Assembly: GCF_023554255.2 (NCBI RefSeq)
Contig: NZ_JAMJWD020000003.1
Coordinates: 310,001 to 374,000, forward strand
DNA length: 64,000 nucleotides
Source: Phyllobacterium sp. 21LDTY02-6
Lineage (GTDB): Bacteria; Pseudomonadota; Alphaproteobacteria; Rhizobiales; Rhizobiaceae
Reading direction: 5' to 3'
Numbering within the stretch: the first letter of the stretch is position 1; each line of letters opens with the position of its first letter. The notes below the pieces were generated by a model that had not been told where the DNA came from, made no database searches, and saw nothing but the letters and a program-made list of their open reading frames with translations. Below are positions 1-64,000 of the stretch, in pieces. The position numbers and the translations under genes were made by a program.

Positions 1-1081
1 TGGTCAGCGTCGTGTTCTGCACGTCGCCATTGTCACTGGACGGGTCGGTCGTCTCCACCGTATAGCCGGCGGCCTGCAACTCCGCACGGACCTGTTCGGG
101 CGTAAGCTCGCGGTTCTCGGCAATCTGGTCGATCGACTGGCCCTCGGCCAGGGCGTCCTGGATTGCCTGGGTCGATTGACCGCCCGGGTCCTGGCTCGAA
201 TCCAGGGTAATCGGCTGGCCGCCCGGAACCGTCACCGTCGTGATCGGCACTATCCCGGCTCCGGTTGCATCGGTGCCGTTGACGACCGTTTCGACCGAGG
301 TGCCGTCGGGCATCAGGATGTCCTCGGTGACGGTCCCGTCGCCAAGGTCGTCCTCATAGATCGTGGACGTCTGCCCGGTCTCGGCGTCATAGCTCGTGCT
401 CATCGCCCGGCCACTGCCGTCGCGCATCGGCGTTTCGTCGACCGGTTCTCCGTCCGCGCCCGTTAATTCGGTGTGATAGGCATCATGCTGGTAATCGTAA
501 TACTCGCTGACCGTTTCGCCGTTTGCCAGTGTGACGGCGGTGGTTTGGACGTCCCCGTTGTCACTGGTCGGCGCGTTTTCGTCGACGGTCATGCCGCCTG
601 ATTCCAGCGTATCGAGTATCTGCTGACGCGTCAGGCCGCGATCTTCGGCAATCTGGTCGATGCTCTGTCCGGACGTCATCTGGTCGACGATGGCGGAAGC
701 TTCCGTTTCGTCTGCTTCTTCCGCCGATACCGGCACGTTGTTCGTCGGAATATATGGCGGCGGCGTGTCGTTTTCCTGCGGCACGGTGATGCCATTGAGA
801 AGGAAGTCCGCCGGATTGATGCCTGACGTCAAGGCGAGAGGTGCCGTACTTGTCTGCTGGCCGAAGGGCAGCGTCTGCGAGGCATTCCTGCTGGCTGGAG
901 TTGTCTGCTGGCGGGCAGGCGCGGGAGTGAAGACAGACTGTGGAGCGGCGGGTGCCGGAGAAGGCGACGGCGACTTGGTCACCGCCTTTGCCGCTGTCTT
1001 GGCGGCCGTCACGGCGGCAGACCATGCAACGGCTTCAACAGCAGCGCGGGCGGGATTGGCAATCTTGATCGGACGTTGCAT
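1..1081 (-). CDS. Unknown protein with long-period internal repeat (partial)
   Basis: The reading frame is open on the minus strand from an ATG at 1081 to the window edge, so about 360 N-terminal residues are visible and the C terminus is missing. The first ~35 residues are Ala/Lys rich, followed by a Pro/Gln/Ser-rich stretch to about residue 120. A ~46-residue module starting QSIDQIAEDRGLT (near residue 138) recurs as QSIDQIAENRELT exactly 176 codons (528 bp) later and runs off the window. Between the copies is an acidic Gly/Thr/Asp-rich segment with beta-strand-like phrases. An in-frame TGA lies 12 codons upstream of the ATG; the ribosome binding site is weak. I do not recognise the family. 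A repetitive surface or effector-type protein is possible but is only inference. Confidence 0.7.
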   Translation of the reverse strand, partial: MQRPIKIANPARAAVEAVAWSAAVTAAKTAAKAVTKSPSPSPAPAAPQSVFTPAPARQQTTPASRNASQTLPFGQQTSTAPLALTSGINPADFLLNGITVPQENDTPPPYIPTNNVPVSAEEADETEASAIVDQMTSGQSIDQIAEDRGLTRQQILDTLESGGMTVDENAPTSDNGDVQTTAVTLANGETVSEYYDYQHDAYHTELTGADGEPVDETPMRDGSGRAMSTSYDAETGQTSTIYEDDLGDGTVTEDILMPDGTSVETVVNGTDATGAGIVPITTVTVPGGQPITLDSSQDPGGQSTQAIQDALAEGQSIDQIAENRELTPEQVRAELQAAGYTVETTDPSSDNGDVQNTTLT

Positions 1082-1268
1082 GCAGGATCCGGACTTTTTG
1101 CTCAGAGCGTGTTTTCACTCAGCTTCTGCAGCGCTCACCGAAAACGACAGCGAAACTGTGGCTTGGCCTCCAATCATTCGCGCAGCGGCCTGAACCAGCC
1201 GCCGACTACCTTGAGAATACGGGAATATCGTACCTATATTGCGTCTTTGTGACAGATATCCCCACGCT

Positions 1269-2357
1269 TTATTTCACGCTGGGAAGTTTGATGAGTCGAT
1301 CGCGCAGTTGCAGAAAATCGGAACACACGCTTTCCAGATCGTCGAGGTCGAAACCATCCGCGTGGACGGAGCCTTCTTCAACGAGAAGCTCCCGCAACCT
1401 GCCATGATAGGTCGCTGCCCGACCATGAACGGTCAGTCCCCTGCGCTGTTCGAATGCCTCGTTCCAGGCAATGGCCTCGTCTGCAGTGATACCGCCCGGC
1501 AGATCGAGCACGAGTTCGCCGCCTTCAAGCCGAACGGGATAGCCCCCGGGAAGCCCGCTGGGCCCCGGCACGTGTCCGCGCCATTCCTGCCCGCCAATCA
1601 GCGCGAGAATGAGCGTTACACCTGACGCGCCTGATATCTCGATTGCAGGCTCCGGTGTCAGCTGACAGTCCTTGAAGGCGGCGAACGGATCTTCGATCTC
1701 TTCGTCCTCGATGAAGACGCGCGGCGCCGGGTGTCCGGCCCGCTCCTCGTGGCGCAAGCGCCACGGCGCGAGGCATTGATAATGAGCAATTACCCGCAGC
1801 TGGCCGGCGGGAAGGTGCGCCCGCTCACCGTCGAACACGTTCGACAGGATCGCGACATTGCCGGTGCCGCACAGGACCTTGTATCCCATGGCGGTGATCA
1901 TGCCGTTGACGACATCCGGAAAAGAGCAATTTATAAGCCTGGTATCGGGCGATTTGTCGCTGATGGCCTTCGCCATCCGTGAGCTGATGAGCGCCTGAAA
2001 CACCGCCGTGGCGCTCAGGCCACCATCGGCGACGAGATCGCTCCAGCGCGAACCGCGGTCGGAAATCACCGTCGAAGTCTGGATCGATGCCGCCTGCACC
2101 ACCAGTCGCGGCCGACACAGCGCCAGAAGCGTTTCGCTCGCACCGGGCTCAAGCAGGTCGATCTGATGCGTTTCGAAACGCGCCGGGGTTCCGAACATCG
2201 CGGCGCGTGCATTTCCGGCGGTGCGCAACCAGTCGAGGCGCATCCGGTTGCGTCCGGCGATCATCACGGTGACCGGCGTCTTTGCCGTCGCCGCGATATC
2301 CAGCGCGATTCGCCCGGCAAACATGCCGGTGCCCGTGATAAGTACATCATGGCCCAT
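1269..2357 (-). CDS. Saccharopine dehydrogenase-like NAD(P)-binding protein
   Basis: A 362-residue protein with an N-terminal Rossmann-like nucleotide-binding segment (ITGTGMFAG near residues 7-15) typical of the saccharopine dehydrogenase-like NADP-binding superfamily. The substrate is unknown. It is the last gene of the minus-strand operon that begins with the enoyl-CoA hydratase, 17 bp after the CoA ligase. I chose the ATG at 2357 because AGGGGAG lies just upstream; an ATG at 2378 would overlap the ligase stop as ATGA and is the alternative. A protein of similar length and fold occurs at 51772-52803, so the window holds two members of this loosely defined family. Family call is fair; reaction unknown. 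Confidence 0.65.
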   Translation of the reverse strand: MGHDVLITGTGMFAGRIALDIAATAKTPVTVMIAGRNRMRLDWLRTAGNARAAMFGTPARFETHQIDLLEPGASETLLALCRPRLVVQAASIQTSTVISDRGSRWSDLVADGGLSATAVFQALISSRMAKAISDKSPDTRLINCSFPDVVNGMITAMGYKVLCGTGNVAILSNVFDGERAHLPAGQLRVIAHYQCLAPWRLRHEERAGHPAPRVFIEDEEIEDPFAAFKDCQLTPEPAIEISGASGVTLILALIGGQEWRGHVPGPSGLPGGYPVRLEGGELVLDLPGGITADEAIAWNEAFEQRRGLTVHGRAATYHGRLRELLVEEGSVHADGFDLDDLESVCSDFLQLRDRLIKLPSVK

Positions 2358-2374
2358 CGATGGCTCTCCCCTGT

Positions 2375-3895
2375 TCATGGTGCCTTTTTCAATTGGGCGG
2401 CATCCCATCGTCCCTCCTGCCCCGTCGGCAGGAGATGTTTCTGGATGCGCTGGCTTGGTGTGCGCTGAAACTCGTTCACGACCTTGAAATAGCGCGGCCG
2501 CTGATGCGGAGCGAGACGCTCCGCCATCCAGCGCCATAGCTGATCGAGGTCGATCGTGGACTGGTCATGCGTCTGTATGAAAAGCAGTATGTCGTGCTCC
2601 CCCACTTCGCCCGGAACGCCGACCATGGCCGAGTCTACGACCTCCGGATGAAGATTGGCCACGGTCTCCACTTCGAATGCCGAGACGTTTTCGCCCTTGC
2701 AGCGCACCGAGTCGGTCATGCGCCCAAGGAAGAACAACATGCCGTCATCGTCCCACGAGCCGAGATCACCCGTATGAAACCCGTCCGGCTGCAGGGCCTT
2801 GGCAGTTGCCTCGGGGTTTCCGTAGTAGCCTTGCGTGATCGCACCCGGCAGACTGGTGCGCACGACGATCTCGCCGGGGCCTTCTCCGGGCTTCAGGGTA
2901 CGGCCGTTCTCGTCCTTCAACTCGATCTCGAACCATGGCATGGCGCGCCCGACGGAGCCGACCACGCCATCATTGTTCCACGTCGTCAGGCTCGAACATT
3001 CGGTCATGCCGTAGCATTCGCGGATTTGCACAGCGAACCTTTGCTCGAAGGCGCGCCATGCTATCGGGGGGCAGCCACCGCCCCAGGCGATGCGCACCTT
3101 GTGGGCGCGCTCCCACGGACTCTCCGCCTGCTTGAGCAGAATTTGAATGATGCCGCCAAGGTGATGGATATGCGTGCAGCCCGCTTCCGCCACCTGTTGC
3201 CAGAAGCGCGACGCGCTGAAGCGGTCGGCAATCGTCAGATGCACGTTCCGCAACAGCGGCACCATCAGCACCTGCGCGCCGCCAATATGATAGAATGGTT
3301 CCCACACGAACAGGTTGTCGCCGGTCTTCATGTCGCCGCAGAGCACCACGCCCTGGGCCGCAAGCTCAAGCATCATATGGCTGACCATCACGCCCTTCGC
3401 CGGGCCGGTCGTACCGGAGGTGAACATGATCGATGCCAGGTCGCCGGGCTCGGGAAATTCGGCCGAAACGGGAAGTGCTGCAGCCGGCAGCTCGTCATTC
3501 TGCATCGGATCGACCGGAATGCCTTCAGCCTCGGCGCATTCGGAAAGGCGTGCCGTGACCTCGTGGTCACATATGATGAGCGATGGCCCCACGGTGCGGA
3601 TGACATGGGCGAGCGATGCCCCGACCAGGGCCGGATTGACCGGCACCCAGACCAGGCCGGCGCGCAGCAGGCCGTGAATGATGGCGAGAGACGGCAGGCT
3701 GTTTGCCATCATCACGACGACCCTGTCGCCCTTGCGCAGGCCGCGATCATGATAGCGCTGGGCAAAGCCTTCCGCGGCGGTTGCGAGGGTCTGGAACGTT
3801 ACCGGGCCGGAGCTGGTATTGGCGAAAATTCGGTTGGGTGTCTCGCGAGCGAGGGCTTGTAGGCGGCGGGCCAATCCTTGGATCTGCATGTTCAA
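2375..3895 (-). CDS. AMP-forming acyl-CoA ligase (CaiC-like)
   Basis: Class I adenylate-forming enzyme of 506 residues, which would activate a carboxylic acid with ATP and load it on CoA. The P-loop-like motif FTSGTTGPAKG lies at 158-168, YGMTE at 295-299, HTGD at 374-377, the hinge GRMTDSVRCKGENVS at about 391-405, and a plausible catalytic Lys at 486 in the C-terminal lid. All family motifs are present, so it should be active. Length and sequence character resemble crotonobetaine/carnitine-CoA ligases, but the substrate cannot be assigned. It sits between the fused ABC permease and the saccharopine-dehydrogenase-like gene, in an operon that also holds an enoyl-CoA hydratase. This suggests CoA-ester breakdown of the compound imported by the adjacent transporter. 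Confidence 0.85.
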   Translation of the reverse strand: MNMQIQGLARRLQALARETPNRIFANTSSGPVTFQTLATAAEGFAQRYHDRGLRKGDRVVVMMANSLPSLAIIHGLLRAGLVWVPVNPALVGASLAHVIRTVGPSLIICDHEVTARLSECAEAEGIPVDPMQNDELPAAALPVSAEFPEPGDLASIMFTSGTTGPAKGVMVSHMMLELAAQGVVLCGDMKTGDNLFVWEPFYHIGGAQVLMVPLLRNVHLTIADRFSASRFWQQVAEAGCTHIHHLGGIIQILLKQAESPWERAHKVRIAWGGGCPPIAWRAFEQRFAVQIRECYGMTECSSLTTWNNDGVVGSVGRAMPWFEIELKDENGRTLKPGEGPGEIVVRTSLPGAITQGYYGNPEATAKALQPDGFHTGDLGSWDDDGMLFFLGRMTDSVRCKGENVSAFEVETVANLHPEVVDSAMVGVPGEVGEHDILLFIQTHDQSTIDLDQLWRWMAERLAPHQRPRYFKVVNEFQRTPSQRIQKHLLPTGQEGRWDAAQLKKAP

Positions 3896-3942
3896 CGAAA
3901 ACCTTGATATTTAGCGGATCGGCAGGGCGATCCTGACACATT

Positions 3943-5682
3943 TCACTTTTGAATCTTCTGGGCTGCGAGCAAGATGAGCATGACGAGGAGCATCACCACG
4001 ACCGATACTGCGGCCAGTGTCGGATTGAGCTGCAGGAACATGTCGTCCCACATCTGTTTTGGAAGCGTCGTCTTCAGGCCGCCCGAAATGAAGATTGCGA
4101 CCGTCAACTCGTCGAACGATGTGACGAAAGCAAACAGGGCTGCCGAAATGACGCCACCGCGCAGCAATGGCAGGGTGACACGGCGCAGGATCGTCAGGCG
4201 TCCCGCACCCAGCGTTTCGGCAGCCTGGTTCAGGCGCCAGTCATAGCTTTTCAGCACTGCTCCCACCGTTATGAAACAGTAGGGAATGGCAAGGAGCGTG
4301 TGGCCGATGACGAGGCCTGTATTGGTCGCGACCAGACCAAGCTGCGCCATCAGGTAGAACAGGCCCACGGCAATGACGATGCGCGGCACCACCATCGGAG
4401 CAAGCATCAGCGCAAAGATGGCGCCGTTCCACCGCGAACGGCTGCGCGCCAGGGCAAGGGCTGCCAGCCCACCCAGGACGGTGGCGAAGAGTGCCGTCGC
4501 GAAGGCGACGCCGAACGAGCGCAATGTTGCGGAAAGCCAGACCGGGGAGGTCAGATATTGCTCGAACCAGCGAAGCGAGTAGCCGGGGGGAGGAAATTGC
4601 AGCGAACTGGCCGAGGTGAAGGCGATGGGAAAGACGACGAAGATCGGCGCGATCAGAAATGTCAGCATCAGCACCGGATAGAGCCTGAAGCCGCGCTCCG
4701 TCGCTCCCGGACGGGTGTCGAACCGGTCGAACGGGCGGGAGAGGATCGCCATGGTCCTCAGTATTTTCTGGCCGGCGACGCGCAATGGGCCATTGCCTGG
4801 TGTCGTGCTGTCGGATCCGCCTCCTGAAATCGTCGACAGGCCGAAGAACCGGTTGTAGATCCAGATCGCGACCAGCGCCGCGACCACCATGAGGCTTGCG
4901 AGCACCGCTGCGAACGCCCAGTTCACGAGTTCCTGGACCTGCGTGATGATGGTCTGGGCAAGCATGGTCTGGCCACGGCCGCCGAGGAACGCCGGAACGA
5001 TGAAGAAACCAAGCGAGGTGATGAAAGTCAGCAGGCCGGCGGCGGCAACTCCGGGAACCGAAAGCGGGAAGTAGACCAGCCAGAACCGTTCGGAACGACC
5101 TGCTCCCATGGTCCCCGCCGCCAGCGTGAGGCGCTTGTCGATACCGTTCATCACCGGCAGCATGGTCAAGACCGCAAGCGGCATCATCGCATGTACCATG
5201 CCGATGATCACGCCAAGCTCATTATACATCATCCGCAGCGGCCGATCGAGGAGGCCAATATCCATGAAAAGCGTGTTGAGGACGCCGCGATTGCCAAGCA
5301 GGATCATCCAGGCGAAGGTCTTGACGAGATAGGACGTCCAGAAGGGCAGCAGCACCAGCAAGGCCATGATCGTCTGGCGCGAGCTGTGCATCCTTGAGAG
5401 CCACAGCGCCAGTGGATAGCCGAGCAACACCGAAAAGACCGCCGTGAGAATGGCAATTCGGAACGTGATGCCGAGTATGCTCCAATAGACCGGCGTGGTC
5501 AGGAGCCGTTGGTAATGCTCCGTCGTGAGGCCGCCGGTTGCGCCGTCCTGAATGCCAAGAACGAACAGCCTTGCCATCGGAAACAGGAAGAACACCGCCA
5601 GAAGCGCGATGGCAGGAACGGCGAGCCAGATCGGCCCCAGCCGCACGGCCGCAGGACGCGGATTCGCGTGGGAAATGCTCAT
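3943..5682 (-). CDS. Fused two-domain ABC permease (PotB-PotC type)
   Basis: Inner-membrane permease of 579 residues that joins in one chain the two subunits usually encoded separately in spermidine/putrescine/Fe(III)-type importers. Each half has about six hydrophobic segments and its own EAA loop: AAGTMGAG near residues 188-195 and AAETLGAG near 487-494. A hydrophilic linker with GGGSDS lies around residue 300. The ATG at 5682 overlaps the upstream ATPase stop by four bases (ATGA), indicating translational coupling. It works with the ATPase at 5679-6755 and the binding protein at 6878-7936. Substrate is unknown; the CoA ligase and hydratase in the operon suggest an organic acid or betaine-like compound (inference). 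Confidence 0.88.
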   Translation of the reverse strand: MSISHANPRPAAVRLGPIWLAVPAIALLAVFFLFPMARLFVLGIQDGATGGLTTEHYQRLLTTPVYWSILGITFRIAILTAVFSVLLGYPLALWLSRMHSSRQTIMALLVLLPFWTSYLVKTFAWMILLGNRGVLNTLFMDIGLLDRPLRMMYNELGVIIGMVHAMMPLAVLTMLPVMNGIDKRLTLAAGTMGAGRSERFWLVYFPLSVPGVAAAGLLTFITSLGFFIVPAFLGGRGQTMLAQTIITQVQELVNWAFAAVLASLMVVAALVAIWIYNRFFGLSTISGGGSDSTTPGNGPLRVAGQKILRTMAILSRPFDRFDTRPGATERGFRLYPVLMLTFLIAPIFVVFPIAFTSASSLQFPPPGYSLRWFEQYLTSPVWLSATLRSFGVAFATALFATVLGGLAALALARSRSRWNGAIFALMLAPMVVPRIVIAVGLFYLMAQLGLVATNTGLVIGHTLLAIPYCFITVGAVLKSYDWRLNQAAETLGAGRLTILRRVTLPLLRGGVISAALFAFVTSFDELTVAIFISGGLKTTLPKQMWDDMFLQLNPTLAAVSVVVMLLVMLILLAAQKIQK

Positions 5683-6755
5683 GCGACGACCCTCGCGGCC
5701 GCCTTCGGCCAATGCGTTACGATCTCCTGCCCGATAGAAGGTATTTCGCCAGCCGCATCATGGCGAAGCGTCAGGATACTGTCGTCGGGCAGGGCGACGA
5801 GCAACCGTGTCTCTACGCCGACATAGACCAGATCCGTCAAACGGCCGCGAACGCTGTCGAACTCGGCGCTCGTCGTCTCGCCGATACGCATGTGTTCCGG
5901 CCGCACCACAAGGGCAACCTCCCCCGCCTGGTTGCGCGACATGTCGCGTCCGCAAAACGTGCCGCCTGCCGTCCGCACCCTGGCGAACTCGCCGTCGCTT
6001 CCGTCACGCTTTCCCTTCAGCACGTTGGAATGGCCGATGAACGTCGCCGCGAAAAGGGTTTCCGGATTCGCATAAATCTGGTGCGGGCTGCCCAGCTGTT
6101 CGACCCGCGCATGGTTCATCACGCAGATCCTGTCCGACATGACCAGCGCTTCTTCCTGATCGTGCGTCACATAGATGACTGTCGTGGCATATTCCTTGTG
6201 CAGGCGCCGGATCTCGAGCTGCATATGCTCCCGCAACGCCTTGTCGAGCGCGCCGAGCGGCTCATCCATGAGGATCACATTCGGATTGAAGACGAAGCAT
6301 CTTGCGAGCGCGACGCGCTGCTGCTGACCGCCGGACAATTCCTTGGGAAACCGGTGCGAGAACTTTTCGAGCTGCACCTTGCGCAAGGTTTCCTCGATCC
6401 GGCTGCGCACCTCGGCTGCCGAAAGCTTGCGCATCTGCAAGGGAAACGCCACGTTTTCGGCAACCGTCATGTGAGGAAACAGCGCATAGTGCTGGAAGAC
6501 CATGCCCATGCCGCGCTCGTTGACGGGCCGGTAGGTCCAGTCCGCGCCATCGACCAGCAGACGGCCGGCACTTGGCTCGGCAAGTCCTGCCACCATCTGC
6601 AGAAGGGTTGTCTTGCCTGAGCCCGAAGGGCCCAGCAATGTCAGAAACTCCCCGTTCCGAACTGTCAGGCTCGTCGGTTCGAGCGCAGTGAAATTACCAT
6701 ACTGCTTTGACAGTCCTTCGAGGACGAGTTTGGCTTGCTGCTGGTCCGCTGTCAT
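5679..6755 (-). CDS. ABC importer ATP-binding protein (PotA-like)
   Basis: A 358-residue ATPase of the polyamine/Fe(III) (PotA/FbpC) class. Walker A GPSGSGKTT, signature LSGGQQQR, Walker B VILMDEP and the switch histidine in VTHDQEE are all present, followed by a C-terminal TOBE-like domain of about 110 residues. I prefer the ATG at 6755 because AGGA lies six bases upstream; the ATG at 6761 would leave no spacer. Its stop overlaps the start of the fused permease. The 122-bp gap to the preceding binding-protein gene carries a short perfect hairpin (6789-6804). It energises uptake through the fused permease. Confidence 0.9.
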   Translation of the reverse strand: MTADQQQAKLVLEGLSKQYGNFTALEPTSLTVRNGEFLTLLGPSGSGKTTLLQMVAGLAEPSAGRLLVDGADWTYRPVNERGMGMVFQHYALFPHMTVAENVAFPLQMRKLSAAEVRSRIEETLRKVQLEKFSHRFPKELSGGQQQRVALARCFVFNPNVILMDEPLGALDKALREHMQLEIRRLHKEYATTVIYVTHDQEEALVMSDRICVMNHARVEQLGSPHQIYANPETLFAATFIGHSNVLKGKRDGSDGEFARVRTAGGTFCGRDMSRNQAGEVALVVRPEHMRIGETTSAEFDSVRGRLTDLVYVGVETRLLVALPDDSILTLRHDAAGEIPSIGQEIVTHWPKAAARVVA

Positions 6756-6788
6756 TGTCATTCCTAAATTCAACAGGATCGCATGCAC

Positions 6789-6804
6789 GTTCGCCGGGGC
6801 GAAC
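6789..6804 (-). other. Intercistronic hairpin after binding-protein gene
   Basis: A perfect inverted repeat, GTTCGCC / GGCGAAC with a 2-base loop, lies between the binding-protein gene and the ATPase gene. There is no clear U-tract. It could stabilise or attenuate the transcript; equivalent hairpins follow the other binding-protein genes in this window. Confidence 0.5.
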
Positions 6805-6877
6805 GCGCTGCTTCATTGATGCCTGGTACTGGTAAGGCAGGAAGGCTTGAACCAGGCCCGCCCTACCGCCATGAATG

Positions 6878-7936
6878 CTAGGCCAGAAGCCAGGCATTGA
6901 ACCGTTCGCTGAGAGCCGCGCGGTGCTCCCGCCAATAGGGCTCCGACGCAAGCGACATCAATTTGAGATTATCGGGCGCCGTTGGCAGGATCGCAGCGCG
7001 TTCCGGTGCGATATGATCATAGGCACGCAGATTGGTCGGGCCATAGGCGAGATCGTCCGTGAACTTCGCCTGCATATCGGCCTGAGCACAGAACGCGACG
7101 AACTCGCGCGCCATGTCGGCCTTTGGATTTCCCTTGGGCACGCCCCAGCCCTCGATGGAATAGAGCCCGCCATTCCAGACGATCTTTGCGGGTGCGCCAC
7201 CATCGATCGCGGCCTGGAAACGAGCATTCCAGCCGGCAATCAAGTCGATTTCGCCACTTTCGAGCAGCTGCGTCGATTGCGCGCCGCCCGTCCACCACAC
7301 ATCGATGCGGCTTTTGATTTCATCGAGCTTCTTGAACGCCCGCTCGACATCGAGCGGATAGAGGGCCTTGGCGTCGACACCATCCGCCATGAGCGCGATT
7401 TCCAGCGTGTCGATCGGGTTGCGGCGCAGCGAGCGCCGGCCCGGAAAGCGCTCGAAATCCCAGAACGCGTTCCAGCCCGTGGGAGCCTCGGTCACCGTAT
7501 CGGTATTGTAGGCAAGGACCGTCGAATAGACGTCGGTGCCGAGCATGTTCGGATGCACGGCCTCGGGCATGACGTCGGCAACTTTGGCCTGGTCGAGGTT
7601 CAGGGGTTCGAGCAGGTCCTGTTCCTCGAGAATCAGCCGCGCGGACAATGTCAGCGTGCAGACATCCCAGATATAGGAACGCGTCTCCACGATCGACTTG
7701 AACTGCGCCGTCGGTTCTGCGTCACGCGCGACGCCGGTGATCGCAATACCGGTCGCGGCCGTGAACGGCTCGTAGAATGCCTTGCGATAGCCGTCGGTGA
7801 AAGGACCGCCCGGATCGGCAATGACGAGAGATTGATCGGCCCACGCCCGGCGCAGGAATGCGGGCGTGGCAAGAGCGGCCGCGCCTGCTGCGAGGAGTGT
7901 GCGGCGGTTGAGATTCAAAAGACCGGGCCTGGACAT
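6878..7936 (-). CDS. Periplasmic binding protein, spermidine/putrescine type
   Basis: A 352-residue extracellular solute-binding protein (PotD-like family). The N terminus NRRTLLAAGAAALATPAFL ends in WA-D, which looks like a twin-arginine-type or Sec export signal with cleavage near residue 34. The mature part has the alternating pattern of cluster D binding proteins, including IWDVCTL and an aromatic-rich VWWTGGAQ segment. The ATG at 7936 is preceded by AGAGGAA at good spacing. It is the second gene of the operon, 93 bp after the enoyl-CoA hydratase. It delivers an unknown ligand to the fused permease. Confidence 0.87.
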   Translation of the reverse strand: MSRPGLLNLNRRTLLAAGAAALATPAFLRRAWADQSLVIADPGGPFTDGYRKAFYEPFTAATGIAITGVARDAEPTAQFKSIVETRSYIWDVCTLTLSARLILEEQDLLEPLNLDQAKVADVMPEAVHPNMLGTDVYSTVLAYNTDTVTEAPTGWNAFWDFERFPGRRSLRRNPIDTLEIALMADGVDAKALYPLDVERAFKKLDEIKSRIDVWWTGGAQSTQLLESGEIDLIAGWNARFQAAIDGGAPAKIVWNGGLYSIEGWGVPKGNPKADMAREFVAFCAQADMQAKFTDDLAYGPTNLRAYDHIAPERAAILPTAPDNLKLMSLASEPYWREHRAALSERFNAWLLA

Positions 7937-8029
7937 ACTGTGTTCCTCTGAAGGTTGGCGCACCGTTTCGACGGTGTCTGTTAGGTTGGCAGATGGCAGT
8001 CGCCTCCCATTGCGACGACTGGTAGAAAA

Positions 8030-8800
8030 TCAGGCTTTTCGGGCGGCTCTCTCGGCGAGGAATTTCTCCATCATCGCCTGCGGTTCGCCGGAGCTGTATG
8101 CTTCGCGCTGAATGCGGACGCCCGAACTCATGGCGTTCTCGAAGCCGGCCTCCGTCAGCTCGGCAAAGCGTCGACGGTTCAAGCGCATGGCAACGGGCGG
8201 CTTTCCGGCCAGATATTCGGCAAGTTCGAGCGCTTCGGACTGCACTTTGTCGGCGTCCACGATACGCGAGATCAGTCCGAACTCGAATGCTTCTTTCGCC
8301 TCGAGCATCCTGCCCGTCAGGGTCAGGTCGATGGTACGGGCAAGCCCGATGATTTCCCGCATGATCCAGCTGCCGGTAACGGTCGCGATGCCTGAATTGA
8401 TCTCGGGCTGGCCCATCTTGACCCCCGCATGCGCGACCCGGAGATCACATAGCAAGGCAACCTGGAACGCCGAACCGGCGGCGATGCCGTTGAGTGCTGC
8501 GACGACCGGCTTGGAGCCATGCCGGAACAGATTGTAGAGCGCCTTCCATTCGGCCATCCATGACTCCGCACGGTCGGCATCGAAGCTCTTGCTCTCCGAC
8601 AGGTCCTGCCCGGCGCCGAAGGCTCGGTCGCCCGCGCCGGTCAGGACGATGGCACCTACTTCTGCATCCGCCTCGGCCGCCTTCAAGGCCGCTATCAGCC
8701 GGTCCCGCATCGATGTGTTCCAGGCATTGAGCTTGTCCGGGCGATTTAGGGTCAGGCGACGAACACGGCCGATCGTTTCCACAATTACGAACTGTTCCAA
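8030..8800 (-). CDS. Enoyl-CoA hydratase/isomerase family protein
   Basis: Crotonase-family enzyme of about 256 residues. The CoA-binding/oxyanion regions GAGDRAFGAGQDL and NGIAAGSAFQVAL are clear. One catalytic acid position is retained in QPEINSG; the second appears as Asp in ARTIDLTLTG where classical hydratases have Glu, so the reaction may differ (dehydratase, isomerase or hydrolase). No ATG fits: the best start is TTG at 8800, six bases after AGGAGA (8807-8812). First gene of the minus-strand operon and divergent from the IclR regulator, with operator-like ATTGC inverted repeats immediately upstream. With the CoA ligase downstream it suggests a CoA-dependent side-chain degradation. Confidence 0.85.
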   Translation of the reverse strand: MEQFVIVETIGRVRRLTLNRPDKLNAWNTSMRDRLIAALKAAEADAEVGAIVLTGAGDRAFGAGQDLSESKSFDADRAESWMAEWKALYNLFRHGSKPVVAALNGIAAGSAFQVALLCDLRVAHAGVKMGQPEINSGIATVTGSWIMREIIGLARTIDLTLTGRMLEAKEAFEFGLISRIVDADKVQSEALELAEYLAGKPPVAMRLNRRRFAELTEAGFENAMSSGVRIQREAYSSGEPQAMMEKFLAERAARKA

Positions 8801-8812
8801 CAAGATTCTCCT

Positions 8813-8845
8813 ATTGCATAGCAATAATTATTATTGCATAATGAT
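8813..8845. promoter_or_regulatory. Putative IclR operator pair
   Basis: ATTGCATAGCAAT (8813-8825) is a perfect 5-bp inverted repeat around ATA. A related half-degenerate ATTGCATAATGAT follows at 8833-8845, exactly 20 bp (two helical turns) away. A third copy, ATTGGATAGCAAT, lies at 9868-9880 in front of the dehydrogenase operon on the other side of the iclR gene. Binding by the adjacent IclR protein is inferred from position. Confidence 0.6.
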
Positions 8846-9001
8846 ACTGTGCAGCGAAGATAGGTCAAGGTAAAAATTTCACCGGAGCTTTTTGAAGGGT
8901 CGCCGAGGCCATCGCCCGGCAGGTCGAGTTGCCAAGCCGCACCATGATCGGCTTGAGTGGCGAGCGACTGCGTGGGCAGCGATTCGGACGGAGGAAATTG
9001 C

Positions 9002-9784
9002 ATGAAAGACAAGACCGCCCAGCCAAAGAGGCCGGATCCGCTGATGGTGCAGTCGGTCGCCAAGGCGTTCAAGGTGCTCACCGTCTTCGACAAGCGGCAC
9101 GCGTCCCTGACGATGTCGCAGATCGCGCAGTTCACCGACATGGATGTCAGCACGGCCCAGCGTTTCACCCACACGCTGACCCAACTGGGTTACCTGCGCA
9201 AGGATCCGGTTTCGCGCCAGTTCGAGCTGACGATCAAGACCCTGGATCTTGCCTATCATTACACCCGCAGTTCGCGGCTGGTCGATCGCGCCATGCCGGC
9301 CCTGCAGCACCTGAGCAAGGAGACCGAAGAGGCGGTCAGCCTGACCATTCTCGACGGCACCGAGATCGTGTTCGTCACGCGCTATTTGAGCCGGCAGATG
9401 CTCGCCACGGATGTCATCACCGGATCGAGGCTGCCGGCCTATTGCACCTCGCCCGGCAGGGCGATTCTTTCCCGACTGCCGGAGACGGACGTCGCCAACA
9501 TTCTCGCCGACACCGAGTTCAAGGCGTACACGCCATCGACGCCTTCATCACCCGAGGTGGTCGTCGCGCTCCTGAACGAAGCCCGCGACAAGGGCTTTGC
9601 CGCGGCATTCGAGGAAATCTACCACGGCGACGCATCGATTGCCGCGCCGATCACCGGGCCGGATGGCAATGTCATCGCAGCCGTGAGCGTCGCCGTTCCG
9701 CTGGCGCGCTTCAGCCGCGAGGTCATTCTGGACACATTTCCGAAACTGGTCATCGCGGCGGCAAGGTCGATCTCGTTCGGCTAG
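9002..9784 (+). CDS. IclR family transcriptional regulator
   Basis: A 260-residue regulator with an N-terminal winged helix (residues ~12-75, including MSQIAQFTDMDVSTAQRFTHTL as recognition region) and a C-terminal GAF-like effector domain (~90-255). GGAGGAAAT lies directly before the ATG at 9002. It lies between the minus-strand CoA ligase/hydratase/ABC operon and the plus-strand HcnABC-like dehydrogenase operon. Similar ATTGnATAGCAAT motifs flank it on both sides, so it probably controls both. The effector is unknown, but IclR proteins usually sense the pathway substrate. Confidence 0.92.
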   Translation: MKDKTAQPKRPDPLMVQSVAKAFKVLTVFDKRHASLTMSQIAQFTDMDVSTAQRFTHTLTQLGYLRKDPVSRQFELTIKTLDLAYHYTRSSRLVDRAMPALQHLSKETEEAVSLTILDGTEIVFVTRYLSRQMLATDVITGSRLPAYCTSPGRAILSRLPETDVANILADTEFKAYTPSTPSSPEVVVALLNEARDKGFAAAFEEIYHGDASIAAPITGPDGNVIAAVSVAVPLARFSREVILDTFPKLVIAAARSISFG

Positions 9785-9817
9785 CCAATTTCGGCTAGCC
9801 AAATTCGGCCAGCCGAA
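9776..9817. repeat. 14-bp palindromic tandem repeat at iclR stop
   Basis: Three consecutive copies of a TTCGGCTAGCCAA-type unit with a 14-bp period begin in the last codons of iclR. The first two hold the 8-bp palindrome GGCTAGCC; the third is TTCGGCCAGCCGAA. It can fold into alternative short hairpins and may act as a terminator or transcript end, though no U-tract follows. Confidence 0.6.
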
Positions 9818-9867
9818 TTCGGATTGACAGCACCCGGCTTTGGCTTTCACTTTATGCGATATAACTT

Positions 9868-9880
9868 ATTGGATAGCAAT
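9868..9880. promoter_or_regulatory. Putative IclR operator before dehydrogenase operon
   Basis: ATTGGATAGCAAT differs by one base from the perfect inverted repeat at 8813-8825 and ends eight bases before the ATG of the ferredoxin-like gene, a position suited to repression. Confidence 0.55.
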
Positions 9881-9888
9881 AAACCGGC

Positions 9889-10197
9889 ATGATCGCTGCA
9901 CCGCTCCTTCACCCGATAAACACCCGTCGACCGGACATTGTCATTCGTTTCGATGGCCAGGACGTTGCTGCCTGTGCCGGCGAAACGCTGCTTACAGCCC
10001 TGCTTTGCGCCGGGTTGACGACCGGGCGTTCCGAATTCGACCAGGCGCCGCGCGCGGGTTTCTGCCTCATGGGGGCATGCCAGGATTGTACCGTGTGGAC
10101 CCGTGCAGGGCGTCGCTTGCGGGCGTGCATGGTGGAGGTCACACCGGGCCTTGATTTATGCTCCTCCGCTGCCGCGGCGCGGGAGGCATTGACGTGA
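9889..10197 (+). CDS. [2Fe-2S] small subunit of HcnABC-like dehydrogenase
   Basis: A 102-residue ferredoxin-like protein with Cys59, Cys64, Cys67 and Cys80 in the CX4CX2C...C arrangement that binds one [2Fe-2S] cluster (FCLMGACQDCTVW). This size and context match the small subunit of the HcnABC / opine oxidase / D-hydroxyproline dehydrogenase family, where it carries electrons between the two flavin subunits. The next gene starts at the overlapping GTGA, so the subunits are translationally coupled. No signal peptide is visible; such complexes sit at the inner membrane face. Function within the family is uncertain. Confidence 0.85.
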   Translation: MIAAPLLHPINTRRPDIVIRFDGQDVAACAGETLLTALLCAGLTTGRSEFDQAPRAGFCLMGACQDCTVWTRAGRRLRACMVEVTPGLDLCSSAAAAREALT

Positions 10198-11585
10198 GCG
10201 ACGCCGAACTTCCTCCCGTCATCGTCGGAGCAGGCCCGGCGGGACTGGCAAGTGCGGCGACCCTCGTCAAGGCGGGCCTGCGCCCGATCATTCTCGACGA
10301 GGCGGCAAGGCCCGGCGGCCAGGGCACGCGTCGTCTGGCACCGGCGATGCGATCAATGTCGCAGCGATTGATGGGTGGCAATGCGACCGCACGAACGGCA
10401 CGCCGGGAACGTGACGAGGATGACATTCTGCGCGCATGCGACTGGCGTCCGGGAAGTCTTGTCTGGGGGGTCTTCGGCAATCGTCTCGAGATGCTGCGGA
10501 ATGGCGTTCACGACAGTCTCGAATTCAGCCAGTTGATGATTTCCCCCGGTGCGACCGATCGTATCATGGCGCTGCCCGGCTGGACGCTGCCGGGCGTATA
10601 TTCGCTCGGCGGCGCGCAAGTGGCGCTCAAGCACCACGCCGCATTGATCGGGCAATCGGTCGTCATGGCAGGCTCGTCCCCCCTGCTCTATCTGGCGGCT
10701 GCGCAATATGCCCGCATGGGCGTCAAGCGCCTCGTGGTCGTTGACACGACATCGACAAGGGACAAGCTCAAGGCTGGCCTTGGCATGGCGCTGACCGCGC
10801 CCGGCACCCTGCTCGAAGGCATATCGCTTTTGCTGGAACTGCGGCGTCTCGGCGTGCGGACGATCACCGGAGCAAGCCTGCGGCGCATCATCGGCGAAGA
10901 GCGGGCGGAAGCGCTGGAAATCCGGCGCTCCGACGGTACTGTCGAGCGCATTTCCTGCGACGCCGTCGCCTATGGCCATGGGCTGCGGCCGGAAACCCAG
11001 CTGGCAGAACTCGCCGGCGCAGAATTCCGCTTCGATCCGGTCTTGCGCAACTGGTTTCCCGTCATCGACAGCGACGGACGCGCCGGGCCCCGTCTCTGGC
11101 TGGCCGGGGACGGTGCACGCACCGGTGGACGGGTCGCGGCGGCGAAGAGCGGGCGCCTCGCTGCCCTTTCCATGCTGGAAGCGCGCGGCGAGCTTCCACA
11201 ATCAACCGATCGGGAGGCTCTGCGCCGATCCATCGTCCGGCTGAGACAATTCCAGACCCATATGGCGAAGGCATTTCGATGGCCGCACGAATATGCCGCC
11301 ACATTGCCCGACGATACCATCGTCTGCCGATGTGAACGCGTCCATGCCGGTGAAATTCGGGCGGCAATCCGCAAGATTGCCGGGCCCGCCGAGATCAACC
11401 GCGTGAAAGCCATCACCCGTTGCGGCATGGGCCGGTGCCAGGGGCGCTTCTGCAGCCAGACCTTGCAGGAACTGACGGCGGCAACCGCTGACCTGCCGGT
11501 CAGCGATGTCGGCCGCATTCGCGCGCAGGCGCCGGTCAAGCCGATCCCCATCTCTGCCAGCCAGCCGGAAACGGTTCAGCCATGA
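10194..11585 (+). CDS. FAD/NAD(P) oxidoreductase subunit with BFD-like domain
   Basis: A 463-residue flavoprotein, the HcnB/OoxA-type subunit. It has an N-terminal dinucleotide fold (VGAGPAGLASAATLVKAG, from about residue 10), a second nucleotide-binding region, and a C-terminal bacterioferritin-associated-ferredoxin-like segment with Cys378, Cys380, Cys410, Cys415 and Cys420 (CRC...CGMGRCQGRFC). The best start is GTG at 10194, with GGGAGG upstream and a 4-base overlap with the ferredoxin gene. An upstream in-frame start at 10158 would lie inside that gene and lacks support. It probably passes electrons from the amine-oxidising subunit to the respiratory chain. Confidence 0.87.
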   Translation: MSDAELPPVIVGAGPAGLASAATLVKAGLRPIILDEAARPGGQGTRRLAPAMRSMSQRLMGGNATARTARRERDEDDILRACDWRPGSLVWGVFGNRLEMLRNGVHDSLEFSQLMISPGATDRIMALPGWTLPGVYSLGGAQVALKHHAALIGQSVVMAGSSPLLYLAAAQYARMGVKRLVVVDTTSTRDKLKAGLGMALTAPGTLLEGISLLLELRRLGVRTITGASLRRIIGEERAEALEIRRSDGTVERISCDAVAYGHGLRPETQLAELAGAEFRFDPVLRNWFPVIDSDGRAGPRLWLAGDGARTGGRVAAAKSGRLAALSMLEARGELPQSTDREALRRSIVRLRQFQTHMAKAFRWPHEYAATLPDDTIVCRCERVHAGEIRAAIRKIAGPAEINRVKAITRCGMGRCQGRFCSQTLQELTAATADLPVSDVGRIRAQAPVKPIPISASQPETVQP

Positions 11586-12739
11586 ACGCCGCACATTATG
11601 ACGTTGCGATTGTCGGTGGCGGCCTGTTCGGTTGCTTCAGCGGCTTCTTTCTTGCCCGCATGGGCAAGAGGGTGGCGATCGTCGAACGCGGTCATGTCGG
11701 CGCGCAATCGAGCGGCGCAAACTTCGGCGGCCTGCGCCTGCAGGGTCGATCCCTCAGCCAGTATCCCCTGTCGCTCCTTGCACAGACCCATTGGGAAGAT
11801 TTCGACGAACTCATCGGCGAAGGCTGCGAGTTCGACCGGAATGGCATGGTCTATTTCGCCCATACGCCAGCCGGCAAGGAGAGGCTGCTCGCCTATGCGG
11901 CGACCTCCCGCGCATGCGGGTTGGACATATCGATCTGGGAAGGTGCGGAACTCAAGCAAAATCTGCCATGGCTTGCCGATACGGCCGTGATTGCCTCCCA
12001 TTCGCCGCGCTGCGCCGTTGCCAATCCGAGGCTGGCGACCCCCGCCGTCGCCCGGGCGATGCTGCGCCATGGCGGCACCCTGTTCCAGCACACCGAGATC
12101 GTCAGGACGACCCGCGCCGGCGACCTCTTTACATTGGAATGCAGCGATGGCCGGAAAATCTCCGCATCGAAGCTGGTCAATGCCGCGGGCGGCTGGGCCA
12201 AGGCCATATGCGAACAGTTCGACGAAGCGGTGCCCTTGTTTTCCGCAGGACCGCCTCAATTCGTCACCGAGCCCCTGCCCTACACGCTCAAGCCTTCCGT
12301 CTACGCGATCGAGGGCGATATGATCATCCGCCAGATCCCGCGCGGCAATTATATTTTTGCCGGCTATCCGCGCACGCTGGCCAACGAGGACGGCGAGCAT
12401 ACTTTCGTACCGCCTCACAAAACCTTGAACGGCATGCGTGCCGTCGCGACCCATATTCCGTCGCTGAGAAACGCCGATATCATCAGGGTATGGTCGGGTG
12501 TCGAGGGCTATTTGCCCGATATGCTGCCGGTCGTCGGCGAAAGCCAGACCACGCCGGGGCTTTTCCATGCTTTCGGCGCGAGTGGCGGCGGATTTCAGAT
12601 CGCGCCCGCAGTCGGCGAGTGCCTGGCGCAGATCATCTGCGATCAGAACCCGTCCGTCGATCTTGCGCCATATTCGATCTCCCGTTTCCGGACAGAAGTC
12701 GAGAAAAGCGAAAAACTGCTGCGTGAATTCGACGCCTGA
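11582..12739 (+). CDS. FAD-dependent amine/imino-acid dehydrogenase subunit
   Basis: A 385-residue protein of the D-amino-acid oxidase/sarcosine oxidase-beta (DAO) fold, corresponding to HcnC/OoxB. The FAD motif VGGGLFGCFSGFFLARMG lies near residues 10-27, and the C-terminal GASGGGFQIAPAVGECLA is the usual FAD-contacting end. It should be the catalytic subunit oxidising a secondary amine or D-amino acid. Its ATG overlaps the stop of the BFD-domain subunit (ATGA). Hydroxyproline, proline or opine substrates are possible from family knowledge; neither a hydroxyproline epimerase nor a pyrroline-hydroxycarboxylate deaminase is seen beside it, so the substrate stays open. Confidence 0.85.
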   Translation: MNAAHYDVAIVGGGLFGCFSGFFLARMGKRVAIVERGHVGAQSSGANFGGLRLQGRSLSQYPLSLLAQTHWEDFDELIGEGCEFDRNGMVYFAHTPAGKERLLAYAATSRACGLDISIWEGAELKQNLPWLADTAVIASHSPRCAVANPRLATPAVARAMLRHGGTLFQHTEIVRTTRAGDLFTLECSDGRKISASKLVNAAGGWAKAICEQFDEAVPLFSAGPPQFVTEPLPYTLKPSVYAIEGDMIIRQIPRGNYIFAGYPRTLANEDGEHTFVPPHKTLNGMRAVATHIPSLRNADIIRVWSGVEGYLPDMLPVVGESQTTPGLFHAFGASGGGFQIAPAVGECLAQIICDQNPSVDLAPYSISRFRTEVEKSEKLLREFDA

Positions 12740-12816
12740 CGCCGATTGGCGTGCTGGATTGACGTATTGCGCAATGGCCGCGATGCTTTGTACGCTCGCA
12801 GGCATCGGGGGGAAAC

Positions 12817-14028
12817 GTGAAATACGACTATTGCGTAATCGGCGGCGGCATCGTCGGCCTCGCCACTGCGATGCGGCTTCTGGAGAACCGGCCGGGCAGC
12901 AGCCTGATCGTGCTGGAAAAGGAAGACGCGCTCGGAAAACACCAGACCGGCCACAATAGCGGCGTCATCCACGCCGGCATCTACTATCCGCCCGGCAGTC
13001 TCAAGGCCGAGCTCTGCCGCAAGGGTGCCACCGCAACCAAGGAATTCTGCGAGCAGAACGGTATCCGCTACGAGATCTGCGGCAAGCTTCTCGTCGCCAC
13101 GACCGACGTGGAAGTGGCCCGCATGGATGCGCTTTATGAGCGATCGAAGCAGAACACGATAGAGGTGCACCGGGTCTCCGCTGGCGAACTTGCGGAGCGC
13201 GAGCCGAACATTGTCGGCAAGGGCGCGCTATTCGTGCCTGCGACGGGTATCGTCAGCTATCTCGATATCTGCGCGGCGATGGGAGAGCGCATCACGGCGC
13301 TTGGCGGCGAAGTCCGGCTTTCCACCCGGGTGACGAGCATTCGCGAAAAGATCGATCACGTCGAGATCGGCAGCGACGATCTCGATTGGCGGGCAAACGA
13401 GCTTGTCGTGTGCGCCGGATTGCAGTCCGATCGGCTGGCGCGGCTCGCCGGTCTCGCCATCGATCACCGGATCGTGCCCTTCCGCGGAGAATATTATCGC
13501 CTTCCCGCCGACAAGAACGACATTGTCCGGCATCTCATCTACCCCATTCCCGATCCGGCGCTGCCTTTTCTCGGCATCCATCTTACCCGGATGATCGACG
13601 GCAGCGTTACCGTCGGCCCGAACGCGGTTATCGGGTTTGCCCGGGAAGGATATGCCCGGCTTTCATTGGACCTGGCGGATCTCGGCGATTACGCATTCTT
13701 CCCCGGCTTCTGGAAGACCGTCTTCGCCAACCGCCGTTCCGCTGCCGCCGAACTTCGGAACTCCCTGTGGAAGCCGGGATATCTTGCCGAGTGCCGGCGC
13801 TATTGCCCCGGCCTCGAGACAGGCGACCTGCTCCCGCATGAAGCGGGAATCCGCGCACAGGCCGTCAAGCGTGACGGCACGCTTGTGCACGACTTCCTTT
13901 TTGCCCAGACGGACAGGATGCTGCATGTTTGCAACGCCCCTTCCCCGGCCGCGACTTCAGCCATTCCGATCGCCGAGATGATCGCTTCACGCCTCGCCTC
14001 GATCAGGCAGCGGCAGGTTGCTCAATAG
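12817..14028 (+). CDS. lhgO: L-2-hydroxyglutarate oxidase/dehydrogenase
   Basis: A 403-residue FAD enzyme that oxidises L-2-hydroxyglutarate to 2-oxoglutarate, feeding electrons to quinone or oxygen. Length and motifs fit LhgO: CVIGGGIVGLATAMRLLEN at the N terminus, then GHNSGVIHAGIYYPPGSLKA and the C-terminal HVCNAPSPAATSAIPIAEMI. The start is GTG at 12817 with a GGGGGGAAA ribosome site. It follows the dehydrogenase operon by 77 bp, so it may be co-transcribed; five-carbon amino acid breakdown would link the two (inference). It ends one base before the convergent dppDF-like gene, with no room for a conventional terminator. Confidence 0.88.
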   Translation: MKYDYCVIGGGIVGLATAMRLLENRPGSSLIVLEKEDALGKHQTGHNSGVIHAGIYYPPGSLKAELCRKGATATKEFCEQNGIRYEICGKLLVATTDVEVARMDALYERSKQNTIEVHRVSAGELAEREPNIVGKGALFVPATGIVSYLDICAAMGERITALGGEVRLSTRVTSIREKIDHVEIGSDDLDWRANELVVCAGLQSDRLARLAGLAIDHRIVPFRGEYYRLPADKNDIVRHLIYPIPDPALPFLGIHLTRMIDGSVTVGPNAVIGFAREGYARLSLDLADLGDYAFFPGFWKTVFANRRSAAAELRNSLWKPGYLAECRRYCPGLETGDLLPHEAGIRAQAVKRDGTLVHDFLFAQTDRMLHVCNAPSPAATSAIPIAEMIASRLASIRQRQVAQ

Positions 14029-14029
14029 A

Positions 14030-15670
14030 TCAGGCTGTTTCAAGCCATTTCGGGACCGGCGTGGCGTCCAGCAGACTGCGCGTATAGGCCTGGCTCGGAT
14101 TGCCGAAGATGGTCGAAGTTGGCCCCTCTTCGACGACCACGCCCTGTTTCATGACCAGAATACGGTCCGCGAAATGACGTACGATCGGCAGATCATGGGT
14201 GATGAAGATATAGGACAGGCCGAGCCGGGTCCGCAGGTCGGCGAGCAGGTCGATGATTTGGGCCTGGATGGAAACATCGAGCGCAGACACCGCTTCGTCG
14301 CAGATGACGAGTTCCGGTTCGCTTGCAAGTGCGCGGGCGATCGCGATCCTTTGCCGCTGGCCGCCGGAAAACTGGTGCGGATAGCGATCCGCATGTTCCG
14401 GCTTCAGGCCGACGAGTTCGAGCAGCTCGGCGACGCGATCTCTCCATCTGGCCCTCGGCAGGATGTCGGCATGGATGGACCAGGGTTCGGCGATGATCGC
14501 CCGCACGGTCATGCGCGGGTTCATCGAACCGTACGGGTCCTGAAACACCATCTGGACCTTGCGGCGATAGGCGCGCAGGCCGCGCTCCTCCATGGCAAAG
14601 ACGTCCTCGCCATTGAAAATGGCCTTGCCGGCGGTCGGCTCGTTCAACCTCAGCAGCATGCGCGCCACGCTGGATTTGCCTGACCCGGATTCGCCGACTA
14701 TGCCGAGCGTTTCGCCCTTGCTGACCTCGAAACTCACATCCTTGACGGCGAGAAATGACTTCTTCCTGCCAAAAAGCCCGGATGAGACGACATATTCCTT
14801 CGTCAGGTTTTCAACCCGCAGAACCGTTTCTCCCGAATTCGTCGTGGAACGCCGGTTCGAGCTTTCCGCCGCGTCGCCATGCGGCAACGCCGAAATCAGC
14901 TTCTGCGTATAGGCGTGACGGGGTTTGGTGAAGACCTTTCTTGCCTCTCCCGCCTCGACGATCGTGCCCCGGTTCATGACTATGACCCTGTCGGCCATCG
15001 AGGCGGCAACCTCCAGATCGTGCGTAATGAGGATCAGCGCCATTCCCGTCTCGCCTTGCAGATCACGCAGCAGATCGAGGATTTGCGCCTGAACGCTGAC
15101 ATCGAGCGCCGTTGTCGGTTCGTCGGCGATCAGCAGGTCCGGTTGCAATGCGATCGCCATCGCGATCATCACGCGTTGCCGCTGGCCGCCGGAAAACTGG
15201 TGCGGGTATTGGTCGATCCTGGCTTCGGGCTCGGGAATGCCGACGCGCTTCAGCAGATCCATGGCGCGTTCGCGGGCCGCTCTGCCACTGGCAACGCCAT
15301 GGCTCTCGAATATTTCGCAGATCTGCCGTCCGACCGTGTAGACCGGATTGAGATATGCCAGCGGATCCTGAAAGATCATCGCGATCCGCCGGCCATTGAT
15401 GACCCGGCGCGCCTCGCCCTGCAGGCCATCGATGCGGGCGCCGTCGAAGGATATGCGTCCGCGCACGATATCGCCCGGCGGCCGGTCGATCAGGTCCATC
15501 ACCGCGCTGGTACTGACGCTCTTGCCCGAACCGCTCTCGCCGAGGATCACCAGTGTTTCGCCGCGCCTGACCTCGAAGGACACACCGTCGACGGCCCTCG
15601 CCGGAGCTCCGTCGGAGAGGAAATCCACCGTCAGGTCCTCAACGGAAAGAATGGGTGCCAACTCGTTCAT
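14030..15670 (-). CDS. Fused dipeptide-type ABC ATPase (DppD-DppF)
   Basis: A 546-residue protein holding two complete ABC domains in tandem. The first half has GESGSGKSVSTSAV and FSGGQRQRVMIAMAI; the second has GESGSGKSSVARML and FSGGQRQRIAIARAL. Each half ends with the oligopeptide-transporter C-terminal extension (for example the run ending in GNPSQAYTRSLLDATP). Such fusions are common in GsiA/YejF-like systems. ATG at 15670 overlaps the permease stop by four bases. It powers the importer formed with the two permeases and the family 5 binding protein upstream. Confidence 0.92.
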   Translation of the reverse strand: MNELAPILSVEDLTVDFLSDGAPARAVDGVSFEVRRGETLVILGESGSGKSVSTSAVMDLIDRPPGDIVRGRISFDGARIDGLQGEARRVINGRRIAMIFQDPLAYLNPVYTVGRQICEIFESHGVASGRAARERAMDLLKRVGIPEPEARIDQYPHQFSGGQRQRVMIAMAIALQPDLLIADEPTTALDVSVQAQILDLLRDLQGETGMALILITHDLEVAASMADRVIVMNRGTIVEAGEARKVFTKPRHAYTQKLISALPHGDAAESSNRRSTTNSGETVLRVENLTKEYVVSSGLFGRKKSFLAVKDVSFEVSKGETLGIVGESGSGKSSVARMLLRLNEPTAGKAIFNGEDVFAMEERGLRAYRRKVQMVFQDPYGSMNPRMTVRAIIAEPWSIHADILPRARWRDRVAELLELVGLKPEHADRYPHQFSGGQRQRIAIARALASEPELVICDEAVSALDVSIQAQIIDLLADLRTRLGLSYIFITHDLPIVRHFADRILVMKQGVVVEEGPTSTIFGNPSQAYTRSLLDATPVPKWLETA

Positions 15671-16590
15671 CTGGACGCCTTTCTCAGGCTCTGGAGACGC
15701 CAACGCTGCTGCGGGTCCGCCATGGTTCTCGCCCAGCTGGAAAGCAGGTTGAGGGAAAGGGTGGTCAAAAGGATCGCCAGGCCGGGCCAGAACGATATCC
15801 ACCAGGCAGTGGCGAGATAGCCACGGCCATTGGCGACCATGGCGCCCCAGGTGAACTCCGGCGGCTGAATGCCCAGCCCGAGGAAGCTCAGCGAGGATTC
15901 GGCCAGGATGACCGTTGCGAAATCGATTGCCGCTATGGTCAGGAGCGTCGGCAGCGCCATGGGTGCGATGTGGCGGAGAACGATCCGAAGCGGCCGGGCG
16001 CCCATGGATTTCGCCGCGCTTACGAACATCCGCTCACGCAGTTCCAGCACCTCCGCGCGCGTGGTCCGCAGGTAGATCGGTATGCGCGTCAGGGCGAGGA
16101 CGATGATCAGGTTGGAAATGCTTGGCCCGAGCGTATAGAGCACGATGAGGGCGAGCAGCAGCGACGGAAAGCTCATGATGATATCGGCCAGACGCTGGAT
16201 CACCTGGCTGTACCAGCGTTCGCTGTAGCCGGCGACCAGCCCAAGCACGCCGCCGACCAGCATGGAAGTCACGACCGCCGCAAGCGCGATGCCAAGGGTG
16301 TTCTGCGCGCCGACAACCAGCCGCGCCAGGATTGGACGCCCAAGCGTGTCGGCGCCAAGGAAATAGAGCCAGCCATGGTCGAGGGAAAACGGCGGCAGGT
16401 TGCGCTGGCGCAAACCGAGTTTCGCCGCCATGTCACCGATCAGCAGTGGTCCGGCGAGCGTCGCTATGGCCAGTATCACCAGAAATATGGCGGCTGCCAG
16501 AGCCAGCCTGTCGCGCTTCAGGCAGTTGAAGAAGGTCCGGGCGCGCCCTGCCGGATCGGAGGCTGATGCTGCGTTGGTGATTGCGGTCAT
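15667..16590 (-). CDS. ABC permease, DppC type
   Basis: A 307-residue inner-membrane permease with an N-terminal hydrophobic anchor (about residues 30-55) followed by an OppC-like N-terminal region and five further membrane spans. The EAA-type loop AAKSMGARPLRIVLRHIAP marks the ATPase contact. It is three bases downstream of the DppB-type gene and overlaps the fused ATPase, so the three are one operon. Confidence 0.9.
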   Translation of the reverse strand: MTAITNAASASDPAGRARTFFNCLKRDRLALAAAIFLVILAIATLAGPLLIGDMAAKLGLRQRNLPPFSLDHGWLYFLGADTLGRPILARLVVGAQNTLGIALAAVVTSMLVGGVLGLVAGYSERWYSQVIQRLADIIMSFPSLLLALIVLYTLGPSISNLIIVLALTRIPIYLRTTRAEVLELRERMFVSAAKSMGARPLRIVLRHIAPMALPTLLTIAAIDFATVILAESSLSFLGLGIQPPEFTWGAMVANGRGYLATAWWISFWPGLAILLTTLSLNLLSSWARTMADPQQRWRLQSLRKASR

Positions 16591-16593
16591 GGG

Positions 16594-17508
16594 TTAATAC
16601 CGGATTCTTGGGTCGAGCACCGCGTAAAGAATATCGATGCAGATATTCAGGATGAAGATCGCGGTTGCGGTGACCAGAATGGTTGATTGGACGACGGCGA
16701 AATCGCGCTGGATGATGGCGTCGATCATCAGCTTGCCGATGCCCGGCCAGCCGAAGACGGTTTCGACGATGACCGCGCCGTTGATGAGGCCCGAGGTGAG
16801 GTCGCCGGCGACGGTGATGACGGGGAGCAGCGAGTTCCTGAGCGCATGCCCGAAGATGATCTTTTGCCGGGGCAGGCCCTTGGCCCTCGCCGTCTTGATG
16901 TAGGGAGAGGCGAGCGCCGCGAGCATGGCGCCGCGAACGACCTGCACCAGCAATCCGAAAGGCCGGAGCATCAGCACGAAGATGGGCAGGATCCAGTGGA
17001 GATAGCTGCCCGTGCCCGATGTCGGCAGCAGCTCGAAGGTGACGGCAAAGACCAGTATCCCGACGATCGCGACCCAGAAATCCGGCGCGCTGGCGCCCGA
17101 AAGGGAGACGAGCGTCACCGCGCGGTCGAACAGGCCGCCCGGCCTCGCGGCAGCGAGCGACCCGGCGACGAGCGCGAGGATGGTGGAGAGAGCCATCGCC
17201 ACGACGGCAAGCTTCAGCGTCTGGGGGAAAGCCTCGAGCGCGACCGCCATTGCCGAACGGTTCTGGCGGACGGATTCGCCGAAATCGAGACTGAGCAGAT
17301 CGCGCAGATATTGCAGGAACTGCCAGTAGACAGGCTGATCGAACCCGTGCAGCCTGGCGAATGCCGCCCGCGCTTCGGCCGTCGAATCGAGAGGCAGGAA
17401 CAGCGATGAGGGATCGCCGGTCAGACGCGTGAGAAAGAAGACCAGCGCGAGCAGGCCCATGACCGAAATGATGCTGTGCGATGCGCGCCTGCCGATAAAA
17501 CTTAACAT
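16594..17508 (-). CDS. ABC permease, DppB type
   Basis: A 304-residue permease with six predicted membrane spans. The periplasmic region after span 1 (FLPLDSTAEARAAFARLHGFDQP) and the cytoplasmic loop TARAKGLPRQKIIFGHALRNSLLPV are diagnostic of the oligopeptide/nickel DppB family. It pairs with the DppC-type permease. A strong hairpin with a U-run separates it from the upstream binding-protein gene, probably giving less permease than binding protein. Confidence 0.9.
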   Translation of the reverse strand: MLSFIGRRASHSIISVMGLLALVFFLTRLTGDPSSLFLPLDSTAEARAAFARLHGFDQPVYWQFLQYLRDLLSLDFGESVRQNRSAMAVALEAFPQTLKLAVVAMALSTILALVAGSLAAARPGGLFDRAVTLVSLSGASAPDFWVAIVGILVFAVTFELLPTSGTGSYLHWILPIFVLMLRPFGLLVQVVRGAMLAALASPYIKTARAKGLPRQKIIFGHALRNSLLPVITVAGDLTSGLINGAVIVETVFGWPGIGKLMIDAIIQRDFAVVQSTILVTATAIFILNICIDILYAVLDPRIRY

Positions 17509-17531
17509 GACCTTGCCTTCGGCTGTAGCTG

Positions 17532-17570
17532 GAAAAACCGGGAGCGCAGGTCCGGACGGCCCGCGCTCCC
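17532..17570 (-). terminator. Intercistronic terminator/attenuator
   Basis: Read on the minus strand, GGGAGCGC ... GCGCTCCC (8-bp perfect stem) is followed by GG and five U. It sits in the 69-bp gap between the binding-protein stop and the permease start, so it should partially terminate transcripts from the binding-protein gene. Confidence 0.75.
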
Positions 17571-17577
17571 GCCGGTA

Positions 17578-19089
17578 TCAGTCCCTGATGCGGATATGGG
17601 CGAGCGGAATTTCGCTGTTGGTCGTAATGTCCGGCTTCCAGTCGAGCCGCTTGCCGACACGCGTATATCCGATCATGTGAAACATCGGGATGTCGGACAC
17701 GACATCCGTGCGCGCCTTGGTAAAGATCGCCTTGAAAGCCTTCATGCGGTCTTCCCCCGTGGCGGCCAGCGCCTTGTCGATTTCCGCATCAAGGGCGGGG
17801 TCCGATACGGTCGAATACTGGCCGGTCGAGCGGTAGAAGATCGGGATGGTGAATGCGGCATCGCCCTTGTTGTTGTCGTGCATCATCTGCAACAGGGTCG
17901 CGCCACGCTCTTCAGGATAGGGCTTCTGCAGATACCGAATCCAGTCGGCAACGTCGAGCATGGTCAGCTTCACATTGAGCCCGGCCGCCTGCCACATCGC
18001 CGCCATGGCCTCCATGGCCTCGCCGCCATTGGGATAGATTCCATTGCGGCCGATCAGGACTATTTCCGTATCGACAGGCACGCCGGCGGCTTTCGCCTCC
18101 GCGACGAGTTCGGCCGCCTTGTCCGGATCGTACTCCCAGGCCTGCAGGCTGTCGTCGTGGCCGTTGATGCCCGGCACGACCATCTGCGATGCACGCTTGA
18201 CGTCCACGCCGAACAACGCCTTCAGGCCATCCCAATCGATCGCCAGATTGAGCGCCTTGCGCACGCGCAGATCGTCGAGCGGCGGCTTGGACATGTCGAT
18301 CCGCATCGCGGTCGTTTCCGAGTTCAGATAGGAGAAATCGGTCTCGGGGTTGGTCGCGTCCTGGGTGGCGATCGATGGCGTCAGGTCGGCTTCGCCGGTT
18401 TCGACCATCGCCGCCCGGATCGACGATTCCGATCTCCAGACATAGGTCGCCTTTTCGATTTCAGGCTTCTCGCCCCAATAGCCGTCGAACCGGTCCATCG
18501 TGACCGTTTGCGTATCGAAGGAGGCCAATTTGAACGGACCGGTGCCGACAGGATCGTTGACGGGCTTGTCTACCGGCGTATTGGGCGAAACCACCATCAC
18601 CACGCTGAGCAGCGTCGGCAGGATCGGTTCAGGCCGGTCGGACCTGATATCGAGAGTGAGGTCGTCGACCGGCGTTGCCTCGAGCTTCCGGTCGCCGAAT
18701 TTCGCCATGTTGTTGCATGTCAGTGCGCCGCCGGTCATGCGCTTGATGGAAAAGGCGACCGCTTTCGCGTCCATGGCCGTTCCGTCCTGAAACTTGACGC
18801 CCGGCCTGAGCTTGATGCGCCATGTCATGTCGTCGGTGCGGGCCCATTCCGTCGCCAGCTTTGGCTGCGGCAGGCCCGTCGCGGCATCGATGACGGTCAG
18901 CGCTTCCGTGACGTTCTGGCTTAGAATCTGCCCGACATTGGTGATGATCGTGCCGCAGGGTTCCAGATTGGCGGGCTGCTCCGGCAGGACGATCTTGATC
19001 GCTTTCCCGGCCTCCTGGCCATATGCCATCCCGGACGTCGTAGCCATGAGCGCCATGGCAATGACAGCGATACTGTGCCTCGTTTTCAT
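17578..19089 (-). CDS. Family 5 solute-binding protein
   Basis: A 503-residue periplasmic protein of the oligopeptide/dipeptide/nickel-binding family 5. The signal peptide MKTRHSIAVIAMALMATTSG is followed by an AYG-QE cleavage site. Family blocks are present: VTEALTVIDAATGLPQPKLA, the WRIKLRPGVKFQDGTAMDAKAVAFS segment (given here by its core KLRPGVKFQDG) and RKALNLAIDWD. GGAGGAGA precedes the ATG at 19089. It lies between kdgD and the permease genes; family 5 proteins also bind sugars and other solutes, so a sugar-acid-related ligand is as likely as a peptide. Confidence 0.9.
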   Translation of the reverse strand: MKTRHSIAVIAMALMATTSGMAYGQEAGKAIKIVLPEQPANLEPCGTIITNVGQILSQNVTEALTVIDAATGLPQPKLATEWARTDDMTWRIKLRPGVKFQDGTAMDAKAVAFSIKRMTGGALTCNNMAKFGDRKLEATPVDDLTLDIRSDRPEPILPTLLSVVMVVSPNTPVDKPVNDPVGTGPFKLASFDTQTVTMDRFDGYWGEKPEIEKATYVWRSESSIRAAMVETGEADLTPSIATQDATNPETDFSYLNSETTAMRIDMSKPPLDDLRVRKALNLAIDWDGLKALFGVDVKRASQMVVPGINGHDDSLQAWEYDPDKAAELVAEAKAAGVPVDTEIVLIGRNGIYPNGGEAMEAMAAMWQAAGLNVKLTMLDVADWIRYLQKPYPEERGATLLQMMHDNNKGDAAFTIPIFYRSTGQYSTVSDPALDAEIDKALAATGEDRMKAFKAIFTKARTDVVSDIPMFHMIGYTRVGKRLDWKPDITTNSEIPLAHIRIRD

Positions 19090-19157
19090 ACTGTCTCCTC
19101 CCATTGTGTTCAAACTTTCGAATGGCACATCGTGCTGCCTTTCGACCGAGCCGAAGT

Positions 19158-19178
19158 ACCGCAGGCTCCCTCCTGCGG

Positions 19179-19179
<1 letters not shown>
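19158..19179 (-). other. Hairpin between kdgD and binding-protein gene
   Basis: Perfect 8-bp inverted repeat ACCGCAGG / CCTGCGGT with a 6-base loop, beginning at the last base of the kdgD stop codon. No U-tract; likely an RNA processing or stability element. Confidence 0.5.
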
Positions 19180-20133
<954 letters not shown>

Positions 20134-20161
20134 ACGGGAGGAACTGTCAACTGGCTTTGCG

Positions 20162-20893
20162 TCAGACGATCTTTCGGCTCGCCAGTCCGCGATAGCGCTT
20201 GATGCCGCCGAGAAGATGCCGCCGCATCGCGTCCCGCGCCTGCTCGGGGTCCCGTGCGAGGATGGCATCCACCACCTCCGCATGTTCGGCGAGCAGGATA
20301 CGGTCGCGGTTGGGCAACGGATCGATTCCACCCATCGCCTTGCGGAACTTCACGCGGGGAATGATCCGGCGGCCTATATGCGCCAGGAACGTCTTGAACC
20401 TGACATTGTTCGTTGCGCTGGCGATAGCCATGTGGAAATGGAAATCCGCCTCGTCGGTGGACTCGCCATCGGCGACAAGCTGGGCGAAAATGTCCAGCTG
20501 CGCCTGTATTTCGGCCTCCTGGGCCGGCGAACTGCGAAGCGCCGCAAGCCCCGCCGCCTCGACCTCTATGCCGATGCGCAGCTCGAGTTCCTCGATAATA
20601 TCGGAAATCTTGTCGGTGGCGGCGGTGAAGAGCGCAAGGGTCTCGGAGGGTTGCTTCGGGCCAAGCACGAATACCCCGACACCGTGGCGCGATTCCAGCA
20701 GTCCGTCTGCCCGGAGCGCCGCTATCGCCTCGCGAATGACGGTGCGGCTGAAGCCGAATTTTTCGACGAGCACCGGTTCGATCGGCAATTTGTCTCCCGG
20801 CGCATAATCGCCGCCTTCGATCTGCCTGCGCAACTCATCGGCAACTTTCCAGGCAAGCGTCTTTTTGGCACCCATGCTGTCCGCCATAACCAT
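20162..20893 (-). CDS. GntR/FadR-family regulator (FCD domain)
   Basis: A 243-residue regulator with an N-terminal winged helix (KLPIEPVLVEKFGFSRTVIREAIAAL region, about residues 30-65; core motif FGFSRTVIREAIAAL) and a C-terminal FCD effector domain. The metal-binding histidines are in FHFHMAIA and AEHAEVVDAI. The ATG at 20893 follows GGAG at six bases; upstream ATGs lack a site. It lies directly upstream of kdgD on the same strand. It is inferred to control the kdgD-importer operon, with a sugar acid as likely effector. Confidence 0.88.
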   Translation of the reverse strand: MVMADSMGAKKTLAWKVADELRRQIEGGDYAPGDKLPIEPVLVEKFGFSRTVIREAIAALRADGLLESRHGVGVFVLGPKQPSETLALFTAATDKISDIIEELELRIGIEVEAAGLAALRSSPAQEAEIQAQLDIFAQLVADGESTDEADFHFHMAIASATNNVRFKTFLAHIGRRIIPRVKFRKAMGGIDPLPNRDRILLAEHAEVVDAILARDPEQARDAMRRHLLGGIKRYRGLASRKIV

Positions 20894-20953
20894 CCGCACT
20901 CCATTGTTTGGCATCAAACTACATGATCTCAATTGGTCGGGGAACAAAAAAGT

Positions 20954-20972
20954 ATGACTGTGTGGCAGTCAT
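20954..20972. promoter_or_regulatory. Inverted repeat between regulator and isochorismatase gene
   Basis: ATGACTG / CAGTCAT, 7-bp perfect arms around TGTGG, in the divergent region between the FadR-type regulator and the isochorismatase-like gene. The half-site matches the kdgD-proximal palindrome, suggesting autoregulation and possible control of the plus-strand gene. Confidence 0.55.
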
Positions 20973-21073
20973 CATACTTCTCCGACCGTATGGGATTATG
21001 CCTGAATGGCTCTGGCGGTTTGTGTCGCTGCCTGTATCATCACTCGACTCGCATCGATCAGAAAGGAATTTCC

Positions 21074-21613
21074 ATGAACCGCCGCGCCGTCGTCATCGTC
21101 GATTTCCAGAACGATTATCTCCCTTCCGGCAAATGGGCGCTGGCGGGGATTGAAGCCGCCGTGGATAACGCCGCCAGGGTCGTTGCCGCGGCGCGCGCCG
21201 CAGGAACGCCCGTCGTCCACGTTCGCCACGAGAGCGGGCCGGACGCTCCGTTTTTCGTCGCCGGAACCAGTGGTGCGGAAATCATTCCGGCCGTGGCGCC
21301 AAGAGACGGCGAGCCGGTGGTGACGAAAAACTATCCCAACGCCTTTCGGGATACGAACCTCAAGGCTCTCCTGGATGCGGAAAACATCAAGGAAGTGGCG
21401 ATCGTCGGCGCCATGACGCATATGTGCATCGATGCAACGGCTCGCGCGGCTGCTGATTTCGGCTACAGCGTGCTTGTTGCCCACGACGCGACCGCCAGCC
21501 GCGACGTGGAGTTTGGCGGAAAAACGATCCCGGCCGCCGACACCCATGCAGCCTTTCTAGCGGCCCTTGGCTTTGCCTATGGCAAAGTCGTCGCGTCAGA
21601 CGAGCTGATCTAG
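21074..21613 (+). CDS. Isochorismatase/nicotinamidase-family hydrolase
   Basis: A 179-residue cysteine hydrolase. The catalytic triad is visible as Asp10 (VVIVDFQNDY), Lys85 (VVTKNYPNAF) and Cys118 (VGAMTHMCIDATARAAAD). The cis-peptide motif before the Cys (GAMTHMC) is typical. GAAAGGAAT precedes the ATG at 21074. The substrate could be an N-carbamoyl or amide compound; nicotinamidases usually carry metal ligands (DxH) after the first Asp that I do not see here, so a generic isochorismatase-like amidase is the safer call. It is divergent from the FadR-type regulator. Confidence 0.85.
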   Translation: MNRRAVVIVDFQNDYLPSGKWALAGIEAAVDNAARVVAAARAAGTPVVHVRHESGPDAPFFVAGTSGAEIIPAVAPRDGEPVVTKNYPNAFRDTNLKALLDAENIKEVAIVGAMTHMCIDATARAAADFGYSVLVAHDATASRDVEFGGKTIPAADTHAAFLAALGFAYGKVVASDELI

Positions 21614-21631
21614 GCTCGCCGGGCCGATACC

Positions 21632-21659
21632 AGCGGCGTCAGAATGGCTGGACGCCGCT
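21632..21659 (+). other. Hairpin downstream of isochorismatase gene
   Basis: Perfect 9-bp inverted repeat AGCGGCGTC / GACGCCGCT with a 10-base loop, 19 bases after the stop codon. A probable transcript-end structure without a U-tract. The rest of 21660-21806 shows nothing recognisable. Confidence 0.5.
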
Positions 21660-21806
21660 CCTGCATCCGGGCTCGGCCATGAGCTTGCCTATTGGATTAT
21701 AAACGGCAAGTGAAATTGGCCCTTCAAACCGAATTCCGCATAGGGCTGGCATTTCGGCAGCGCCCGTATCGCCGCCTTGAACCTGGCTCGGCGCCGTTCA
21801 ATGCGA

Positions 21807-24800
21807 TTACCATATGGCCTTGAAGCCGGCATTGCCGGTGAGCGAATAGCTGCCGCCGATGTCGTCAAGGCTGGTATTGACCGTGCCGCGGCCAAAGATC
21901 GAATATCGGGCGTCGTCCCAGTCAAACGAACCGCCGAGGCCGATGCCGCCCCATAGATCGTCCCTCCCCGAGACAAAGCTGACATTCTCGATCTTGACGT
22001 TCGTGCCCTCAAGGAACTCGTAATAGAGGTTTGCGACGCCGGAGAACTGTACCCTGTCCGCGAGGCCGCGGTCGTTCTGCCATGAGCGCTCATGATCCAC
22101 GGAAATGCCAAGGCGGCCCTGCAGGCTGCGCGCCATTTCAAGCCTGATGTTCGAGCCGAATCCATCCTTGAAATCGTCGAAATCGACGCTCGAATAGGTG
22201 AGCTGGGCCTGCGGCGTCACCGACCAGCGCCCGGCGATTGCGAAGCGCTTGCCGCTTTCCAGCGATAGCGCGAAACCGATCGCGTCATTGCCGTCGATGA
22301 GCCCGCCGCCGCGAGCCGATGTCGTCAGGTCGGTATTGTACCAGGTCACCTGCGCCAGGCTGTCGACATAGAAGCCGCCATTGCCCCGGAACGTCAGCGT
22401 GCCGCCAAAGCCATAGCCCTCGGTCGAGATTTCGGCATCGGCATAGGCGCCCGAACGGGTACTCGCATTGCCGCGGACATAGTGCACGAACACGCCGCCG
22501 GTCATGCTCCCATGTTCGTTGTCGATCATCATGCCATCGATGCCGGCCTGCAACTTGAGCATATCCTGCTCGAAACCGGTTGCGGTGATCGACGACCGGG
22601 CCGCGATATGTTCCCGCCCGCCTTCGATGCCGCCCCAGAGATGGCCGCTGCCATGGGCGCCTGCATCTTCGGTGCGGTCGCTCCCTTCCGCCTGGAAGCG
22701 GCCGCCCAGACGCTGCTGCAACGTGCCGACGCCGTTCAGCCCGAGCAGCGCTTGCGGATAGGCCTCATAGGCCGGCGATCCGACGTGATATTCCGGCGCG
22801 GAGACCGGTTCGGGACTCATCTCCGGACTGGAAGCCGGTTGCGGCTCTTCCGCAGCCGGCACGGGGCTCGGACCGGCGTCGGAACCGGCGTTCACATCCG
22901 CCTCCGATACGGGCGCTTCCGGCGCGTCGGGCGCAGGGATTTCAGGCGCATGCGTTTCCGGCGCAAGCACTTCGGGTACAGGCACTTCGGGCACAGGCGT
23001 TTCAGATACCAGAATTTCAGGTGCAGGCGCGTCGGGCGCGGCGACTTCAGGCGCACGCGTTTCCGGCGCAAGCACTTCAGGTGCTGGCACTTCAGGCGCA
23101 AGGACCTGATGCACACGCACTTCAGGTGCGATTGTGGCGCTCTCCGCCGCATCGGCTTTCAGTGCCGCCGAGCGCAGATACCAATCCTTCGGGTCGGTGC
23201 CGGAGGCATTGTTCTTGTGCAGCCGGTATGTGTAGGCGCCGGCCACCACATAGTCGCCCTCGAGGGCGAATATGCCCTCGGACGCGCCATCGATGGCGAT
23301 GATCTCGATACCCTCGGTTGTCCTCGCGCCCATTCCGCCGGCATTGCTTACGCGAACCGTCGAAGAGCCGGACGTATTGCCACGGACAATCAGCCTGTCG
23401 GTCGCCGAATCGTCGCCGGACAATGCGGTTTCCAGCAGCACGACGCCGTCCCGGCTGTCGAGATCGCCGGCAATGGTCAGCGTTCCAATCGAATTGCCCG
23501 GCGCGATCATTGCTCCACGCTCGAGCCGTATGCTGCCGACCTGCCCGGAACCGCCAAGGACGGCACCTTCGGCTATCTTGAGGCGCCCGCCGAGAACAGC
23601 CGGTTTTGCCGGATCGCCGACAAGCAGGCTGCCGCCGGCGATCAATGTATCTCCCTTGAATCCGGAACTATCGCCATCGAGCAGCAGAGCTCCCTGGCCA
23701 TGCTTGACGAAACTGCCTGCGCCGGCGATCCGCCCTGAATAGACGGAAGCCTGCTTCTGATCCATCTGCAGTGTTGCAGCGGCACCGATCTGGACATTGC
23801 CGTGGAACCTGCCCGCATCGGCCAGAAGCTTTCCCTGCTCTATCGACCAATCCAACGCCGAGCTACCCTCGAGCGCCAGATCGGCGACGCCCTTTTTGAC
23901 CATCTTTCCGGCTTGTTTCTTGACGATCTTGCCGGTTTGCGCACCATCGATGGCAGTAATGTCACCGCCGAAGATTGCGTTGCCGGACTGCTCGAATATC
24001 ACCGTCCCCGCATTGGCGATATCTCCCGCGATCGAGCCCGCCGCGCCCTCGAGCGTGCCACCCCGGACGATCGTCGCGGCATATTTGTTGCCGGTGTTCC
24101 CGAGATGCAGGACGCCGCCGCCGCTTTTGATCAGCGTCCCCGCTCCGGTGACCGCGCCGGTCAGGTCCAGCCTGTCGGTGCGGCTAACGTCGAACAGCCC
24201 GGTTGTTTCTATCGCGATATTTCTGCCCATCGAGAAATTTCCGCGTGCCTCCAGTCCGCCGTCCTTCATATCGAGCTGCGCGGCAGCTGCGCCGAGATTG
24301 CTGTCCGACGATATTCGCAGGGCCCCGCGCTCGATCGTCGTGCTGCCGGAGTAGCTGTTGTTACCGGACAGTTCCAGCGTGCCGGGCCCGCGCTTGGTCA
24401 GTCCTCCGGGGCCGGAAATATCGTTCTTCCATCTATCCCTTGCGCCGAAATCCGCCACGTCCAGTTTCGGATCGATCGATTGGTCCACGATCATCGTCTC
24501 GCGGAAATAGGCCGGCCCATGATGCGCGGCAGCCAGATTGATCAGGCCCCAGCGGGAATCCGGGTGTTTCTTGGTGACCAGCCATCCGGCCGACGACGTT
24601 TCGGGAAATGCGGTACTTGCCAGGATTTCCAATCTCTGCTGCTCGTTCAGATAGGGAAAGCGGAGACGGAGCAGATTTGCCGCCATCTTTGGCAGCTGGC
24701 CGGGCAACAAGGCCGCCGGCGTCGCAGTCGAAGCGCCATAGGAGCCCATCGGGAACCCGCTTTTGGCGTTCTCGTTGAAAAGCGGCGTAGATTCACGTTC

Positions 24801-25583
24801 AAGACACTCGCGCAGCGCCTGCGCGCACAGGCCAATCAGATCGCGTCGCAGCGCTTTGCTTTGCCGCGCGAAAGCGCCGGCCATCCAGTCATCGGAGAGC
24901 AGTTGCGCCGCCGTGCTGTAGGTGCCGATGCGCGAGGCGATGGTATCGGTCGGGAAATGCGCTCCGACGACCACCCTGCTTTCCGCATATTGATCGCCGC
25001 GGGAATGGATTTCCGCGCCGCGCTCGGGGAACAGGATGGCCAGGGCGAGCGCCTGATCGTAACCTCTCCAGGAATGGCCGCTTGGAAAGGACGAGCCCTT
25101 TATGTCCTCATATTCTTTCTTATATCGGCCTTGACGGTCGAGCACCTCTTTTGGACGTCCCCGCAGGAATTCATCCTTCAGGAGAGACGCCGAAGATTTG
25201 TTGGCAGCGTCGATCACCTCTTTGGCGAATATATAGCTCTGATGTTGGTCGAGCTTCGCCTTGGTGGAAAGCGAACCGAGAGCTGTCGGGAGGAAGCTCT
25301 GGTAGAGATAGGGCTCTTTTTCATCTTTATCCGACTCGGCGAGAATCTTCCGTGCACCCGGTATGGCCTGGTATTGCAGGCTTTTCTTGCGATCGAGTTC
25401 GGCAAAGCTGGTCCCGGATAGGGGATAGTCCTTCAGGATTTTCTTCTTGAGATACTTGAACCAGCCCTCCCGTTCCTTTTCGATGTATTCGAGGGCAACC
25501 TGCAGGTCGTTTGCATGCAAAGACGGAGCAGATTGAAAAAATACAGAGCCTGCCAGTATGATGGCACTCAATCGCCGAAACAT
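21807..25583 (-). CDS. Autotransporter with PAP2 acid-phosphatase passenger
   Basis: A 1258-residue type Va-like secreted or surface protein. Signal peptide at residues 1-24 (MFRRLSAIILAGSVFFQ, cut after HA). The N-terminal ~340 residues carry the full class A acid phosphatase/PAP2 signature: KX6RP (Lys136 to Arg-Pro 143-144), PSGH (167-170) and SRX5HX3D (Ser202-Arg203, His209, Asp213). Three passenger-associated repeats follow (for example LTKRGPGTLELSGNNSYSG near 394-412), then a beta-helix-like region. Next comes a linker of degenerate APEV/APET repeats at roughly 815-895, a Pro/Ser-rich stretch, and a ~270-residue C-terminal beta-barrel ending in Trp. I chose the ATG at 25583 because AGGA lies upstream and gives a standard signal peptide; an ATG at 25604 adds seven residues. 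It is flanked by non-coding repeats and has no operon partner. Confidence 0.9.
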   Translation of the reverse strand: MFRRLSAIILAGSVFFQSAPSLHANDLQVALEYIEKEREGWFKYLKKKILKDYPLSGTSFAELDRKKSLQYQAIPGARKILAESDKDEKEPYLYQSFLPTALGSLSTKAKLDQHQSYIFAKEVIDAANKSSASLLKDEFLRGRPKEVLDRQGRYKKEYEDIKGSSFPSGHSWRGYDQALALAILFPERGAEIHSRGDQYAESRVVVGAHFPTDTIASRIGTYSTAAQLLSDDWMAGAFARQSKALRRDLIGLCAQALRECLERESTPLFNENAKSGFPMGSYGASTATPAALLPGQLPKMAANLLRLRFPYLNEQQRLEILASTAFPETSSAGWLVTKKHPDSRWGLINLAAAHHGPAYFRETMIVDQSIDPKLDVADFGARDRWKNDISGPGGLTKRGPGTLELSGNNSYSGSTTIERGALRISSDSNLGAAAAQLDMKDGGLEARGNFSMGRNIAIETTGLFDVSRTDRLDLTGAVTGAGTLIKSGGGVLHLGNTGNKYAATIVRGGTLEGAAGSIAGDIANAGTVIFEQSGNAIFGGDITAIDGAQTGKIVKKQAGKMVKKGVADLALEGSSALDWSIEQGKLLADAGRFHGNVQIGAAATLQMDQKQASVYSGRIAGAGSFVKHGQGALLLDGDSSGFKGDTLIAGGSLLVGDPAKPAVLGGRLKIAEGAVLGGSGQVGSIRLERGAMIAPGNSIGTLTIAGDLDSRDGVVLLETALSGDDSATDRLIVRGNTSGSSTVRVSNAGGMGARTTEGIEIIAIDGASEGIFALEGDYVVAGAYTYRLHKNNASGTDPKDWYLRSAALKADAAESATIAPEVRVHQVLAPEVPAPEVLAPETRAPEVAAPDAPAPEILVSETPVPEVPVPEVLAPETHAPEIPAPDAPEAPVSEADVNAGSDAGPSPVPAAEEPQPASSPEMSPEPVSAPEYHVGSPAYEAYPQALLGLNGVGTLQQRLGGRFQAEGSDRTEDAGAHGSGHLWGGIEGGREHIAARSSITATGFEQDMLKLQAGIDGMMIDNEHGSMTGGVFVHYVRGNASTRSGAYADAEISTEGYGFGGTLTFRGNGGFYVDSLAQVTWYNTDLTTSARGGGLIDGNDAIGFALSLESGKRFAIAGRWSVTPQAQLTYSSVDFDDFKDGFGSNIRLEMARSLQGRLGISVDHERSWQNDRGLADRVQFSGVANLYYEFLEGTNVKIENVSFVSGRDDLWGGIGLGGSFDWDDARYSIFGRGTVNTSLDDIGGSYSLTGNAGFKAIW

Positions 25584-25709
25584 AATCAATATCCTGAAAT
25601 TCAAATAAACCGATCAAATATGACTGCGTTAACGCGTCAGTTTATCAATTGGATGACAAGGGAATGATATTCCGCCGGCGAACAAGCCCAGCATGAGGGG
25701 ATTGATTGC

Positions 25710-26052
25710 ATAAGCAAAATCTGCACCACGCCCGCGCAATCGCGTCTGGTCATTGAAAAAGGGGGGGGGAGACGGGCGGTCTTCAGCGCGTCAGTATTAT
25801 ATCAGGGTCGAGGTCCGAAGACCGCCCGCGACGTCTTTGCCTGCCATTGTCACGTTTGTCAGACGCAACAACCCGGAAAACGAAGCGCTACCTCCGTTTC
25901 CATCTGCAGTTTGCCGGCCAATCGGGTTTGTCACTTCCGATCGTCCGGCAACGCCATCCTTTCCCAGCTTGTCGAAACAGCTCCGGAAGCTGCTCCCCCA
26001 CTGGAAAGGATTTGTGCAGAATACCCCGGCTTCAAACAGGGGGGATAAGTTT
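25710..26052. repeat. ~343-bp intergenic repeat, copy 1
   Basis: Closely matches 45981-46320 over its whole length, with scattered substitutions and a few small indels. It starts ATAAGCAAAA and ends GGGATAAGTTT. A 12-bp inverted repeat, CGGGCGGTCTTC (25773-25784) / GAAGACCGCCCG (25817-25828), could form a strong stem-loop and is identical in the other copy. No shared protein-coding frame is evident and there is no transposase. It may be a non-autonomous mobile element or a structured RNA. Confidence 0.8.
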
Positions 26053-26284
26053 TTTTGCGTGCCGGAAGGAAGAATGAGCGAAATCATTGGCTTACAGGGC
26101 AAAATATTCTTTTAGGCCGAAAATCTATCCCACCGCATGGGCCAGTTTGCCCCCGTTCATGGCCCGGAAAACAAGCGATGGCAATAATGTACCGCGTGCC
26201 ATGAGGGAGGTGGGTTGATGGCGGTAAGGTTGGGAGCTTGGGTTTGAAACCTCGCAGAACTAGAACCCTGCAAAACTCTACTCT

Positions 26285-26386
26285 CCCTCATCCTGAGCTT
26301 GTCGAAGGGCGCAGCAACGCTTGTGCAATCTCTTTTTAGGAAGCTGCATCGAAATAGTGCGTGCTTCGACAAGCTCAGCATGAGGG
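26285..26386. repeat. ~102-bp palindromic repeat (Bru-RS/REP-like), copy 1
   Basis: 23-bp terminal arms, CCCTCATCCTGAGCTTGTCG.. and ..CGACAAGCTCAGCATGAGGG, are inverted with one mismatch and enclose about 56 bp. The size and arm type resemble the palindromic Bru-RS repeats described in Brucella and the CTTCGACAAGCTCAG elements widespread in Proteobacteria. A degenerate copy lies at 45829-45947. Confidence 0.75.
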
Positions 26387-26540
26387 AGGTTGGTGGGTGG
26401 CAGGGCGGTAGTTCTGCAAGCTTTCAGCTCTGGCTCCCTACTTTTCTGCAAACAAACCCCTACCCCACGATGAGCCTGCCAAACCACGATGCCCTGCATT
26501 GTGGGCGTCCCTTTTTAAAGGCTTGCGGAGACGATGATGT

Positions 26541-27434
26541 TCAGCCTTTCGCCGCGATGATCCTGGTGATGGGCGAGATCGGCTCGCGCCCGAGCCTGGC
26601 GCATGTATCGAGGGCAACCCGGCACAGCGCCGGCAGGTCGACACCGGTTGCAACGCCCATCCCTTCCAGCATGTAGACCAGTTCCTCCGTCGCGACATTT
26701 CCGGTCGCGCCCTTGGCATAGGGGCAGCCGCCGAGACCGCCGACCGAAGCGTCGAAGACCCGCACGCCCGCTTCGAGGCAAGCGTAGATATTGGCCAGCG
26801 CCTGTCCATAAGTATTGTGTTCGTGCAGCGCCAGCCGGTCCATGGGCACCTCTCCCGCCACGGCTCGCGCCATGGCAGCCGCCGCCTTCGGCGTGCCGAC
26901 GCCGATCGTATCGCCGAGGGAAATCTCGTAGCAGCCCATGCGATGGAGCCGCTCGGCCACCTTCACCACGGCCGATACCGCCACTTCTCCCTCATAGGGA
27001 CATCCGAGGACGCAGGATACATAGCCGCGGACGCGAATGCCGGCCTGGCGCGCGGCATCCATCACCGGTTCGAATCTTTCGAAGCTCTCGGCAATGGAAC
27101 AATTGATATTCTTCTGCGAGAAGCTTTCCGATGCGGAAGCGAAGATGGCGATCTCCCCGGCCCCGGCCGCATGCGCCGCTTCGAAGCCCTTCATGTTCGG
27201 CACCAGCACGGGAAAGTCGAGGCCGTCGCGCTTTGGCAGCGCGGCAAGCACCTCGGCGGAACCGGCCATCTGCGGCACCCATTTCGGCGAGACGAAACTG
27301 CCCGCCTCGATGCTGCGCAGGCCTGCGGCAACCAGACCCTCGATCATGAGGATGCGGTCCTCGACGCTCAGCGGCCGGGCCTCGTTCTGCAGCCCATCCC
27401 TCGGGCCGACTTCGACCAGGCGTATATTATCCAT
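26541..27434 (-). CDS. mvaB: Hydroxymethylglutaryl-CoA lyase
   Basis: A 297-residue TIM-barrel enzyme that cleaves HMG-CoA to acetoacetate and acetyl-CoA. The N-terminal VEVGPRDGLQNE, the histidines in ALHEHNTYGQALAN and the catalytic-cysteine loop GGLGGCPYAKGATGNVATEE are all intact. The ATG at 27434 follows GAGGTGAAG; a GTG at 27446 is the alternative. Its start overlaps the end of the MocR-type regulator gene, so the two are co-transcribed. Together with the divergent class II HMG-CoA reductase it forms the mevalonate catabolic pathway known from Pseudomonas mevalonii (mvaAB). A leucine-degradation role is less likely because no methylcrotonyl-CoA carboxylase genes are present. Confidence 0.92.
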   Translation of the reverse strand: MDNIRLVEVGPRDGLQNEARPLSVEDRILMIEGLVAAGLRSIEAGSFVSPKWVPQMAGSAEVLAALPKRDGLDFPVLVPNMKGFEAAHAAGAGEIAIFASASESFSQKNINCSIAESFERFEPVMDAARQAGIRVRGYVSCVLGCPYEGEVAVSAVVKVAERLHRMGCYEISLGDTIGVGTPKAAAAMARAVAGEVPMDRLALHEHNTYGQALANIYACLEAGVRVFDASVGGLGGCPYAKGATGNVATEELVYMLEGMGVATGVDLPALCRVALDTCARLGREPISPITRIIAAKG

Positions 27435-28821
27435 TATTCGCTTCACCTCTCGAAAACATGTTCATTTCCTCGCGCAGAAACGCGCAGAATCGCGGATCGG
27501 CCCCATAGGCCACATTGACCCGCATGGCCGGCTGGACCAGCGTGTCGCGGTCCGGATGGAAGACGCTGGCCGGGGCGACGAAAATATTGGCTTCCGCCGC
27601 CCGGCGGCAAAACGCGGCTTCGTCCAGCATTGGCGGCAATGGCACCCAGATGTAGAACCCCTGCACCTTGGGCAGTTTCACCTCCAGCCCGACATCGGCG
27701 AGAGCCTGGGCCGTGGCCTTGGCGCCATCCTCGATCCAGCCGCGCAGGCGCCGCAGATTCTTCAGATACTGACCGCTTTCGATCATTTCGAGGACGACAC
27801 GCTCGACATGCAGCGACGTCGCCACCATGGTGATCATCTTCAGGTCCACCAGGCTGCGGATCGTGTCCGGGGCGCCGGCGACATAGCCGCAGCGCAGGCT
27901 CGCGGACAGGGTCTTGGAGAATGAGCCGACATAGAGCACCCTCTGCTGGCCGAACGCGGCGAGCCGGGGCAAGGTCGGCGCAAGCAGGTCGGCGAAAATG
28001 TCGTCCTCGACGATCCGGAAGTCATGCACCTCGGCCAGTTGCAACAGGCCGAAGGCATGCGCCGGCGACAGCGTCCAGCCGGTGGGATTGTGCGCCTGGC
28101 TCTGCGTGAAGAATATCTTCGGGTGGTGGAGCGCCAGCTTCTGCTGCAGGTCGTCGAGATCCGGCCCATCCTCGGAGCGGCGGATGGCAACGACATTGGC
28201 CTTTGCCAGCCTGAGCTTGGCGAAGAGCGGATAATAGCCGGGACTGTCGACAAAGACGGTATCGCCCGGTTCGAGGAAATGCCGGATGATCAGGTCGAGG
28301 CCGTGATTGACCCCGCTGGTCAGCATCACGCCATCGGGTTCGGTCGCAATCGAGCGCTCCGCCAGTTTCATGCGCAGCCAGTCGCGCAGCATCCCGAGCC
28401 CCCAGGAACTGCCATAGCCGAAATCGACTTCCGCCGTGGCATTGCGGCCGGTGCGCAATATGCGCCGCATGTCCGCATCTTCGGTCCAGGTCGTCGGCGG
28501 GCGGCCATCGCCTGGCCGCGTCATATAGTTCTGGTCGAGCTGCTCGCGCAGCAGCGACATGATGCTCGTCGCCTCGGTGACATAGGGCCGGCTCTTCTGC
28601 GGCGCGACCGGGCGACTCTTGGTGACGTAATATCCGGAGCCCTGCCGGGAAATGACGAGGCCGCGGGCGACCAGCCGGTCATAGACCTCGGCCATCGTGT
28701 TCTTCGAGACGCCGAACTGCCCGGCGCCACCGCGCACCGAAGGAAGCCGCTGGCCCGGCTTGTAAAGCCCGGATGCAATCTGCCCGCTTATCTGCGCCAC
28801 GATCGTATCGACCAGATTCAT
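27427..28821 (-). CDS. MocR-type GntR/aminotransferase regulator
   Basis: A 464-residue regulator with an N-terminal GntR winged helix (about residues 5-70, ending in VISRQGSGYYV) joined to a fold type I aminotransferase-like domain. The PLP-binding Lys is kept (GSFSKTL, Lys303), as are the HNPTG Asn (245) and the EDDIF Asp (273), so PLP should bind. Start at 28821; inverted repeats TGTCCCA/TGGGACA and AACTGTCC/GGACAGTT lie in the divergent region just upstream. It overlaps mvaB and is divergent from mvaA, so it is the probable regulator of mevalonate catabolism. This is unusual, since MocR proteins are best known from PLP, GABA, taurine or D-alanine metabolism. Confidence 0.88.
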   Translation of the reverse strand: MNLVDTIVAQISGQIASGLYKPGQRLPSVRGGAGQFGVSKNTMAEVYDRLVARGLVISRQGSGYYVTKSRPVAPQKSRPYVTEATSIMSLLREQLDQNYMTRPGDGRPPTTWTEDADMRRILRTGRNATAEVDFGYGSSWGLGMLRDWLRMKLAERSIATEPDGVMLTSGVNHGLDLIIRHFLEPGDTVFVDSPGYYPLFAKLRLAKANVVAIRRSEDGPDLDDLQQKLALHHPKIFFTQSQAHNPTGWTLSPAHAFGLLQLAEVHDFRIVEDDIFADLLAPTLPRLAAFGQQRVLYVGSFSKTLSASLRCGYVAGAPDTIRSLVDLKMITMVATSLHVERVVLEMIESGQYLKNLRRLRGWIEDGAKATAQALADVGLEVKLPKVQGFYIWVPLPPMLDEAAFCRRAAEANIFVAPASVFHPDRDTLVQPAMRVNVAYGADPRFCAFLREEMNMFSRGEANNG

Positions 28822-28826
28822 GCAAT

Positions 28827-28849
28827 TGTCCCAGTTTTCAAATGGGACA
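28827..28849. promoter_or_regulatory. Putative MocR operator, proximal
   Basis: TGTCCCA / TGGGACA, 7-bp perfect arms separated by 9 bp, starting six bases upstream of the regulator start codon. A position suited to autoregulation. Confidence 0.6.
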
Positions 28850-28869
28850 GTGCCGTCAATATTCAAGAC

Positions 28870-28907
28870 AACTGTCCCTTGATCAGTGGCCGTATCCTAG
28901 GACAGTT
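28870..28907. promoter_or_regulatory. Putative MocR operator, distal
   Basis: AACTGTCC (28870-28877) and GGACAGTT (28900-28907) are a perfect 8-bp inverted pair 22 bp apart. They share the TGTCC core with the proximal site and end 47 bp before mvaA. Widely spaced half-sites fit MocR-type dimers. Confidence 0.6.
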
Positions 28908-28954
28908 TGCAGCCGACGCAAGCTTTTGTTGCCTATTGGTTGGAGTAGGGCCGC

Positions 28955-30247
28955 ATGACGAAGAATACCGCAACCTCTCGTATCGAGAATATGCGAAACC
29001 TTTCACCCGCAGAACGCCTCGAGCAGGTTGCCAGGGCTGCCGGGCTGAGCGAACAGGCCCGGACCGTGCTCGCCGCGCCCGATGCCCTTTCCGTCACCCG
29101 CGCCAATGGCATGATCGAGAATGTCATCGGCACATTCGAACTGCCGCTTGGCGTTGCCACCAACTTCCTGGTCAATGGCCGCGAATATCTGGTGCCGATG
29201 GCCGTGGAAGAACCTTCCGTCGTCGCCGCCGCGTCCTATATGGCGAAGATCGTCCGCGATTGCGGCGGCTTCCAGACGTCGTCCACGGCGCCGGTCATGC
29301 GTGCGCAAGTCCAGGTCCTCGGCACGTCCGACCCGCATGGCGCCCGCCTCGCCATCCTCGCCGCCCGCGACGAGATCATCGCCGCCGCAAATGCCAAGGA
29401 TCCCGTCCTCGTCAAGTTCGGGGGCGGTTGCCGCGATATCGAAGTGCATGTGTTCGCCGCGAGTTCGCGCGGTCCGATGGTGGTGCTGCATCTTCTCGTC
29501 GACGTGCGCGACGCGATGGGCGCCAATACGGTCAACACCATGGCCGAGGCCATTGCCCCGATCGTCGAGCGCATAACCGGCGGCGCGGTCAGGCTGCGCA
29601 TCCTGTCCAATCTCGCCGATCTGCGTCTGGCCCGGGCTCGCATTGAAGTGACCGAGGATGCCCTCGCCACCAAGGATTTTTCCGGCAGCCGCATGATCGA
29701 AGGCATCATCGACGCCTATGAATTCGCGGCAATCGATCCCTATCGCGCCGCCACCCACAACAAGGGCATCATGAACGGCATCGATCCCGTCGTCGTGGCG
29801 ACAGGCAATGACTGGCGCGCCATCGAAGCCGGCGCCCATGCCTATGCAGCCCGGTCGGGACGCTATACGTCGCTGACGACCTGGGAAGTGAGCGCCAAGG
29901 GAAATCTCGTCGGGACCATCGAGATGCCGATGGCGCTCGGCATTGTCGGCGGCGCCACCAAAACCCATCCGGCGGCACAGGCCGCACTGGAAATCCTCAA
30001 CGTCCGTTCGGCCGTGGAGCTCGCGGAGGTCACCGTTGCCGTCGGTCTTGCCCAGAACATGGCGGCGCTGCGCGCGCTCGCGACGGAGGGCATCCAGCGC
30101 GGCCACATGGCCCTGCATGCCCGCAACATCGCGATCGGCGCGGGTGCGGTGGGCGAAGAGATAGACGCGGTGGCCCGCAGGCTCGCCGCCGATCATGACG
30201 TGCGCGCGGCACGGGCCGAGGAAATCCTGGCGGAACTGCGCAAATAA
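28955..30247 (+). CDS. mvaA: Class II (degradative) HMG-CoA reductase
   Basis: A 430-residue enzyme that oxidises mevalonate plus CoA to HMG-CoA. It is nearly the length of the P. mevalonii enzyme (428) and has its catalytic residues at a constant +3 offset: Glu86 ([12 protein letters not shown]), Lys270 ([12 protein letters not shown]), Asp286 (GNDWRA) and His384 (GHMALHARN). [14 protein letters not shown] and RDAMGAN motifs are intact. It heads the plus-strand operon, divergent from the MocR regulator and mvaB. A hairpin (30260-30283) separates it from the transport genes. No other mevalonate-pathway biosynthesis genes are present, so a catabolic role is preferred. Confidence 0.94.
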
Positions 30248-30259
30248 GATTTCCTGCAC

Positions 30260-30283
30260 GCGGCGAAGGGGGAGCTTCGCCGC
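30260..30283 (+). other. Hairpin downstream of mvaA
   Basis: Perfect 9-bp stem GCGGCGAAG / CTTCGCCGC with a 6-base loop, 13 bases after the mvaA stop. No U-tract; it probably sets the relative level of mvaA versus the downstream membrane genes. Confidence 0.5.
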
Positions 30284-30307
30284 CTGCACATATGTGGGAG
30301 GACTATG

Positions 30308-30766
30308 ATGACAGATATGACCCCTGCCCCATCGGCAGGAAGGCATGGCCAATTGGCCGAAGTCTGGGGTGACGTGATTTCACGGCCCCAGCTTGGCAAG
30401 GCCATGATCATCGGCGCCGTGCTCAGCGTGGCGGCTTATTTCATTGCACTTCAGCTGATCACGCCGCTGGCGGCGACGCCTGCCATCGGCAAGGCGCTGG
30501 CCATGCTGGCCGGCATCGTCGCGTCGGTTGTCGGCGGCGCCATCTGCGCCCGCATCTTTCCACCCAAGCGCGTGGTGGTCGAGCAGTTAGCGGCCGGCAG
30601 CACATGGCTCACCGAAGTTCTGGAACAGCTCGAACAGGATGGCGGTCCCATCGGCCGGGTGCAGGATCTGCCGCCCGTCGTCGCCGAGGAGATGCGCCAG
30701 GTCGGGCTCTACGAAATCTTCAGGAACCATGAATCGGAACGTGGCCCAGACAGGCCGGGGGTGTGA
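30308..30766 (+). CDS. Small two-span membrane protein
   Basis: A 152-residue protein with two hydrophobic spans (KAMIIGAVLSVAAYFIALQL and AIGKALAMLAGIVASVVGGA, about residues 30-80) and a soluble C-terminal tail. GGGAGGA precedes tandem ATGs at 30305/30308; the second has the better spacing. It ends two bases before the TctA-type permease gene. In tripartite tricarboxylate transporters that position is normally held by the four-span TctB subunit. This protein is too short and has two spans, so it may be a reduced or unrelated partner. No confident family match. Confidence 0.65.
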   Translation: MTDMTPAPSAGRHGQLAEVWGDVISRPQLGKAMIIGAVLSVAAYFIALQLITPLAATPAIGKALAMLAGIVASVVGGAICARIFPPKRVVVEQLAAGSTWLTEVLEQLEQDGGPIGRVQDLPPVVAEEMRQVGLYEIFRNHESERGPDRPGV

Positions 30767-30767
30767 T

Positions 30768-32150
30768 ATGGACGGTCTGCTTTACGAAATAATGATCGCC
30801 CTGGCACTCGGCCTGCTGGGCGCAGTGCTGTTTTCGGCCATCGGCCTGATTTCCGGCACGGACGAAACGACGACGCTCGCCCCGGTGACGCTGCTCGTCG
30901 TCCTGCTCGGCGCGCCACCGGCCGCGGTCTTCACCTTCTGGATGTGCGCGGCGATCTCGAAACACATGACGCATGCGGTGCCGACAGCGCTTCTCGGCAT
31001 TCCCGGCGATACGATGGCCCTGCCGCTGCTGCAGCAGGCGACGGCGCTGCGCAATCTGGGCGCGCCGCATGTGGCGCTGCGCAAGATGCTGGCAGGTTCG
31101 GTCATATCGGCGTTCATCGCCGTGCCGCTGGCCGTCCTGTTCGCGGTGATCCTCGCCCCGTTCGGCTCCTATATCACCGCATCGGCGCCCTGGCTCTTCA
31201 TCATCGCGGCGGTCATCATCGCCTATTTCTCGGCCGGCCGCTGGGCCTCGGTGGTGGCGCTTGTTCCGTTCACGCTGATGATCGTCGCCATGCAGGCCTT
31301 CACCGCCGACCACAATGTGAAGCTCGGCGTCAGCTACTTCCTCGGCATCGCCATCGGGCCGCTGGTCGCCGAACTGGTATCGTCGCTTTCGCCGCTTGAA
31401 CAGAAGCGCATGAACCGCAACGACCTGCGCCAGACCACGCTGGCGCCGGACGTCAAGAGCTGGGGCGGCTACTTCCCGAACCCGTTCAAGGTTCTCGACC
31501 GCAGCCAGGCGACGACGACCGCAACGGCGGCGGCCATCACCAGCGCCACATTCGTGTTCAGCCCCGTCGCCGTCACCGTGATCGCCGGCGAGATCGTCGG
31601 CGCGCGGATCAAGCATGCCTATCACCGGCTGACCTCCGTTCTCGCCGTGCGCAACGGCGTGACGGAATCGACCTATATCGCCGAGGCCCTGATCCCGCTG
31701 ATTGCGTTCGGCCTGCCGCTCAGCCCTGTCGCCGCCGGTCCTGCCGCGCCCCTGTTCAACGCGCCGCCACGCTTCACCGTCGATACCGCGACGGGTGCGG
31801 TCAACAACCTCCATACGATGTTGTCGGTGCCGGAATTCCTGGTCTGGGGCCTGGTTTCCGTCTTCATCGCCGCGGCGATCGCCTATCCCTTCGCCATGAA
31901 CCATGCGCGCAGCGCTGCGGCTTTCGTGGCGAAATATATCAGCCATGAGGCGATCATCGCCACCTTCGTCGGGCTGATACTGGTGATCGGCATATGGGAA
32001 GGCGGCATGATCGCGCTGCTCGTCATCCTGACTGTCGGCCTCATCGGCGGGCTGCTCTACCGGGTGCTCGGCATCAATACCGGCGTCCAGTTCATGGGCT
32101 ACTACGCTGCGATCCTCAGCGTTCCCGCCATACTGAAACTTTTCAGTTAG
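30768..32150 (+). CDS. TctA-family permease
   Basis: A 460-residue polytopic membrane protein of the TctA family (large subunit of tripartite tricarboxylate transporters), with about 10-12 hydrophobic segments. Family-type motifs include AVPTALLGIPGDTMALP near residue 70 and the second glycine/proline-rich block LIAFGLPLSPVAAGPAAPL. No TctC-type periplasmic binding protein is encoded nearby. Position between mvaA and an exported lactonase makes it the obvious candidate importer of mevalonate (inference). The start ATG at 30768 lies two bases after the preceding stop. Confidence 0.82.
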   Translation: MDGLLYEIMIALALGLLGAVLFSAIGLISGTDETTTLAPVTLLVVLLGAPPAAVFTFWMCAAISKHMTHAVPTALLGIPGDTMALPLLQQATALRNLGAPHVALRKMLAGSVISAFIAVPLAVLFAVILAPFGSYITASAPWLFIIAAVIIAYFSAGRWASVVALVPFTLMIVAMQAFTADHNVKLGVSYFLGIAIGPLVAELVSSLSPLEQKRMNRNDLRQTTLAPDVKSWGGYFPNPFKVLDRSQATTTATAAAITSATFVFSPVAVTVIAGEIVGARIKHAYHRLTSVLAVRNGVTESTYIAEALIPLIAFGLPLSPVAAGPAAPLFNAPPRFTVDTATGAVNNLHTMLSVPEFLVWGLVSVFIAAAIAYPFAMNHARSAAAFVAKYISHEAIIATFVGLILVIGIWEGGMIALLVILTVGLIGGLLYRVLGINTGVQFMGYYAAILSVPAILKLFS

Positions 32151-32179
32151 GTCGAACGAAGTCAGGGAGGAGAACAGTC

Positions 32180-33253
32180 ATGAACATATATAGCCGCAGC
32201 CGGGCTCTCAGCCAGGCACTGGGCCTCGCCTTCATCATGGGCTCGATACTGGGTCCACTATCGGCAACCACCGCCTCCCAGGCGACCGAGAGCGCCGGGA
32301 ATCTCCCGGCGCTCGACCTGCCGAAGGAGCTGAGAAGCGTCGTGCCTCTCCCCATGGCGGACTCGCAGCTGCCATCCGTCGAGGCGAAGGAATATTTCAA
32401 GGTCGCCGACGAGGCGCTGCAACTCGAATGCCCGACCTTCGACGCGGCCGGCGATCTCCTGTTCTGCGAAGTCTTCGGCGGGCGCCTGTTCCGCCTGACA
32501 CCACAAAAGGAGCTGACGAGTTTCCTGCCCGACGCAGAATTGCGGCCGGCCGGCCTTGCCGTCCACAAGGATGGGCGCATCTACATGGCCGAGCTTGGCG
32601 ACTTCCAGTCCAGGGGGTCGGTGGTCAGCCTTGCGCCCGACGGGACCGACATGCGCAGGATCGTATCGAGGGATGCCGGTTTCCTGCCGGACGATCTCGT
32701 CTTCGACAGGAATGGCGGCTTCTATTTCACCGATTTCAAGGGCGGGTCGAGCGTGCCGACGGGCGGCGTCTATTATGTCGGCCCGGATGGCGGCAAGCCG
32801 GTTCTGGTCGTACCCAACCTGAAGATCGCCAATGGCATCGGCCTCAGCCCGGATGGCAAGACATTGTGGGTGACCGAACTCGCCGGCGGCAATCTGCATC
32901 GCATAGCGCTGGCCGATCCGACGACCGTCGCGCCGTTCGGCTCATCCATCGTCTACAGCTTCACGGGTGGCGGACCGGATTCCCTCCGCATCGACGCCGA
33001 AGGCAATGTCTATGTGGCGGTCTATGGGCAGGGAAAGGTGATGGCGTTCAACCCGCTGGGTTTCCCGGTCGGCCAATATCTGCTGCCGGGACGCGACGAG
33101 GGTCACTTTCTGCGATCGACCTCGATGGTGATACGCCCGGGCACCGACGAAATGCTGATCTTCAGCAATGATTGGGACAAGGGACAGGGCTCGCGCATCT
33201 TCGCCGTGAAGGCCCTTGCCAAGGCCGCCCCGGACCCCGCGCACGCGAAGTGA
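32180..33253 (+). CDS. Exported SMP-30/gluconolactonase-family protein
   Basis: A 357-residue six-bladed beta-propeller protein (SMP-30/Drp35/lactonase family). Residues 1-36 look like a Sec signal peptide ending at ATTASQA. Propeller motifs include ECPTFDAAGDLLFCEVFGG, RPAGLAVHKDGRIYMAE, the putative metal site PDDLVFDRNGGFYFTD, and NGIGLSPDGKTLWVTE. The divalent-metal ligands usual for the family (Glu near the N terminus, Asn and Asp later) have plausible counterparts. Strong ribosome site GGGAGGAGA. As the last gene of the mvaA operon it may open mevalonolactone in the periplasm so that mevalonate can be imported; that substrate is a hypothesis. Confidence 0.83.
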   Translation: MNIYSRSRALSQALGLAFIMGSILGPLSATTASQATESAGNLPALDLPKELRSVVPLPMADSQLPSVEAKEYFKVADEALQLECPTFDAAGDLLFCEVFGGRLFRLTPQKELTSFLPDAELRPAGLAVHKDGRIYMAELGDFQSRGSVVSLAPDGTDMRRIVSRDAGFLPDDLVFDRNGGFYFTDFKGGSSVPTGGVYYVGPDGGKPVLVVPNLKIANGIGLSPDGKTLWVTELAGGNLHRIALADPTTVAPFGSSIVYSFTGGGPDSLRIDAEGNVYVAVYGQGKVMAFNPLGFPVGQYLLPGRDEGHFLRSTSMVIRPGTDEMLIFSNDWDKGQGSRIFAVKALAKAAPDPAHAK

Positions 33254-33257
33254 CGGG

Positions 33258-35147
33258 CTAAACGCCAATGCAGCGGGTCTCGTAGGGGCTGAGCGTGAGG
33301 ATGCGCCGCGGCGCGGCGCCTTCCTGGGCGTCGAGATGCACGCTCTGTTCATCCGGCGTCAGGTTGACGACATGGAGCGTCCGGCGCGAATCCGTGATCG
33401 CGGCGAAGGCAAGGACGGCGCCCGGCGAAGAAGACACCATTTCCTGCCATGTCGATCCGGCGAGGCTTGCCAATGTGCGGACGGTTGCCCCGATCGGGCG
33501 CATGGCACCCGGCGCCGACGGCTCGCCTTCGCCCGCAACGAGGCCGAAAGGCCCGGTCAGCGCCGAAAGCGTCAGGCATTCGAGGCCTGCCTCCAGCGTC
33601 CTGATCGCGTAGCCCATGGCGAAGGCTTCGCCGAAACGGCCATTGTGGCGCGGATCGCGATCGGCCATGGCGATACGGCTGCCATGCGGATTGTCCATGG
33701 TGCGGTTGCCATAGGGGTTCTGCCGCATGGCGATGGTCGAGGGACCGATGCGATAGGGCATGTCGCCATAGATCGCGCGCACGGACCGCGTGATGAAGGG
33801 CAATGCTTCCAAAGTCTGCATCACGCTCAGATCGTCGGCCGCATGGACGATGGGATTGGTGCAATGCGTCACGAAATCCAGCCGTTGCGGCGGCACGCGC
33901 TTGCGGTTCAATTCGGTGAAATAGCTCAGCATGCCGCCGCCAATGCGAATATTGGGGCGAATATTGGGGCGAACATCCGGGCGAATATCCGCGAAGGCGT
34001 CATGCGCCGCCGCATAGACCACCTCCAATGGCGGGCATTCCGGCCATTCGCTGCCCGGCGGCGTCGACTGCCTGTCCACTGCGGGCGAGATGGCGATCGC
34101 ATCGGGCTGGAGGCCGGCCGAGCGCATGTCCTCCGCGATCTCGCGGCATTCGTCGTCGGGTTGCCTGTCGCAGGGAAGCGCAATCTCGAGCACCGTGCGT
34201 CCCCGGTGGAGCCGCGCAATGGCCGCGAAATCCTGCAGCGCCGCCTTGCCGTGGCCCGCAAGCGGGTCGAAATGGAAAAGCAGTTCCTGCGCGCCGATCT
34301 CACCGCGGAGATGACCGGCCTGCAAGGTGGATGCTGCGTCCTCCGGACGTATGACCAGGCCGATATTCGGCATCATGCCGCGCCGGCTGCCGGGCCGGAT
34401 CGTTACCGGCGCACCCGCCGCCACAGCCGGTCGGCCATGGGGACGGCCGTCCTCGATGGTCAGCGCAATCGTCTGCTCGAATGGCTTGCCGGGCTCGATC
34501 CGGTATGGCCAGGGCAGCGCCAGCGGGCGGACATAGGTCTTGTAGGATGCGTCGGACCAGTTGCGCTGGTCTTCCATTTCGAAGACATCGCCTTCCATGC
34601 GGCACGTCGCCGATACGCCGTCCATGACCGGATGGGTGATCGCGCGCATATCCTTGAATGGCTGCCAGGGTTCGATCAGATCGGGGAAGACCGTCTCTTC
34701 GCGGCGGCCGTCCACATGCTCCACGGCAACCGGTCCGCCGGCCACGCCGATGATGGGATGCAGGATGCAGAACCCGCAGCGATTGGTGTCGAAGCCGGTC
34801 GTCGAAACGGCTTTCGCCTTGAAGACCAGCGCACCATCGCCCGCCTCGATGCTGACATCGACCGAGAGCGCCGTATGCTCCGGCCCCTGGCAATGGGCGC
34901 GGTAGGTCAGGGCAAAGCGGCCATCATCCTGCCTGACCGACAGGTCCTCGATGCGCGGCCTGTAGGTGCCCCAGTCACGGTCGCGCACCAGATATGAGAT
35001 GGAGCGCAGCACCTCGACGCCATCATAGGTGATCGTGCGCAGATTGCCGTCGGCGAAATCGGCCGCCAGCAGCCCGGCGACGAGGCGAAGCGGCGGCGCC
35101 TCGCGCTCATGCGTGCCGTAGAGAAGAAACGGATCGGCGACGCTCAT
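33258..35147 (-). CDS. apnL: Probable D-apionate lactonase
   Basis: A 629-residue protein. I recognise it mainly by context and size as the D-apionate lactonase (ApnL) of the D-apiose degradation pathway. It would hydrolyse the lactone made by D-apiose dehydrogenase, whose gene it overlaps by ATGA (start 35147). No classical hydrolase motif is obvious. A tetrapeptide repeat (IRPD-VRPN-IRPN-IR), encoded by a 12-bp tandem repeat, lies near residue 395. It has no signal peptide, so it is cytoplasmic. It is the last gene of the apiose operon and ends four bases from the convergent lactonase gene of the mevalonate operon. Confidence 0.72.
   Translation of the reverse strand: MSVADPFLLYGTHEREAPPLRLVAGLLAADFADGNLRTITYDGVEVLRSISYLVRDRDWGTYRPRIEDLSVRQDDGRFALTYRAHCQGPEHTALSVDVSIEAGDGALVFKAKAVSTTGFDTNRCGFCILHPIIGVAGGPVAVEHVDGRREETVFPDLIEPWQPFKDMRAITHPVMDGVSATCRMEGDVFEMEDQRNWSDASYKTYVRPLALPWPYRIEPGKPFEQTIALTIEDGRPHGRPAVAAGAPVTIRPGSRRGMMPNIGLVIRPEDAASTLQAGHLRGEIGAQELLFHFDPLAGHGKAALQDFAAIARLHRGRTVLEIALPCDRQPDDECREIAEDMRSAGLQPDAIAISPAVDRQSTPPGSEWPECPPLEVVYAAAHDAFADIRPDVRPNIRPNIRIGGGMLSYFTELNRKRVPPQRLDFVTHCTNPIVHAADDLSVMQTLEALPFITRSVRAIYGDMPYRIGPSTIAMRQNPYGNRTMDNPHGSRIAMADRDPRHNGRFGEAFAMGYAIRTLEAGLECLTLSALTGPFGLVAGEGEPSAPGAMRPIGATVRTLASLAGSTWQEMVSSSPGAVLAFAAITDSRRTLHVVNLTPDEQSVHLDAQEGAAPRRILTLSPYETRCIGV
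33945..33992. repeat. 12-bp tandem repeat inside apnL
   Basis: About four tandem copies of a GCGAATATTGGG-type unit (period 12 bp) encode a tetrapeptide repeat of the IRPN type in frame. It is likely prone to slippage and length variation without frameshift. Confidence 0.7.
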
Positions 35148-36178
35148 GCCAGCAATTTCCGCACATCGACGGGCTGGCCGGTCGCGGCGCTCGCATAGGC
35201 TGCCTCGACCAGGGCGAAGGTCTTCAGATTGTCGGCTCCGGATGTCGAGGTTTCGGCGCCGGAGCGCAGCTGCTCGACCCAATGCTGCTGGATGGCAAGC
35301 ACGCTCTCCTGGATATTGTGCCAGGGCCGCGAGGCCCATGGCAGCAGCGCCGGAGCCACGTCGCTCGTCGTCGTCCCGGCGGCGTTCGTCACTTCGAGGC
35401 GATAGCCCTTGTAGAGCCGGATGCTGCCTTCGCTGCCATCGAGTTCGATCAGCGTCTCGGGAAATGGTTCGTCGGCAAGCCGCGTCGCATAGCTGACATC
35501 GACGATGGAGGTCGCGCCGCTGTCATGGTCGAGCAGGATCGTCGCGACATCCTCGCCCTTGATGCGCGGATTGACCCGCCGGGTCCGCGCGGTGAGCGAC
35601 GTCACGTCGCCGAGAATATAACGCGCAATGTCAAGCGTATGGATGCCGAGATCCTCGATGATGAAACGCTCGCCCTCGGCCAGATAGGGCTGGCCGGAGA
35701 AGACGTCATAGGCGGAGCGGAAGGAGAAGCGGCCCCAGAACGGTGTTCCGATCGCGCCGGTTGCAAGCACCTCGCGCACCGCCCGGATCGGCGTCTGCCA
35801 ACGGAAATTCTCGTGCACCATCAGCGGAACACCCGCATCGCGGCAGGCTTTCACCATGGCTTTGGCGTCGGCGAGCGTCGGCGCGAACGGCTTCTGGCAG
35901 ATCGCCGGCAGCCGGTGGGCCGCCGCCAGCTCCACCAGCGGCCGGTGGCTGCGCACGGTGGTGGCGATATCGACGAAATCGAAGCCGCCATCCCGGAAGA
36001 GCTCGCTCGCGTCGAGATAGCGCCGTTCGATGCCGAACGTGTCGCCGACGATCTTCAGCCGCTCGGGGTCGCGGTCGCAGATGGCGACGATTTCGGCGCC
36101 TTCCACATCGCGCCATCCATACATCTGGTTGACGGCAAAGAAGCCGCAGCCGATCAGTGCTCCGCGAAACTGCGCCAT
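35144..36178 (-). CDS. apsD: Gfo/Idh/MocA oxidoreductase, probable D-apiose dehydrogenase
   Basis: A 344-residue NAD(P)-dependent oxidoreductase with an N-terminal Rossmann fold (GALIGCGFFAVNQ) and the family motif around Lys96 (AICQKPFAP). In the assigned D-apiose pathway a Gfo/Idh/MocA enzyme (ApsD) oxidises D-apiose to apionolactone. The flanking apnL-, apnO-, oiaK- and oiaX-like genes support that assignment here. It overlaps apnL and follows the permease gene by six bases. Confidence 0.8.
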   Translation of the reverse strand: MAQFRGALIGCGFFAVNQMYGWRDVEGAEIVAICDRDPERLKIVGDTFGIERRYLDASELFRDGGFDFVDIATTVRSHRPLVELAAAHRLPAICQKPFAPTLADAKAMVKACRDAGVPLMVHENFRWQTPIRAVREVLATGAIGTPFWGRFSFRSAYDVFSGQPYLAEGERFIIEDLGIHTLDIARYILGDVTSLTARTRRVNPRIKGEDVATILLDHDSGATSIVDVSYATRLADEPFPETLIELDGSEGSIRLYKGYRLEVTNAAGTTTSDVAPALLPWASRPWHNIQESVLAIQQHWVEQLRSGAETSTSGADNLKTFALVEAAYASAATGQPVDVRKLLA

Positions 36179-36184
36179 CCGTTA

Positions 36185-37246
36185 TTACTCCCTGGCCGCG
36201 AGCTGCTTCAGGGCAACCTGCTGCTGCAGCCTGCGCTGCGCCTGGTCCACCACTACCGCGACGATGATGACGATACCCTTGATGACCATCTGCCAGAAGG
36301 AGGAAACGCCCATCATCACCAGCCCGTCCGACAGGATGCCGATGACGAAGGCGCCGATGATGGTCCCGCCGATCGTGCCGCGTCCGCCCGACATCGACGT
36401 TCCCCCGAGCACCGCCGCCGCAATGGCGTTGAGTTCGAAGGAATTGCCGGTCGCCGGATGCGACGCCATCAGTTCCGATGAGATGACGACGCCGACAATG
36501 GCGGCGCAGAGGCCGGAAAACATGTAGACGAACATTTTCACCCGGTCGACGCGGATGCCCGACATGCGCGCGGCGCGTTCATTGCCGCCGACGGCGAATA
36601 TCTGGCGGCCGATCGGCGTATAGCGCGCGACATAGGCGGCAGCCAGCGCGACGACGACGAGTATCCAGATCGAGACCGGAAGCCCGAGCAGCCTGCCGGA
36701 GCCGAGGAAGCCGAACCCCGTGGTGGAAAGCTCGGGCTTGCCCACGAGGTTGGGGAAGGTCTGGCCATCGGACGAAAGCAGCGCGAAGCCGCGGGCGACA
36801 TAGAGCGTTCCAAGCGTCGCGATGAAGGGCGCGACGTTCAGCTTGGTGATCAGCAGGCCGTTTATCGCGCCGATGAGGACGCCGACGAAGAGGGTGATCA
36901 GGCACACTTCGAACACGTTGAAATAGATCGTATAGCCGAATTGCAGATCGATGCCGTTGAGGATGAGGCCGCCGGCCACCATGCCGCAAAGGCCGACGAT
37001 GGAGCCGACCGAAAGATCGATGCCGCCGGTGATGATGACGAAGGTCATGCCCATGGCCAGGAAGGCATTGAGCGCGACGTGCTTGGACATCAGGATCAGG
37101 TTGGCGGCGGACAGGAAATTGGGCGCGAATATCGCGAAGAAGGCGATGACGGCAAAGAGCGCTATGAAGGTGCGGAGCTTCATCAGCGTCAGCAGCATCG
37201 AACCATTGCCGCCTGCGAGGCCCTTGGTCGTGGTTGCCGTGGTCAT
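36185..37246 (-). CDS. Ribose-type ABC permease (apiose importer)
   Basis: A 353-residue RbsC-family permease with eight to ten membrane spans. Signature segments are MGMTFVIITGGIDLSVGS and the C-terminal LGGTSMSGGRGTIGGTIIGA. Its ATG overlaps the ATPase stop (ATGA). It works with the ATPase at 37243-38787 and the binding protein at 39498-40439. D-apiose as ligand is inferred from the operon. Confidence 0.92.
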   Translation of the reverse strand: MTTATTTKGLAGGNGSMLLTLMKLRTFIALFAVIAFFAIFAPNFLSAANLILMSKHVALNAFLAMGMTFVIITGGIDLSVGSIVGLCGMVAGGLILNGIDLQFGYTIYFNVFEVCLITLFVGVLIGAINGLLITKLNVAPFIATLGTLYVARGFALLSSDGQTFPNLVGKPELSTTGFGFLGSGRLLGLPVSIWILVVVALAAAYVARYTPIGRQIFAVGGNERAARMSGIRVDRVKMFVYMFSGLCAAIVGVVISSELMASHPATGNSFELNAIAAAVLGGTSMSGGRGTIGGTIIGAFVIGILSDGLVMMGVSSFWQMVIKGIVIIVAVVVDQAQRRLQQQVALKQLAARE

Positions 37247-38787
37247 GACGCAGTTTCCCTTGATCTATGGCCGACAGAGGCGGCCTTGACGATAATTTCT
37301 TCGCTTGCTTCCTCGCGGTCGATGATCCGTGTCACCTTGCCATTGCTCATCACCGCGATGCGGTCGGAGAGCGCCATGACTTCCTCGAGGTCAGAGGTGG
37401 AGAACAGGATCGCAAGGCCCTCGCCGGCAAGCCGGCGCATCGTCCGGAACACGTCGGCCTTGGCGCCGATGTCGATGCCGCGGCTCGGCTCGTCCATCAG
37501 CAGCACTTTCGGGTTGGTCATCAGCGCCTTGCCGATGACGACCTTCTGCTGGTTGCCGCCGGACATGGAGGTAATGTCGAAATCCGGATTGGGCGCCTTG
37601 ATCGCCAGGTCGCGGATCGCCTGCGCGATGGCGCCCTGCTCCCTCTCGTCGCGGATATGAAAGCCGAAACGGGTAAACCGCTCGAGGCTCGCCAGCGTCA
37701 GGTTGGCGGCGATCGACAGGACCTGCACGAGCCCTTCGCGCTGGCGATCCTCCGGGATCAGCGCAAGGCCGCGCTTGATGCGGGTGGAGGTATCGCGTGA
37801 GCCGATTTCCTCGCCGTCGATGTAGATCCTGCCGGTGGAATTGACATGCCGGCCCATGACGCATTCGAAGAACTCGCTGCGCCCGGCTCCCATCAGCCCG
37901 TAAATGCCGAGCACCTCGCCCGCCCGGACGGATATGGAGAGATGATCGACGGCAAGTCCGCCGGTCTTGCGCGGCAGGCAGATATCCTCGGCGCGAAACA
38001 CCTCGCCCCCGAGCTTGTGCGAGATCGACTTGGCGAAATCCTTGGCGTCCGACCCGATCATCGACCGCACGATCCAGCGGGTATCGATGTCGCAAACCAT
38101 GGCGTGGCCGGTGATCTGGCCATCGCGCAGGACGGTGATGTAGTCACCGATGCGCATCAACTCCTCGAGCCGGTGGGAAATATAGACGATGGCGACGCCC
38201 TGCGCCTTGAGCTCGCCGATCACCTTGAACAGGATATCGACTTCCGCCGCCGAAAGCGCCGAAGTGGGCTCGTCGAGAATGAGGATACGCGTGTCGAGGG
38301 AAATGGCCTTGGCGATCTCGACCAGTTGCTGCTGGCCGATCGGCAGGTCGTCGACCATGCTTTCCGCGTCGATACCGGCGTCGAGCTTGGCCAGGAACGC
38401 ATTGGCCTTCTCGACCTGCGCCCGGTGATCGATGCCGCGGATGCCGCGGACGATTTCGCGGGTGGCGAAGATATTCTCGGCGACCGAAAGATTGCCGAAC
38501 AGGTTGAGCTCCTGGAACACCATGCCGATGCCATGTTTCTGCGCATCGGCGGGCGAATTGAACTCGACTTCCTGCCCCTCGAGCAGGATGCGGCCGAGCG
38601 AAGGCCGTTCCACGCCTGCAATCATCCGCATCAGCGTCGATTTGCCGGCGCCATTTTCGCCGACGAGGACATTTACCGCGCCGCGCCTGAGCGCGAGATT
38701 GGCATGCTTGACCGCGACGATGCCGGAATAGACCTTCGTCACGTCCTCCAGCCTCAGAACGACATCGCCTTCATCCATCCCGGCCAT
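37243..38787 (-). CDS. Ribose-type ABC ATPase, two-domain (apiose importer)
   Basis: A 514-residue RbsA-like protein with two ABC domains. The N-terminal one has GENGAGKSTLMRMIAGV and LPIGQQQLVEIAKAI. The C-terminal one has the degenerate Walker A typical of the family (GLMGAGRSE) and MSGGNQQKVVIGKAL. Start at 38787 or 38778 (both ATG or near). It lies one base after the DUF2291 lipoprotein gene. Confidence 0.93.
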   Translation of the reverse strand: MAGMDEGDVVLRLEDVTKVYSGIVAVKHANLALRRGAVNVLVGENGAGKSTLMRMIAGVERPSLGRILLEGQEVEFNSPADAQKHGIGMVFQELNLFGNLSVAENIFATREIVRGIRGIDHRAQVEKANAFLAKLDAGIDAESMVDDLPIGQQQLVEIAKAISLDTRILILDEPTSALSAAEVDILFKVIGELKAQGVAIVYISHRLEELMRIGDYITVLRDGQITGHAMVCDIDTRWIVRSMIGSDAKDFAKSISHKLGGEVFRAEDICLPRKTGGLAVDHLSISVRAGEVLGIYGLMGAGRSEFFECVMGRHVNSTGRIYIDGEEIGSRDTSTRIKRGLALIPEDRQREGLVQVLSIAANLTLASLERFTRFGFHIRDEREQGAIAQAIRDLAIKAPNPDFDITSMSGGNQQKVVIGKALMTNPKVLLMDEPSRGIDIGAKADVFRTMRRLAGEGLAILFSTSDLEEVMALSDRIAVMSNGKVTRIIDREEASEEIIVKAASVGHRSRETAS

Positions 38788-38788
38788 C

Positions 38789-39433
38789 TCAGTCTCCGAC
38801 CGAAATGGTGGCGGGCGTCAGCAGCGGCAGCTGGCCCTTGGCGGGCAGCGGATACGCCCCTACCGCTTCGACCTTCTTGCCCTCGATCTTGTCGCGCGGC
38901 AGTTTTTCCAGCGTCGCCGAGTTGACATGGCTGTTGAAGGCCTTGCCGAATTCGGCCCATTGGATCTGGTTCTTGAACGCATTGAAATTCACGAAGTCGA
39001 GGCTGTCGCGCAGCGCGGTGCCGCGAATGACCGGCCCGATCTGGATACGCACATCGGCCTTGCCGTCGCCATCGACATCAGTATCGAGATAGGAAGCGCG
39101 GGATCTGGTCTCGGCCTTGACGATCGTACCGGCGACCTTGGCCGCGAAGGTCCAGGGAGCGCTGCCCTGCTCCTCCTTGTGACCATATTTTGCCCCGGCA
39201 GCATCCGGATCGCTGCCGGCGAGGGCGGCCACCTCGGTGAAATTTCCGGCGCGCTGGTTCAGGAAAGGCACGGCCTTGGCGTCCCAGAGTTCCGCCACCT
39301 GACGCGCCGGATCAAAGCCGCCGCTTGCCGTCGCCGCGGCTTCTTCCGGGGTCGGTGTCTTTATGATCTTGCAGCCCGCCAATGCGGCGGCAAGGGTCGC
39401 CGCCATCAACAGGCCTGTCCGGTTCATGGGCAT
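38789..39433 (-). CDS. DUF2291-type lipoprotein
   Basis: A 214-residue predicted lipoprotein with a short signal and lipobox LAGC (Cys near residue 22 from the ATG at 39433). GGAGG lies at proper distance from this ATG. Proteins of the DUF2291 family occur next to ribose-type sugar ABC genes, as here between the binding protein and ATPase genes. The calcium-loop-like DTDVDGDGKADV near the middle is notable. Its exact role in transport is unknown. Confidence 0.75.
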   Translation of the reverse strand: MPMNRTGLLMAATLAAALAGCKIIKTPTPEEAAATASGGFDPARQVAELWDAKAVPFLNQRAGNFTEVAALAGSDPDAAGAKYGHKEEQGSAPWTFAAKVAGTIVKAETRSRASYLDTDVDGDGKADVRIQIGPVIRGTALRDSLDFVNFNAFKNQIQWAEFGKAFNSHVNSATLEKLPRDKIEGKKVEAVGAYPLPAKGQLPLLTPATISVGD

Positions 39434-39454
39434 GAGACGCCTCCATGCAATGCG

Positions 39455-39487
39455 CATGGCAGTGGGGACTGTTCCGCCACTGCCATG
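39455..39487 (-). other. Intercistronic hairpin after apiose binding-protein gene
   Basis: Perfect 11-bp inverted repeat CATGGCAGTGG / CCACTGCCATG with an 11-base loop, in the 64-bp gap between the binding-protein stop and the lipoprotein gene. No U-tract. Likely protects the upstream mRNA segment and lowers downstream expression. Confidence 0.65.
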
Positions 39488-39497
39488 TCAGGGACGC

Positions 39498-40499
<1,002 letters not shown>

Positions 40500-40514
40500 T
40501 CACCAATTGCGATG

Positions 40515-41342
40515 TCATGTGATGCGCCGGATACTCTCCGCGATCTCGTTTGGCTGAAACACGTTCTTCCAGTCGTCGCGCATCAGCGCCGGAATGCCGA
40601 ATTCGATCGCCTTGTTGCAGGCATCCGAAAAGACGCCATCGACTTCCTTGAAGATGACCGCGCCAAGGACGTTCATGTGTCCGAGCAGGAAATCGCGGGC
40701 CGCTTCCTCCGGCACGCCGCGCGCGACACATTCGTCCATCGCCTGCCGCATGACGACCAGCAACGAAGCGCAGACGGTTTCGGAAAGTCCGGGCTCGAGC
40801 ATGGCCATCTGTTCGACGGTGACGCGATGCGAGCGCATGACCGGCGCCCAGATCACCTTGGCGATCTCCTCGCCGAGCGCATAGGCCTCCTCCGGCCCCT
40901 GCATCAGCGCGGAAACAATGTGCTGCTTGGCGAAAAGGCCGCCGAAATGGTCCTTCTTGGCCTGCATGTCCGTCTCATCGTTGAAGATCGGCGGATGGCA
41001 GGGATGGGTGACGAAATAGGTGAGGTCGCTGCGTTCCGGAAGGTGGCCGGCAAAGGGAGCGGCCGCATCCAGCGCAACGATCATCGTGCCGGGCTTCACC
41101 TTGTCGACGATGCCCGCGGCGACCTTGCCGATAGCCGTGTCCGGAACGGCGAGGATCACGACTTCCGCGCCTGCGAGGGCTTCGTCCGCCGCAATGCAAT
41201 CAAGGCCGAGATCGTTCTTGAGCCGTGCCTTGCCGGCATCGCTGACTTCCACATGGCGAACGTCGAACCGCGAGCCCTTCAAATTCTTGGCGAGCCGGTA
41301 TCCCATTTTCCCGCCAGCACCGAACAAAGCAACCGATGTCAT
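40515..41342 (-). CDS. apnO: Probable D-apionate oxidoisomerase
   Basis: A 275-residue protein with an N-terminal NAD-binding fold (VALFGAGGKMGYRLAKNL) of the 6-phosphogluconate dehydrogenase-like type and an all-helical C-terminal part. In the D-apiose pathway ApnO converts D-apionate to 3-oxo-isoapionate with NAD(P). Adjacency to OiaK- and OiaX-like genes supports this. Start ATG at 41342 with AGGTGAGGA upstream; an in-frame GTG at 41354 overlaps that site and is unlikely. A CTGGTATGATGAGT motif upstream (41381-41394) matches one upstream of oiaX, so a second regulated promoter may sit here. Confidence 0.8.
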   Translation of the reverse strand: MTSVALFGAGGKMGYRLAKNLKGSRFDVRHVEVSDAGKARLKNDLGLDCIAADEALAGAEVVILAVPDTAIGKVAAGIVDKVKPGTMIVALDAAAPFAGHLPERSDLTYFVTHPCHPPIFNDETDMQAKKDHFGGLFAKQHIVSALMQGPEEAYALGEEIAKVIWAPVMRSHRVTVEQMAMLEPGLSETVCASLLVVMRQAMDECVARGVPEEAARDFLLGHMNVLGAVIFKEVDGVFSDACNKAIEFGIPALMRDDWKNVFQPNEIAESIRRIT

Positions 41343-41380
41343 ATTTTTCCTCACCTTTTCAAAACAAGCTCGTATAGCAA

Positions 41381-41394
41381 CTGGTATGATGAGT
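41381..41394. promoter_or_regulatory. Putative GntR operator before apnO
   Basis: CTGGTATGATGAGT matches 13 of 14 bases of the motif at 44537-44550. It is flanked by TATAG/CTATA inverted arms and lies 39 bp upstream of apnO, overlapping the end of the RpiB-like gene region. Confidence 0.6.
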
Positions 41395-41400
41395 CAATCA

Positions 41401-41847
41401 CTATACAGCATCGCCGGTGCCGTCCAGCCGGTCGATCGCCGCGACATTGGATGCGGACGGACCGTTCGGATCGAATTCCGAGGCCAGCCAGGTATCGACG
41501 ATGGACTTGGCCAGTTCGGGCCCGATGACCCGGGCGCCCATGGTGATGATCTGGGCATTGTTGGATTTGGCGGCGCGTTCGGCCGAATAGGTGTCGTGCG
41601 TCAGCGCGGCGCGGATGCCCGGCACCTTGTTGGCCGAGATGCTCACGCCGATGCCCGTGCCGCAGATGAGGATGCCGCGCTCATGCTCGCCATCGATAAT
41701 GGTTTGTGCAAGGTCGCGCGCGAGATCGGCGTAGAAGCCCGGCTGGCTCATATCCGTCACCACCAGTTCGGTCTTGCCGCCGAGATGGGCGGCGATCACA
41801 TCCAGCAGCGGCTTGCCCGCGCTGTCGGCTCCGATTGCAATCTTCAT
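41401..41847 (-). CDS. derI: RpiB/LacAB-family isomerase, probable D-erythrulose-4-phosphate isomerase
   Basis: A 148-residue sugar-phosphate isomerase of the RpiB family with the active-site Cys near residue 62 ([16 protein letters not shown]) and the phosphate-site segment [20 protein letters not shown]. In apiose and erythritol catabolism an RpiB homologue (DerI/EryI) converts D-erythrulose 4-phosphate to D-erythrose 4-phosphate, the exit to the pentose phosphate pathway. A ribose-5-phosphate isomerase role is the alternative. It lies 55 bp after the kinase gene. Confidence 0.78.
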
Positions 41848-41902
41848 GATGGTATTCCTTCCTTGAATGTTCCTGTTCCGTAACGAACTTGCGGGCGCCG
41901 GT

Positions 41903-43234
41903 TCAGCCCCCCTGCCCGTCCCTGATCTGCGCGAAATAGCCATCGGTGCCGATCTGCCCGCCCTTGAGCGCGATCTGCAGGCCATCGGTCGGCCCATGGC
42001 TGCCATGCGCCAGGCAGAGCGGCGAGCCGGGCGTCTGCGGCAGCGGGAGCAATGTCGTCAATGCCTCGACGCGAAGCTCCCGCAGCGCGTGGCTCGATGT
42101 GTCGCCGCCGGCGATGACCGCGCGGGGCAGCTTCTCCCGCTCCACCAATTGGCGCAGGATCATGCCCAGCGAACGGCCGAGCCTGTGCCGCGCGCCGGGA
42201 ATGCGGTCGATCTCCGCACCGCGATCGGCGGAGGGGCCGAGCGCCGTATTGAGGATGACGCTGCGGCCAGACTTCAAGATACGGATGCCGTCATCGACGG
42301 CCCTGGCCACGGCTTCCTCGCCGCCGGAAACGAGCTCCACCGGATCAAGGCTGACACTGTCGAAGCCGTCCGCGGTGGCGGCGCTGATCTGGCGCGCGGT
42401 GGTGGGTGAAACGCTGCCCGACACCACGGCGAGCCGCTCCACCTTTCCGGGCGAAGCGAAATGCTGCTTTTCGCCTATGACGCCCTGCTGCCGCCAGCTA
42501 TTCAGCAAGGCATATTCGACGCCGGACGACCCGGCGGTGAAACGGCTGCCCTTGCGCGCCAGTCGCCACAAATGGTCCCCGGCCGCCGCCTGCGTCTGCG
42601 GCGAATCCACGTCGAAAAACAGAATTCCGGCATCGGATGCCATCGCGTCGATCCTGGACGCCGCGTCCGGCGACGACAGCGTCGCGATGTCTGCAAGCGC
42701 GATGGACAGGCCGGTCTGGCGGGCAAGATGGACGATCAGATCGGCCTCGTCCATCGGCGTGACAGGATGCCTGCTCATGACCGGATGCCGGTCGATGCGG
42801 AACATTTTGCCCTGATAGGTGGCGAAGAGATTGCCGAAGCTGGTATAGCGCCCGAGTTGCGGCGCGCCGACAATGACCGGCACGCAAGCCTGTTCGAAGA
42901 CGGACTTGCCGATCTCGATGGCCGTGCCGATGCTTCCGACCTTGGGGCTCGAATCGAAGGTCGAGCATACCTTGTAGTGGCAGATCGCAGCGCCGAGGCC
43001 CTTGAGCCATTCGAAGACGGGCGTCAACTGCTGCTGCATCCATTCCGGCGTTTCGCTGCGGCTGGTGCCGGCAATGCCGATCGCACGGCAATCGCGGAAC
43101 CGTTGGCGCATTGCCGGCGACGGAATGCCGAGGAAAAGCACCGTCGCAACGCCATTGGAAGCGAGCGCCTCCATGACGTCGGTCGATCCGGTGAAATCAT
43201 CGCCATAATAACTGAGCAGCGTTTCGGCCATCAT
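41903..43234 (-). CDS. oiaK: Four-carbon acid sugar kinase family, probable 3-oxo-isoapionate kinase
   Basis: A 443-residue kinase of the DUF1537/four-carbon acid sugar kinase family. The N-terminal [16 protein letters not shown] and C-terminal [12 protein letters not shown] (nucleotide-binding domain) are diagnostic. In the D-apiose pathway OiaK phosphorylates 3-oxo-isoapionate at C4. The ATG at 43234 overlaps the stop of the RuBisCO-like gene by four bases, which couples production of kinase and decarboxylase. A second ATG follows at 43231. Confidence 0.85.
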
Positions 43235-44490
43235 GCTTGCGCCTTGCCGAACTTCTTGATCGATGCGGCAAGCTCCGGATGGTCCCTGGCGTAGTCCTCC
43301 AGCGCTATGCCCTTGACCGCGGCCTGCCATGCCTGCTGGACCGCGCGCACGCCGGCAGCCGGGCCGCAGGGATGGCTGACGATACCGCCGCCGCAGAGAT
43401 AGAGCAGGTCGACCGTCCGCCCCGTGCGCTCATAGGTTTCCGGCGCCTGCCCGCCCCACTGGCCCGATCCGGCGACCGGCAAGGGACGATCCGCGGCCTT
43501 GAACAGCGGCGTGCTGATCGCCTCAAAGGAGCGGACGAAGCTCTCGTCCGGCTCCCAATATTTCACGCCGATGCCGTTGATCTGGAACTGGTCGACGCCA
43601 AGCAGCCGCCAGAACTGCTGGTAGACGCTGAAATCGAGACCGGCACCGGGATCGCGGGTCAGGATATCCCAGCCATTGCGATGGGCATGCAGGACGAGGC
43701 CCGAGCGCTTGCGCAGGAAGCTCATCCCGCCGAAGCCGATCGAATTGATGTTGACGACGGCGCAATTGCCGCCAGCCTTGAGCACAATGTCATGATTGCG
43801 CATCATCTCGTCAGGATCGGCATGCGAAATGCCGAACGCATACATGACTTTCTTGCCGGTCTTCTGCTCATGATCGAGAATGCGCGGCATGATAGCCGCC
43901 ACCCGATCCTCGAGCGGAGAATAGGCGGGGCTCATCAGTTTCTCGTCGTCCTTGATGAAATCGACGCCGGATTCGATCAGGCTTCCGACCAACTCGGCGG
44001 TTTCATGCGGGCGCAGCCCGAGCGCAGGCTTGACGATCGTGCCGATGATCGGGCGACCTTCGACCCCGGTCAGCCTGCGGCTTCCATCAATGCCGAATTG
44101 CGGGCCCGGATGAACTTCGCCAAAGATCTCAGGCAGTTTCATGCCGACGATGCGGATGCCCGTCATGCCCTTGATCGAGAAGACACCGCCTATGGCGATC
44201 GTCATCAGGGCCGCGAGGTCGGTTCCGATCGCGTCGATCGGAAAGGCGATATCGACATCCGCCCGGTGGAATACGCCGCCCGCCGCAGGCGCCTCCGGCC
44301 AGGTCGGCAACTCACGATCGTCGAGGGGGCGGATTGCAATCACCCTCGCCGCCACCCGGTCTTTCAGCGCCTCGGTTTCGCCCGGCACCGGCACAAAGGT
44401 TCCCGTCGATTGATCGCTGGCAATCTTGGCGGCCATCGCCTCGATGCTTCCCGGCGTCTCGATCCGGTAGGTCAGGGTGATCGTGGTCAA
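43231..44490 (-). CDS. oiaX: RuBisCO-like protein, probable 3-oxo-isoapionate-4-phosphate decarboxylase
   Basis: A 419-residue form IV RuBisCO homologue. The metal-site block GVDFIKDDE is intact (Lys180 as carbamylation site, Asp182, Glu183) and Lys154 stands in IVKPALGL, but the catalytic loop 6 motif of true RuBisCO is absent, so it does not fix CO2. In the apiose pathway OiaX decarboxylates 3-oxo-isoapionate 4-phosphate to L-erythrulose 1-phosphate. It is the first gene of the ten-gene minus-strand operon, divergent from a GntR regulator. The kinase gene overlaps its stop. Confidence 0.88.
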   Translation of the reverse strand: MTTITLTYRIETPGSIEAMAAKIASDQSTGTFVPVPGETEALKDRVAARVIAIRPLDDRELPTWPEAPAAGGVFHRADVDIAFPIDAIGTDLAALMTIAIGGVFSIKGMTGIRIVGMKLPEIFGEVHPGPQFGIDGSRRLTGVEGRPIIGTIVKPALGLRPHETAELVGSLIESGVDFIKDDEKLMSPAYSPLEDRVAAIMPRILDHEQKTGKKVMYAFGISHADPDEMMRNHDIVLKAGGNCAVVNINSIGFGGMSFLRKRSGLVLHAHRNGWDILTRDPGAGLDFSVYQQFWRLLGVDQFQINGIGVKYWEPDESFVRSFEAISTPLFKAADRPLPVAGSGQWGGQAPETYERTGRTVDLLYLCGGGIVSHPCGPAAGVRAVQQAWQAAVKGIALEDYARDHPELAASIKKFGKAQA

Positions 44491-44536
44491 CTACTCCTCC
44501 CGCGACGGCAAATTAGCCATGGTGTCGTCTGTCGCA

Positions 44537-44550
44537 CTGGTATAATGAGT
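44537..44550. promoter_or_regulatory. Putative GntR operator in oiaX-regulator divergent region
   Basis: CTGGTATAATGAGT, near-identical to the site upstream of apnO, lies in the 147-bp divergent region and is positioned to affect both the apiose operon and the regulator gene. Confidence 0.6.
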
Positions 44551-44637
44551 ATTCCAACTGTGCAACAGAAATCTGGCCGGCCTGCCGAGATCGATGCACT
44601 TTGTGCAAGCCGCCGTTGGTGCTAAGGAAGGATTTCC

Positions 44638-45375
44638 ATGAGTCAGCGAGAAACCATGTCCTCAGTCGTCGAGCAGATCGTCCGCCGAAAATTGTCCGAT
44701 GAAGTCTTCGATCGGCTGGAACGGCTGATCACTTCCGGCGAACTGAAGCCCGGCGACGAAATGCCGTCGGAGCGGGTGCTGATGGAACGCTTCGGCGTTG
44801 GCCGCCCGGCGATCCGCGAGGCGATGCAGGCGCTGGCCGGCAAGGGGCTCGTCAGCATCACCCATGGCGAACGGGCGAAAGTGCTGCGTCTGACCGCGCA
44901 GTCGATCCTGCGGCAGGTCGATCTGACCGCGAAGATCATGCTGATGCAGTCCGCCGATTCGCTGGAATACCTGAAAGGCGCGCGCATCTTCTTCGAGCGT
45001 GGCATGGCAAGGGAAGCGGCCGAGCGCGCGACGGAACAGGATATCGCCGACCTTCGCCAGATCATCGATCTGCAACGCCGTTCGCTCGGCAATGCCGAGG
45101 AGTTCATCTCGGCCGACATGGAATTCCACACCCGCATTGCGGAGATTTCCGGCAATCCCATCTTTGTCGCCGTCAGCGAGGCCATGCTGGCATGGCTGAA
45201 GCAGTTTCACGTGCACATGCTGATCTGGACCGGCAAGGAGAAATTCACGCTGGTCGAACATGAGGAAATCGTCGAGCGCCTGCAGGCCGGCGATGCGGAT
45301 GGCGCCGAGGCTGCCATCCTCAAACACCTGGAGCGCTCGCGGGCGCTTTACGGCAATAGTGAAAGCGCCTCTTGA
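44638..45375 (+). CDS. GntR/FadR-family regulator of the apiose operon
   Basis: A 245-residue regulator: winged helix at about residues 15-80 (PSERVLMERFGVGRPAIREA) and an all-helical FCD domain with metal-site residues in DMEFHTRIAEI and LVEHEEIVERL. AAGGAAGGA precedes the ATG at 44638. Divergent from oiaX, with matching operator-like motifs upstream of both oiaX and apnO. Probably a repressor released by an apiose-derived acid (inference). Confidence 0.9.
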   Translation: MSQRETMSSVVEQIVRRKLSDEVFDRLERLITSGELKPGDEMPSERVLMERFGVGRPAIREAMQALAGKGLVSITHGERAKVLRLTAQSILRQVDLTAKIMLMQSADSLEYLKGARIFFERGMAREAAERATEQDIADLRQIIDLQRRSLGNAEEFISADMEFHTRIAEISGNPIFVAVSEAMLAWLKQFHVHMLIWTGKEKFTLVEHEEIVERLQAGDADGAEAAILKHLERSRALYGNSESAS

Positions 45376-45828
45376 AAGTGTAACCGGCGGCTCCCATCTG
45401 TGGCTTCCACCCGTACAAGACGATAGTGCAGCGGCAGAGCGATCTGCGCGCGCGGTCGTCCGGGTTCGATAGGGCGCTCCCCTCACGGGTCGAGCGCCCT
45501 ATTTCTTTCAAGGGGAGCGTCGGCCTGATCGGGCGAGGGAGCAAAGCGCCCGGCCCGGCCGTTACGGCACACATTGCGGTGCCGATTGCGGTGCCCAGTC
45601 GGCGATTGAATATCTGAGCTGTCAGGGTTATAAGGGGGTTCGGGCGATGTCTCGTCGCCTGCCGTCGTACAACCACCCACACCTGCGCTCTAACCCCCTA
45701 TCTTGAAGCTAAACGAAGGTTTGCTTCATTGAGTTGGATTGGCGCAATGGCGTGGTTGACGGGCGCTGGTGCACTATTTCCAGCCAGGTCCCCTGCTTAA
45801 CCTCCCAGAACCGCCACCCTGTACCCCT

Positions 45829-45947
45829 CCCCTCATGCTGGGCTGGGCCCACATGGGGGATCATGTCGAACCACGCAGCAACGTTGGTGCAATCCCTTTT
45901 TTGGTTGCATCAAGATAGTGCGTGCTTCGACAAGCTCGGCATGAGGG
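45829..45947. repeat. Palindromic repeat, degenerate copy 2
   Basis: Shares the core GCAGCAACGnTnGTGCAATC and the right arm CTTCGACAAGCTCGGCATGAG with the copy at 26285-26386, but its left arm is interrupted by a GC-rich insertion, so the palindrome is broken. Confidence 0.65.
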
Positions 45948-45980
45948 AGGTGGAGTGCAATCCCTTGTTGGAGACGCAGA

Positions 45981-46320
45981 ATAAGCAAAACCCTCACCAC
46001 GCCCGCGAAATCGCGTCTGGTCATTGAAAATGGGGGGAGACGGGCGGTCTTCAGCGCGTCAGTAGTGGTATCAGGGTCGAGGTCCGAAGACCGCCCGCGA
46101 CGTCTTTGCCTGCTGTTGCTGCGCTTGTCAGACGCAACAACCCGGAAAACGAAGCGCCACCTCCGTTTCCATCTGCAGTTTGCTGGCCAATCGGGGTTGT
46201 CACTTCCGATATCCCGGCAACGCCATCCTTTCCCAGCAATCGAAACAGCACCGGAAGCTGCTCCCCCACTGGAAAGGACCGAATCACAATAACCCGGTTT
46301 CAAAGTGGTGGGATAAGTTT
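45981..46320. repeat. ~340-bp intergenic repeat, copy 2
   Basis: Closely matches 25710-26052. The 12-bp stem arms CGGGCGGTCTTC (46041-46052) and GAAGACCGCCCG (46086-46097) are conserved. It lies about 120 bp upstream of the repA-proximal parS site and directly after a palindromic-repeat arm, the same order as in copy 1. Confidence 0.8.
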
Positions 46321-46441
46321 CCATTTATCCCCCACGGAGGGCCGTGTGTTGCATAAGTGAAGTGGCCCCAGCATGATTCGTGGCCCGACAGCTTCACCGC
46401 CAGCGGCTCGCCGTGAGGGCGATTGGAGCTCGCCTAACCCA

Positions 46442-46457
46442 GTTGGCCGCGGCCAAC
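46442..46457. promoter_or_regulatory. parS: parS-type centromere site 1
   Basis: GTTGGCCGCGGCCAAC is a perfect 16-bp palindrome fitting the GTTnnnnGCnnnnAAC pattern of repABC partition sites. It lies 82 bp upstream of repA; an identical copy is inside repB at 47836-47851. RepB is expected to bind it. Confidence 0.88.
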
Positions 46458-46538
46458 TTTTCGGCGAAACCCTTGTCTGTCGGGCGTTATTTGTCATAAG
46501 CCCCGAATCATGGCAGTTTCAATACGGTTTTTTTGATT

Positions 46539-47789
46539 ATGTCGCTTAAAAAGCGCATCGAGAGGAAAACATCGGTGTTGCAGAATAAAAACGTATCGGC
46601 TGTCGGCATTACTTCCGATGCCAAAATCTCCCATCATGCGAAGCAATTGTCAAAGCAATTGCAGCTGCTGCGGGAGCGCCTGTTCCCGCCTTCATCCGAG
46701 AAAGCGCTGAAGACATTCAGCTCCGGGGAGGCGGCGCAGCTCGTCGGCGTATCGGATGGTTATCTTCGCCAGCTATCGCTCGACGGCAAGGGACCTGCGC
46801 CCGACATTTCCCAAACCGGGCGGCGTTCCTACACGCTCGGCCAGATCCACGAACTGCGCCAGCACATGGCGGCGATCAAGCCCAAGGACGCCCTCACCTA
46901 TCTGCCATGGCGCAAGCATGGCGAGAAGCTGCAGACCATCGCCGTCGCCAACTTCAAAGGCGGCTCGGCGAAAACGACGACCTCGATCTATCTGGCGCAA
47001 TATCTGGTGTTGCAGGGCTACCGCGTGCTTGCCGTCGATCTTGACCCGCAGGCCTCGCTGACATCGATGCTTGGTGTACAGCCTGAATTCGACCTGGCGG
47101 AAGGCGACACGCTTTATGGCGCCATTCGCTACGATGACAAACGCCGCCCGCTGCGCGACATTATCCGCAAGACCTATTTTACCGGGCTCGACCTGGTGCC
47201 GGGCAATCTGGAGCTCATGGAGTTCGAGCATGAGACGCCTCGCGCCCTCATCGAGCGAAAGACGGCCCAGGGCGAGATTTTCTTCAAGCGCGTCGGCTCG
47301 GCCATTGCCGAAGTCGAGGCGGACTATGATGTCGTCATCATCGATTGCCCGCCGCAACTCGGCTATCTGACACTCGGCGCGGTGTGCGCAGCGACTTCGC
47401 TGCTGATCACCATTCATCCGCAAATGGTGGACGTCGCATCGATGAGCCAGTTCCTGCTGATGACCTCCGATCTTCTTTCAGTCGTAAGGAAGGCCGGCGG
47501 CGACCTGAACCATGATTTCATTCGCTATGTCATAACAAGGCACGAGCCGTTCGATGGGCCGCAGGGGCAGATCGTGGCCCTGCTGCGAAGTCTGTTCCGC
47601 GAAGAAGTCCTGGCCGCGACCGTCGTTAAATCGACGGCCATCGCCGATGCCGGCCTGACCAAACAGACACTCTACGAGATCGAACGCGGCCAGGTTCGCC
47701 GCACGACCTATGACCGCGCGATCGAATCGCTGGATGCGGTGAATGGCGAGATCCTCGAAAGCATGAAGATTGCGTGGGGCAGGGTATGA
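46539..47789 (+). CDS. repA: Plasmid partitioning protein RepA (ParA-type ATPase)
   Basis: A 416-residue ParA-family ATPase for replicon segregation and autorepression of the operon. An N-terminal helix-turn-helix region (SSGEAAQLVGVSDGYLRQLS, about residues 66-85) precedes the deviant Walker A KGGSAKTTTS, the AVDLDPQASLT motif A' and VVIIDCPPQLG Walker B. The start is the ATG at 46539; an upstream in-frame TTG at 46533 is unlikely. Its stop overlaps repB by four bases. Confidence 0.95.
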   Translation: MSLKKRIERKTSVLQNKNVSAVGITSDAKISHHAKQLSKQLQLLRERLFPPSSEKALKTFSSGEAAQLVGVSDGYLRQLSLDGKGPAPDISQTGRRSYTLGQIHELRQHMAAIKPKDALTYLPWRKHGEKLQTIAVANFKGGSAKTTTSIYLAQYLVLQGYRVLAVDLDPQASLTSMLGVQPEFDLAEGDTLYGAIRYDDKRRPLRDIIRKTYFTGLDLVPGNLELMEFEHETPRALIERKTAQGEIFFKRVGSAIAEVEADYDVVIIDCPPQLGYLTLGAVCAATSLLITIHPQMVDVASMSQFLLMTSDLLSVVRKAGGDLNHDFIRYVITRHEPFDGPQGQIVALLRSLFREEVLAATVVKSTAIADAGLTKQTLYEIERGQVRRTTYDRAIESLDAVNGEILESMKIAWGRV

Positions 47790-48787
47790 GCAGACGCGAT
47801 AAATTGACCGGCATTTTTGCCGATACAAGCCGAGAGTTGGCCGCGGCCAACTCGCTCGATGCCGAAGAGGCCAATGATCGCAGCCGCGTTCTTGCCGGGC
47901 CCGTTCGCACGATGGGGCTGGCGCTCGACCGGCTGGACCAGGAAGCGCGCGACCTGCAGGCAGCACTTCAATCGGGCGATACGGTCGTCGAACTCGATCC
48001 GGAGCTGATCGAGATATCGTTCGTACGCGACAGGCTGGATGAAGCCGTTACGGAAGACGACCCGCTGGTGCAATCGATCGCCGAGAACGGGCAGGAGGTT
48101 CCGATCCTCGTGCGCCAGCACCCGGAGCTCAATGGCCGCTACCAGGTGGCCTATGGTCACCGCCGCCTCATCGCCGTTCGGCTGCTGGGGCGGAAAGTGC
48201 GTGCGGTCGTCCGGCCCCTCACCGATGCACAGCTAGTCGTCGCGCAGGGTATCGAGAATACGGCGCGCAAGGACCTGTCCTACATCGAGCGCGCTTTGTT
48301 CGCGCTCAGCCTCGAGGCGAAAGGCTTTGGTCGCGACGTGATCATGCAGGCGCTCAACACCGACAAGACGGAGCTATCCAAGCTTCTATCGGTGGCGCGG
48401 GCGATCCCCGCTGATCTTGTGCGCGCGATTGGACCGGCACCTTCCATCGGCAGGCGCAAATGGATGGAGCTATCCGAAAAGATCGCCGATGAACAGCATC
48501 TCGACCGGCTGCGAAAAGCTGCCGCTTCCGAGCAGTTCATGGCGTTGGCATCGGATGATCGCTTCGCATTCATGCTGGCCAAGCTTGCACAGCAGCCGAA
48601 GGGCAGTAGCGAAGTCACCCAGTGGCATACGCGCGACGGCAAGCTGACGGCCAGGATCAAGAACACCGGGAAAGCCTATTCGCTTTCCCTCAAGGCAACC
48701 GCAGCCACGGTCGGCTTCGGGACATTTCTGTCAGGCAAGCTGGATGAAATCTATGCTGAATGGCAGGCCCAGAATACCAAGGAGTAA
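47786..48787 (+). CDS. repB: Plasmid partitioning protein RepB (ParB-type)
   Basis: A 333-residue centromere-binding protein. The ParB/Spo0J core is visible at about residues 70-170 (NGQEVPILVRQHP, YQVAYGHRRLIAVRLLGRKVRA, ENTARKDLSYIERALFA) and is followed by a helix-turn-helix and a C-terminal dimerisation part. Codons near 15-21 double as a parS palindrome identical to the one upstream of repA. ATG at 47786 overlaps the repA stop. Confidence 0.95.
   Translation: MSRRDKLTGIFADTSRELAAANSLDAEEANDRSRVLAGPVRTMGLALDRLDQEARDLQAALQSGDTVVELDPELIEISFVRDRLDEAVTEDDPLVQSIAENGQEVPILVRQHPELNGRYQVAYGHRRLIAVRLLGRKVRAVVRPLTDAQLVVAQGIENTARKDLSYIERALFALSLEAKGFGRDVIMQALNTDKTELSKLLSVARAIPADLVRAIGPAPSIGRRKWMELSEKIADEQHLDRLRKAAASEQFMALASDDRFAFMLAKLAQQPKGSSEVTQWHTRDGKLTARIKNTGKAYSLSLKATAATVGFGTFLSGKLDEIYAEWQAQNTKE
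47836..47851. promoter_or_regulatory. parS: parS-type centromere site 2, inside repB
   Basis: Same 16-bp palindrome GTTGGCCGCGGCCAAC as at 46442-46457, embedded in the 5' coding part of repB. Two identical sites bracket repA. Confidence 0.85.
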
Positions 48788-48797
48788 CGCAGCAAAA

Positions 48798-48848
48798 GAA
48801 AAAGGCCCCCAAACGTTTCCGTCGTGGAAGCCTCTCTCATCTCTCAGC
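48798..48848 (-). ncRNA. repB-repC counter-transcribed RNA (incompatibility RNA)
   Basis: On the minus strand a promoter with TTGACA (48878-48883) and GATTCT (48855-48860), spaced exactly 17 bp, faces into the repB-repC gap. The transcript would start near 48848 and end at an AGGC...GCCT / TTCC...GGAA stem-loop followed by five U (48799-48803). This matches position and layout of the small antisense RNA that limits repC translation in repABC replicons. The sequence CTCGAATCACTGTCAAG resembles that conserved region. Confidence 0.82.
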
Positions 48849-48944
48849 AAGTTGAGAATCGCATTTCCTCGAATCACTGTCAAGAGTTTATGGCACCGTT
48901 TCGGTGGTTGAATATCTTTTGCCTCATTGAAAGGTGAAAGAACG

Positions 48945-50168
48945 ATGCTTGAAAGTCATATAACGACGCCCTTTGGGCGGCGGACGATGACGCTTGGCCA
49001 TCTCCAGGCACAAGCGCAGGCGCGCGCACATACCGATGATACCGCCGTCGACAAGTGGCAGGTCTATCGTTGGCTCTGCGAAGGCAAGGAGGCGTTGGAG
49101 GTTAGCGATCGTTCACTGGCCGTGCTCAGCGCTCTGTTATCCTTCCTGCCCCAGACCGAACTCTCGTCCAAGGAGCCGTTGATCGTCTTTCCGTCCAATG
49201 CGCAACTATCGCTCCGGGCGCACGGCATGGCAGGTGCAACATTGCGCCGGCATCTCGCGGCGCTACTCGAGCTTGGCCTGATTACCCGCAAGGACAGCCC
49301 CAATGGCAAACGATATTCGCGCAAGGGCAGGGGAGGCGAGATCGTCGAGGCCTTCGGGTTCTCGCTGGCGCCGCTGCTCGCGCGGGCCGATGAGTTCAAG
49401 CGCGCGGCTGCGAAAGTCCAGGCCGAACGGATGGCGTTGAAGCTCCTGCGCGAGCGTGTAAGCCTGCATCGACGCGACATTGCCAAACTCATCGATGTCG
49501 CACACCGCGAGACATTCGCCGGCGACTGGACCATGTTGAACGCCCGGCTTCGCGCCATTGTCGAGGCAATCCCTCGCCGCGCCGAGATAGGACAGCTCCA
49601 ACATATTCTGGAGGCCTTGGAGGCCCTGCAGGCCGAAGTCACTATCCTGTTGGAAAAGAACATCAATGATCGGATTCCGAGCACCAATGACCGTCAGAAT
49701 GAGCGGCAGCAACAGAGTCTCGAATCAGAATCTCAAATAAAAGAACGTCCGCTGAGCGTTGCGGCAAATGTCGATGCCAACCACGACAAGCCAGCGCCGG
49801 TGGAGAAGCCCCTGCATCAGGCGTTTTCGCTCGATACGGTCATGAGAGCCTGTCCCGAAATCGCCGACTATTCGCTCCGTGAGATTACGAACTGGCAGCA
49901 GTTTTACGCTCTTGCAGGTCAGGTCAAAGCCTATCTCGGTATCTCGCCAAAAGCCTATGGAAAGAGCCTGGGGGTGCTCGGGCATCAGAACACGGCGATC
50001 ATAATCGCCTGCATGCTCCAGCGATCGGAAACGATCAAAGCACCGGCAGCCTATTTCCGCAGCCTGATCGAACGGGCGGAGCGCGGAAAATTCTCGGTTG
50101 AGCCCATGCTGACGGCCGCTTTGCACGGAAAAACCCATGATCTGGAGTTTGTGGCACTTTGTTCATGA
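48945..50168 (+). CDS. repC: Replication initiator RepC
   Basis: A 407-residue initiator required for replication; in this family the origin lies within the repC coding sequence itself. The N terminus TTPFGRRTMTLGHLQAQAQA and the winged-helix-like middle part (AHGMAGATLRRHLAALLELG, RKDSPNGKRYSRKG) are characteristic, as is the C-terminal LGVLGHQNTAIIIACMLQR. ATG at 48945 has AAAGGTGAAAG upstream; an in-frame start at 48927 is less likely. Expression is presumably limited by the antisense RNA in its leader. Confidence 0.95.
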   Translation: MLESHITTPFGRRTMTLGHLQAQAQARAHTDDTAVDKWQVYRWLCEGKEALEVSDRSLAVLSALLSFLPQTELSSKEPLIVFPSNAQLSLRAHGMAGATLRRHLAALLELGLITRKDSPNGKRYSRKGRGGEIVEAFGFSLAPLLARADEFKRAAAKVQAERMALKLLRERVSLHRRDIAKLIDVAHRETFAGDWTMLNARLRAIVEAIPRRAEIGQLQHILEALEALQAEVTILLEKNINDRIPSTNDRQNERQQQSLESESQIKERPLSVAANVDANHDKPAPVEKPLHQAFSLDTVMRACPEIADYSLREITNWQQFYALAGQVKAYLGISPKAYGKSLGVLGHQNTAIIIACMLQRSETIKAPAAYFRSLIERAERGKFSVEPMLTAALHGKTHDLEFVALCS

Positions 50169-50293
50169 GCTTGGAGCGTGATCAGCATTGCCGTACAACG
50201 AAAGCTAATCGCGTGTTAAGTTCCGTATCGGAGCAGAAACGTAGACGGGGCCAGCCGCGGCCGAGCGCATCGAGTTCGAGGGGTCGGCAGAAG

Positions 50294-50665
50294 CTAGCAG
50301 GGCGTCGGCTGGTATCCGCCATCGGCCGCCTGTATTCGCTGGCCCCAATCGCGCATGCTGAGCAGCACCGGAGCCAATGTGCGGCCGAGATCCGTCAGCT
50401 CATATTCAACCTTTGGCGGAACCTCTGGATGGACAATGCGCCGGATAACCCCGTCTGCCTCGAGTTCGCGCAGCTGCAAGGTCATCATTCTTGGCGTTGC
50501 GGCGGCAACGAGGCGGCAAAGCGCGTTGAAGCGCAGCTTGCCTTCGAGCAGATGGAACAGGATCACCGGTTTCCAGATCCCGCCAATCACCGAAAGCGTC
50601 GCCTCCACGGCACAGCCGGTCCGGCCTGCCTTGCGTCGCTCGCGTCTGGTGACACTATCTATCAT
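50294..50665 (-). CDS. HxlR-family transcriptional regulator
   Basis: A 123-residue single-domain winged-helix protein: CAVEATLSVIGGIWKPVILFHLLEGKLRFNAL and TPRMMTLQLRELEADGVIRR (given in part) and the C-terminal KVEYELTDLGRTLAPVLLSM are typical of HxlR proteins, which often sense aldehydes, quinones or redox stress. It is divergent from the MDR oxidoreductase gene with a 79-bp intergenic region, so it likely controls that gene and itself. Confidence 0.9.
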   Translation of the reverse strand: MIDSVTRRERRKAGRTGCAVEATLSVIGGIWKPVILFHLLEGKLRFNALCRLVAAATPRMMTLQLRELEADGVIRRIVHPEVPPKVEYELTDLGRTLAPVLLSMRDWGQRIQAADGGYQPTPC

Positions 50666-50744
50666 GATACTACATGCTCTCTTTGTACGTACTTATAATA
50701 CAGGAAGCATAATGTTATTTGCGGTGCCTGAAAAGGAGACTGTC

Positions 50745-51737
50745 ATGAAGCGCTATATCATCAATGGACATGATAACCCCTGGGCAACCCTCGGCGAGGG
50801 CGAGCGCCGCCATCCGGCCAAGGGCGAAGTCGCGGTCGATATACGGGCCGCCTCGCTGAATTACCGCGACCTGATCGTGGCGCAGCGATTTGAGGGTTTC
50901 GTTCCGGTGTCGGACGGCTCTGGCGTGATTTCGGCGGTAGGAGAGGGTGTCGAGACGCTTTCGGTCGGTGACCGGGTCGTCATCGGCTTCATGCCGGGTT
51001 GGGTCGAGGGCAATATCACCGAGGCGCGCAAGGCGGGCAGCCTGGGTGCACCCGGCGTGGATGGCGTCCTTGCCGAAAGCATCGTCGTGCCGGCAACCGG
51101 CGTCGTTCGAATTCCGGACTCGATGACGTTCGAGGAAGCCTCGACCCTGCCTTGTGCAGGCGTGACGGCGTGGGCCGCTTTGTTCGAACGGCGGCCGGTA
51201 CAGCCCGGCGAAACGGTGCTGCTGCTTGGAACCGGTGGCGTTTCCATATTCGCGCTTCAACTGGCGAAGAAGGCCGGTGCCCGTGTGATCATCACATCGA
51301 GTTCGGATGAGAAGCTTGAGCGGGCTCGTGCCCTCGGTGCTGACGAGATCATCAATTACCGCCAGCGGCCGGATTGGGAAAACGAAGTGCTCCGGCTCAC
51401 CGACGGTAAGGGTGCGGACCTCGCCGTCGAGGTTTCAGGGCCGCAGACGCTTAACCAGACCCTGAAGGCGACCCGTTTCGATGGCCGGATATCCCTGATG
51501 GGCGTACTGACCGGGTTCGACGGCAAGATCGACACCGCCACCATTCTTGAGAAGCGGATTACGCTTCAGGGGATTTATGTCGGTCCGGTCGCGGCCCTGC
51601 AAATGCTGGTCAAGGCGGGCATCCGGCCACAGATCGACAAGGTCTTCGGCTTCGACGAGGCGAACCTCGCCTATGACGCGCTCCGCGACGCCAACCATTT
51701 CGGCAAGCTGGTCGTCGAGGTCAGCCGACAGGGCTAG
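50745..51737 (+). CDS. Zinc-independent MDR oxidoreductase
   Basis: A 330-residue medium-chain dehydrogenase/reductase. The GroES-like part has NYRDLIVAQ and DGSGVISAVGEGV, and the Rossmann part has LLLGTGGVSIFALQLAKKAGA and SSSDEKLERARALGADEIINY. Zinc ligands of classical alcohol dehydrogenases are lacking, which points to a quinone-oxidoreductase or enoyl-reductase-like NAD(P)H enzyme. AAAGGAGA precedes the ATG at 50745. It is paired with the divergent HxlR regulator, a frequent arrangement for electrophile detoxification (inference). Confidence 0.87.
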   Translation: MKRYIINGHDNPWATLGEGERRHPAKGEVAVDIRAASLNYRDLIVAQRFEGFVPVSDGSGVISAVGEGVETLSVGDRVVIGFMPGWVEGNITEARKAGSLGAPGVDGVLAESIVVPATGVVRIPDSMTFEEASTLPCAGVTAWAALFERRPVQPGETVLLLGTGGVSIFALQLAKKAGARVIITSSSDEKLERARALGADEIINYRQRPDWENEVLRLTDGKGADLAVEVSGPQTLNQTLKATRFDGRISLMGVLTGFDGKIDTATILEKRITLQGIYVGPVAALQMLVKAGIRPQIDKVFGFDEANLAYDALRDANHFGKLVVEVSRQG

Positions 51738-51771
51738 CGGCAAAGCCGCTTTTCCGATGGTCCATGGCGAT

Positions 51772-52803
51772 CTATGCGGCGGAACGTGTTTCCTGGAGCG
51801 GCGCCTCCGACAATTTGCCGCCAAGCTCCAGAACGCGCTTGACCGCATAGGCCGGGTCGATGACGCTTTCGGGAACATAGAGGCCTGGTGCCAGTGGCGG
51901 TGCGCCCGCCAGGCCAAGCAGGCGCTCCAGCCCGAGCGTCACGCCGAGTGCGGTCAGCCCCGAAGCGCCTTGCGATGTCTCTATATCCACCCGCATCTGC
52001 CCGGTCCGGCCATCCTTCAGCACGCCTTCGATCACGATGATCATTTCGTGCGCGGCCGGGCCTCCGGCTTTCCTCGCCGCCGTCATGGCCGATCCGAAGT
52101 CGAACCGGACGGACTGCGCGTCGGTAATGGCGGCAAGATCCACCGTATCAAGCACCGACATCGCCTGGACTTCGACCGTTTCGCCCGCCGCGGTAACGAC
52201 CTTGCGGGTTGATCGGGGCTCGGCCACCCATTGCCACCGGCCCTCGCGAAGCATCAGCGGGCGCGGCGAATTGAGCATGATCTGTTCGACGTCGCTGGTA
52301 GCCATGGGACCAGCCGGTTCATCGGGGTCCATGATGACCGTCACCTCGATGGAGTGCACCTGCTCGAACTTCCGGGCGTAATGGAGCGTCGCAAGGCTGG
52401 TGACGCCTGACGCCCATTGGCCAGCCAGCAGCATCGGCACCGTTGGCGGCCGCAAGATGTGCCGTGCCACCGCCGGTGCGATCTCGAAGGCGCCATCGGC
52501 CATGCTGAGATAGGGGATCGATGCGGCCTCGGCGAGCCGAAGCGGGTTCAGCGTGTTTTCCTTGACGAGCGCAACAACCGCACCGAACGGCCTTGCTGGA
52601 AGGCCAAGGTCGGGCCTCGTCAGGTCGACGGTGAGGAATTCGGCATTGCCGGCTCGCTCAGCAACCTCTCGGCCACGCACCGCATCGCGCGCCGCGATCG
52701 CAAGCGGAAGGTCGGGGTGAAGCCGGCGGATATGCTCGACCACCTTGCTGCCGACCATGCCGGTGCCGCCAATCAGGAGAATAGGGGAGATGCTCTTTGC
52801 CAT
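51772..52803 (-). CDS. Saccharopine dehydrogenase-like NAD(P)-binding protein
   Basis: A 343-residue protein with the N-terminal fold ILLIGGTGMVGSKVVEHIRR and the AIAARD strand after it, as in the saccharopine dehydrogenase-like NADP-binding family. No substrate can be assigned. It converges with the MDR gene (34 bp apart). Two adjacent TTACTnnnAGTAA palindromes (52832-52858) lie 29-55 bp upstream of its ATG. Confidence 0.72.
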   Translation of the reverse strand: MAKSISPILLIGGTGMVGSKVVEHIRRLHPDLPLAIAARDAVRGREVAERAGNAEFLTVDLTRPDLGLPARPFGAVVALVKENTLNPLRLAEAASIPYLSMADGAFEIAPAVARHILRPPTVPMLLAGQWASGVTSLATLHYARKFEQVHSIEVTVIMDPDEPAGPMATSDVEQIMLNSPRPLMLREGRWQWVAEPRSTRKVVTAAGETVEVQAMSVLDTVDLAAITDAQSVRFDFGSAMTAARKAGGPAAHEMIIVIEGVLKDGRTGQMRVDIETSQGASGLTALGVTLGLERLLGLAGAPPLAPGLYVPESVIDPAYAVKRVLELGGKLSEAPLQETRSAA

Positions 52804-52831
52804 GATCTTCGATACCTCGTTCCGTGGTTTG

Positions 52832-52858
52832 TTACTAACAGTAAGTTACTAATAGTAA
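52832..52858. promoter_or_regulatory. Tandem TTACT-N3-AGTAA operator-like palindromes
   Basis: TTACTAACAGTAA (52832-52844) and TTACTAATAGTAA (52846-52858) are two perfect inverted repeats with a 14-bp period, directly upstream of the saccharopine-dehydrogenase-like gene. The cognate regulator is not obvious; nearest are the HxlR and AraC proteins. Confidence 0.65.
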
Positions 52859-52935
52859 TATCGTGGCGGCGAGTCAATGGCGGCGGGCCTCCATGTTTGC
52901 GAACTGGGGCGAGTATTCGGGAAATGCACGGATCG

Positions 52936-53886
52936 TCAGGACTTCAGACTGGCCTTGGCCCTGCTGCCGGGCGCAATCATCGACTGGGCGCGGATTCGGG
53001 CGGCGTTCCGATAGGATCGTGGCGTCAGACCGGTTTCCGTCCTGAAATAGCGGTTGAAGTTGGAGAGATTGTTGAAGCCCGCCTCGAAACAGATGTCGGT
53101 GATCGACATTTCTGTTTCCGCCAGCAATGTGCGGGCGCGCCAGACCCGCACCGAGCGGCTGTAAGCCGAAAAGTTCATGCCCGTGAGCCGGCGGAATGCA
53201 CGGGAGAACGCCGAGGGCGCGAGGCCCACCAGCTTCGCCACTTCGTGCATCTGCGCGCCGGGGCTAGACTGCATGATCTGGATCGCGTGGTCGATCCTGC
53301 GGTGGCGCCTGTCGGCCAACTGGTTGTAGACCGAGATGAAATGTTCACTGGCCAGAAGCCGCTTTTGCGGAGCAGCCTCGATGTCATTGAGGATTTCGAT
53401 GAACAGGCCGAGCCCGCCACCGGCCTCTCGCGCGTGAAGATCGAGTATCTTGCTGCCGATATCGAATGCCGCCGGGCCCATGATCTCGATGCCGCGATCG
53501 GCAAGCGGCTTCAGGCGGTGGAGTACGTCGAATTCCGGACAGACCGCGCGTACGCCCATCAGCGCCTCGGCATCGAATTGCAGCACCAGATCGCGCCCCG
53601 GCAGATGCGGCGCGCCCGGCGTGATCCAGTTATGCGGCAGATTGGTGCCCGTCAGCATCAGGTGGCCTGGCTTGAACGGACCGATATAGTCGCCGACATA
53701 GGCGAAGCCCTGCGCGTCGGGGATGAAGTGGATTTCCCACTCCGGATGATAGTTCCAGATACAGATCGGGTTCGGATAGTCGTCGCGGCGGATGAGGTAG
53801 GACATGCCGCCGGGCAGGACGATCTGTTCCCGGGTGGCGGTGAACGTGTCTGCTACCGACAGAGGAAAATCTGATGCAATTGACAT
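52936..53886 (-). CDS. AraC-family transcriptional regulator
   Basis: A 316-residue activator with an N-terminal cupin-like sensor (WEIHFIPDAQGFAYVGDYIG, LPHNWITPG) and two C-terminal helix-turn-helices (MHEVAKLVGLAPSAFSRAFR and ITDICFEAGFNNLSNFNRYF followed by GLTPRSYR). It is divergent from the sugar ABC operon at 54.0 kb and is the likely activator of that operon, responding to a sugar or polyol (inference). Confidence 0.92.
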   Translation of the reverse strand: MSIASDFPLSVADTFTATREQIVLPGGMSYLIRRDDYPNPICIWNYHPEWEIHFIPDAQGFAYVGDYIGPFKPGHLMLTGTNLPHNWITPGAPHLPGRDLVLQFDAEALMGVRAVCPEFDVLHRLKPLADRGIEIMGPAAFDIGSKILDLHAREAGGGLGLFIEILNDIEAAPQKRLLASEHFISVYNQLADRRHRRIDHAIQIMQSSPGAQMHEVAKLVGLAPSAFSRAFRRLTGMNFSAYSRSVRVWRARTLLAETEMSITDICFEAGFNNLSNFNRYFRTETGLTPRSYRNAARIRAQSMIAPGSRAKASLKS

Positions 53887-54018
53887 CTGCTAAGCTGCCA
53901 TCATGGTCATGTATGTCAAAATAGTATCATTTCTGGTTCAAGGGCAAGCTAGTTTCAAGGGCGTATCCGGGCAGAATTGCTCCTGTTGACGGCAGGAGAC
54001 CGTCCGAGGGAGGATATG

Positions 54019-55269
54019 ATGACATTCAACAAGCTTCGCGCCGGTTGCGCGGCAATTGCATTACTTGCGACGTCGAACGCCTTTGCGGCGGCCCAATGCA
54101 GCGACGATCTGCGCGTCCTTGCCCAGCCGCGTGACGGGCTGACACTTCTCGAACAGCATGTCGACGAATTCGAGGAACTGTCCGGTGCCGGCTTCGAGAT
54201 CAGCTATCTCAACGAGAACGACCGCCGCGCGAAGTCGCAGGCCGATGCGTCCACCGTCGGCAGCTTCGACGTCTACTATATCGACGAGGCAAACCTTGCG
54301 CTGTTCGCGTCCTCGGGCTGGATCGTACCGCTCGACGGCTTTTATCCGGTCGAATATGATTATGCCGATTTCGATGCCGGCATGCGGGCGGCTGCGACCT
54401 ACGAGGGCAAGCAGTGGTTCGCCCCGATCCAAGGTGGCGGCGACCTGATGGTCTATCGCACCGACCTTCTGGAGAAGGCTGGAATTGCGCCGCCGAAGAC
54501 CTGGGACGAATACCTCGCCGCAGTGAAAAAACTCCATGATCCCGACAACGGGATCTACGGCACGGCCCTGCGCGGACAGCGCGGTTCGGGCGCAAATGTC
54601 TGGCGCTGGATGCCGTTGTTCAAGGCCAATGGCGGCGAGTGGTTCAAGGACGGCAAACCCGCGTTCAATTCGGATGCGGCGGTCAAGGCTACCGAGGCCT
54701 ATCTCGACCTGTTCAAATATTCCGCGCCCGGAACGCAGACCGGCTCCTGGGACGAGTCCACCGGTGCATTCCGTGCCGGAAAGGTCGCGATCATCATCGA
54801 ATCCGCACCGCTCGGCGGCATGTCGGTCGACAAGGCGCAGAGCCAGGTGGCGGACAAGGTCGCCTTCGCAGTGCCGCCGACGCCGCTGCCGGGCGCCGGC
54901 TATGCCCATGGCTTCGCCATCGCCGCAAAGGCCAACCCGACTGACGAGGAGAAGGCCTGCGCCGGCCTCTTCATCGCCTGGGCGACTTCCAAGGAACAGG
55001 AAGCGCGTCGTCTGGCGGCCGGCCAGCCCGGCGAGTTGACCCGGACCAGCACCTATCAGAGCAAGGAATATGCCGCGACATTCGGCCAGAACCTCGCCGA
55101 TGCCATGGCGCAGACCGGCAGCCGGACCCAGGTGACATTCTGGCAGGACCCGCGCTGGCAGGAACTGGGCAATCAATGGGGCATCATGCTGGAAGAGCTG
55201 ATCACCGGCAGCCGCAAGGACATCAAGGCGACGCTCAATGAACTTGAGGCTTTTGCCGCCAAGCTCTGA
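54019..55269 (+). CDS. Family 1 sugar-binding protein
   Basis: A 416-residue periplasmic protein of the MalE/UgpB-like family. Signal peptide ends at AFAAAQ. Motifs: GSFDVYYIDEANLALFASSGWI (core YIDEANLALFA), PIQGGGDLMVYRTDLLEKAGI, and a C-terminal helical region GIMLEELITGSRKDIKATL. ATGs at 54016 and 54019 follow GGGAGGA; the second has better spacing. First gene of a five-gene importer/dehydrogenase operon divergent from AraC. Confidence 0.9.
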   Translation: MTFNKLRAGCAAIALLATSNAFAAAQCSDDLRVLAQPRDGLTLLEQHVDEFEELSGAGFEISYLNENDRRAKSQADASTVGSFDVYYIDEANLALFASSGWIVPLDGFYPVEYDYADFDAGMRAAATYEGKQWFAPIQGGGDLMVYRTDLLEKAGIAPPKTWDEYLAAVKKLHDPDNGIYGTALRGQRGSGANVWRWMPLFKANGGEWFKDGKPAFNSDAAVKATEAYLDLFKYSAPGTQTGSWDESTGAFRAGKVAIIIESAPLGGMSVDKAQSQVADKVAFAVPPTPLPGAGYAHGFAIAAKANPTDEEKACAGLFIAWATSKEQEARRLAAGQPGELTRTSTYQSKEYAATFGQNLADAMAQTGSRTQVTFWQDPRWQELGNQWGIMLEELITGSRKDIKATLNELEAFAAKL

Positions 55270-55289
55270 CATAATCGAGCCGTGACACA

Positions 55290-55313
55290 TGGCGCGCCGC
55301 CATTGGCGCGCCA
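55290..55313 (+). other. Intercistronic hairpin after sugar-binding-protein gene
   Basis: TGGCGCGCC / GGCGCGCCA, a perfect 9-bp stem with a 6-base loop, in the 68-bp gap before the first permease gene. Followed by AAATATCTT rather than a U-run. Confidence 0.65.
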
Positions 55314-55337
55314 AATATCTTGAGTTGAGGATCCACC

Positions 55338-56201
55338 ATGCGCCGCGGACGTTCGCTGCCCTATGTTTTTCTCGGTCCGACCCTGGGCATCCTGATCGTG
55401 CTGGCGCTCGTGCCGACGATCTATGCCTTCAATATCTCACTGCAGAACCGCACGCTGGCGCAGCCGCAGGCCGACTATGTATGGTTCGCCAATTACGTCG
55501 TGCTGTTTTCCGATGCGCGCTTCCTCAATGCGCTCTGGGTATCGTTCAAGTGGGAGATCCTCAGCGTCACCGCCACCATGGTGACAGGCATCGTGCTCGC
55601 CATCGCCATGTTCGAGGCGGCCGGGCCGAGAATGCGCAACGTTCTCTGCGTGCTCTTCATAATCCCGGTGCTGCTGCCGCGCGTCTGCGCGGCCTTCGTC
55701 TGGAAATTCTCGTTTCATCCCCTCTATGGCGCGCTGACCTGGCCGGTACGCGAACTCACCGGCAGCACGCCTGACATATTGTCGACGCCATGGGGCGCGC
55801 TGCTGGCGGTGGCGTTCGTCGATGTCTGGCAATGGGGCCTGTTCTTCGCCGTCATCATTCTCAAACTGCTGGAATCGCTGCCGCCGCAACCTTTGGAAGC
55901 CGCCCGGATCGACCGCGCGGCACGCTGGGAAGTGCATCGCTTCGTCACGCTGCCTATGCTGAAGGCTCCGCTCATCAGCCTGCTTCTGGTCAAGGCGATC
56001 GAAAGCCTGCGCTCCTTCGACCTGGTCTATGTCATGACCCGCGGCGGCCCCGGTATCTCCACGGAAACGCTCGACATGTACGCCTATTCGCAAGGCTTCA
56101 TCGAATCCGGCAAGATCTCGTACGCCTCGTCGATGGCGGTCATCATGATGGTGTTGACGGTCGTGACATTCACCGTCACCTGGAAGAGGCTGAACCGATG
56201 A
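55338..56201 (+). CDS. Sugar ABC permease, MalF/UgpA type
   Basis: A 287-residue permease with six membrane spans and the EAA loop EAARIDRAARWEVHRFVTLPML. It lies 68 bp after the binding-protein gene, and the next permease overlaps its stop by ATGA. Confidence 0.92.
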   Translation: MRRGRSLPYVFLGPTLGILIVLALVPTIYAFNISLQNRTLAQPQADYVWFANYVVLFSDARFLNALWVSFKWEILSVTATMVTGIVLAIAMFEAAGPRMRNVLCVLFIIPVLLPRVCAAFVWKFSFHPLYGALTWPVRELTGSTPDILSTPWGALLAVAFVDVWQWGLFFAVIILKLLESLPPQPLEAARIDRAARWEVHRFVTLPMLKAPLISLLLVKAIESLRSFDLVYVMTRGGPGISTETLDMYAYSQGFIESGKISYASSMAVIMMVLTVVTFTVTWKRLNR

Positions 56202-57016
56202 AAGTCTCGACGCTTCTGCTCAGGCTGCTGCTGGTGCTGGCCGCCGCCTTCGTCGTCCTGCCGCTGCTGTGGACCCTGCTCAACGCCTTCAAGACCAATG
56301 CCGACCTGTTGGTCAGCACGCCGAAGCTGTTCTTCCAGCCGGTCCTGGACAATATGAGCTATGTGCTCAATCGACGCTCGGTCGCGCGGGCGCTCACCAA
56401 TTCGCTGGTCATCTGCACGAGTGCCGTGGTGCTCGGCGCCGTGCTTGGCGTGCCGGCAGCCTATGTCATCGCCAGGTTCAAGAACCGCCTGACGGCCGAG
56501 GCGCAGTTCTTCGTGCTGTCCCTGCGCTTTCTGCCGCCTGTGGCGATCGCCATCCCGATGCTGGTCATCTGGCTCGGCCTCGACCTCTATGATACGCGCG
56601 TCTCGCTGATCATCACCTATCTGATCGTCACCGCCTCGATCACCATCTGGCTCTCGGTGCCGGCCTTCGAGCGGGTGAGCCTGCAGGTCGAAGAGGCGGC
56701 GAGGGTCGATGGATTGGGGCCATACGGCACGTTCTTCCGCATCGCGCTGCCGATTGCGCGCTTCCAGGTCTTCGGCGCCATCGCCTTTTCGTTCGTGCTG
56801 GTCTGGAACGAGTTCCTTCTCGCCATGATGCTTACCACGTCCAAGGCCAAGACCCTGCCGATCATTGCATCCGAAATGTCCCAGCTCGGAATGAACGTTC
56901 CCTGGGGCATTCTCAACGCCGCCGTCGTTCTCCTGTCGCTGCCACCTCTCATTCTGCTTGGAGTTCTGGCGGGCGGGCTCAATGCAGCATTCTCGAAGAA
57001 AAATAATCAAGGTTGA
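56198..57016 (+). CDS. Sugar ABC permease, MalG/UgpE type
   Basis: A 272-residue permease with six spans and the EAA loop [21 protein letters not shown]. It overlaps the upstream permease by four bases and is followed after five bases by the dehydrogenase gene. Confidence 0.92.
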
Positions 57017-57021
57017 ATCCC

Positions 57022-58067
57022 ATGAAAGCACTTGTCCTGGAGCGCGTCGGTGAACTCAAATTGCGCGATATCGATCTGGCCCGGAATATGGGCGCGGACG
57101 ACGTCCGCATCCGTCTCCATACGGTCGGCGTCTGCGGCAGCGACGTACATTATTACACCCATGGCCGCATCGGCGATTTCGTGGTCAACGCACCCATGGT
57201 TCTGGGGCACGAGGCTGCCGGCACCGTGACCGAGGTCGGCGCCAACGTCACCGATCTCAAGCCGGGCGACCGCGTCTGCATGGAGCCGGGAATTCCCGAC
57301 CCATTGTCGCGCGCCTCGCGCCTTGGCCTCTATAATGTCGATCCGGCCGTCACTTTCTGGGCAACGCCGCCCGTGCACGGCGTGCTGTGCCCGGAAACGA
57401 TCCATCCTGCCAGCTTCACCTATAAACTGCCGGACAACGTCTCCTTCGCGGAAGGCGCGATGGTCGAGCCCTTCGCCGTTGGCATGCAGGCCGCTGCCCG
57501 CGCGCGGATCACGCCTGGCGACACGGCCGTGGTGACTGGCTGCGGAACGATCGGCATCATGGTGGCGTTGGCTGCCCTGGCCGGTGGCTGCTCGCGGGTG
57601 CTGATCTCGGATGTTTCCGCACCAAAACTGAAACTGGCCGAGACATATGACGGCGTAACCGGCATCAATCTGCGAGAGCAAAGCCTTGTCGATGCAGTCA
57701 ATGACGCCACTGGCGGCTGGGGTGCGGATATCGTCTTCGAATGCTCGGGTGCGCCGGCTGCGGTCGCCGATCTCTTCAAGGTCGTGCGGCCGGGCGGGAC
57801 GGTGGTCCTGGTCGGTCTGCCGCCTGAACCGGTGCCGATGGACATTGCCGCTGCCTGCTCGCGCGAATGCCGCATCGAGACCGTGTTCCGCTATGCCAAC
57901 GTGTTCGATCGCGCCCTCGCTCTTATCGCGGCGGGCAAGGTCGACCTGAAGCCGCTGATCTCCGGCACCTTCGCCTTCGAACAATCCATCGCGGCCTTCG
58001 AGCGCGCTGCCGAGGGACGTCCGGAGGATGTGAAACTGCAGATCATCCTGGACGAGGAGGTGCACTG

Positions 58068-58068
<1 letters not shown>
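57022..58068 (+). CDS. Polyol dehydrogenase, xylitol/sorbitol type
   Basis: A 348-residue zinc MDR enzyme. The catalytic-zinc residues appear as Cys38 ([10 protein letters not shown]), His63 and Glu64 (LGHEAAG). The four-cysteine structural-zinc loop is missing ([14 protein letters not shown] instead), as in some bacterial xylitol dehydrogenases and sorbitol dehydrogenases. The FWATPPVHG segment is characteristic of that subgroup. It should oxidise a polyol to the ketose with NAD. It is embedded between the permease and ATPase genes of a sugar importer, so it probably acts on the imported polyol. Xylitol versus sorbitol/arabitol cannot be settled here. Confidence 0.82.
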
Positions 58069-59132
<1,064 letters not shown>

Positions 59133-59155
59133 GAGCCTTCGACAAGCGGCCTGGT

Positions 59156-60388
59156 TCAGCCAGGCTGACTTGCCTGGCTGGCGTGGCGGGGAAGGAGCGT
59201 CGCCGCGACAATGGCTCCGATGATGGCGATTGCCACGACCGTACCGATCCAAACCCCATATAGTCCCCATCCCAGGATGAACCCGGCGAAAACCGGCGAA
59301 GCAATATCCATTACCGCGGCCAGTGCCTGGCCGGCTCCCATGGCGGCCCCGTGCCTGCCGGGTGGAATGTGGAGGGAGAGCGCCGCCAGATAGGTTGGCT
59401 TTGCAAGAGCGTCGCCCGTGCTGATGCAGAGGACGGCAAAGGCGAGCACGGGGACGGAATTGGCTACCCCGGCGCTGATGACGCCCGTGCAGATGAGGGC
59501 AAAGATCAGGATGATCAGCTGGTGTTCCGAGAAGACGCGGCCGAACCATCGTATCAGGAAAAGCTGGACCACGACGTTGATCGCGCCGTCCGCTGCTATG
59601 ACGTAGCTGAACTCGCGCGCTCCCAGCGCATGGCCGTTCCAGACGAATTTGTCGGCAAGGAACAGCGGCAGCTGCGACGTATACATGCCGAAGGCGAGGA
59701 AATGGCACAGCATGACGATGAGGAGAATGCGGACTACCGGAGAGGCGGTTATCGCCCATAGCGACACCTTGGCAGGATCGGGCTCGCCGGCGGATGGCCG
59801 CACTACCGTGTCGCCTTTGAGCCAGAAGGTGGTGACGATGATGCCGGAAATCGACAGGGCCAGCGCCAGATAGATCGGCGTGGTCAGTGAAATTTCCGAC
59901 AGGATGCTCGAAAGACCGGCGCCGACGATTGCTCCGAGACCGAGGCCGGCATTGACGATCCCGATCGCCTGACGCCGTGTCGCCACCGTGCTCTTGTCCG
60001 CTGCATAGGCGATTGCGGCCGAGAAGTTGCCGGCGGTGAGACCGAAGAGAAAGCGGGCGAGCATGACGATGAAGATGCTCTGCGCCACGGCGAGCAGCAA
60101 CAGGCTCGCCACCGCCACGAACTGGCTCGCCAGAAGCACCCTTTTGCGTCCGAAACGGTCGGACAACTGGCCGAGCAAGGGCGAGGCTGCGGATTGGCTG
60201 ATCGCCTCCGTGGCAAGGACGAGGCCGAAGATCAGAGGGCTCGCACCCATGGCACGCAGATAGAACGGCAGCACAGGCAGCACCGCCCCGACGCCAGCCG
60301 CATAAAGCGCGACAATGGCGAACAGCGGCAGCATCAATTGCCAATCCAGCCGATCCGATACGCCGTTCAGACTGGCGCCGGCGCTCAT
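59156..60388 (-). CDS. MFS exporter (DHA1/TetA-like)
   Basis: A 410-residue major facilitator with 12 hydrophobic spans. Motif A is clear (GQLSDRFGRKRVLL after span 2) and a motif C-like GLGLGAIVGAGL lies in span 5, the mark of drug:H+ antiporters. ATG at 60388 overlaps the monooxygenase stop (ATGA), so the two are translationally coupled. It converges with the sugar ATPase gene. Confidence 0.87.
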   Translation of the reverse strand: MSAGASLNGVSDRLDWQLMLPLFAIVALYAAGVGAVLPVLPFYLRAMGASPLIFGLVLATEAISQSAASPLLGQLSDRFGRKRVLLASQFVAVASLLLLAVAQSIFIVMLARFLFGLTAGNFSAAIAYAADKSTVATRRQAIGIVNAGLGLGAIVGAGLSSILSEISLTTPIYLALALSISGIIVTTFWLKGDTVVRPSAGEPDPAKVSLWAITASPVVRILLIVMLCHFLAFGMYTSQLPLFLADKFVWNGHALGAREFSYVIAADGAINVVVQLFLIRWFGRVFSEHQLIILIFALICTGVISAGVANSVPVLAFAVLCISTGDALAKPTYLAALSLHIPPGRHGAAMGAGQALAAVMDIASPVFAGFILGWGLYGVWIGTVVAIAIIGAIVAATLLPRHASQASQPG

Positions 60389-61905
60389 TTTGAAGCATTT
60401 TCGAGCTGAAACAGGGCCACGCGGTCGAAATAGGTTTCGAGATTCGCGGTCCGGTCTTCGCCAAGGATCAGGATCGCGCCGACATAGCCATCCGGGCGGA
60501 TCAGGGCACATTCGCCCGGCTCGAGTGCATAGGCGTCGCCGACATGGCCCCAGCTATCGACGATATCGCCCTTCGGACCGATGTGATGCACATGGAGGCC
60601 GGGACGCGGCGTGATCGTCCCGCGGGCCGCTTCATCGACGAGCAGCGTCCAATGGGGCCCCTGGAACAGCTGGAACAGCCGCGTTGCCTGGCCGGCGGCA
60701 CCCTCGACCGGGGCGTCGGGCGCCCGGTCTCCGGGCTGCAACATGCCGCTGCGTTTGCCGAGCTGTCTTGACAGCAGCGAGTCCGGATAGCCGATATCGA
60801 GCTGCCGCACTTCGCGGTCACGGCGCATCTGGCCCTGCTTGTCCGTGCCGAGCAGCCGGGTGGAAAGTTCGAGCACGGATTGCGCGATCGGCCGCCGCTC
60901 CGCCTCATAGGTGTCGAGCAGGCGCCCGTCGGCACCACCGAGCGCGGCGGCGAGTTTCCAGCCGAGATTATAGGCATCCTGCACGCTGGTGTTCAGGCCC
61001 TGGCCGCCGGTCGGCGGGTGGATATGGGCTGCATCGCCGACGAGGAAGACGCGGCCGACGCGGTAGCGGTCTGCAAGCCGGGCATTCATCGCATAGGCGG
61101 ACGCCCAGGAAACCGACCCGACCCGCACATCGCTGCGACCCGTCCGCTCGGCGACCATCCGCTCGAGGCCCTCGGCCGACAGATCGGCCTCGCCTTCGGG
61201 CGGAATGGGTGCCTGTATCTGGAACAGGTCGGTGCCGGCAAGCGGGCAGATCGCGACCATCCGGTCGCTATCGCCGCCATTGAAACGGTGCCAGGCGTCG
61301 CGATCGAGCCCGGTCAGGGTTACATCCGCCACGATTGCCCGCACGCCCAGCGTCTTGCCGGGAAAGTCGATGCCGAGCGCATTGCGGACGAAGCTGCGCC
61401 CCCCATCCGCCCCGACAAGGTAACGGACGCGCAAGGTCTGCTCGCCATCCGGACCCGAAAGGCGTACGGCGACGCTGTCCTCGTCCTGCTCGAAGCCGAC
61501 CAGCTCACGGCCAAACTCCACCCTTTGGCCGAGCTCGGCCAGCCGCGCGCGCATGATCCGTTCCGTGAGGAATTGCGGGATCATCAGCGCGGCTTGGTAG
61601 GGCTCAGCCGGTGTGGGATCGGCGTGCTCGCCGGTTTGCTTCTCGGCAAAGCTGCCATCGTCGCGATACTCGCGCACTGCAGGATAAAGACCGCCGGCGG
61701 CAACGATCCTGTCGAGAATGCCGAGATCTTCGAAAATCTCCTGCGTCCGGGGCTGGATGCCCTTGCCGCGCGAACCGGCGAAAGCTTCGCCATTCTTCTC
61801 GACCAGGCGAAAAGACACGCCGCGTCGCGCAAGTTCGATTCCCAGCGTCAGGCCAGCCGCTCCCGCACCGCAGATGAGCACATCTGCCGCAAAACCATTT
61901 GTCAT
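60385..61905 (-). CDS. FAD-dependent aromatic monooxygenase (PheA/TfdB/Rox family)
   Basis: A 506-residue class A flavin monooxygenase. The three fingerprints are intact: LICGAGAAGLTLGIELARRG (GXGXXG), GADGGRSFVRNALG (DG) and VFLVGDAAHIHPPTGGQGLN (GD), followed by a thioredoxin-like C-terminal region of about 120 residues. Family members hydroxylate phenols or inactivate polyketide drugs such as rifamycins. AAGGAGA precedes the ATG at 61905. It is divergent from a MarR regulator and coupled to an MFS exporter, suggesting detoxification or antibiotic resistance. The substrate is unknown. Confidence 0.87.
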   Translation of the reverse strand: MTNGFAADVLICGAGAAGLTLGIELARRGVSFRLVEKNGEAFAGSRGKGIQPRTQEIFEDLGILDRIVAAGGLYPAVREYRDDGSFAEKQTGEHADPTPAEPYQAALMIPQFLTERIMRARLAELGQRVEFGRELVGFEQDEDSVAVRLSGPDGEQTLRVRYLVGADGGRSFVRNALGIDFPGKTLGVRAIVADVTLTGLDRDAWHRFNGGDSDRMVAICPLAGTDLFQIQAPIPPEGEADLSAEGLERMVAERTGRSDVRVGSVSWASAYAMNARLADRYRVGRVFLVGDAAHIHPPTGGQGLNTSVQDAYNLGWKLAAALGGADGRLLDTYEAERRPIAQSVLELSTRLLGTDKQGQMRRDREVRQLDIGYPDSLLSRQLGKRSGMLQPGDRAPDAPVEGAAGQATRLFQLFQGPHWTLLVDEAARGTITPRPGLHVHHIGPKGDIVDSWGHVGDAYALEPGECALIRPDGYVGAILILGEDRTANLETYFDRVALFQLENASK

Positions 61906-61927
61906 TTGTATCTCCTTGTGTGTAAGA

Positions 61928-61990
61928 TGCACATAATAGCAAAGTGGCAGGGCAGTCAATGAGAAATGTGAAAAATACACATATTAGCAG
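61928..61990. promoter_or_regulatory. Putative MarR operator pair (direct repeats)
   Basis: TGCACATAATAGCAA (61928-61942) and TACACATATTAGCAG (61976-61990) are direct repeats sharing CACATAwTAGCA, 48 bp apart. They span the monooxygenase-marR divergent region; the second lies in the first codons of marR. Confidence 0.55.
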
Positions 61991-62459
61991 CAACCAGATC
62001 CGCCAGCTTCACAGTGCGCTGATCGATATCGTCAGCGTCATGAACCGGCCGCAGCGCGACGAGCAGATGGTGCGGGAGGCCGGAATCGCGCTTGACCGCG
62101 CGCTGTTTCCGCTGCTGGTCGGGATCGAGCGGCTCGGGCCCATAGGCATTGTGGAACTCGCCGACCGGTCCGGCCGCGACTACACGACGGTCAGCCGCCA
62201 GGTGGCAAAACTGGAAAGCCTGGGGCTCGCCGCGCGCCGGCAGAGCGAAGCCGACCGCCGCGTGACGGAAGCCATCGTGACGCCGAAGGGCAAGGCGATG
62301 ACCGACAAGATCGACACGGCGCGGGAAAGGATCGTCCGCTCGACCTTCCAGAGCTGGGATGCGCACGATGTCGAGGAACTGGTACGGCTTATGCGGAAAT
62401 TTGCCGATGCCATGAACGACCTGCCGGAAGAAACGCTGATGCCGGAAAACAAGGCGTAA
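61959..62459 (+). CDS. MarR-family transcriptional regulator
   Basis: A 166-residue winged-helix regulator: IGIVELADRSGRDYTTVSRQ recognition region, wing AARRQSEADRRVTEAIVTPKG, and flanking dimerisation helices. The ATG at 61959 has only a weak GGCAGGG site. Divergent from the monooxygenase-MFS operon and probably its repressor, released by the toxic substrate. Confidence 0.9.
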   Translation: MRNVKNTHISSNQIRQLHSALIDIVSVMNRPQRDEQMVREAGIALDRALFPLLVGIERLGPIGIVELADRSGRDYTTVSRQVAKLESLGLAARRQSEADRRVTEAIVTPKGKAMTDKIDTARERIVRSTFQSWDAHDVEELVRLMRKFADAMNDLPEETLMPENKA

Positions 62460-62623
62460 GGCTGGCGGGCAGCTTCACACGGCGAGTTCGGTTTCGCGGT
62501 CGAACTGGTGCCGGGCGAAAGCGACCGTGCACCACCGCGCGACTGAACCATGGAAGGCCGTCCATCATCGCGCCACAATTGCCGTGAGTTATGATCTGGC
62601 CAAACCATAACCGAGAGCTATCG

Positions 62624-63550
62624 ATGGATATCAACATCGCCCTGAAAGCCTTCATCCGCACCGTCGAGAAGGGCTCGATAACCGGCGCCGCGCGCGACCT
62701 CGGCGTCTCGCAGCCCGCGGTCACCAAGCACCTTTTGAACCTCGAACGGCATCTGCGCACGCGGCTCCTGGAACGATCGTCCAAAAGCGTGCGCCCAACC
62801 GTGCATGGTCTCGAATTATACGAGGCTAGCCGTGTCGCGATCGCCTCGATCGATGCCGCCCTTGAAGGTGTCCGTCTCAATGCCGGAGAGATCGAGGGTG
62901 ATTTGCGCATTCACGCGCCGTCCTGTATCGGCGCCAGGCACCTGCAAGGGATGGTGGCAGATTTCCAGGACGAGCACCCGGCTGTCATGATCGAGCTCGC
63001 ACTGGACGACCGCACTGTCGACCTGGTCTACGACAATTTCGATCTCACCCTCCGCTACGGCAGGATCGAGGACCAGGAGGTCGTCGCCCGCAAGGTCGGC
63101 TGGGTGCAGCGCTTTCTCGTCGCCTCGCCGATCTATCTCGATAAAATTGGCGACATCCACGATCCGCAACAACTTTCCGAGCTGGATGTCGTTGCGACCT
63201 CCAAGACCTTGTCGCCCCGAAATACGGTAACGCTGGTGCATGCGGACAGGACGATGGAAGAAGTTGCTATCAGGCCGGTTCTGAAGACCAATAATGCACA
63301 GGTCATGATCAGCGCTCTCCTGCGCGGCCGGGGCGTCGGTCTGGTTCAGAGAAACCTCGTTTCCGAATTGATTGACCAGGGTGATCTCGTCCGCGTCCTG
63401 CCGGAATACGCGCTGAAGCCCACCGAGGCATATCTTGCCTATCCGTCGACGAAATTCATGCGGCCGGTGGTGCGGGCATTTACGGATTTCGTCATTCCGA
63501 GACTGCGGGCCATCAAGGGAATTTCGCGCGATCCCGGCGTCTTCGACTAG
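62624..63550 (+). CDS. LysR-family transcriptional regulator
   Basis: A 308-residue regulator with the N-terminal helix-turn-helix (AFIRTVEKGSITGAARDLG, SQPAVTKHLLNLERHLRTR) and a periplasmic-binding-protein-like effector domain. ATG at 62624 follows CGAGAG. The neighbouring gene upstream is marR on the same strand, 164 bp away; there is no divergent partner within the window, so its target is unclear. Confidence 0.9.
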   Translation: MDINIALKAFIRTVEKGSITGAARDLGVSQPAVTKHLLNLERHLRTRLLERSSKSVRPTVHGLELYEASRVAIASIDAALEGVRLNAGEIEGDLRIHAPSCIGARHLQGMVADFQDEHPAVMIELALDDRTVDLVYDNFDLTLRYGRIEDQEVVARKVGWVQRFLVASPIYLDKIGDIHDPQQLSELDVVATSKTLSPRNTVTLVHADRTMEEVAIRPVLKTNNAQVMISALLRGRGVGLVQRNLVSELIDQGDLVRVLPEYALKPTEAYLAYPSTKFMRPVVRAFTDFVIPRLRAIKGISRDPGVFD

Positions 63551-63655
63551 GGGTCATAACCTTCGGTTATCCAGGGCATCACCGATCCACCTATGGAAGA
63601 CTGGCGGGTTCACAGGCTTATGTTGGAGCAGAGCCGGCATGCCGGCGTCAAACAT

Positions 63656-64000
63656 ATGGATCGCGAACCTACCCAGATGCAGAATCCTCCGAGCTTGATT
63701 TCCCGCCGGTGTTTCCTCGCCGGCTCATTGACCGCGCCCGTGCTTTTGAGCGGATGTATGACGACCGGCGACAGCGGCGCCGCGCCGTCACCCGCTGCCA
63801 CGCCGGCTGCGCCGGAGACTACGGAACTCGAGGCACGCTATGCTGCCTTCGAGGATGGCGGCCATCTGGTGCCGGCAGTTCCGTACAAGAAGATGAACCC
63901 GGAATTCCTGCGCCAGCGGGTAATTGACCCCACCGGGGAGGCGCCGGGAACGGTCGTCGTCGATACGCCGAGGCGCTTCCTCTATCTGGTCGAACAAGGC
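63656..64000 (+). CDS. L,D-transpeptidase-like lipoprotein (partial)
   Basis: About 115 N-terminal residues before the window edge. The signal region SRRCFLAGSLTAPVLLSGC carries a lipobox (LSGC, Cys near residue 34). It is followed by an Ala/Pro-rich linker and a segment YKKMNPEFLRQRVIDPTGEAPGT (core MNPEFLRQRV) leading into TVVVDTPRRFLYLVEQG, the usual entry of a YkuD domain in rhizobial ErfK/YbiS/YcfS proteins. The catalytic Cys would lie beyond the window. Starts at 63620, 63656 and 63677 are all in frame and none has a strong ribosome site. Confidence 0.75.
   Translation, partial: MDREPTQMQNPPSLISRRCFLAGSLTAPVLLSGCMTTGDSGAAPSPAATPAAPETTELEARYAAFEDGGHLVPAVPYKKMNPEFLRQRVIDPTGEAPGTVVVDTPRRFLYLVEQG

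Follow-up and report, generated by a model that had tools for sequence, protein, structure and literature searches.

A gene of Phyllobacterium sp. 21LDTY02-6, located in the 64,000-nucleotide stretch of DNA analysed here (the window), probably codes for a surface phosphatase induced by phosphate starvation and carried by a type Va autotransporter, with a chimeric assembly of head, adaptor and beta-barrel (Table 1). The phosphatase-autotransporter architecture is already known from MapA of Moraxella catarrhalis, which is reported to be an autotransporter and outer-membrane acid phosphatase (PMC5424252, PMC9289746, PMC3419190). Beyond that known architecture, our sequence comparisons point to differing histories of head and barrel, to an adaptor related to the tail of subtilases and to a Pho-box-like site that recurs in relatives.

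Table 1. Features of the phosphatase autotransporter gene and its upstream region (window coordinates; residues numbered from the ATG)
Feature	Residues	Coordinates	Strand	Basis
Phosphatase autotransporter gene	1258 aa	ATG 25583 to stop 21807	-	Open frame, Pfam and NCBIfam domains
Signal peptide (putative), ends SLHA/ND	1-24	25512..25583	-	By eye
Class A acid phosphatase / PAP2 head	about 25-245	24849..25511	-	Pfam PAP2; profile match to 1iw8, 1d2t, PhoN structures
Motif KX6RP	136-144	25152..25178	-	Motif position and alignment
Motif PSGH	167-170	25074..25085	-	Motif position and alignment
Motif SRX5HX3D, putative nucleophile His209	202-213	24945..24980	-	Motif position and alignment
Adaptor homologous to subtilase (S8) C-terminal tail	about 300-366	24486..24686	-	Profile comparisons
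PATR / beta-helix passenger part	about 385-690	23514..24431	-	Pfam PATR, 3 stretches
Autochaperone AC_1	696-788	23220..23498	-	Pfam PF18883 2.1e-24
Pro/Glu-rich (APEV-type) spacer	about 820-885	22930..23126	-	Tandem repeat, period 15 nt
Autotransporter beta-barrel, Trp last	982-1258	21810..22640	-	Pfam PF03797
Pho-box-like site ATATCAT-TCCC-TTGTCAT		25653..25670	-	3/14 mismatches; homologue and genome comparison
Dispersed repeats upstream of gene		25692..26404	.	Main body to about 26199; second element about 26200-26404

Phosphatase head and autotransporter parts

The three motifs of the phosphatase family occur in the head in the order KX6RP, PSGH and SRX5HX3D. The window protein retains every motif residue, and these residues are invariant across 13 aligned heads of its clade (clade A, see below), including K, R and P of the first motif; S, R, H and D of the third motif are invariant in 16 aligned heads. 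We take His209 to be the nucleophile, by its role in the family. A profile built from the window head and 15 relatives matched nearly the entire fold of solved class A acid phosphatases (1iw8 and 1d2t, E about 1e-24), with positions 22-228 aligned to 34-228 of 1iw8 (E 1.4e-24). Its scores ranged from 5e-20 to 2e-26 for class A acid phosphatase structures, as against ~4e-7 for PgpB; on these scores, we rejected a PgpB-like lipid phosphatase. The NCBIfam PhoC equivalog model matched the head far under its cut-off (42 of 430 bits). By its motifs and this fold-wide profile match, the head is thus assigned to the class A nonspecific acid phosphatases of the PAP2 superfamily. An earlier note on this DNA had described a complete PAP2 acid phosphatase passenger; the three motifs, the third-motif His at position 209 as claimed, and the Pfam and structure-profile matches confirm it. 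The motifs and nearly all of the fold are common, by profile, to PhoN, PhoC and the E. blattae enzyme; however, the class A acid phosphatases with solved structures have only about 217-274 residues, whereas the window phosphatase forms the head of a 1258-residue autotransporter.

Pfam signatures along the protein comprised PAP2 (2.5e-9), PATR (5.3e-14), AC_1 (2.1e-24) and Autotransporter (8.8e-30). The barrel match is near-complete (PF03797 profile positions 1-253 of 255), as is that of NCBIfam autotrans_barl (TIGR01414, 9.8e-84, positions 1-430 of 432), and Trp is the final residue. We read the N-terminal MFRRLSAIILAGSVFFQSAPSLHA by eye as a putative signal peptide. Sequence similarity to the autotransporter structures 4mee, 5ke1 and 3ml3 spans residues 682-810, and part of the barrel profile is matched by the BrkA and Vag8 structures. 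The Pro/Glu spacer corresponds to an array of 15-nt period with 66% matches. The autotransporter repeats, APEV-type spacer and Trp-ending barrel put forward in the same note are therefore borne out by Pfam, NCBIfam and the 15-nt array. On these sequence features, namely its barrel, its aromatic end and a passenger with PATR and AC_1, the protein is classed as a classical (type Va) autotransporter.

An adaptor resembling the subtilase tail

The stretch linking the phosphatase to the beta-helix shows homology to subtilase (S8) domains, specifically to their C-terminal tail. The top match of an adaptor-only profile was the serine protease 8e7f of Serratia (1.8e-7); with the same profile, four unrelated LpxD chains (about 0.06) outranked two subtilase-like chains (0.13 and 0.64). 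Profile-profile comparison of the adaptor with four S8 tails yielded a probability of 98.7 (E 4e-16), and 60 column-shuffled controls reached at most 2.0. Each of the four S8 proteases compared carries the homologous stretch right after its catalytic GTSM motif; the Pfam S8 match, which reaches the profile end, takes in 51-60 residues of this stretch. The subtilase autotransporters 8e7f and fusolisin (8axg) have a homologous adaptor followed by the PATR start, as in the window protein, but carry an S8 protease as catalytic core instead of a phosphatase. The phosphatase thus probably took the place of a protease core, with the S8 tail kept as an adaptor. Our literature search found nothing joining autotransporter, subtilase and acid phosphatase.

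Residues 300-366 might instead represent an independent small linker acquired by both subtilases and phosphatase autotransporters rather than a protease remnant. A like PATR start comes next in the aligned phosphatase proteins, 8e7f and fusolisin, and the Pfam S8 model by itself scarcely detects the adaptor: it gave no match on 15 adaptor rows, save one weak hit (E 0.054). The location of the stretch directly after GTSM and largely within the S8 match, up to the profile end, argues against a linker of independent origin, which we consider unlikely. A protease tail retained as an adaptor would also be relevant to MapA, which clustered with autotransporter proteases in a 2012 survey (PMC3419190); adaptor homology to the subtilase tail offers a testable reason for that clustering. 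An adaptor that accepts a protease or a phosphatase head may be useful for the surface display of enzymes.

Different histories of head and barrel

In the head tree, the window head belongs to the 14-row clade A (support 100/100), together with those of Serratia, Proteus and others; in the barrel tree, its barrel falls in a 9-row Phyllobacterium clade (support 100/99). A single clade for the barrels of ten proteins with clade A heads was rejected (p-AU 9.87e-107); five barrels of the tree sit on long branches. Pfam detected no PAP2 domain in any of the seven proteins scanned out of the eight other barrel-clade members. We read the window protein as a chimaera of a phosphatase head and an adaptor derived from a subtilase tail, joined to a Phyllobacterium-type barrel; the direction of exchange is inferred. 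For the two Phyllobacterium heads, the head tree did not separate one gain from two (p-AU 0.43). Searches for an empty site in two genomes (G013 and G010) covered, among the matches listed, only the regulator frame at one side of the locus and gave no clean empty site. The viral contigs searched contained no relative of the window protein.

PAP2 autotransporters related to MapA are now seen across several proteobacterial families; of the 16 clade A loci with a name, 10 belong to Enterobacterales. Those of Azospirillum, Pantoea, Methylobacterium (L039), Paracoccus (L044) and another Phyllobacterium genome (G012, L177) form a separate head clade (support 100/100). Our domain scan covered L177 and L044, both of which have by Pfam the PAP2 head, adaptor, PATR and barrel of the window protein; the Azospirillum and Pantoea proteins are annotated as autotransporters. 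One Phyllobacterium protein of this second clade has PSCH in place of PSGH.

MapA is described as having a signal sequence, a class A acid phosphatase head and a C-terminal autotransporter barrel (PMC5424252), and a 2022 review presents it as the sole characterised autotransporter of its enzyme class, ungrouped (PMC9289746). By the former description, head and barrel come in the same order within one chain in MapA and the window protein. No Moraxella was present among the 40 loci of our genome-contig scan. A search of 199 Acinetobacter-family genomes and 22 of one genus identified one likely MapA orthologue, in genome G519. The G519 gene belongs to clade A, and a distance of 707 residues separates its PSGH His from the end. 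This equals 940 minus 233 for MapA, provided that residue 940 is the last of MapA and that the PSGH His of MapA is His233. On this sequence evidence it is a probable MapA orthologue. The G519 protein is 33% identical to residues 33-517 of the window protein. Its N-terminal part is longer than that of MapA. A Pfam scan of the G519 protein found neither PF03797 nor AC_1; relative to the MapA type, the window protein is distinguished by its AC_1 autochaperone, Pro/Glu spacer and Phyllobacterium-lineage barrel.

A broader scenario, whose chances we judge to be about even, is that phosphatase autotransporters go back to a subtilase autotransporter whose catalytic core was exchanged for a class A phosphatase core, the last 50-65 protease residues being kept as a beta-helix docking adaptor. 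The adaptor region would then have served as an exchange point moving heads between barrels; in Phyllobacterium this would have happened one time at the least, and probably two (window protein and KW56). Heads would also have reached Gram-positive bacteria, where they are combined with other anchors (S-layer domains, a cell-wall-sorting-like tail). In this scenario, the surface enzyme is part of the phosphate-starvation response.

Upstream region and proposed function

The PhoB site consensus consists of two CTGTCAT repeats with a 4-nt spacer (PMC3131613). A Pho-box-like site with 3/14 mismatches to these repeats starts 87 nt before the ATG; sites of the 3-mismatch class number 250 in the genome, and chance alone would give 3.65 in the window. 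Among the 20 clade A genes, 5 are preceded by such a site (the other 15 have none at this limit), versus 0/115 control frames; an antisense control gave 0/20, and none of 400 permuted patterns reached five genes. At ≤2 mismatches, 2/20 clade A genes have a site, a count equalled by 3/400 permuted patterns. In the same genome, phnG, pstS-like and phoX genes have Pho-box-like sites at a similar distance. The putative PhoB site probably switches the gene on in phosphate starvation. In the literature search, two papers mentioned autotransporters, the Pho regulon and phosphate starvation together.

We infer secretion, activity, substrates and regulation from these features. The signal peptide would direct the protein to the periplasm, and the barrel and autochaperone would bring the passenger across the outer membrane, leaving the phosphatase exposed at the cell surface, at the tip of a beta-helix stalk. 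There, His209 would attack phosphate monoesters such as nucleotides and sugar phosphates, and the freed phosphate would be taken up; the upstream PhoB site would turn the gene on when phosphate is scarce. The proposed role is therefore phosphate scavenging at the cell surface. Among the functions suggested earlier, scavenging gains from the Pho-box-like site, which is weak alone but recurs in relatives, whereas action on host phospholipids is unsupported, since the head profile favours soluble class A phosphatases far over the lipid phosphatase PgpB.

A surface phosphatase could also act in interactions with plants or other hosts, dephosphorylating extracellular ATP or similar signals, rather than in phosphate supply. 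Phyllobacterium is plant- and soil-associated, which would suit such a role, and PhoN2 of Shigella is a class A enzyme. That PhoN2 is reported to be an apyrase (PMC3937361), and that autotransporters frequently act at host surfaces, as stated in a review, would fit as well. The spacing of the Pho-box-like site, as before the pstS-like, phnG and phoX genes, and the occurrence of relatives in varied bacteria, largely Enterobacterales among the named clade A loci, nevertheless make a host-directed function rather improbable. It is more doubtful still that the head is catalytically dead or vestigial and that the protein is an adhesin acting via its beta-helix. Autotransporters with barrels of the same lineage abound in the genus, and the PSCH variant might hint at decay, but the intact motif residues of the window protein, invariant in clade A, make this highly improbable. 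Phosphate scavenging remains our preferred reading.

The gene had also been described as standing between repeat-rich intergenic regions. This description fits the upstream side, since positions 25692-26199, or most of them, match at least 14 other places in the genome at 82-91% identity, and positions 26200-26404 are likewise repeated.

Domain organization and surroundings of the gene

In the best-supported reading, the window gene would encode a surface phosphatase produced in phosphate shortage and built as a chimera of a phosphatase, a protease-like adaptor and a local barrel, its activity, display and induction being what we infer. A signal peptide (MFRRLSAIILAGSVFFQSAPSLHA) was recognized by eye at the N terminus, and the three motifs that mark class A acid phosphatases, as claimed in the earlier note, are found at residues 136-144, 167-170 and 202-213. 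Pfam analyses detected PAP2 (2.5e-9), three PATR stretches, AC_1 (2.1e-24) and a near-complete Autotransporter domain (8.8e-30), the last in line with the barrel that the note had proposed, and NCBIfam autotrans_barl matched at 9.8e-84; the NCBIfam PhoC match (6.7e-11) falls well under the PhoC cut-off. The proposal of a PAP2 acid phosphatase passenger is borne out by a profile of the window head and 15 relatives, which gave approximately full-length matches to the class A structures 1iw8 and 1d2t at ~1e-24, and only ~4e-7 with the lipid phosphatase PgpB.

The idea that the gene stands alone between repeat-rich intergenic regions holds for its apparently solitary position and for its upstream side, where the gap is mostly made up of dispersed repeats. 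The next long frame on the minus strand ends at 26541, leaving this upstream gap of 957 bases to the gene start; on the other side, a plus-strand frame points toward the 3' end of the gene. The dispersed repeat (~410-500 bp) occurs in at least 14 other places in the same genome at 82-91% identity, and a shorter repeated element adjoins it. Elsewhere in the genus, the matches listed cover no more than short parts of the repeat. The stretch 26245-26426 contains inverted arms of 69 nt that are 78% complementary.

Coordinates of the gene, the adaptor and neighbouring elements
Feature	Position	Strand	Description
Phosphatase autotransporter gene	ATG 25583 to stop 21807	-	open frame, 1258 codons
Adaptor	residues ~300-366	-	between phosphatase (to ~245) and first PATR repeat
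Neighbouring frame	20933-21613	+	
Dispersed repeat	25692-26199		
Shorter repeated element	26200-26404		
Inverted arms	26245-26426		

Relatives of the phosphatase head

A scan of named genome contigs, performed with two short patterns only and hence yielding a lower bound, identified at least 40 loci. Sixteen of them cover nearly the whole 376-residue head plus adaptor at 37-44% identity and are hereafter called clade A. They belong to Providencia (5), Proteus (4) and Herbaspirillum (2), with one locus each in Serratia, Acinetobacter, Rodentibacter, Pseudomonas protegens and Phyllobacterium. In the plasmid collection, Serratia marcescens and Proteus mirabilis records cover 98% of the query. Among 20 genomes of the genus, the whole head was matched only in the window's own genome and in that of Phyllobacterium sp. 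KW56, whose relative has a frame of 1086 codons. In a phylum sample of 398 genomes including the window's, 26 match at E <= 1e-20, and full coverage of head and adaptor is confined to the window's own genome. In the family of the Acinetobacter hit (199 genomes including that hit's own), 18 match at 1e-10, 3 of them with full coverage.

Pfam detected both Autotransporter and PAP2 in 7 of 8 further clade A proteins (L035, L048, L051, L058, L060, L061 and L173); for the G519 protein L172, the scan gave PAP2 alone, with no Autotransporter domain. A class A phosphatase head with an autotransporter barrel is a kind of protein already known from MapA, an acid phosphatase of Moraxella catarrhalis (PMC5424252, PMC9289746, PMC3419190). 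MapA is reported to have its active-site residue at His233 and its barrel at 672-940 (PMC5424252). The PSGH His of the G519 gene product lies 707 residues from the end, as in MapA if His233 is the PSGH His and 940 the last residue, and we take the gene as a probable orthologue rather than as established MapA.

Several relatives have unusual compositions. L173 (G594:C22, frame 411-5861, plus strand, 1817 codons) harbours two phosphatase heads in tandem, each with the three motifs intact and each the nearest kin of the other in the tree, along with two AC_1 stretches, a collagen-like GAT repeat and one barrel. The relative on Serratia marcescens plasmid pWVU-009 (L043, 3109-6058) is annotated as separate phosphatase and barrel genes, is adjoined by IS91 and IS3 family transposases and looks disrupted; unlike it, the pET_W2 copy (L035) is a single open frame. 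Proteins of Paenibacillus, Niallia, Deinococcus, Nicoliella and Microbacterium all match over the adaptor. The first four, scanned with Pfam, have PAP2 and PATR without a barrel; the Paenibacillus protein carries three S-layer domains, and that of Niallia a sorting-signal-like end, as judged by eye.

A protease-like adaptor and differing ancestries of head and barrel

The adaptor is preceded by a less conserved stretch (residues 245-300). Searched against all solved structures, a profile of 15 adaptors gave as top match the serine protease 8e7f (1.8e-7), in a segment starting at its GTSMAAP motif, followed by fusolisin (0.0035), four LpxD chains (~0.06), the subtilase-like Mirolase (0.13) and 1r6v (0.64). 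We compared it with four S8 proteases (S8 domains at 1e-28 to 8e-49 in Pfam), which had themselves been fetched by earlier searches through this very similarity. The profile-profile probability was 98.7 (E 4e-16, 67 columns); a rerun put the real pair at 97.7, with none of 60 column-shuffled controls above 2.0. Counting against an S8 tail, the Pfam S8 model saw 1 of 15 adaptor rows, at 0.054. In the four proteases, the Pfam S8 profile end is reached 51-60 residues past GTSM, covering most of the tail. Because such a tail is a general feature of S8 domains, the most likely history, with its direction as we infer it, would be that a phosphatase core took the place of a protease core. Such a replacement would explain why MapA clustered with non-SPATE protease autotransporters in a 2012 survey (PMC3419190). 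In the window's own genome, a frame at G000:C1:339738-340025 has a subtilase-like GTSAAAP stretch followed by a tail of the same type (R-FPYL, WG, GP-F, W-NDIS).

Phylogenies argue that the head and the barrel of the window protein do not share one history. The head tree (20 rows) places the window protein in a 14-row clade (support 100/100); a second clade includes Azospirillum, Pantoea, Methylobacterium, Paracoccus, G583 and L177, a protein of the Phyllobacterium genome G012, in which PSCH replaces PSGH at frame residue 262. The barrel tree (27 rows) groups the window protein with eight others of the Phyllobacterium genus (9-row clade, 100/99); of these eight, seven were scanned with Pfam (all except L187) and PAP2 was detected in none. 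A single clade for the barrels of ten clade-A-headed proteins was rejected (p-AU 9.87e-107), as was a group of window and KW56 barrels (p-AU 1.7e-92). The KW56 barrel pairs with that of L177 (98/95), whereas pairing of their heads was rejected (p-AU 5.97e-62); two different barrels thus bear clade A heads in one genus. The head tree does not discriminate between single and double entry of the window and KW56 heads into the genus (p-AU 0.43). Long branches affect five of the barrels, and a program warning marks the attachment of the G594 barrel to the Phyllobacterium clade as doubtful; this weakens the deep groupings and leaves the placement of the window protein among Phyllobacterium barrels unaffected (52% identity with L180). 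At G001:C8:513500-545200, three autotransporter frames within ~30 kb have similar barrels and different passengers.

A Pho-box-like site upstream of the gene

The pattern CTGTCAT-N4-CTGTCAT, with at most 3 mismatches, has a single match in the window, on the strand of the gene and starting 87 nt before its ATG. Chance alone would give 3.65 matches across the window, so its weight rests on place rather than number. Within 300 nt upstream, the site is present in 5 of 20 clade A genes, the window's counted in (0.24 expected from shuffles): those of the window, Serratia liquefaciens (1 mismatch, CTGTCATTATCCTGTCAC), KW56, Rodentibacter (distance taken from the frame start, the start codon being uncertain) and the two-headed G594 gene. 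At this threshold it was absent from the other 15, including four Proteus and five Providencia genes, from all 115 control frames and from all 20 antisense strands; 1 of 8 second-clade genes has it. All 400 permuted patterns fell short of 5 genes (mean 0.38, largest 3). At <=2 mismatches the site occurs in 2 of 20 clade A genes, a count also attained by 3 of 400 permuted patterns.

The window's genome has 250 sites at <=3 mismatches versus 94 for the reversed pattern, so that the window's site is weak taken alone and gains weight from its position and its recurrence in relatives. We inspected 10 of the 31 sites at <=2 mismatches. The two best precede phnG (by 88 nt) and a pstS-like gene (by 75 nt), and another precedes phoX (by 87 nt). 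One is located 83 nt upstream of a weak choice-of-anchor I match and one upstream of a glycerate kinase gene; the remainder fall within frames or ahead of small or unidentified ones.
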